From contig JAFGNQ010000062.1 of assembly GCA_016926925.1 (NCBI GenBank), forward strand, positions 1-24,628: a stretch of 24,628 nt of DNA. The letters run 5' to 3'. The notes beneath the pieces are model-generated. The model was not told the DNA's origin and did no database searches. It saw only the letters and a list, made by a program, of their open reading frames with translations. Numbering within the stretch: position 1 is the first letter of the stretch; the number at the start of each line of letters is the position of its first letter. A program made the translations under genes and the position numbers. The DNA is from Candidatus Aminicenantota bacterium. Lineage in GTDB: Bacteria > Acidobacteriota > Aminicenantia > Aminicenantales > Aminicenantaceae. Of this stretch, positions 1 through 24,628 are shown in pieces.

Positions 1-46
1 CAGCGGGTTTACAGCCCGCCCCATTTGGCCACTTTGGTACCTGCCC
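1..46 (-). tRNA. tRNA-Tyr (GTA), partial
   Basis: Read on the minus strand, this is the 5' part of a tRNA: a 7-nt acceptor strand GGGCAGG, TA, a D arm with the stem CCA/TGG, then the anticodon stem GCGGG/CCCGC around the loop CTGTAAA. The anticodon is GTA, for tyrosine. The 3' half (variable arm, T arm, acceptor) lies beyond the left window edge. It follows tRNA-Thr on the same strand, the first two members of the arrangement Thr(UGU)-Tyr-Gly-Thr(GGU)-tuf known in many bacteria. Confidence 0.9.
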
Positions 47-70
47 AAAAATGCCACTGTAACTAAAAAA

Positions 71-127
71 GTCATTGGGCTGCCCTATCTCTATCAATTA
101 TATATATTAAAAAAAAAGCCCAATAAC
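71..127. repeat. Imperfect inverted repeat between two tRNA genes
   Basis: Arms at 71-81 and 117-127 can pair over 11 positions with one mismatch; the core ATTGGGCT/AGCCCAAT is perfect. The loop of 35 nt is very AT-rich. It lies in the spacer between tRNA-Thr and tRNA-Tyr and could form a stem in the precursor RNA, perhaps serving processing. That role is inference; the pairing is directly visible. Confidence 0.45.
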
Positions 128-145
128 CTAAACTCTTCTTTCAAA

Positions 146-218
146 AGCCAGCGAGAGGATTCGAACCCCCGACCCGCTGATTACAAATCAGCTGCTCTAC
201 CAACTGAGCTACGCTGGC
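146..218 (-). tRNA. tRNA-Thr (TGT)
   Basis: A complete cloverleaf of 73 nt. The acceptor stem GCCAGCG/CGCTGGC is perfect, the D stem GCTC/GAGC is perfect, the anticodon stem GCTGA/TCAGC holds the loop TTTGTAA with anticodon TGT (threonine), and the T loop is TTCGAAT on a stem with two G-T pairs. The discriminator base is T and the 3' CCA is not encoded (TTT follows), so CCA must be added after transcription. It is the first gene of a minus-strand tRNA operon that continues with tRNA-Tyr. Confidence 0.97.
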
Positions 219-275
219 ACAATCTCCAGTAAGGTCGCTTATGAATACTTTTTTTCTCGAGTAGATTCTTTGGGT

Positions 276-324
276 AAAAAAAAAGAAAGAAAGGACTGAT
301 TTTAGTTCACTCCAGCCTTTCTTT
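276..324 (-). terminator. Intrinsic terminator upstream of the tRNA operon
   Basis: On the minus strand the arms 313-324 and 286-298 pair over about 12 bp (AGAAAGG-CTG against CAGTCCTTTCT, one bulged base) around a 14-nt loop. The 3' arm runs into TTTC and then nine T residues. This is a textbook Rho-independent terminator, yet it sits between the promoter at 375-403 and tRNA-Thr. It therefore ends either a short RNA of about 90 nt or a controlled fraction of tRNA-operon transcripts. In the plus direction it is followed by only four T, so minus is its natural orientation. Confidence 0.65.
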
Positions 325-374
325 TGAAAGTCCTACTTCGTTTCTAATTAGAAAACTACAGTTTTACATTGGCA

Positions 375-403
375 ATGCTACACCAATTTGTATCTGATGT
401 CAA
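375..403 (-). promoter_or_regulatory. Sigma70-type promoter, minus strand, upstream of tRNA-Thr
   Basis: Minus strand: -35 TTGACA (398-403, perfect), a 17-nt spacer, and -10 TAGCAT (375-380, four of six). Transcription would start near 368, about 150 nt before tRNA-Thr. It points away from purB, so the two units diverge. Confidence 0.65.
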
Positions 404-465
404 TACACAAAATGCAAAATATACTTATGGGGGGTTTTCCCGCAGATAGTTAATCAGCTCATTGA

Positions 466-494
466 TTGACACGATAGACGGGAGTTGTTATGAT
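466..494 (+). promoter_or_regulatory. Sigma70-type promoter of the pur cluster
   Basis: -35 TTGACA (466-471, perfect), a 17-nt spacer, and -10 TATGAT (489-494, five of six). RNA would start near 501, about 25 nt before the purB ATG at 526. The -10 box contains the ATG at 490, so that earlier in-frame ATG cannot be on the message. A GGGG-TTTT-CCC inverted repeat lies just upstream (about 430-441) and could be an operator, but I cannot assign it. Confidence 0.75.
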
Positions 495-525
495 TTGCCC
501 TCTATTTCACAAGAAGGAATCCGCA

Positions 526-1827
526 ATGATCAAACGCTACACCCGCCCCGAGATGGGAGCCATTTGGGAGGATCAAAACCGTTACCAGAAGTGGCTGGAC
601 GTAGAGATGGCCGTCTGTGATGCCTGGCATGAAATGGGAGAGATTCCTGAAGATGCCTTGAAACGGATCAAAGAAAAGGCGTCCTTCACGGTCGAGAGGA
701 TCGATGAGATAGAAAACGTAGTGAAGCACGATATCATCGCCTTCCTGACTTCGGTCAGCGAGTTCGTGGGCGAGGATTCGCGGTTCGTCCATCTGGGACT
801 CACTTCCTATGATGTTGTGGACACGGCCTTATCACTTCTCATTAAGGAGTCCCTGGAAAAAATCCGAAAAGACCTGGCTGTGCTCAGGAATGTCATCAAA
901 GAAACGGCCCTCAAACATAAAAAAACGGTCATGGTCGGACGCACTCACGGCGTCCATGCCGAGCCCATCACTTTCGGCGTCAAGCTCCTTGTCTGGTACG
1001 AGGAACTCAACCGGCACTTGGATCGGATATCTCATGCCCTGGATAATATCAGCTGCGGTCGCATCTCCGGCTCTGTGGGAACCTACATTCACCTGAATCC
1101 GAAAGTCGAAGAAATCGCCCTGAAAAAGCTCGGTCTCAAGGCTGCCAAAGTCTCCACCCAGGTTCTTCAGAGGGACAGGCATGCCGAGGTTATAGGAGTC
1201 CTGGCTCTGATTTGCGCATCTCTCGATAAGTTCGCCCAGGAAATCCGGCACCATCAGAAGACAGAGGTCCTCGAGCTGGAAGAGCCTTTCACCAAAGGTC
1301 AGAAAGGATCTTCTTCCATGCCGCACAAGAAAAATCCGGTCCGCACGGAACGAATCTCGGGCATGGCCCGGATACCGCGGGGAAATCTCCAGGTGGCATT
1401 GGAGAACATTCCTCTGTGGCACGAGAGAGATATCTCCCATTCCTCCGCCGAGAGAGTGATTCTTCCCGACTCCTTCATCATCACGGATTTCCTTATGGCC
1501 GAGATGACGGACATCATCTCCAACTGGGTGGTCCACCCCGATAGAATGAGTGAAAACATCAACCTCACCCGCGGGCTCGTCTTTTCACAGAGGGTTTTAC
1601 TCGCGCTGACCGGCAAGGGGCTTTCGCGCGAAGAAGCCTACAGACTGGTCCAGCGGAACAGCCTCAAGGCCTGGGATGAGAGAAAAGACTTCAAAGACCT
1701 TCTCATCTCCGATAAGGATATCGCAAAAAGGCTTACCACTGAAGAAATCGAAGATTGCTTCTCCCTCGCGCCTTACCTGGAAAAAATAGACTACATCTTT
1801 GCAAAGGTGCTATCCGATGAAAGTTAG
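526..1827 (+). CDS. purB: Adenylosuccinate lyase
   Basis: Cleaves SAICAR to AICAR plus fumarate, and adenylosuccinate to AMP plus fumarate, in cytosolic purine synthesis. The 433 residues have the fumarase/aspartase-superfamily fold: the GRTHGVHAEP motif near residues 138-147 with the catalytic-region His141, and the superfamily signature GSSSMPHKKNP at 261-271, whose flexible loop carries the catalytic serine. The N-terminus MIKRYTRPEM matches the usual PurB start. I chose ATG 526 because AAGGA lies 7 nt upstream and because the promoter -10 box covers the alternative ATG at 490. Its end overlaps purS by 11 nt, so translation is probably coupled. It heads the cluster purB-purS-purQ-purL. No key residue appears to be missing. 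Confidence 0.97.
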   Translation: MIKRYTRPEMGAIWEDQNRYQKWLDVEMAVCDAWHEMGEIPEDALKRIKEKASFTVERIDEIENVVKHDIIAFLTSVSEFVGEDSRFVHLGLTSYDVVDTALSLLIKESLEKIRKDLAVLRNVIKETALKHKKTVMVGRTHGVHAEPITFGVKLLVWYEELNRHLDRISHALDNISCGRISGSVGTYIHLNPKVEEIALKKLGLKAAKVSTQVLQRDRHAEVIGVLALICASLDKFAQEIRHHQKTEVLELEEPFTKGQKGSSSMPHKKNPVRTERISGMARIPRGNLQVALENIPLWHERDISHSSAERVILPDSFIITDFLMAEMTDIISNWVVHPDRMSENINLTRGLVFSQRVLLALTGKGLSREEAYRLVQRNSLKAWDERKDFKDLLISDKDIAKRLTTEEIEDCFSLAPYLEKIDYIFAKVLSDES

Positions 1828-2059
1828 AGTACTCGTATCATTCAAGGACAGCGTGTTGGATCCTCAAGGGCAGACGGTCAAAAACGCACTCCATACTCTC
1901 GGCTATGATTCTGTGAAAGACGTTCGTCAAGGAAAAGTCTTCGAGCTGGAGATCGCGGACATGTCCCAGAAAGAAACGGACAACCTTATCTCCGAGATTG
2001 CGGACAAGGTGCTGGCCAACCCGATCATTGAAAAATTTACTTATCAGATCCTTGAATAA
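1817..2059 (+). CDS. purS: Phosphoribosylformylglycinamidine synthase, PurS subunit
   Basis: A small subunit of 80 residues that, as a dimer, joins PurL (synthetase) to PurQ (glutaminase) in the FGAR to FGAM step. The sequence shows the family pattern: an N-terminal strand KVRVLVSF, the conserved segment LDPQGQTVKNAL, the V-G-K-F-E strand, and the late stretch LANPIIEKF. The start is taken at ATG 1817 rather than an in-frame ATG at 1799, because family members begin with the first beta strand and AAAGGTG precedes 1817 at suitable spacing. It overlaps the end of purB in another frame. A 181-nt gap separates it from purQ, longer than the other joints of this cluster. Confidence 0.95.
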   Translation: MKVRVLVSFKDSVLDPQGQTVKNALHTLGYDSVKDVRQGKVFELEIADMSQKETDNLISEIADKVLANPIIEKFTYQILE

Positions 2060-2240
2060 AAATAGACGTCAAGACACAATTTTTGCAGCCGCCTTCGAAA
2101 ACCTTTACCGGTAAGGATGAGCCCTGGAACCGGCGATGCCGAAGGACCAAGAGAAGAATATTTTATGAGGGACCAAGCTCCCTTTTGCGAATACACGCGG
2201 CAGAATTGAGAGAGCTTACAGGATACGGAGTAAAAAAATC
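2060..2240 (+). other. Structured spacer between purS and purQ
   Basis: No gene is visible in these 181 nt. Several inverted repeats are: CCTTCG (2092-2097) with CGAAGG (2140-2145), enclosing CCTTTACC/GGTAAGG (2102-2116), and AGGGA (2168-2172) with TCCCT (2179-2183) followed by TTTT. The last resembles a weak terminator, so the spacer could be an attenuator or a binding RNA that splits expression of purBS from purQL. I compared it by eye with consensus elements of the PRPP, ZTP, guanidine, glycine and glutamine riboswitches and did not find a convincing match. GGAG at 2227-2230 serves purQ. Confidence 0.4.
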
Positions 2241-2948
2241 ATGAAATTCGGTGTGGTCATATTTCCGGGATCGAACTGCGATTACGACACGTTTTTCGTG
2301 CTCAGGGATGTCTTAAGCCAAGACGTACGATTCTTGTGGCACAAAGAACATGACCTGCAAGGTGTGGATTGCGTGGTGCTGCCTGGCGGGTTTTCGTACG
2401 GGGACTATTTGAGGTCCGGCGCTATAGCCAGGTTTTCTCCTTTGATGCAGGAAGTGAGGGCCTTTGCCGAAAAAGGGGGGCTCGTCCTCGGTATCTGCAA
2501 CGGATTCCAGGTTCTCCTGGAACTGGGACTACTTCCGGGCGCCATGCTTCGCAACAAAAACCTGAAATTTCTGTGCCAGCATGTACACATCCGGGCGGAA
2601 AACAACTCCACAGCCTTCACCAATCGGGCCCGTCAGGACGATGTCCTCAAGATTCCTATAGCTCATTTTGACGGCAACTATTATGCGGATCGAGTGACCC
2701 TTGAAGAGATCAAGAGAAACGATCAGGTCGTCTTCCGTTACGTCGACGCTGACGGCCGGGTCAGCGAAGGGGCCAATGTCAACGGATCGCTGGACAGTAT
2801 CGCAGGGCTGATGAACAAGGAAGGAAATGTAATGGGCATGATGCCCCATCCCGAAAGGGCTTCGGAAGCCCTTCTCGGAAGTGAAGATGGACGGGTGATT
2901 TTCGATTCCATCATTACCCATGTCCATCGATTGAAGGGAAAAGGATGA
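2241..2948 (+). CDS. purQ: Phosphoribosylformylglycinamidine synthase, PurQ glutaminase subunit
   Basis: Supplies ammonia from glutamine to PurL for FGAM synthesis. It is a class I glutamine amidotransferase of 235 residues. The nucleophile is Cys86 in LGICNGFQ, and the catalytic His203 and Glu205 lie in MPHPERASE. The glycine-rich [14 protein letters not shown] segment (residues 47-60) is typical of PurQ. The N-terminus [14 protein letters not shown] is canonical. The gene ends in ATGA shared with the purL start, a 4-nt overlap that indicates translational coupling of the two subunits. The start is preceded by GGAG with 10-nt spacing. Confidence 0.97.
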
Positions 2949-5155
2949 TCGACAAAAAGCTACTGGACGAACACAACTTAAACGAAGAAGAGTACAAGCT
3001 GATCGTAAAGCTCATCGGAAAAGAGCCCAACATCACCGAACTCGGAATATTCTCCTTGATGTGGTCCGAACACTGCAGTTACAAGAGCTCCAAGATCCAT
3101 CTCAAAAAGCTTCCAATATCGGGCAAGAATGTTATTCAAGGCCCGGGAGAGAACGCCGGAATTATCGATATCGGAGACGGGCAGGCGGCCGTATTCAAGA
3201 TCGAATCCCACAACCATCCCTCTTTTATCGAACCCTATCAGGGTGCCGCCACTGGAGTGGGAGGGATTTTGAGAGATATCTTCACCATGGGAGCCAGACC
3301 CGTGGCCGTCATGGATTCTTTGCGCTTCGGGCCATTAGATAAGCCCAAAAATAGAGCCGTCATGGACGGGGTGGTCTCAGGAATAGCCGGATATGGGAAT
3401 TCCATCGGGATTCCCACCGTGGGCGGTGAAGTCTATTTCAACAACTGCTATTCCCTCAATCCCCTCGTCAATGTCTTCTGCCTGGGTTTGGCAGAGAAGG
3501 AAAAGATTTTCTACGCCAAGGCTGAAGGCATTGGCAATCCTGTCCTCTATGTCGGCTCTAAGACCGGGCGTGACGGTATCCACGGAGCGACCATGGCTTC
3601 GGCCGAATTCGGTGAGGACCTGGAACGCAAGCGCCCCAATGTCCAGGTGGGTGATCCCTTTAAAGAAAAGCTCCTTCTCGAAGCCTGTCTCGAGGTCATG
3701 CAACAGGGCTTGATTATCGGGATCCAGGATATGGGCGCAGCCGGTTTGACCTGCTCGACAACTGAAATGACCTCGAAGTCCGGTGCGGGCATCGAAATCG
3801 ACTTGGATCTCGTCCCCCAGAGGGAAGAGGGAATGACACCCTACGAAATCATGCTCTCAGAAAGCCAGGAACGGATGCTCATCGTCGCAGGGAAGGAGCA
3901 CGTGGAAGAAGTACGCCGGGTATTCGCCAAATGGGACCTCGATGCCGTCATCATCGGCCGAGTCACCGGAAGCAGCCGTCTGGTGGTCAAGGCCGGCGGT
4001 GAAACCGTTGTGGATATTCCCATCGATCCGGTGGTCAACCTCTGTCCGGTCTACAAGAGGCTCAGCACCGAGCCCTCATACCTCCAGACCGAGATTCGTA
4101 TGGATCCCGTTCCTTTGCCTGACGACTTCAGCACTGCTCTCGTGCAGCTTCTGGCATCACCCACGATAGCGGACAAGGAATGGGTCTTCCGTCAGTACGA
4201 CCACATGGTTCAGGTCAATACGGTTCTACTCCCCGGCGCAGATGCCTCGGTGCTGCGTCTGAAGAACAGGAAAAAAGCCCTGGCCATCGCTCTCGACGGA
4301 AACTCGCTCTATGCCTTTCTCGACCCGCTGACCGGAGGGAAGATTGCGGTCGCAGAAGCCTGCCGGAATCTTGCCTGCGTCGGCGCTTATCCTGTGGGCG
4401 TGACCAACTGCCTCAATTTCGGCAATCCGGAAAAACCCGAAATAATGTGGCAGTTTCAAAAAGTCATCGATGGGATAGCAGAAGCTTGCGGAACTTTCGA
4501 CATCCCTGTCACGGGCGGCAACGTCAGCTTCTATAATGATACGGAAGGCGAATCCGTCCACCCGACTCCAGTCCTGGGTGTGGTCGGGATACTGGATGAT
4601 ATCGATAAAGCCTTGTCTCCGGGATTCAAACAGAAAGGGAGTTCCATCCTACTGCTGGGAACAAACAAGGAAGAACTGGGGGCATCCGAATACCTCAAGC
4701 ACCTTCACCAACAGGAAAAAGGCATCCCTCCGCAGATCGACCTCGACGAAGAAAAAAAAGTTCAACGGCTGTGTCTGGAGGCCGCATCGAAGCGGTTCCT
4801 TCTCTCCGCCCATGATGTGTCCGAGGGCGGGCTCGCTGTCTGCCTATCGGAGTGCTCCTTTTTGAGTAAGGAGAAGATCGGATTCCGGATTGATTTAGAT
4901 GAAGACTTCCGTCTGGATGCTCTCCTCTTCGGAGAGACGCAGTCACGGATTTGTGTCACAACCGGCGAAGACCATCTCGAAGCACTTGTTCGGCTCGCCG
5001 GGAAAATCGGAGTACCGGCCAAAGTCATAGGCACAACCGGAGGCGACAGCATCATCATCAATCATTGTGGGCGCGAGGTAGTCAATGTTCCGGTTACGAA
5101 AGCCTATAAAGCCTGGAAAAAGGCCATCCCGGAAATTTTCACCATGAAACTATAG
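2945..5155 (+). CDS. purL: Phosphoribosylformylglycinamidine synthase, PurL subunit
   Basis: ATP-dependent conversion of FGAR to FGAM, using ammonia from PurQ. At 736 residues this is the small PurL type that works with separate PurS and PurQ, not the large fused enzyme of about 1300 residues. The family marks are [10 protein letters not shown] (41-50), [20 protein letters not shown] (88-107), the internal duplicated AIRS-like domains, and late motifs such as [10 protein letters not shown] and [12 protein letters not shown]. The start ATG overlaps the purQ stop by 4 nt. The reading frame is intact. About 100 nt separate it from the next gene; an ATCGCC/GGCGAT inverted repeat lies at 5175-5201 but no T-run follows, so I see no terminator. 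Confidence 0.97.
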
Positions 5156-5253
5156 GATAGACCCATGTTTGAACATCGCCACCCATTCACAAGAGGGCGA
5201 TTCCTTGATACACTGCCATATGAATTCTTGCAGGCCCTTATTATTATTGTAAA

Positions 5254-6111
5254 GTGAAAAAAATAAAGACCGTTTGCGCCGTCATTTTTTTGGGCTTCTT
5301 GTGTGCAACTCCCGGCCAAGGAGTTGAGTTTAGTCTGAAGCTATCGGCCGGGTTCGGATTCATGAGTCCGGATGGCGTCAACGGAGCGCTCAAGGATTGG
5401 GAGCGATGGCAAATACTGAATGCAGAGGCTACGAAAAACTGGAATTATCTCGGCGGTGAAGTATCCGAGATAAGCCTGGCCTACAACCTTGAAGTCGAAT
5501 TCCTCGTTTTCCTCAGCTCTCGTTTTGCTGCGGGCATAGCCAGCGGCTATCTCTTCGGCGATGTTTCAGAATCGGACACGACATTGACGGTCGAAAAAGT
5601 CCTGGGGACATTCGAAGGAGCGAAGCCGACAAAAATGAGTGCCATCCCGCTCTTCCTGACGGTCTATTACTTCCAGCCGATCACCACCTCTTTCCGGATG
5701 TATTTAAGGGGAGGAGGAGGGCTTCTCTGGGGCACTTATGTCGAGAGGGAAGCGACAAAAAGAGCGGATCTCGAACGATACGGTTATCCACTCAGTCTCG
5801 AGGCGACAGCCCGGGATACGGCCTATCTCCTGGCTCTGGGACTTCTCTATGAGACAGAACCGGGTATCCAGTTCTTCATAGAAGGATCCTGGAGAGGAGC
5901 CAAGCTCAGCGGATTCACAGGGAAAGATCAATCGGGTTCAGCAGGATCCCTCTTTTTTTTCGAGGAGTATGATTCATCCCTTGATTTCTGGCAGGGAAAA
6001 TACAAAATCCTTTCCGAAAAGCCGGAGGGAGAGAATTTCCGGGCCGTCAAAGAGGGTGAAATTGATTTCAGCGGGTTTGCCGTAAAATTGGGAATTATGA
6101 TCCGGTTCTAA
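5254..6111 (+). CDS. Secreted protein, probable outer-membrane beta-barrel
   Basis: I do not recognise a named family. The 285 residues start with a Sec signal peptide (Lys-rich start, hydrophobic residues about 6-18, probable cleavage near 19-23). The mature part has many alternating aromatic/hydrophobic stretches with Gly, such as ISLAYNLEVEFLVF and FRMYLRGGGGLLWGTY, and ends in IMIRF with a terminal Phe. These are typical of outer-membrane barrels inserted by the BAM machinery. Gly-rich turns and acidic loops fit an OmpA/W-like small barrel. The start is GTG with no Shine-Dalgarno sequence nearby, so expression may be low or depend on readthrough from purL. It lies oddly between purL and purN; no link to purine synthesis is evident. 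Confidence 0.7.
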   Translation: MKKIKTVCAVIFLGFLCATPGQGVEFSLKLSAGFGFMSPDGVNGALKDWERWQILNAEATKNWNYLGGEVSEISLAYNLEVEFLVFLSSRFAAGIASGYLFGDVSESDTTLTVEKVLGTFEGAKPTKMSAIPLFLTVYYFQPITTSFRMYLRGGGGLLWGTYVEREATKRADLERYGYPLSLEATARDTAYLLALGLLYETEPGIQFFIEGSWRGAKLSGFTGKDQSGSAGSLFFFEEYDSSLDFWQGKYKILSEKPEGENFRAVKEGEIDFSGFAVKLGIMIRF

Positions 6112-6397
6112 GCTCATCACAAAATGAGTGCCTGATAATATAAATCGATATGAATCTGAAGAAATGTCTACGCTCAGTTCAGATTTTATACGCTATTTCC
6201 TCTCCGTTTTTCTCGGTCCTGCGGAACTCCGCACGTTTATTCTTTCTCACACACGATATCTTTCAGACTACATGTTCTTCGCCGGGGTCTATGAACCATG
6301 CTCACACCTGCAGGGTAAAAAAACTTATTATCGGATAGATAATTTTTTATTGGGAATACATCAGCTTTTTTTTTGAAGAATTCAGGAGGATGGGACT
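6112..6397 (+). other. AT-rich spacer before purN
   Basis: No gene is supported in this 286-nt stretch. The short open frames lack ribosome sites and recognisable composition. A weak stem, ATTATC/GATAAT with a short loop at about 6327-6343, is followed by six T residues (6343-6348) and may act as a poor terminator for the preceding gene. A second T-run lies at 6366-6374. The strong purN ribosome site AGGAGGA is at 6384-6390. I did not find a convincing -35/-10 pair. Confidence 0.35.
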
Positions 6398-7033
6398 ATG
6401 ACAGAAGACGTATTCAGAAGCCCGAAAAAAAGAGGAAAGATCGCCGTCTTTTTATCAGGGAGAGGGTCCAACTTCATGGCTATCCACAGTGCCGTCATCG
6501 CAGGCAAGATCAATGCGGATATCGACATTGTCTTCAGCAACAAGAAGGAAGCCCCGGGACTGGCGTTCGCTCAGAAGAATGCCCTCCATACCCTCTACCT
6601 AAAACCGAAGGATTTCACCTCCCGGGAAGATTACGATCGGAGAATCACGGAGGTTATCAAGGAAAGAGATGTCGACCTCATTTGCCTGGCCGGATACATG
6701 CGCATTCTCACCCAGGAATTCTGTGCCGCCTTCCCAAATAAAATTCTAAACATCCATCCCGCACTTCTTCCAGCTTTTCCGGGCCTTCATGTCCAGCAAA
6801 AGGCCATTGACTGGGGAGTCAGATTCTCCGGAGCAACAGTCCATTTTGTAACGCCGGAGGTCGACATGGGCCCAATCGTCATACAGGCCGTGGTTCCCGT
6901 ACTCCAGGACGACACGGAAGAAAGCTTGAGCGAAAGAATTCTCAAGGAAGAGCACCGCATTTATCCGGAGGCCGTGCGGCTGTACTTTGAGGGCAGGCTG
7001 GAAGTAAGAGGACGCCGGGTGTTCCTTATATAA
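6398..7033 (+). CDS. purN: Phosphoribosylglycinamide formyltransferase (folate-dependent)
   Basis: Transfers the formyl group of 10-formyltetrahydrofolate to GAR, giving FGAR, the substrate of PurSQL encoded just upstream. The protein has 211 residues, with the phosphate-binding loop SGRGSN at 20-25. The catalytic residues are Asn118 and His120 in NIHPALLP and Asp156 in VDMGPI. FPGLH (127-131) is also typical. The start ATG has AGGAGGA 7 nt upstream. The first dozen residues, rich in charge, are a small extension before the first beta strand KIAVFLSG. It ends 22 nt before the end of the convergent thyX gene, with no obvious terminator in that short space. Confidence 0.96.
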   Translation: MTEDVFRSPKKRGKIAVFLSGRGSNFMAIHSAVIAGKINADIDIVFSNKKEAPGLAFAQKNALHTLYLKPKDFTSREDYDRRITEVIKERDVDLICLAGYMRILTQEFCAAFPNKILNIHPALLPAFPGLHVQQKAIDWGVRFSGATVHFVTPEVDMGPIVIQAVVPVLQDDTEESLSERILKEEHRIYPEAVRLYFEGRLEVRGRRVFLI

Positions 7034-7055
7034 GGATCGATTCTCAGACTCCAAA

Positions 7056-8543
7056 TCACTGCCCGGGCTTAGGGGGAATGGCTTTGGGGAGTTTGGCGAA
7101 GATACGTCTGTAAATTTCGGGGTAGGCGTCTTTTCCTCCGATCAGGAGAAAGGTGAGAGGCATCGCTTCTTTGGCCTTCCGGCTCATTGCCTGAACGATA
7201 TTCCGGATATCCCACTGGGCAGCGGAGTCTTCTCTCAGCCTGGAGATGTGATACAGCTCTCTCGCATTGAGTTTAATCAGGACTCGTCTCCTGTGGGAGT
7301 TGGTGAGAATGTATTCGGCGCCGGAATCCATATTCTTCTTGAGCGCTGTGTAGGCGGCATTGGTCCGGTCGATCAGGTCCAGGAACTGTTTTTCTGCACC
7401 TACCTCCTTGACCGAAGGGGGGACCATCACTCCCAGTTCGGGCTCATATCGTTGAGCGGTCAGAGTCGCGATGCGGTGCCTCTTCAATTGGGCAAAACAG
7501 GTGGCCGATACCACAAGGTCAAAAGTCAGATCCACGTACTCGAACTCACGGAGGACAGCGTCAAAAAACTCCATATGACGGAAGGCGGCCAGTACCAGGT
7601 TTTTTCTTTCCCGATCATCCATAGCCTCTGCTTTTTGCAGGCACCCCTTATAGGAAAGAGCAGAAGAAGTGTGTATCAAAGCAGCGATCAGCCTCGTATC
7701 CCCATCGGGCGTATGATCCACAACAGCAGCTGTCTTATCGGCAAACCGGGGCGGCTTTTCTGAGTCATGCCCGATTTCTTCTTGCAGATCTGTATAGGTC
7801 CTGGTATCAAAATCGCTGGCTTCCGTAAAAAGTATGATCGAGGGTGCGACCTCTTTAGCCAGAGCGTATATCTTTTGGTTGAGTTCTTCGATCTCTACCA
7901 AATTCTTGGCAGCAAACCGACGAATAAGAAACTCGAGGTTCCGGGCATTGGCCGTCAACCCGAGCTGGCCTAAGGTGGCTAGACTCAACACATAGCGTGC
8001 GTCTTCCATGGCCCAGCCGTTCAACAAGGCATGCTTTCTGGGATTTTGGGCCAACGCTTTATACTTATCGAAGAAAAAGGGCCTGAGTTTCTTGAAAAGA
8101 AAGTTGTAGAGGGCGTTTTGAGCTTTGACGGTTTCCAGAAATTTGCGCTTCTGCCCCGATTTCCTCACTTCATCGGGAAGGATGTAATCATCTCCCAGTT
8201 TGATGTAACGCTGCGATTTCTCGGTATAGGAACACAGCCGAAACTTCTCGATTTCTTCGATGGCCAGCCGACTGACGCCGATAATATCGAAATTGAATAC
8301 CGCATGTTCGGCCACCGAATGATGACCCATCTTGAAGATGATGTTCTGGTTCGACCTTCGGGCCCTTTCAACTTCCTCTCTCGATGCCGCCCTCAGCTTG
8401 TCCACGGAACGAGGATCTCGAGAAATGCGTGCATAGGCGGCTGATAAAGTCTCGGGTGTGATATTCCCGAGGTCGGGACGCATTGTCTTTAGTTCGTTGA
8501 GGGCTTCGCTGTCGACATTGTATCCGGCAAGAAGGACTTTCAT
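7056..8543 (-). CDS. thyX: Tandem two-domain ThyX-like flavin-dependent thymidylate synthase
   Basis: ThyX methylates dUMP to dTMP with methylene-tetrahydrofolate, FAD and NADPH. A usual ThyX has about 220-250 residues and acts as a tetramer; this protein has 495 and contains two ThyX domains. Domain 1 (about 1-245) has GHHSVAEH (73-80), a signature reduced to KFR-LCSYTEKSQRY (100-113), EDARYVL (180-186) and TANAR (197-201). Domain 2 (about 280-480) keeps RHR (355-357) but its following motif is shortened to IATLTAQRY; it retains LNAREL (425-430) and AAQWDIR (441-447). The halves thus seem to keep complementary parts of one motif. Start ATG 8543 has AAGG 7 nt upstream; an in-frame GTG lies directly before it. 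The gene follows aspA by 17 nt. Confidence 0.88.
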   Translation of the reverse strand: MKVLLAGYNVDSEALNELKTMRPDLGNITPETLSAAYARISRDPRSVDKLRAASREEVERARRSNQNIIFKMGHHSVAEHAVFNFDIIGVSRLAIEEIEKFRLCSYTEKSQRYIKLGDDYILPDEVRKSGQKRKFLETVKAQNALYNFLFKKLRPFFFDKYKALAQNPRKHALLNGWAMEDARYVLSLATLGQLGLTANARNLEFLIRRFAAKNLVEIEELNQKIYALAKEVAPSIILFTEASDFDTRTYTDLQEEIGHDSEKPPRFADKTAAVVDHTPDGDTRLIAALIHTSSALSYKGCLQKAEAMDDRERKNLVLAAFRHMEFFDAVLREFEYVDLTFDLVVSATCFAQLKRHRIATLTAQRYEPELGVMVPPSVKEVGAEKQFLDLIDRTNAAYTALKKNMDSGAEYILTNSHRRRVLIKLNARELYHISRLREDSAAQWDIRNIVQAMSRKAKEAMPLTFLLIGGKDAYPEIYRRIFAKLPKAIPPKPGQ

Positions 8544-8560
8544 CACTCTACCTTAAATGC

Positions 8561-9985
8561 TCAGCTCTTATTCCGCTTGGGTGAGAACAGGGCGCCGGGT
8601 TCGGTCATCTTTTTCGGATCGAGAACGGCTTCCAGCTCATCTCCGGTGAGCAAGCCTTCACTCACAATGATTTCTCTCAATGTCTTCCCTGAACTCAAGG
8701 CTTTATCGGCCAACTCTGCAGCTTTTTGATAGCCGAGTGCCGGCGACAACGCTGTGACAAGAGCTGTGCTTTGCTCGGCATAAAGACGACATCTCTCGGC
8801 ATTGGCTTCGATGCTTTCGATGCACCGCGCTCTTACTTCCTTCAGAGCATTGCTTAGGATTCGTATCATGAAATCCAGATTGAAGATAATGACGGGCATC
8901 ATGACATTGAGCTCGAGCTGACCGGCTTGGGCCGCGCCGGAAATGACGAGGTCGCACCCTATGAGCTGATAGCAAACCATATTCAGCATCTCCAGCATGG
9001 AAGGATTGACTTTGCCCGGCATAGCCGAAGAACCAGGAGCCACTGCCGGAAGCACAATTTCGGCCAGCCCGGTCATCGGACCCGAAGCGAGAAGGCGGAG
9101 GTCATTAGCGATACGGTTCAGCTCGATGGCGAGATTCCTGAGAGCGGCCGCAACTTCGGTCATGGGCTGCATGCTCTGCATGGCCTCCCTCAAGTCCTCT
9201 GCCGATACCAAGGGGAAACCGGTCAGTGTCGACAGCTTCGAAACCATGAGCCCTGCGTATTCCTCCGAGGTGTTCAAACCCGTTCCCACCGCACTTCCTC
9301 CTATCCCGAGATACAAGAGGGATTCGGCCGAAATGTCGAGAAAAATCCTCCCCCGGCGCAGCGCTTCGGCATAGGCTTTGAATTCCTGGCCCAATCGAAT
9401 CGGAGCCGCATCCTGCAGGTGGGTTCTTCCCGATTTAACCACGTCATCGAACTCTTCGGCTTTGATACGGAAGGTGTCTTCCATTTCGAGGAGGGCAGGT
9501 TGGAGACTGTCCTTTAAGAGAGACAGCACAGCCAAGCGCATGGCCGTTGGAAAAACATCGTTGGTGCTCTGTCCCATATTCACGTGATCGTTGGGGTGGA
9601 CGCGTTTGTACTCCCCTTTTATGCCGCCCAGAATCTCTTCGGCACGATTGGCAATCACTTCGTTGCAGTTCATATGGAAAGACGTACCTGCCCCCATCTG
9701 AAAAACATCGACAATGAATTGATCCCTCAGACCTCCCTCAAGGATATTGTCGCAGGCTTTTTCGATCGCTCCGGCTATCAAGGCATCCAACCGGCCGAGG
9801 TCCCTGTTGGTCTCCGCCGCGGCCTTTTTTATGTGGACAACAGCCGTCAGCAGAGAAGTCGGGTTCCTGATGCCGCTGATCGGAAAATTTCGAGCCGACC
9901 TCAGAGTATGTATGCCATAGTACACATCTGCAGGGACAGAAAGCTCACCGAGGGAATCTTTTTCCCATCTCATTCTGTCTTTCAT
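8561..9985 (-). CDS. aspA: Aspartate ammonia-lyase
   Basis: Converts aspartate to fumarate and ammonia in the cytosol. It has 474 residues, the normal length of bacterial aspartases. Family features in order are VYYGIHTLRSARNFPISG from residue 21, GAGTSFHMNCNEVIANRA (98-115), GQSTNDVFPTA (138-148), GRTHLQDAAPIRLGQEF (186-202) and the mobile-loop signature GSSAMPGKVNP (318-328). AGTS and PIRLGQEF favour aspartase over class II fumarase, which has SGTQ and PLTLGQE; fumarase activity is the alternative. The start ATG 9985 has GGAG 7 nt upstream and lies about 58 nt behind a strong promoter. Longer reading from 10066 is unlikely because it would cover that promoter. It forms an operon with thyX. 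Confidence 0.93.
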   Translation of the reverse strand: MKDRMRWEKDSLGELSVPADVYYGIHTLRSARNFPISGIRNPTSLLTAVVHIKKAAAETNRDLGRLDALIAGAIEKACDNILEGGLRDQFIVDVFQMGAGTSFHMNCNEVIANRAEEILGGIKGEYKRVHPNDHVNMGQSTNDVFPTAMRLAVLSLLKDSLQPALLEMEDTFRIKAEEFDDVVKSGRTHLQDAAPIRLGQEFKAYAEALRRGRIFLDISAESLLYLGIGGSAVGTGLNTSEEYAGLMVSKLSTLTGFPLVSAEDLREAMQSMQPMTEVAAALRNLAIELNRIANDLRLLASGPMTGLAEIVLPAVAPGSSAMPGKVNPSMLEMLNMVCYQLIGCDLVISGAAQAGQLELNVMMPVIIFNLDFMIRILSNALKEVRARCIESIEANAERCRLYAEQSTALVTALSPALGYQKAAELADKALSSGKTLREIIVSEGLLTGDELEAVLDPKKMTEPGALFSPKRNKS

Positions 9986-10050
9986 GTTTTTTCTCCATAG
10001 GAATGCCCGCTCACTCTCAGCGCAAGCATGTAAGCAGAGGGCCTTTTCCC

Positions 10051-10079
10051 ATTCTAGAGAAGTCACAATCCCAGGTCAA
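10051..10079 (-). promoter_or_regulatory. Sigma70-type promoter of aspA-thyX
   Basis: Minus strand: -35 TTGACC (10074-10079, five of six), a 17-nt spacer, and -10 TAGAAT (10051-10056, five of six). RNA would start near 10044, giving a leader of about 58 nt before the aspA ATG at 9985. The 183 nt between this promoter and the divergent sdhA promoter hold no gene and could carry shared regulator sites; I recognise none. Confidence 0.75.
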
Positions 10080-10262
10080 ACACCATTCAGATAATCTCTA
10101 TATTCAAGAAATCGCATTAGGAGATGCTCTAAAGCTCTCGAAACTCAGGACGCGACCGAGCCAGAACGAAAGCGCACTCCTGTCCAAAGGATGTATTTCA
10201 ACTTCTAGGATGATTTCACAACTATCATGGAAACGAAAATGCACGCCCGTCAATATTTTAGC

Positions 10263-10291
10263 TTGACAATCGGAAAACTCGTAATTATCGT
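10263..10291 (+). promoter_or_regulatory. Sigma70-type promoter of sdhAB
   Basis: -35 TTGACA (10263-10268, perfect), a 17-nt spacer, and -10 TATCGT (10286-10291, four of six). RNA would start near 10298, about 29 nt before the ATG at 10327. It diverges from the aspA promoter. Confidence 0.65.
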
Positions 10292-10326
10292 AAAAATGCC
10301 ATTTTTTTCACTGTCAAGTGAGGACC

Positions 10327-12060
10327 ATGTTTGAATACGACGCTCTCATCATCGGTGCCGGCGGGGCCGGGCTCTATGCGGCGCTCGAAGCCGGCAAAAA
10401 AGGGAAGACGGCCGTACTCTCCAAGCTGTATCCTGTGCGGTCCCACACCGGCGCCGCCCAGGGAGGTATCGGAGCGGCACTCGGCAATCTGGAAGAGGAT
10501 AGGCCCGAATGGCACGCTTTCGATACCGTCAAAGGCGGAGACTATCTGGCAGACCAGTATGCTGCCGTCCTGCTGGCGGAAGATGCCGTTCGAGCCGTCT
10601 ACGACCTTGAAAACAGAGGCCTTCCATTCAGCCGGACAGCCGAAGGCCTCATCGATCAAAGAAAATTCGGCGGCCACACACGCAACTTCGGAGAAGCTCC
10701 GGTTCGTCGATCCTGCTACGCAGCAGACCGTACCGGCCATATGATTCTTCAAACTTTGTACCAGCAGTGCATCAAAAACAAAGTGTCCTTTTTTGATGAG
10801 TTCTACGTCCTGGACGTTTTGATCCAGGGAAAGAAGTGCGGCGGTGTCGTCGCCCTTGACCTGTCGACCGGAGAGATCCATATTTTCAAGGCGAAAGCCG
10901 TTCTCTTTGCCACCGGAGGCTTCGGCCGGATGTTTCGCATCACATCCAATGCCTATGCCAATACAGGAGACGGACAGGCTGTTCTAGCCAGGAAGGGAGT
11001 GCCGCTCGAAGATATGGAATTCTTCCAATTCCATCCTACGGGGATACGCAGCCTGGGAATCCTCATCACAGAAGGAGTTAGAGGAGAAGGCGGGATTCTC
11101 CGAAATGCAGGGGGGGAGCGCTTCATGGAAAAATACGCCCCCACCTTGCTTGACCTTGCCCCCAGAGATATGATCGCTCGTGCCATTCAAACCGAGATCA
11201 GGGAATTCCGGGGAATCCAGGGAGATGCCTCTGTGGATGACTACATCCATCTTGACGCCAGGCACATGGGAAGGGAAGTCATCGAGGAGAAGCTTCCCGA
11301 CATCGCCGAGTTTTCACGCACCTATTTAGGTATCGATCCCGTCGAAAGGCCCATCCCGGTGCACCCCACCGCCCACTATGCAATGGGGGGAATCCCCACC
11401 GATCTTGACGGCAGAGTCCTAGCCGATGCAGAGGGCGATACCTACGACGGCCTGTATGCAGCGGGAGAGTGCGCCTGTATCTCGGTTCACGGAGCTAACA
11501 GGCTGGGAACGAACAGTCTCGTAGAATTGATCGTATACGGCCGGCGGGCGGGACAGCATATGGGGCAATTCGTGAAAGAATCGGACTTTTCGGGTCTTCC
11601 TTCAGACGCAGTTGAGCCAGCAAAATTGCGCTTGATAGAGCTTAAAAGCAAAGGAGATGGCACGGACAGCGAAGAATTGAGACAAGAGATGCAGAATGTG
11701 ATGACGGCCAAGGTGGGCATCTACAGAAACGACGACGACATGACCCGGGCTGTTGACTCATTGCGTGAACTGAGAGAGAGATACAAAAGCGTGAAAACCG
11801 GTGATCCGAGTAAGGCATTCAACACGCATGTGCTCGAAATCCTCGAACTGGGAAATCTTCTGGACCTCGCCTTTATTTCGGCGACATGTGCCCTGAACCG
11901 AACCGAGAGCCGGGGTGCACATGCCCGGCAGGATTTTCCTGATCGGGACGATGCGAAATGGCTCCGGCACACTTTTGCCTGGCTGGAAGCCGACAACGTA
12001 ATTCTTGGCAGCAAACCGGTTGACATTTCACGCTGGGAACCCAAGCCAAGAAAATATTGA
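10327..12060 (+). CDS. sdhA: Succinate dehydrogenase / fumarate reductase flavoprotein subunit
   Basis: Interconverts succinate and fumarate; electrons pass through SdhB. The 577 residues begin with the FAD-binding GAGGAGLYAA (10-19). His40 in RSHTGAAQGG is the expected covalent FAD attachment site. Active-site landmarks are FQFHPTG (His236), the APRD arginine (Arg281), HPTAHYAMGG (His350) and HGANRLG (Arg392). The C-terminal helical and capping parts are present. ATG 10327 matches the family start; GTG 10318 is an in-frame alternative, and AGGA lies rather close to the ATG. sdhB follows after 12 nt. SDH and FRD cannot be separated by sequence alone here; the divergent aspA gene, which makes fumarate, favours fumarate reduction. 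Confidence 0.93.
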   Translation: MFEYDALIIGAGGAGLYAALEAGKKGKTAVLSKLYPVRSHTGAAQGGIGAALGNLEEDRPEWHAFDTVKGGDYLADQYAAVLLAEDAVRAVYDLENRGLPFSRTAEGLIDQRKFGGHTRNFGEAPVRRSCYAADRTGHMILQTLYQQCIKNKVSFFDEFYVLDVLIQGKKCGGVVALDLSTGEIHIFKAKAVLFATGGFGRMFRITSNAYANTGDGQAVLARKGVPLEDMEFFQFHPTGIRSLGILITEGVRGEGGILRNAGGERFMEKYAPTLLDLAPRDMIARAIQTEIREFRGIQGDASVDDYIHLDARHMGREVIEEKLPDIAEFSRTYLGIDPVERPIPVHPTAHYAMGGIPTDLDGRVLADAEGDTYDGLYAAGECACISVHGANRLGTNSLVELIVYGRRAGQHMGQFVKESDFSGLPSDAVEPAKLRLIELKSKGDGTDSEELRQEMQNVMTAKVGIYRNDDDMTRAVDSLRELRERYKSVKTGDPSKAFNTHVLEILELGNLLDLAFISATCALNRTESRGAHARQDFPDRDDAKWLRHTFAWLEADNVILGSKPVDISRWEPKPRKY

Positions 12061-12072
12061 TGAGGTGAGATC

Positions 12073-12801
12073 ATGAAAATCGTCGTGGAAATATTAAGGT
12101 TCAACCCGGAGATGGACAGGGAGGCACACACGATGCGCTACGATGTCGAAGCGGAACCGGCAGACAGGCTGTTGGCTGTTCTGATGGATATAAAGGCGAA
12201 CCAGGACCCCTCTCTGGGCATCCGCCGAAGCTGCGCCCATGGTGTCTGTGGATCGGACGCAATGGTCGTAAACGGTAGGGAACGGCTGGCCTGTAAGACG
12301 CTGATCCGCGAAGTCGCCGAGGAGGATGGGGCTACCATCAGGATCGAGCCTCTGAGAAATCTTCGCGTGCAAAGAGACCTGATGGTTGACCAATCCCGAT
12401 TTTTTTCCAATTGCATTCAGGTGAAACCTTACTTCATCTCCAAAGAAAAATCCGGGAACGGCGAATTTCATCAGTCACAGACAGAAAGAAAACAGTATGA
12501 AGAAGGCACGAAGTGCATTCTCTGTGTCTCCTGCTACTCAGCCTGCCCTGTAATCCGGGATGTCAATCCCGATTTCCTGGGCCCGGCTGCGGTCATCCAG
12601 GCTGCACGCTTCAACGACGACAGCCGCGATCAAGGTTTCGCAGAACGTGTGGCTCAGCTGGATCATCCCAATGGAATTTGGCCCTGTGAAAGCCGCTACG
12701 AATGCACCCGAGTTTGCCCGAGGGGGATCAAAATCACCAAAATCATCAACAGCACAAAGCGAAAAATTACCGAATACCGGGAGAACCAAAAGCCGGAATA
12801 A
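12073..12801 (+). CDS. sdhB: Succinate dehydrogenase / fumarate reductase iron-sulfur subunit
   Basis: Carries electrons between the SdhA flavin and the quinone site or other acceptor. It has 242 residues. The [2Fe-2S] ligands are Cys54, Cys59, Asp62 and Cys74; Asp in the third place is also found in E. coli SdhB. By alignment with FrdB, Cys148, 151, 154 and 215 bind [4Fe-4S], and Cys158, 205 and 211 bind [3Fe-4S]. The ribosome site GAGGTGA precedes the ATG. No membrane-anchor gene (sdhC/D or frdC/D) lies before or after: upstream is the aspA promoter region, and downstream rtcB converges after only 8 nt. The anchor must be elsewhere, or the complex is of another type. Confidence 0.93.
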   Translation: MKIVVEILRFNPEMDREAHTMRYDVEAEPADRLLAVLMDIKANQDPSLGIRRSCAHGVCGSDAMVVNGRERLACKTLIREVAEEDGATIRIEPLRNLRVQRDLMVDQSRFFSNCIQVKPYFISKEKSGNGEFHQSQTERKQYEEGTKCILCVSCYSACPVIRDVNPDFLGPAAVIQAARFNDDSRDQGFAERVAQLDHPNGIWPCESRYECTRVCPRGIKITKIINSTKRKITEYRENQKPE

Positions 12802-12809
12802 CCCAAAAC

Positions 12810-14231
12810 TCAGCCCTTCATGACGCCGACCGGGACCACCCGGGCAACGAGCTTTCCGATCCCCACCTCATGAGAGACTTTAACGACCTCATCGATATTT
12901 TTATATGCCTGGGAAGCCTCTTCCGCCACCCCTTGCCAGCTGGTCGATTTCAATGCGATACCTCTCTCTTCGAGCTCCTGCTTGATCGCTTCTCCCCGGA
13001 ACCTCCGCTTGGCCTCATGCCGGGACATCACCCGTCCTGCTCCGTGCGCGGTGGAACCGAAGCTCAAACGCTCTGCTTCCTTCGTCCCTACGAGCAGATA
13101 GGAGGCCGTACCCATACTTCCCGGAATGATGACAGGTTGCCCAACCCGGCGGTAGACTTCCGGGATCTCTTTTCGTCCCGGTCCGAAACTCCGTGTGGCT
13201 CCTTTTCTGTGGATGCAGACTTCCTTTGTGTCTCCGTCGATAACGTGACGCTCGAACTTGGCCACATTGTGACAGACATCATAAACCTGATCCATCCCTA
13301 TCGAACTTCCCATGACTTTGGCAAAAACCTGGCGCACCCAATGAGCGATCATCTGCCGATTGGCAAAGGCGAAGTTCACTGCTGCACACATGCACTTGTA
13401 ATACTCCTGCCCTAAGCCCGCATGGATGGGGGCATGGATCAATTCCCTGTCAGGCAGTCCTTTTGTTCCATACTTATTTTCCATGGCTCGTATGTAATCG
13501 GAGGCAACCTGATGGCCCAGACCGCGGCTGCCGCAGTGTATCATCACCAAAATTTGATCTTTAGCCTGAATTCCGAAAATCCGGGCTGTATTCGTGTCAA
13601 ATATTTCTTCCACTTTTTGGATTTCGAGGAAGTGGTTGCCGGAGCCGAGAGTGCCCAATTGAGGGGCACCTCGCTCGATCGCCCGTTTAGAGAGATAGCC
13701 GGGGTCCGCGTCTTTCATCCGCCCGTATTCCTCTGTTCGCTCTAAATCCGTTCGCGTTCCGTATCCGTTCTCAACGGCCCATGCGGCACCTTTAAGACAG
13801 ACATCCTCGAGGACTCTCCTGTTAAGCCGAAGAGCACCCCCTTTTCCAACTCCCGCAGGCACTTCTCTTGAGATCTCATCCAAGAGCCGGATGCGGACTT
13901 CCTTGATATCTTTCTCCGTAAACCCGGTTCGCAGAAGCCTGACTCCGCAGTTGATATCATATCCCACTCCACCGGGAGAGATGACGCCGTCGTCCGGGTC
14001 AAAGGCCGCCACTCCTCCGATGGGGAACCCGTAGCCTTGATGGGCATCCGGCATAACGAAGGCGGTCTTTTGGATCCCCGGAAGGCAAGCCACATTTTGA
14101 GCTTGCTGTAAGGTCATATCGCGGCGGACTCCAACCAGCAAGCTCTCCGAAGTGTATATGACCGCCGGAACCCTCATAGATCCGTGTTTGGGAATTTCGT
14201 AAACATAGTCTTTTATTTTATTTAATTCCAA
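12810..14231 (-). CDS. rtcB: RNA-splicing ligase RtcB
   Basis: Joins RNA 2',3'-cyclic phosphate or 3'-phosphate ends to 5'-OH ends, using GTP and Mn(II), in tRNA splicing or RNA repair. The 473 residues contain the Mn-binding GYDINCGVR (90-98, Asp92 and Cys95), GSGNHF (197-202), HCGSRGLGH (232-240), a further His321, and HGAGR (396-400), whose His396 is expected to be guanylylated. All catalytic landmarks are present. The start is TTG at 14231, with GAGGTG directly upstream; this ribosome site overlaps the stop of the archease gene, so the pair is translationally close (8-nt gap). It is the last gene of the minus-strand run and converges on sdhB with no terminator between. Confidence 0.95.
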   Translation of the reverse strand: MELNKIKDYVYEIPKHGSMRVPAVIYTSESLLVGVRRDMTLQQAQNVACLPGIQKTAFVMPDAHQGYGFPIGGVAAFDPDDGVISPGGVGYDINCGVRLLRTGFTEKDIKEVRIRLLDEISREVPAGVGKGGALRLNRRVLEDVCLKGAAWAVENGYGTRTDLERTEEYGRMKDADPGYLSKRAIERGAPQLGTLGSGNHFLEIQKVEEIFDTNTARIFGIQAKDQILVMIHCGSRGLGHQVASDYIRAMENKYGTKGLPDRELIHAPIHAGLGQEYYKCMCAAVNFAFANRQMIAHWVRQVFAKVMGSSIGMDQVYDVCHNVAKFERHVIDGDTKEVCIHRKGATRSFGPGRKEIPEVYRRVGQPVIIPGSMGTASYLLVGTKEAERLSFGSTAHGAGRVMSRHEAKRRFRGEAIKQELEERGIALKSTSWQGVAEEASQAYKNIDEVVKVSHEVGIGKLVARVVPVGVMKG

Positions 14232-14239
14232 TTTTCACC

Positions 14240-14704
14240 TCACACATCCACCACAACTTGAACCATATAGCAATCCTCCTGCACGATTGCCATTTCATTG
14301 TAGGTGACGGCTTTAACATCTCCATACGTGCTGTACGATTCTTTATAAGAATCACCCCAAAAATATCCTCTCAAGGAATAACCGCTCCCCCCATACCGAA
14401 TATTGAGGTCCTCGACCGAGTGAAGAAGAAACGAACGGCTATCCAGCAGATAAAGAATTTCTTCCAGAAATCCTACGAGCAATTGTTTGTCATCCCTGCT
14501 TTTAATTTCCACAGATCGTTCGATTTTCTTTTCAATTGTTTGCCTGTCCCACATCAACGAGACCAAGGCGTAGGCGGCGTTCCTGAAGGCTTCTTCGAGA
14601 GTTGCGCCATATGCCCTGAACTTGGCATCCGCAGTGTGCGCAAAGAAGGTGTAATCTTTGTGTTCAGCCGGGAAAGTCAGTTTTGTCCTCCTTTTGGTAC
14701 TCAT
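14240..14704 (-). CDS. Archease, RtcB activator
   Basis: Archease helps RtcB form its guanylylated intermediate and lets it turn over repeatedly. This protein of 154 residues has the family core: HTADAKFRAYG (23-33), with Asp26 at the conserved metal-binding position, and GDVKAVTYNEM (128-138), which usually reads KAVTYH, so Asn replaces His here. The N-terminal twenty residues are basic. It lies directly upstream of rtcB, the standard pairing, and 15 nt after amrS. I see no good Shine-Dalgarno sequence at its ATG, so it may be reached by ribosomes from upstream. Confidence 0.9.
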   Translation of the reverse strand: MSTKRRTKLTFPAEHKDYTFFAHTADAKFRAYGATLEEAFRNAAYALVSLMWDRQTIEKKIERSVEIKSRDDKQLLVGFLEEILYLLDSRSFLLHSVEDLNIRYGGSGYSLRGYFWGDSYKESYSTYGDVKAVTYNEMAIVQEDCYMVQVVVDV

Positions 14705-14719
14705 TTTTAAATAGCGGCT

Positions 14720-15730
14720 TTAAAAAACTCCGGCAACAGGGTGTCCGCAGAAAGGACACAGGCCGTCAACGATTTGATTCTTTCCGACAAAAAATCCGGT
14801 CCTCTTGATGAGAGTTTTCCGGCAGTTGGAGCAGATTGTATCTTCGGACTCCCCGGGCACATTTCCGATATAGACGAAGCTGAGGCCTTCCCTTTTTCCG
14901 ATTGTAAAGGCTCTCCGCAATGTCCGAATCGGAGTGGCGTCAGCTTGTCGATAGTCGTAATCCGGATGGAATCGACTGATATGCCAGGGGATATTAGGAT
15001 CCACCTTAGCGATGAACCGAGCGATACGGGTTAGCTCTGCATCGGAATCGTTCTGATCCGGTATGATCAAAGTGGTGATCTCAATCCATATTCCCAGTTT
15101 TTTCATAACCTTGATGGAATCGAGAACCGGTTGGAGATGGGCTTGGCACATTTCTCTGTAAAATTTTTCGTCGAAGGATTTGAGGTCGACATTACAGGCA
15201 TCGAGAAAGGGATGAATGGTCTCCAAAGCTTCGGGGGTCATGTATCCGTTCGTCACGAAAGAATTCCCCAGACCCTCCTTTTTCGCCAACTTCGCCGTAT
15301 CATGAGCGAACTCGAAATAGACTGTCGGCTCCGTGTAGGTATAAGAAATGCTGCGGCATTTATGGTTGCAAGCCGCCTTAACCACCTCTTCGGGAGAAAA
15401 AGATTGAGCGACACTCCCCTTGTTCCTCCTTTTCGACTTTTGTGAGATCTGCCAGTTCTGACAAAAAGGACAACGGAAATTGCAGCCTATCGTAGCCACA
15501 GAAAATGCCGATGTACCGGGCAGGTAATGATAGAGAGGCTTTTTCTCGATAGGATCGACATGGGCTGCGATGACCTCGCCGTAGACATGCGAGTAGAGCT
15601 TACCTTCCGTGTTTTGCCTCACTCCACAAAACCCGAACTTGGAAGGTGCGACCGTGCAGCGGTGACTGCAGAGTTCGCAGGCTACTTTCCCTTCATCCAG
15701 AGTATGGTAGAGCATTGCTTCTTTGATCAT
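14720..15730 (-). CDS. amrS: AmmeMemoRadiSam-type radical SAM enzyme
   Basis: A radical SAM protein of 336 residues related to pyruvate formate-lyase activating enzymes. The [4Fe-4S] cluster site is Cys83, Cys87 and Cys90 in GCNFRCPFCQNW. Extra cysteines occur at the N-terminus (Cys18, 21, 25, 35; the pattern CELCSHRC and GFCGVR marks this subfamily) and in a C-terminal zinc-ribbon-like part (Cys300, 303, 325, 328). The family is named for its frequent company with AMMECR1 and Memo domains; neither is seen in this window. Its ATG overlaps the stop of the upstream VOC gene by 4 nt, so the two are probably made together. The reaction is not known to me. Confidence 0.88.
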   Translation of the reverse strand: MIKEAMLYHTLDEGKVACELCSHRCTVAPSKFGFCGVRQNTEGKLYSHVYGEVIAAHVDPIEKKPLYHYLPGTSAFSVATIGCNFRCPFCQNWQISQKSKRRNKGSVAQSFSPEEVVKAACNHKCRSISYTYTEPTVYFEFAHDTAKLAKKEGLGNSFVTNGYMTPEALETIHPFLDACNVDLKSFDEKFYREMCQAHLQPVLDSIKVMKKLGIWIEITTLIIPDQNDSDAELTRIARFIAKVDPNIPWHISRFHPDYDYRQADATPIRTLRRAFTIGKREGLSFVYIGNVPGESEDTICSNCRKTLIKRTGFFVGKNQIVDGLCPFCGHPVAGVF

Positions 15731-16140
15731 AGGTTAATTTTTCGCTCATAGATTTCGATGAGGTTGCCTTCAGGATCCTTGACGAAGAAGATCGTTCGGC
15801 CTCGGTTATCGACCTTTAAAACGGGCACTCCTCTCTCTTCAAGAATGCGGACATAGGCCTCTTTGTCTTCGACCTCCAATCCCCAGTGATTGTATCCGCT
15901 TGTACGCGGGCTGCAATCATCCACCTCGTATTCGACAGGGGAAAAAACTTCGATGACGGCGCCGTCTTGAGAGAGCTTGGTAAGTTGGCATTCCGATGCA
16001 AGGCCAAAAATTTTTCCCATGAGATCCGGCGGGAGTACCCGCATCTCTCCCTCGGAGAATCCAAGCCCTTGAGTATAGAATGGAATCAGCCGTTTTGGAT
16101 TCCGAGTGAAGATTCCAATATGATGACATGCCATATGCAT
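15727..16140 (-). CDS. VOC (glyoxalase/dioxygenase fold) protein
   Basis: A single VOC module pair in 137 residues, built as two beta-alpha-beta-beta-beta units. The expected metal ligands are all present: His7 (HHIGIF), Glu64 (VIEVF), His85 (NHWGLEV) and Glu129 (LIEIYE). It could be a lyase, isomerase or dioxygenase; the substrate is not predictable. The start at ATG 16140 is chosen because GGGAGG lies 7 nt upstream; a further ATG at 16158 lies before this ribosome site. The stop overlaps the amrS start in ATGA, which suggests a shared role with that radical SAM enzyme. Confidence 0.85.
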   Translation of the reverse strand: MHMACHHIGIFTRNPKRLIPFYTQGLGFSEGEMRVLPPDLMGKIFGLASECQLTKLSQDGAVIEVFSPVEYEVDDCSPRTSGYNHWGLEVEDKEAYVRILEERGVPVLKVDNRGRTIFFVKDPEGNLIEIYERKINL

Positions 16141-16212
16141 TTGATTTCCTCCCGACATCTGAAGTAGGCCCCACGCACAAAAAACAGCCGGGCAACCCGT
16201 CTTTACACCCGA

Positions 16213-16221
16213 ATTTTACCA
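16213..16221 (-). promoter_or_regulatory. Possible extended -10 promoter before the VOC gene
   Basis: Minus strand: TGG followed by TAAAAT, an extended -10 element with five of six matches, in the 119-nt gap between nth and the VOC gene. No -35 box is seen. It could give VOC-amrS-archease-rtcB a separate transcript. Confidence 0.3.
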
Positions 16222-16259
16222 TAAAAGGTTCTGTTGCGGTATACCGGATACAGGTGGGC

Positions 16260-16907
16260 TTAAACCTTGCTCATAGAAGAAAAATATGGACATAAATGGC
16301 TGAGCGGGCACTCTGAGCATAGCGGTTTGCGGGCGTTGCATACCTTGCGGCCATGATTCACGAACATGTAGTTGAAGTCGATCCAATCTTTTTTGGGAAC
16401 CAGGGCAAGAAGATCCTGCTCGATCTTATCCGGGTCTTTCTCTTTGCTCAAACCCAATCTGCCGGAAAGCCTTTTGACATGTGTGTCTACGGCAATCCCC
16501 TCAGCCTTGTTGTAACCGCTGGAGAGAACGATATTGGCTGTTTTGCGCGCAACTCCCGGAAGCGTAATCAACTCTGCCATGGTGTCGGGAACGCTCCCTC
16601 CGAAATCGCGGATGATTTTTTTTGAGGCGCCGATAATGTTTTTAGCCTTGTTCCGGAAAAATCCCGTCGGCCGGATTTCGATTTCCAGATCTTCGGGTTT
16701 CGCCCCGGCAAAATCCGCGGCTGTCTCATATTTCTCGAAAAGCATGGGTGTGATCTGATTGACTCTCTCGTCGGTGCACTGGGCGGATAAAATCGTGGCT
16801 ACGAGAATCTGAAGCGGCGTCCGGAAATACAGAGCTGTCCGGCTTTGAGGATAATTCTTTTTCAGAATTCCGATGATCTCTTGAATGCGCTCTTCAGCTT
16901 TTTTCAT
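16260..16907 (-). CDS. nth: Endonuclease III
   Basis: A DNA glycosylase and AP lyase that removes oxidised pyrimidines in base excision repair. The 215 residues show the helix-hairpin-helix LPGVARKTA with catalytic Lys122 and then Asp141 in VDTHVKR. The C-terminal [4Fe-4S] loop is Cys190, Cys197, Cys200 and Cys206, the exact C-x6-C-x2-C-x5-C spacing. The start ATG 16907 follows AAGGAGG by about 6 nt; an upstream extension to 16997 has no family similarity. A gap of 173 nt separates it from the M50 gene upstream; a TTGACA sits there (17024-17029, minus strand) but without a good -10 box. Confidence 0.95.
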   Translation of the reverse strand: MKKAEERIQEIIGILKKNYPQSRTALYFRTPLQILVATILSAQCTDERVNQITPMLFEKYETAADFAGAKPEDLEIEIRPTGFFRNKAKNIIGASKKIIRDFGGSVPDTMAELITLPGVARKTANIVLSSGYNKAEGIAVDTHVKRLSGRLGLSKEKDPDKIEQDLLALVPKKDWIDFNYMFVNHGRKVCNARKPLCSECPLSHLCPYFSSMSKV

Positions 16908-17080
16908 ATCCGGCCTCCTTTGATAGTTCACCATAGAAACGGATTCCCGGATTTGCACTATGGCATAACAAAATGAATCTGAACTGAGCGGAACCATTCC
17001 ATGGGATTCATTGGGATCATTTATGTCAAGAACACGAAAGGATTATGAGCCCTCGCATTCTCAAAAAATGGGCACAAAGC

Positions 17081-18196
17081 TTACGCCCCAAGATCTCTCC
17101 GAAGCTGGATGAAGCGCAGAACATCCGTCCGGCAAATGAGACCGACGACACGGTCGGATTCCATCACCGGCACCTGATGAATATTCTTGGATGTCAAGCT
17201 GCTGAGAATCATGCGGCCGTCATCTTCGGACGATACGGCTTCCAGTTTTTCCCGCGGAGTCATGATGTCCGACACCGTAGAAGCGGGCCGCTCCTCTCGG
17301 GAGATTTTTTTGACATCTTCCAGGCACACAATTCCCTTGAGCTCATCACCGTCCTTCACGAGAAAGACTCTTTCCCGGCGCCTCAGAATGTAATCATCCA
17401 CCAAATCCTGAACCCTTAATGTGCTGGGCACCGATGCAAAATCTTTGGTCATCAAATCTTTTGCCCGCACACCCTTCAGCACTTCGTCCACCATCACCTT
17501 TTGATAGCTGCGGGCCGCTGCGCTGTGGAGAAACCAGCCGATGAAGATCAGCCAAAACCCGCCTAGCGATCCTTTCAAGATCTGGAGTATTCCGATAAAT
17601 ACCAGAAAAAAGGCAAATCCCTGGCCTATTCGTGAAGCGATTCTTGTCGCTTTTCGTAAATCACCGGTAATTTTCCAGATAATGGATCTTAAAACCCTCC
17701 CTCCATCCATGGGAAAACCGGGAAGCAGGTTGAATACTGCCAGAATGACGTTGATGAGAGCGAGGTAAGAGGTGATGGCTCCCAGAGGCTCATTCACCGG
17801 CTTAAGAACAAGCGAAAGGATGAAGGCGACAAGACCGATGGCCAGGCTGGTCAAAGGCCCGGCAAAAGCCATGAGAAACTCCTGCATAGGCTTTTTAGGC
17901 TCTTCATTGATCTGGGCGACTCCTCCAAGAATAAAAAGGGTGATGTTCCGCACCTCTTCCCCCTGGCTGATGGCTACAAGCGAGTGAGCCAACTCGTGGA
18001 TCAGCACCGATCCAAAAATCAACAAGCTTGTGATGAAGCCGATAATCCAGTGCTGAAGCGCGGACCACCCGGGGAACTCCTGAGGAAAATAGGAGGAAGC
18101 CAGAGACCATGTAAACAGGATCAGGATCAAAAACCAGCTGGAATCGATGTAGATATCGATGCCGGCAATCCTGCCGATCCGCCAGGAGTGTTTCAT
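17081..18196 (-). CDS. Site-2-protease family membrane metalloprotease with two CBS domains
   Basis: An intramembrane zinc protease of the M50/SpoIVFB-like group, with 371 residues. Several transmembrane segments fill residues about 18-225. HELAH (67-71) supplies the zinc-binding histidines and the catalytic Glu, and NLLPGFPMDGGR (156-167) supplies the third ligand Asp. Two CBS domains follow (about 246-300 and 308-366), facing the cytosol, where they may bind an adenosyl ligand and control the protease. The substrate is unknown; relatives cut membrane-tethered transcription factors. AGGAGG precedes both the ATG at 18196 and an in-frame GTG at 18199. It starts 14 nt after nadA. Confidence 0.9.
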   Translation of the reverse strand: MKHSWRIGRIAGIDIYIDSSWFLILILFTWSLASSYFPQEFPGWSALQHWIIGFITSLLIFGSVLIHELAHSLVAISQGEEVRNITLFILGGVAQINEEPKKPMQEFLMAFAGPLTSLAIGLVAFILSLVLKPVNEPLGAITSYLALINVILAVFNLLPGFPMDGGRVLRSIIWKITGDLRKATRIASRIGQGFAFFLVFIGILQILKGSLGGFWLIFIGWFLHSAAARSYQKVMVDEVLKGVRAKDLMTKDFASVPSTLRVQDLVDDYILRRRERVFLVKDGDELKGIVCLEDVKKISREERPASTVSDIMTPREKLEAVSSEDDGRMILSSLTSKNIHQVPVMESDRVVGLICRTDVLRFIQLRRDLGA

Positions 18197-18210
18197 CACA
18201 GGTTTTCCTC

Positions 18211-19119
18211 CTACAGAATTTTTACCATTTTTTCGATCGCACCGCGGGCTCTGTCACTTATCTCCGGCGAAACTTCGATCTTGTAGATCATGTCTTGCAG
18301 GGATTTCAAAACCTTGGGAACGGTGATCTTCTTCATATTGCTGCAGACGGCATGACTTCGCAGTGGATAAAAGCAACTTCTTGGATTGATTTTGTTCAAG
18401 CGATGAATGATTCCCTCCTCTGTGCCGAGAAGGATCTCAGATTTCAGAGTTACCTTTGCTTCTTTGACCATCTTCCCTGTAGAGAAGACTTTATCCGCAA
18501 GGTCGATGACTTCCGGAGGGCACTCCGGATGAACCCAGACTTCGGCCTCAGGATAGAGGGTTTTCATGTCCCTGACATCCCGGGCCGAAAAGTTATGATG
18601 GACGTAGCAATAACCATCCCAGGGAATGATCCGTGTTTTGGTATTCCGGGCGACATAAGCGGCAAGATTTTTATCCGGAACAAAGAGGATTTCGTCCTCA
18701 CCGAGAGACTGCACGACCTTGACAGCATTCGCGGAAGTGCAGCAAATATCACACTCTGCCTTGACTTCGGCAGAGGTATTGACATAGCAAACAACCTTTC
18801 TGCCCGGGTATTCTTGCTTCCACTGCCGCAATTCCGATGCGGTTATCATGTCCGCCATGGGACATCCCGCCTGAATCTCAGGGATGAGAACCGTTTTTTC
18901 CGGAGCTAAGATCGCGGCCGTTTCAGCCATAAAATGGACCCCGCAGAAGACAATGACATCGGAGTCTAGGCCCGCTGCCTTTTGACTCAACTCTAAAGAA
19001 TCTCCGACAAAATCAGCCAAGTCCTGCACATCCGGAATCTGGTAATTATGAGCCAGAATGACGGCTCCTTTCTCCTGTCGCAGGCGATGGATTCCGTCTA
19101 ACATTTCGTGCTTGTTCAA
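18211..19119 (-). CDS. nadA: Quinolinate synthase
   Basis: Condenses iminoaspartate with dihydroxyacetone phosphate to quinolinate, the precursor of NAD, using an oxygen-sensitive [4Fe-4S] cluster. The 302 residues match the short NadA type. AHNYQ (23-27) and the GDSLELS segment are canonical. Probable cluster ligands are Cys86 (AGCPMAD), Cys171 (DGYCYVHH) and Cys259 (CSNMKKI), by spacing against known NadA proteins. VHPECPPE (196-203) holds active-site residues. The start is TTG at 19119; MNKHEMLDGIHRLRQEKGAV matches the family, while an ATG at 19104 would remove part of the first helix. No nadB or nadC is nearby. An aspartate dehydrogenase or oxidase elsewhere must provide iminoaspartate. 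Confidence 0.95.
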   Translation of the reverse strand: MNKHEMLDGIHRLRQEKGAVILAHNYQIPDVQDLADFVGDSLELSQKAAGLDSDVIVFCGVHFMAETAAILAPEKTVLIPEIQAGCPMADMITASELRQWKQEYPGRKVVCYVNTSAEVKAECDICCTSANAVKVVQSLGEDEILFVPDKNLAAYVARNTKTRIIPWDGYCYVHHNFSARDVRDMKTLYPEAEVWVHPECPPEVIDLADKVFSTGKMVKEAKVTLKSEILLGTEEGIIHRLNKINPRSCFYPLRSHAVCSNMKKITVPKVLKSLQDMIYKIEVSPEISDRARGAIEKMVKIL

Positions 19120-19130
19120 TTTTTCTCGAT

Positions 19131-19144
19131 CTCCTATTCAGGAG
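19131..19144 (-). promoter_or_regulatory. Hairpin covering the nadA ribosome site
   Basis: In the nadA leader, CTCCT pairs with AGGAG across a 4-nt loop. AGGAG is the only good Shine-Dalgarno sequence before the TTG start, 11 nt downstream, so this small stem could reduce initiation unless ribosomes or a ligand open it. The pairing is seen; the control role is inference. Confidence 0.3.
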
Positions 19145-19210
19145 CCAAACGATGAAATCAAGCTCTCCTGCGTCCGGCCGAAAAGCTTCGAGTCTGACTC
19201 CGGGAATGCG

Positions 19211-19447
19211 CTATGAATCTTTGATCTTTTTGATATAAACCTTAAACAGGTCGCCCTCTTCCTCTAATCCAAGATACTCCTGTCCCGTTTGTCTGCACCA
19301 TGCCGGCATGTCTTCTTTGATTCCTTTATCCGTCGAGAGAATCTCAAGAACCTCGCCTATTTTCATATCTTGAATTTTCTTGGCCGTTTGTATGATCGGC
19401 ATGGGACAGAGGAGGCCGTAGCAATCGAGTGTCGTGTCCGCTATCAT
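19211..19447 (-). CDS. TusA/SirA-like sulfur carrier protein
   Basis: A 78-residue protein of the TusA family, which carries persulfide sulfur on a conserved cysteine. LDCYGLLCPMP places the active Cys14 in the CPxP motif, with a second cysteine at residue 9. The rest fits the two-layer beta-alpha-beta-alpha-beta-beta fold, including the typical TDKGIKEDMPAWCRQTGQ stretch. In E. coli TusA receives sulfur from IscS for tRNA thiolation; others supply molybdenum cofactor or sulfur oxidation. Here it directly follows iscU and the NifS-like gene, so a part in sulfur delivery to this assembly system is plausible. No Shine-Dalgarno sequence is visible. Confidence 0.88.
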   Translation of the reverse strand: MIADTTLDCYGLLCPMPIIQTAKKIQDMKIGEVLEILSTDKGIKEDMPAWCRQTGQEYLGLEEEGDLFKVYIKKIKDS

Positions 19448-19476
19448 GATTCTGCCGATAGTTTTTTTAAAGGAAG

Positions 19477-19500
19477 CTGGTGGATGATGGGCCGCACCAG
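19477..19500 (-). other. Hairpin between iscU and tusA
   Basis: Minus strand: CTGGTG (from 19500) pairs with CACCAG (to 19477) over a 12-nt loop, followed by CTTCCTTT. The tail is too poor in T for a confident terminator. It may be a processing or stability element that sets different levels of iscU and tusA. Confidence 0.3.
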
Positions 19501-19504
19501 AAGA

Positions 19505-20077
19505 CTAGACCCGCACTTTTGTCGCTCCACACTGCGGACATTTGTCCTCTTCTTTACCGATCAAACAACCGCAATCATCACACCTGTCCAGCTCTACATG
19601 ACACAGACTGCACACATCTTCGTAACCCTCAATCGGGCCGTCACAGTAGGGACAGTGGCAGTCTTCCTTTTTCGCCTTCTTTTTTTCAGGCCCGTTCATG
19701 GACCCTCTGGATTTTTTTTCCCTGAAGTTCTCTATGGCTTTATGGAGGGCGTCTGCACCCAGGTTCGAACAATGCAGCTTATTCTTCGGAAGCCCCCCCA
19801 GTTCTTCGGCGACCAAATCGTTGGTGATGGCCATCGCCTCTTCGATCGTCTTCCCCATGGCCATCTCGCTGACCATGCTCGAAACAGCAATAGCCGCTCC
19901 GCACCCAAATGTCTTGAATTTCACATCCGCAATCCGATTGTCCTTGACTTTTATATAAAATTCCATCATATCGCCGCAGACGGGATTGCCGACTTTTCCC
20001 ACTCCATCGGCATCTTCGATAGTCCCGACATTCCGGGGATTCTGGAAATGATCCATCACTTTTTCGCTGTATATCAT
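19505..20077 (-). CDS. iscU: IscU-like Fe-S scaffold with C-terminal double zinc ribbon
   Basis: Scaffold on which Fe-S clusters are built. Residues 1-122 are a normal IscU/NifU-N domain: Cys34 and Asp36 in NPVCGDMM, Cys59 in FGCGAA, and His102-Cys103 in LHCSNLG, so all cluster ligands are kept. After a basic linker (about 123-138) comes a part not found in standard IscU of about 130 residues: four CxxC knuckles at Cys142/145, 156/159, 166/169 and 180/183, consistent with two zinc ribbons or a rubredoxin-like metal site. The total is 190 residues. AGGAG stands 7 nt before the ATG. It is 16 nt downstream of the NifS-like gene, a typical pairing. Confidence 0.92.
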   Translation of the reverse strand: MIYSEKVMDHFQNPRNVGTIEDADGVGKVGNPVCGDMMEFYIKVKDNRIADVKFKTFGCGAAIAVSSMVSEMAMGKTIEEAMAITNDLVAEELGGLPKNKLHCSNLGADALHKAIENFREKKSRGSMNGPEKKKAKKEDCHCPYCDGPIEGYEDVCSLCHVELDRCDDCGCLIGKEEDKCPQCGATKVRV

Positions 20078-20093
20078 TTTGGTTCTCCTCTGA

Positions 20094-21254
20094 CTATTTT
20101 GGATAAAGGGGGGACATTTGTCTCAATCTGTCGATGATTTCAGGAAAAACATCGAGAAGATAATCGACATCACCGGAAGTGTTCGATTCGATCAGGCTGA
20201 AAACAACGGATCCCTGGGCTGTTGCATGATCAATCCCCATGGCCAAAAGAACATGAGAGGCCTTCAACGCACGTGATGTACAGGCCGATCCACTGGCCGC
20301 AGCGATACCTTTCATATCCAAGTTCAGAAGCATGGCTTCGCCCTCGATAAATTCGACACAGAAACTGGCATGGTGGGGAAGTCGCTTTTCCGGGTGTCCT
20401 GTCAGAATCACATGGGCGACCATCTGCGGAAGACGCTCGACAAGAGAATCCCGCAGAGGCTTTATTTTATCTGCACGGATTGACAACTTCTGAAGGGCGA
20501 TCTCCGCAGCCTTCCCCATTCCGACGATCCCGGCCAAATTTTCCGCCCCAGCCCTCTTCCCGTTCTCCTGGATACCTCCGTCGATAAACGGAAGGCATCG
20601 TGTGCCTTTTTTTAGATACAAAGCCGCACTGCCGGAAGGGCCGTAAAACTGATTCCCTGCCAGACTCAAGGCATCCACTCCGGATTTTTTCACGTCCACT
20701 GGAATATTTCCAACGGCATCGATCGCATCCGTATGAAAAACCACGCCTTTTTCCCGGCAAATCTCGGCAACCTCATCGACAGGTTCTATTGTCCCGACCT
20801 CTCCGTTGGCCCACATTACAGACACGAGCGAGGTCTCATCCGCAATCGCTTTTTTTACCTCAAAGGGATCGACAAGGCCATACTTATCCACCGGAACTCG
20901 GGTGACTTTAAATCCGGACTTCTCAAGACTTTGGGCGGAATGCAGAATGGACTGATGCTCAACCGCAGAGAGGACAAGATGCATGCCTTTACTCCTCTGT
21001 GCGGAGGCGATTCCTTTAACGGCGAAATTGTTGGATTCCGTTCCGCTGGAAGTAAAAAAGATCTCGTCCGGATCGGCGTTAATCAGTCTGGCGACATTTT
21101 CTCGCGCTTCATCGATGCCCTGTGCGGATTCCTGGCCGAAAGAATGAAGGCTCTGTGGGTTGGCGTAATGCTCCTTCAAAAAAGGAAGCATGGCCTCTAT
21201 AACTGCGGGATGCAAAGGAGTCCCCGCAATGTGATCCATGTATACCCTGCGCAT
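20094..21254 (-). CDS. Cysteine desulfurase (NifS/IscS) homologue lacking the PLP lysine
   Basis: Cysteine desulfurases take sulfur from cysteine with PLP and pass it to IscU. Fold and length (386 residues) fit the family, as do FFTSSGTESNN (66-76), His100 in VEHQS, Asp176 in HTDA, and the active-site Cys325 in SGSACTS. Several essential positions differ. The canonical HKFxGPKG, with the Schiff-base lysine, reads NQFYGPSG (201-208), so Gln202 replaces Lys. Gln of DAVQA is Asp179. RSGTEN is RAGAEN (234-239). The substrate-binding Arg of RFSLGR is lost (VFSLIE, 351-356). The reading frame is clean, so this is not decay by frameshift. It may be a pseudoenzyme partner of IscU or have a new activity. 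GGAGG precedes ATG 21254. Confidence 0.88.
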   Translation of the reverse strand: MRRVYMDHIAGTPLHPAVIEAMLPFLKEHYANPQSLHSFGQESAQGIDEARENVARLINADPDEIFFTSSGTESNNFAVKGIASAQRSKGMHLVLSAVEHQSILHSAQSLEKSGFKVTRVPVDKYGLVDPFEVKKAIADETSLVSVMWANGEVGTIEPVDEVAEICREKGVVFHTDAIDAVGNIPVDVKKSGVDALSLAGNQFYGPSGSAALYLKKGTRCLPFIDGGIQENGKRAGAENLAGIVGMGKAAEIALQKLSIRADKIKPLRDSLVERLPQMVAHVILTGHPEKRLPHHASFCVEFIEGEAMLLNLDMKGIAAASGSACTSRALKASHVLLAMGIDHATAQGSVVFSLIESNTSGDVDYLLDVFPEIIDRLRQMSPLYPK

Positions 21255-21274
21255 CGGATTCGACCTCCATCAAG

Positions 21275-21493
21275 CTAAACGGATTCGACTTGTTTGATCT
21301 CCGGGATATCTTGTTTCAATACTCTTTCGATGCCCATTTTCAAGGTCATTTGCGACATAGGGCAGCCGCCGCATGCGCCGGTAAGTTTAACCTTAACGAC
21401 GCCGTCGATGACGTCTACGAGTTCCACATTCCCCCCGTCTGCAATCAGAGCAGGGCGGATTTTATCTAAAGCCTTTTCAACTTTTTCTCTCAT
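21275..21493 (-). CDS. NifU C-terminal-domain (Nfu-type) Fe-S carrier
   Basis: A free-standing Nfu domain of 72 residues that can carry a [4Fe-4S] cluster between scaffold and client proteins, bridging two monomers. The motif [14 protein letters not shown] contains the two cluster cysteines (CxxC). The N-terminal helix and [17 protein letters not shown] segment are canonical. AGGAGG stands about 8 nt before the ATG. It is the first Fe-S assembly gene in the minus-strand run, 42 nt after korB and 20 nt before the NifS-like gene. Confidence 0.93.
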
Positions 21494-21535
21494 AGTAATG
21501 CCTCCTAAAATATTAGATTATCCATAATAATAGGT

Positions 21536-22390
21536 TCATTCAAATTTTTCCAACAATTTATAAAGTCTTTTCGCCTCCACCTTTAAATTCGTGGCAACGA
21601 TCGGAGTTGCGCCGGGCAGGCTCAGGTCGTCAAAAGACGGCCTTTTCTCCTTGTAAATCGTTCCCACGGGCAGTCTATCGCTGTTTTGCATCATGGTTAT
21701 CGCATGGATTTTGTTCTTGGGATCGTAACCAGGATCTGTGTCTGCATCGTAGATATGATCCTGAAACCATTTTTTGGTATTGATCTTATTGTGTGTGACA
21801 CAGGGGCTGAGGACTTCCAACAAAGAGAAGCCGTTGTGCCGGATGGCAGCCTTGAGAAGAGCAGCCAGCTGTTTGGGATTGCCCGAAAAGCCTCGTGCGA
21901 TATAGGTCCCCCCCGATACAAGAGCAAGCAGAGGGCCATCCAAGGGAATCTCCTTAGAGCCATAGGGAGTTGAGACGGAGACGTAACCCTGAAGGCTCGT
22001 CGGAGAGGTCTGGCCTTGCGTCAAGCCGAAGACACTGTTGTTCACGACAATAAGGGTGAGGTTGACATTTCTGCGGGCCGTGTGGATGAAATGACTCAAA
22101 CCGATGGAGTAGGCATCGCCGTCCCCGCTAACGGCAAGAACAGTGAGGTCCTTGTTGGACAGCTTCACTCCTGTGGCAATCGGTAAAGCTCTGCCGTGAA
22201 GGCCGTGAAATCCATAGGAATTGAAATAGTTGTTCAAGCGACCGTGACAACCGATGCCCGTCACGACAACAGTCGCCTCCGGTAGAAGCCGGAGGGAAGA
22301 GGATGCCATTTTCAGAGCGGCAAACAGACCGAAGATGCCGCAGCCACGACACCAGGTCGGATCAGCCAGGTGATAAATGTCTTTTTTCAT
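21536..22390 (-). CDS. korB: 2-oxoacid:ferredoxin oxidoreductase, beta (TPP-binding) subunit
   Basis: With KorA it oxidatively decarboxylates a 2-oxoacid (2-oxoglutarate or a related one) to acyl-CoA and reduces ferredoxin; the reverse is possible. The 284 residues hold the TPP/Mg motif GDGDAYSIG (89-97) with NN at 117-118. The [4Fe-4S] ligands are probably Cys14, Cys17, Cys48 and Cys197, at almost the same spacing as in the Sulfolobus enzyme. The start ATG overlaps the korA stop by 4 nt (ATGA). No ferredoxin-like delta subunit is present, as in the two-subunit type. The substrate is not fixed by sequence; 2-oxoglutarate is the usual guess. Confidence 0.93.
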   Translation of the reverse strand: MKKDIYHLADPTWCRGCGIFGLFAALKMASSSLRLLPEATVVVTGIGCHGRLNNYFNSYGFHGLHGRALPIATGVKLSNKDLTVLAVSGDGDAYSIGLSHFIHTARRNVNLTLIVVNNSVFGLTQGQTSPTSLQGYVSVSTPYGSKEIPLDGPLLALVSGGTYIARGFSGNPKQLAALLKAAIRHNGFSLLEVLSPCVTHNKINTKKWFQDHIYDADTDPGYDPKNKIHAITMMQNSDRLPVGTIYKEKRPSFDDLSLPGATPIVATNLKVEAKRLYKLLEKFE

Positions 22391-24132
22391 CTCTTTAGAG
22401 CCTTGAGAATGGCATCGGAGATTTCAACCGGCCGGAACGTGTGTCCCGAGTATTTGTTGACATTTACCACCCGCGTGCATTCGATCCCGCGACCTTGAAT
22501 CAACGCGCTCAACTGGCCGGAGAAATTGTTCTCGACCACAAACACTTGCGCACAGCTTTCCATGAACCGCTCCACTTTTTTTTCATGAAAAGGCCAGAGC
22601 GTCCGAATCTGAAGGTATTTCGCCGACACGTTCTTTTCAGCCAAATGGTCTATCGCTTCTCTTATCGGGGAAAGCGTGGAGCCGAATCCGATAATGCCGA
22701 CATCGGCGTCACTGCGCCCCCACAGCTTTGGGGGGATGAGATCTTTTCCTGCGCTCTTCAATTTGCGCATCCGCTTCTCCATCATTTGTTCACGAATGTG
22801 CGGATCCTCATCTCTGTATCCCTTCTCGTCATGCTCGTTGCCCTCGACCAAATGGATTCCATTCCGCATGGACGGGATGGCTCTGGCCGATATTCCGTCA
22901 GGGGTGAGCTCATATCTCTTGTACTCTTTCATCGACAGCAGCTCTTCCTGCCGGAGCAGCTTGGACCTGTCAATGACGACCTTGGACAAGTCAAACTTCG
23001 GAACACTAAAATAATTTTGCCCGTAATTTTGCTCGGTGAGCAAAATCACGGGACATTGATATTTCTCAGCCAGGTTGAAAGCTGCGATCGTGAATTCATA
23101 GCATTCTTCGATCGTTCCTGGAGAAAGGACAATTCTGGGAAAATCTCCATGGGAACCGAACACCCAAAGATTCAAATCCGACTGCTCGGGTCGAGTCGGC
23201 AATCCCGTGCTCGGCCCTGCCCGCTGCACGTGGGCAACAACGACCGGGATTTCAGCCATTCCGGCCAAGCTGAATCCTTCCATCATCAAAGACGCTCCCG
23301 GACCGGAGGTGGACGTCATAGCACGCACGCCGGCATAAGCTGCGCCCAAAGCCATGTTTATGGCCGCAATCTCGTCTTCAGTCTGAACCACCAAACCGTT
23401 GAATTCAGGGAAATAGTGAACAAGCCACTGCCATATCTCGGTAGCCGGGCAGATCGGATACGCGGCAAAAAAACGGCAGCCGGCTGCCAGCGCTCCGAAA
23501 GCGATGGCCTCATCGCCGGAAATGAGGATTCGATCAACGTCCGGTCTTTCGATGAGTTTGTGACGTTCGCGGTTCGATATGATGAGTTTAGCCTGCTCGC
23601 ATCCCATGTAGATAGCCTGAATATTGTTGGCGACGACATCTCGTCCTTTTTTCCCGAGGAAAATCTCCGTTATGACTCGTTCAACGACCTCAAAATCCAA
23701 GTTGAGAATATAGCACATCCCACCCAGCAAGATCGCGTTTTTGTAGATTTCGCTCTTGAAGTTTTTCCACGCGAGTTCTCTCATGGGAAACTTATGGAAA
23801 ACCCTTCCTTTTTTGTCCGATGCTGCGATGCTCACGGCGGCCTCTCCTTCGCAGAGAACCACACCGTCGGAAGCTAAGGATCTGATGTGTCTGAGGATGG
23901 CATCGCAATCAAATGCCATGAGAATGTCGATGGCATCTCCTCTTCCGTATGATTTTTTCAGACTGGCTCGAATGGTATAATTCGTCGCTTCCCCCCTTAT
24001 GTTGGAAGGAAAATCTCTATAGGTATTGACCTCCCAGCCCTGTCTTTTCAAGATCTTTCCCAGGACATTCCCCGTAAAGAGCACTCCATCTCCTGCGAGC
24101 CCTGCGATCATAATGGATATGTCCCGAATCAT
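22387..24132 (-). CDS. korA: 2-oxoacid:ferredoxin oxidoreductase, fused gamma-alpha subunit
   Basis: A 581-residue fusion. Residues 1 to about 190 are the gamma domain (GLAGDGVLFTGNVLG, 11-25), which binds CoA or supports assembly, and about 200-581 are the alpha pyrimidine-binding domain (ISGDEAIAFGALAAGC, 204-219; EDEIAAINMALGAAYAG). The conserved YPITP motif reads YPICP (225-229), with Cys228 for Thr. The C-terminal domain contains VGIIGFGST and the EISDAILKAL end. ATG 24132 is taken as the start; a TTG codon lies directly before it. It overlaps korB and heads the long minus-strand run, about 35 nt behind an extended -10 promoter. Confidence 0.93.
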   Translation of the reverse strand: MIRDISIMIAGLAGDGVLFTGNVLGKILKRQGWEVNTYRDFPSNIRGEATNYTIRASLKKSYGRGDAIDILMAFDCDAILRHIRSLASDGVVLCEGEAAVSIAASDKKGRVFHKFPMRELAWKNFKSEIYKNAILLGGMCYILNLDFEVVERVITEIFLGKKGRDVVANNIQAIYMGCEQAKLIISNRERHKLIERPDVDRILISGDEAIAFGALAAGCRFFAAYPICPATEIWQWLVHYFPEFNGLVVQTEDEIAAINMALGAAYAGVRAMTSTSGPGASLMMEGFSLAGMAEIPVVVAHVQRAGPSTGLPTRPEQSDLNLWVFGSHGDFPRIVLSPGTIEECYEFTIAAFNLAEKYQCPVILLTEQNYGQNYFSVPKFDLSKVVIDRSKLLRQEELLSMKEYKRYELTPDGISARAIPSMRNGIHLVEGNEHDEKGYRDEDPHIREQMMEKRMRKLKSAGKDLIPPKLWGRSDADVGIIGFGSTLSPIREAIDHLAEKNVSAKYLQIRTLWPFHEKKVERFMESCAQVFVVENNFSGQLSALIQGRGIECTRVVNVNKYSGHTFRPVEISDAILKALKR

Positions 24133-24173
24133 CAATTTGCACCAGTCTTAATCTTCATAATTCCTACAGAATT

Positions 24174-24182
24174 AGTATAACA
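24174..24182 (-). promoter_or_regulatory. Extended -10 promoter of the kor-isc-nad run
   Basis: Minus strand: TGT followed by TATACT, an extended -10 element with five of six matches. RNA would start near 24167 and reach the korA ATG (24132) after about 35 nt. No -35 box of quality is seen, as is common with extended -10 promoters. Confidence 0.5.
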
Positions 24183-24423
24183 TAGATATCACATCAAATT
24201 CAGGAAATAAAAAACCGATTTCTTTTGGCTCGAATTGTCACGAATCAAAGCTGCCGCAATTGCAAGGGTCTTAAGATGCTTATTTTTAAAAAAAATCGAG
24301 CCCTGAACAATTCAGCCTGAATAATCTCTCAGCAAAAGATCCTTTGGTTGATGGATAATCATCGAGAGGAAATATTCCTCTCAAAAGTTTTTTGTTTTGC
24401 TTCCCGAAATGAAATTGTGGAAT
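24183..24423. other. Intergenic stretch with inverted repeats
   Basis: No gene is visible. GGCTCGA (24227-24233) is repeated inverted as TCGAGCC (24296-24302), CTGAA/TTCAG forms a small stem at 24303-24315, and a perfect 8-bp stem GAGAGGAA/TTCCTCTC with a 3-nt loop occupies 24364-24382. In the plus direction the last is followed, after AAAAG, by six T (24388-24393), so it resembles a terminator pointing right, although no plus-strand gene precedes it. In the minus direction it lacks a T-run. Confidence 0.35.
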
Positions 24424-24628
24424 TCAGGCTTTTTTCCCCACTTTCTTCTTTTTCATTTTCTTTTCGCAACAGATAAGAACATGTTCTTCAACACAGCCAC
24501 AAAATTCATCCACAATCACTCTGAAGCCACAGATACCACATTCATAAGCCACATTTTTTTCTTCTTTGGTTCCAGCTTTCTTTTTGACCGTTATCTTCTT
24601 TGGGACCGCTTTCGTCACTTTTTTTGCA
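24424..24628 (-). CDS. Small Lys-rich protein with a desulforedoxin-like metal site, partial
   Basis: At least 64 residues. The centre, about residues 24-54 counted from GTG 24618, reads YECGICGFRVIV, then FCGC, then LICCEKKM. CxxC followed about 20 residues later by CC and Met resembles the desulforedoxin / desulfoferrodoxin N-terminal site that binds Fe or Zn with four Cys; two further cysteines (FCGC) are extra. Both tails are very rich in Lys, like histone-H1-type or nucleic-acid-binding tails. A GTG at 24618 could start it but no ribosome site precedes it. The frame stays open with more Lys codons to the window edge, so the true start is probably outside. Function unknown. Confidence 0.65.
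   Translation of the reverse strand, partial: AKKVTKAVPKKITVKKKAGTKEEKNVAYECGICGFRVIVDEFCGCVEEHVLICCEKKMKKKKVGKKA

Follow-up and report, generated by a model that had tools for sequence, protein, structure and literature searches.

Within the window, by which we mean the whole 24,628-nucleotide stretch analysed, a NifS/IscS-like gene lacks the PLP-binding lysine of cysteine desulfurases and lies next to iscU. Our best explanation, in which we place moderate confidence, is that its product works with IscU as a PLP-dead partner, its Cys325 relaying or ligating sulfur that does not come from cysteine and is perhaps supplied through TusA and DsrE2. Members of this Lys-less family occur in many anaerobes, where they probably pass on or anchor sulfur from another source and do not make it. 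IscS is taught as the entry point of cysteine sulfur into cluster assembly, and a Lys-less family that combines iscU, the Cys, TusA and DsrE2 offers a concrete, testable candidate for cysteine-independent assembly. Such assembly might suit sulfide-rich, oxygen-free habitats, of the kind these organisms presumably occupy.

At the desulfurase lysine site (E. coli Lys206) the minus-strand codons AAT CAG specify Asn201-Gln202 in place of His-Lys, as a sequence-only reading of the window had reported (Table 1). Its further description of the site was also accurate: Gln183 and the substrate Arg354 (E. coli numbering) are replaced by Asp179 and Val351, leaving no Arg at the RFSL position, the motif RAGAEN is present, and the persulfide Cys, His104 and Asp180 are retained as Cys325, His100 and Asp176. 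The predicted structure has the class V aminotransferase fold; the AlphaFold2 model (mean pLDDT 89.4, falling below 50 in loop 326-330 and segment 233-235) matches IscS/NFS1 and Archaeoglobus fulgidus IscS. The protein shares the fold, the persulfide Cys loop, His104 and Asp180 with the IscS/NifS/NFS1 desulfurases but differs from them in lacking the PLP lysine, Gln183 and Arg354, and it scores 504.3 bits against NCBIfam NifS TIGR03402, below the curated cut-off of 530.75. The E. coli IscS variants K206A and Q183E are described as having no desulfurase activity in the available excerpts of PMC9978102. We conclude that the window protein very likely has no desulfurase activity, and the automatic name "cysteine desulfurase", carried by many of its best 120 database matches, is misleading for the Lys-less family.

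Table 1. Positions in the window of the Lys-less gene, its diagnostic codons and the neighbouring genes.
Feature	Position	Strand	Basis or remark
2-oxoacid:ferredoxin oxidoreductase alpha subunit	22387..24135	minus, upstream	TIGR03710 above cut-off
2-oxoacid:ferredoxin oxidoreductase beta subunit	21536..22390	minus, upstream	TIGR02177 above cut-off
nfu, NifU C-terminal domain, 72 aa	21275..21493	minus	PF01106, 107.3 bits
Lys-less NifS/IscS-like gene, 386 aa, Cys325 kept	20094..21254	minus	intact frame, ATG at 21254, stop ending 20094
Codons AAT (20654-20652) and CAG (20651-20649), Asn201-Gln202, desulfurase PLP-lysine site	20649..20654	minus	
Codon 325 (counted from the start codon), persulfide or ligand Cys	20280..20282	minus	Cys in 377/377 aligned rows
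Codon 331, Lys in the loop that follows the persulfide Cys	20262-20264	minus	
iscU/NifU_N scaffold, 190 aa, Cys-rich zinc-ribbon-like tail	19505..20077	minus	PF01592 and TIGR03419 above cut-off
tusA sulfur carrier, 78 aa, Cys14-Pro15 motif	19211..19447	minus	PF01206, 87.1 bits
nadA, quinolinate synthase	18211..19119	minus	NF006878, 422.5 bits vs cut-off 294

The missing lysine, treated in the sequence-only reading as an anomaly of one gene, proved to be family-wide. That reading had named Lys at residue 202 of relatives as the sign of a sequence error; among the best 120 of 7999 database matches, window protein included, the residue is Gln in 119 and Glu in one, and Lys in none (one match among those listed, P0002, is 100% identical to the window protein). 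In the best 80 of 181 related loci, which come from several phyla, the lysine is likewise missing 80 times out of 80, and five Lys-bearing paralogs lie within the same loci. Together with the window, these loci give 81 orthologs, with Gln at residue 202 in 72, Pro in four, Met in two, and Ala, Gly and Arg once each. Closest to the window are loci from Candidatus Aminicenantes MAGs (L001, 76% identity), and the remaining sources include one Acidobacteriota record, Chloroflexota (mostly Dehalococcoidia), Nitrospirota, WOR-3, Smithella and records titled Deltaproteobacteria. Two classes were sampled by reading residue 202 in the best matches made into loci, plus 14 second copies. At least 27 of 80 sampled genomes from the class of G001 carry the Lys-less gene (30 best matches read, 27 Lys-less and 3 Lys-bearing), as do at least 15 of 100 from the class of G008 at full length, with a partial gene in G030. 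A further short IscS-like piece, in L049, is left aside in the counts of residue 202.

Purifying selection acts on the Lys-less genes of these relatives: among Aminicenantes, the 12 pairs with the smallest dN have NG86 dN/dS values of 0.05-0.15; distances to the window's own gene are saturated at silent sites. A sequencing error or a decaying pseudogene is therefore extremely improbable as an explanation of the window gene, given the open frames, this constraint and the same loss in the 119 other homologs and the 80 loci; nothing was found in its favour except the unusual codon.

The lysine has been lost together with other catalytic residues. Across 377 aligned rows, among which some records recur, the Arg354 position is Val or Leu in all 339 Lys-less rows, Gln183 is missing from 337 of them and His205 from most, whereas the Lys-bearing rows, with the engineered mutant P0122 set aside, have Gln183, His205 and Asn155 in 37/37 and Arg354 in 34/34 scorable cases. 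Another 24 Lys-less genes fit this pattern, their residue at the Arg354 position being Val (21) or Ile (3). The persulfide Cys is present in every aligned row, and His100 and Asp176 are invariant in all rows counted. The window's own clade has Thr or Ser at the Thr72 position in 213 of 220 rows, and Thr/Ser237 is mostly kept. Much of the PLP pocket is therefore retained, which speaks against a PLP-dead protein.

Six residues past Cys325, Lys331 is Lys in 218 of the 220 clade rows, compared with 3 of 37 Lys-bearing rows (31 of the 37 have Glu or Asp). It may contact a partner or, less likely, may substitute for the PLP lysine; the sequence-only reading had named a lysine close to the PLP aldehyde as a sign against its interpretation, and Lys331 is the candidate for such a residue. 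The invariant His100 and Asp176, the mostly conserved Thr72 and Thr/Ser237, and this Lys331 are what can be said for the view that PLP still serves another reaction, or is bound as an aldimine to Lys331 of the Cys loop. Gln183, the carboxylate-binding Arg354 and, in most rows, His205 have nevertheless gone as well, and the A. fulgidus clade does without Lys331, having Gln or Glu there in 118 of 119 rows and Gln, Glu or Ala overall. Position 202 itself can be Gln, Asp, Pro, Met, Ala, Gly, Arg or Glu, depending on the family member; free variation that extends to Pro and Gly argues against a catalytic job at this position, and a new catalytic residue at 202 was rejected as a candidate for this reason. 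We consider continued use of PLP chemistry improbable, and the earlier suggestion that the protein "may use PLP differently" draws no support from the site.

A Lys-less IscS is in itself already known. A. fulgidus IscS2 is a nearer precedent than ColD, to which the sequence-only reading had appealed: the lysine is replaced by Asp, and the available portion of PMC7585200 describes the protein as having no desulfurase activity and as providing a Cys that ligates the cluster on IscU. Its structures (PDB 4eb5, 4eb7 and 4hvk, and 4r5f for the D199K mutant) include a complex with IscU; over 364-373 aligned residues it has the same fold as the window protein, and 44% of these residues are identical. 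In both A. fulgidus IscS2 and the window family the PLP lysine is replaced, His205 has become Asn and the Cys is kept, and the changes of Gln183 to Ala and Arg354 to Leu in the former resemble the window family's losses. The archaeal protein differs in having Asp at the lysine site and no Lys at 331. It belongs to a separate clade with full support; the window clade and A. fulgidus IscS2 lie on the same side of a branch (support 75/65 and 71/32), although two alternative placements were not rejected (p-AU 0.257 and 0.1). A second precedent is Methanosarcina acetivorans IscS1, which in the same available portion of PMC7585200 is Lys-less, accompanied by IscU1 and assigned a proposed A. fulgidus IscS-like role. 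It too is archaeal, was obtained in inclusion bodies according to that source, and is likened to the window protein by description only.

The setting with iscU, tusA and dsrE2 seems to be new, as far as the open-licence PMC literature shows. In the window, the minus-strand order runs from the alpha and beta subunits of a 2-oxoacid:ferredoxin oxidoreductase through nfu, the Lys-less gene, iscU and tusA to nadA, the last of which encodes quinolinate synthase, a [4Fe-4S] enzyme. The sequence-only reading had placed an intact frame between nfu and iscU with good spacing and ribosome sites, and had not included tusA and nadA downstream. Its account of the flanks is borne out by gaps of 20 bases from nfu and 16 bases to iscU and, by eye, by GGAGG before the start of the Lys-less gene and GAGGAG before that of iscU. 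No dsrE2 lies beside the window's Lys-less gene; tusA is present.

Among related loci the same association recurs. Of 96 Lys-less genes, 89 are followed by iscU, 65 have tusA downstream and 40 have dsrE2, compared with 13, 0 and 0 of 30 Lys-bearing relatives; these are counts of distinct genes with 1.4 kb downstream, identical proteins counted once, and are not independent events, the Lys-less rows representing one or two origins only. A further 33 genes (17 Lys-less, 16 Lys-bearing) with less than 1.4 kb downstream were left out. Fisher values of 2.6e-12 for tusA and 2.2e-6 for dsrE2 ignore kinship and are not to be read as probabilities. Of the best 80 of 181 loci, 76 extend at least 600 bases downstream, and in 71 of these iscU begins inside that distance. 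For the 58 loci with 2.5 kb, the counts are 51 for tusA downstream (54 when both sides are considered), 30 for a DsrE2-family gene, 47 for a zinc-ribbon match and 15 for nadA. The three DsrE2-like proteins that were tested have strong PF13686 matches (166-177 bits) and fall below the cut-off of 210 for NF047629 SulfCarrDsrE2 (78-84 bits). A search of five Aminicenantes genomes showed the one gene of the DsrE2 family to be located elsewhere. Additional tusA-dsrE2 pairs were seen in L200 (G009) and L195 (G002), with no iscS match within the surrounding 3.5 kb.

Key residues of the partner proteins are conserved. The IscU ligands Cys34, Asp36, Cys59, His102 and Cys103 are present in 75/75 rows and the catalytic Cys of the TusA Cys-Pro motif in 68/68 (the window counted twice in each), and one DsrE2 Cys is kept in 29/29 (the query counted twice). 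The zinc ribbon that follows IscU is a C-terminal tail in Aminicenantes and a separate ORF with 8 conserved Cys in Dehalococcoidia (e.g., L054:11576-11761). The tail of the window IscU (19505-19660, minus) is matched by BLAST to such separate ORFs and has no Pfam match at E 0.001; that of the L008 IscU reaches 23.4 bits against DZR, under the cut-off of 27.3. The alternation between tail and separate ORF suggests a fusion of interacting partners.

In the mechanism we propose, a former NifS/IscS desulfurase would have given up PLP chemistry on cysteine, and PLP, if bound to the window protein, would be structural. The protein would dock the adjacent IscU as a dedicated partner, as has been proposed for A. 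fulgidus IscS2, and loop Cys325 would hand sulfur to IscU or act for a time as a ligand while the cluster is being formed. We consider a role as IscU partner likely. The earlier proposal of a pseudo-desulfurase that uses Cys325 with IscU gains support in this respect, from the Cys in all rows, the joint catalytic losses, the adjacent iscU and the low dN/dS. The sulfur would come from another source, most likely sulfane sulfur or sulfide by way of TusA, plus DsrE2 in many relatives, although TusA and DsrE2 as the source, and this direction of flow, are put forward tentatively.

In the accessible part of PMC11302665, Cys328 lies 4 A from TusA Cys19 in the E. coli IscS-TusA crystal, a distance that makes transfer from TusA to Cys325 sterically reasonable. 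Arg219, by count the equivalent of E. coli Arg223 in the TusA-binding patch, is present in 218 of 220 clade rows and in 7 of 37 Lys-bearing rows. Against a TusA relay stand the flow from IscS to TusA in E. coli, where TusA and IscU compete (same part of PMC11302665), the Metallosphaera TusA and DsrE3A, reportedly unreactive with NaSH or polysulfide (PMC4175335; DsrE2B reacted with nothing tested), and the lack of an adjacent dsrE2 in the window. The Rhd-TusA-DsrE2 trafficking of sulfur oxidizers likewise has TusA and DsrE2-family proteins encoded together, but according to PMC4175335 it is linked to Dsr or Hdr-like complexes, whereas the carriers of the window family are linked to an IscS-IscU pair. 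The MIS system (MisS/MisU) resembles the window family in being a bare IscS-IscU pair; MisS is named a type I cysteine desulfurase in the available text of PMC12442378.

A simpler role, rather unlikely in our estimation, is that of a pure scaffold, with the protein serving IscU as a docking platform and as the source of a Cys ligand, free sulfide supplying the sulfur, and TusA acting downstream or being co-regulated only. This is the proposal published for A. fulgidus IscS2 (available portion of PMC7585200), and it accords with the 31 of 96 Lys-less genes that have tusA beyond 1.4 kb downstream or missing, and with its upstream position in Nitrospirota. A scaffold has, however, no need of a tusA and dsrE2 linkage that is specific to the Lys-less copies.

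Other desulfurases in the same genomes also bear on function. A Lys-bearing NifS-type paralog with 41-45% identity to the window protein was found in all five Aminicenantes genomes searched, and the window's host probably has one as well. A Lys-bearing NifS or SufS relative occurs in 9 of 11 genomes searched (none in G007 and G008), and a second copy with His-Lys in 14 of the 15 class-of-G008 genomes with a full-length Lys-less gene. Because such relatives are widespread, cysteine-derived sulfur would be available to most of these cells, which counts against the IscU partner fed from another source that we favour. Their coexistence is also consistent with the Lys-less protein regulating the Lys-bearing paralog, for example if the two formed heterodimers or competed for IscU. 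We think this quite unlikely: 89 of the 96 Lys-less genes have an iscU of their own, and in the IscU tree, in which 3 of 14 Lys-linked IscUs were flagged as long branches, the IscUs beside Lys-less genes group on one side, apart from the Lys-linked ones, though not decisively (85/63; 88% of bootstraps). G008 (Dehalococcoidia bin61, CP070693.1, loci L054 and L186), a 1.12 Mb chromosome of unknown completeness, shows the Lys-less protein as the only NifS/SufS-type found; of five other PF00266 matches in it, the four examined look like transaminases and the fifth is under the cut-off. G008 thus also counts against regulation of a paralog, though its uncertain completeness leaves it little weight. 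G007 was set aside as a genome without a Lys-bearing desulfurase, its second NifS-like fragment running into an N stretch.

Taken more broadly, Lys-less iscS, iscU, the zinc ribbon, dsrE2 and tusA could form a multi-phylum bacterial system in which a PLP-dead acceptor is charged in reverse from inorganic sulfur and clusters are built without cysteine, an extension that we regard as doubtful. In the open-licence PMC literature we found no report of a Lys-less iscS set with iscU, tusA and dsrE2, and no title or abstract treating a bacterial Lys-less family.

Elsewhere in the window, a 496-aa protein (7056-8546, minus) has two stretches that match PF02511, the family of ThyX thymidylate synthases, and is about twice as long as is usual for ThyX.
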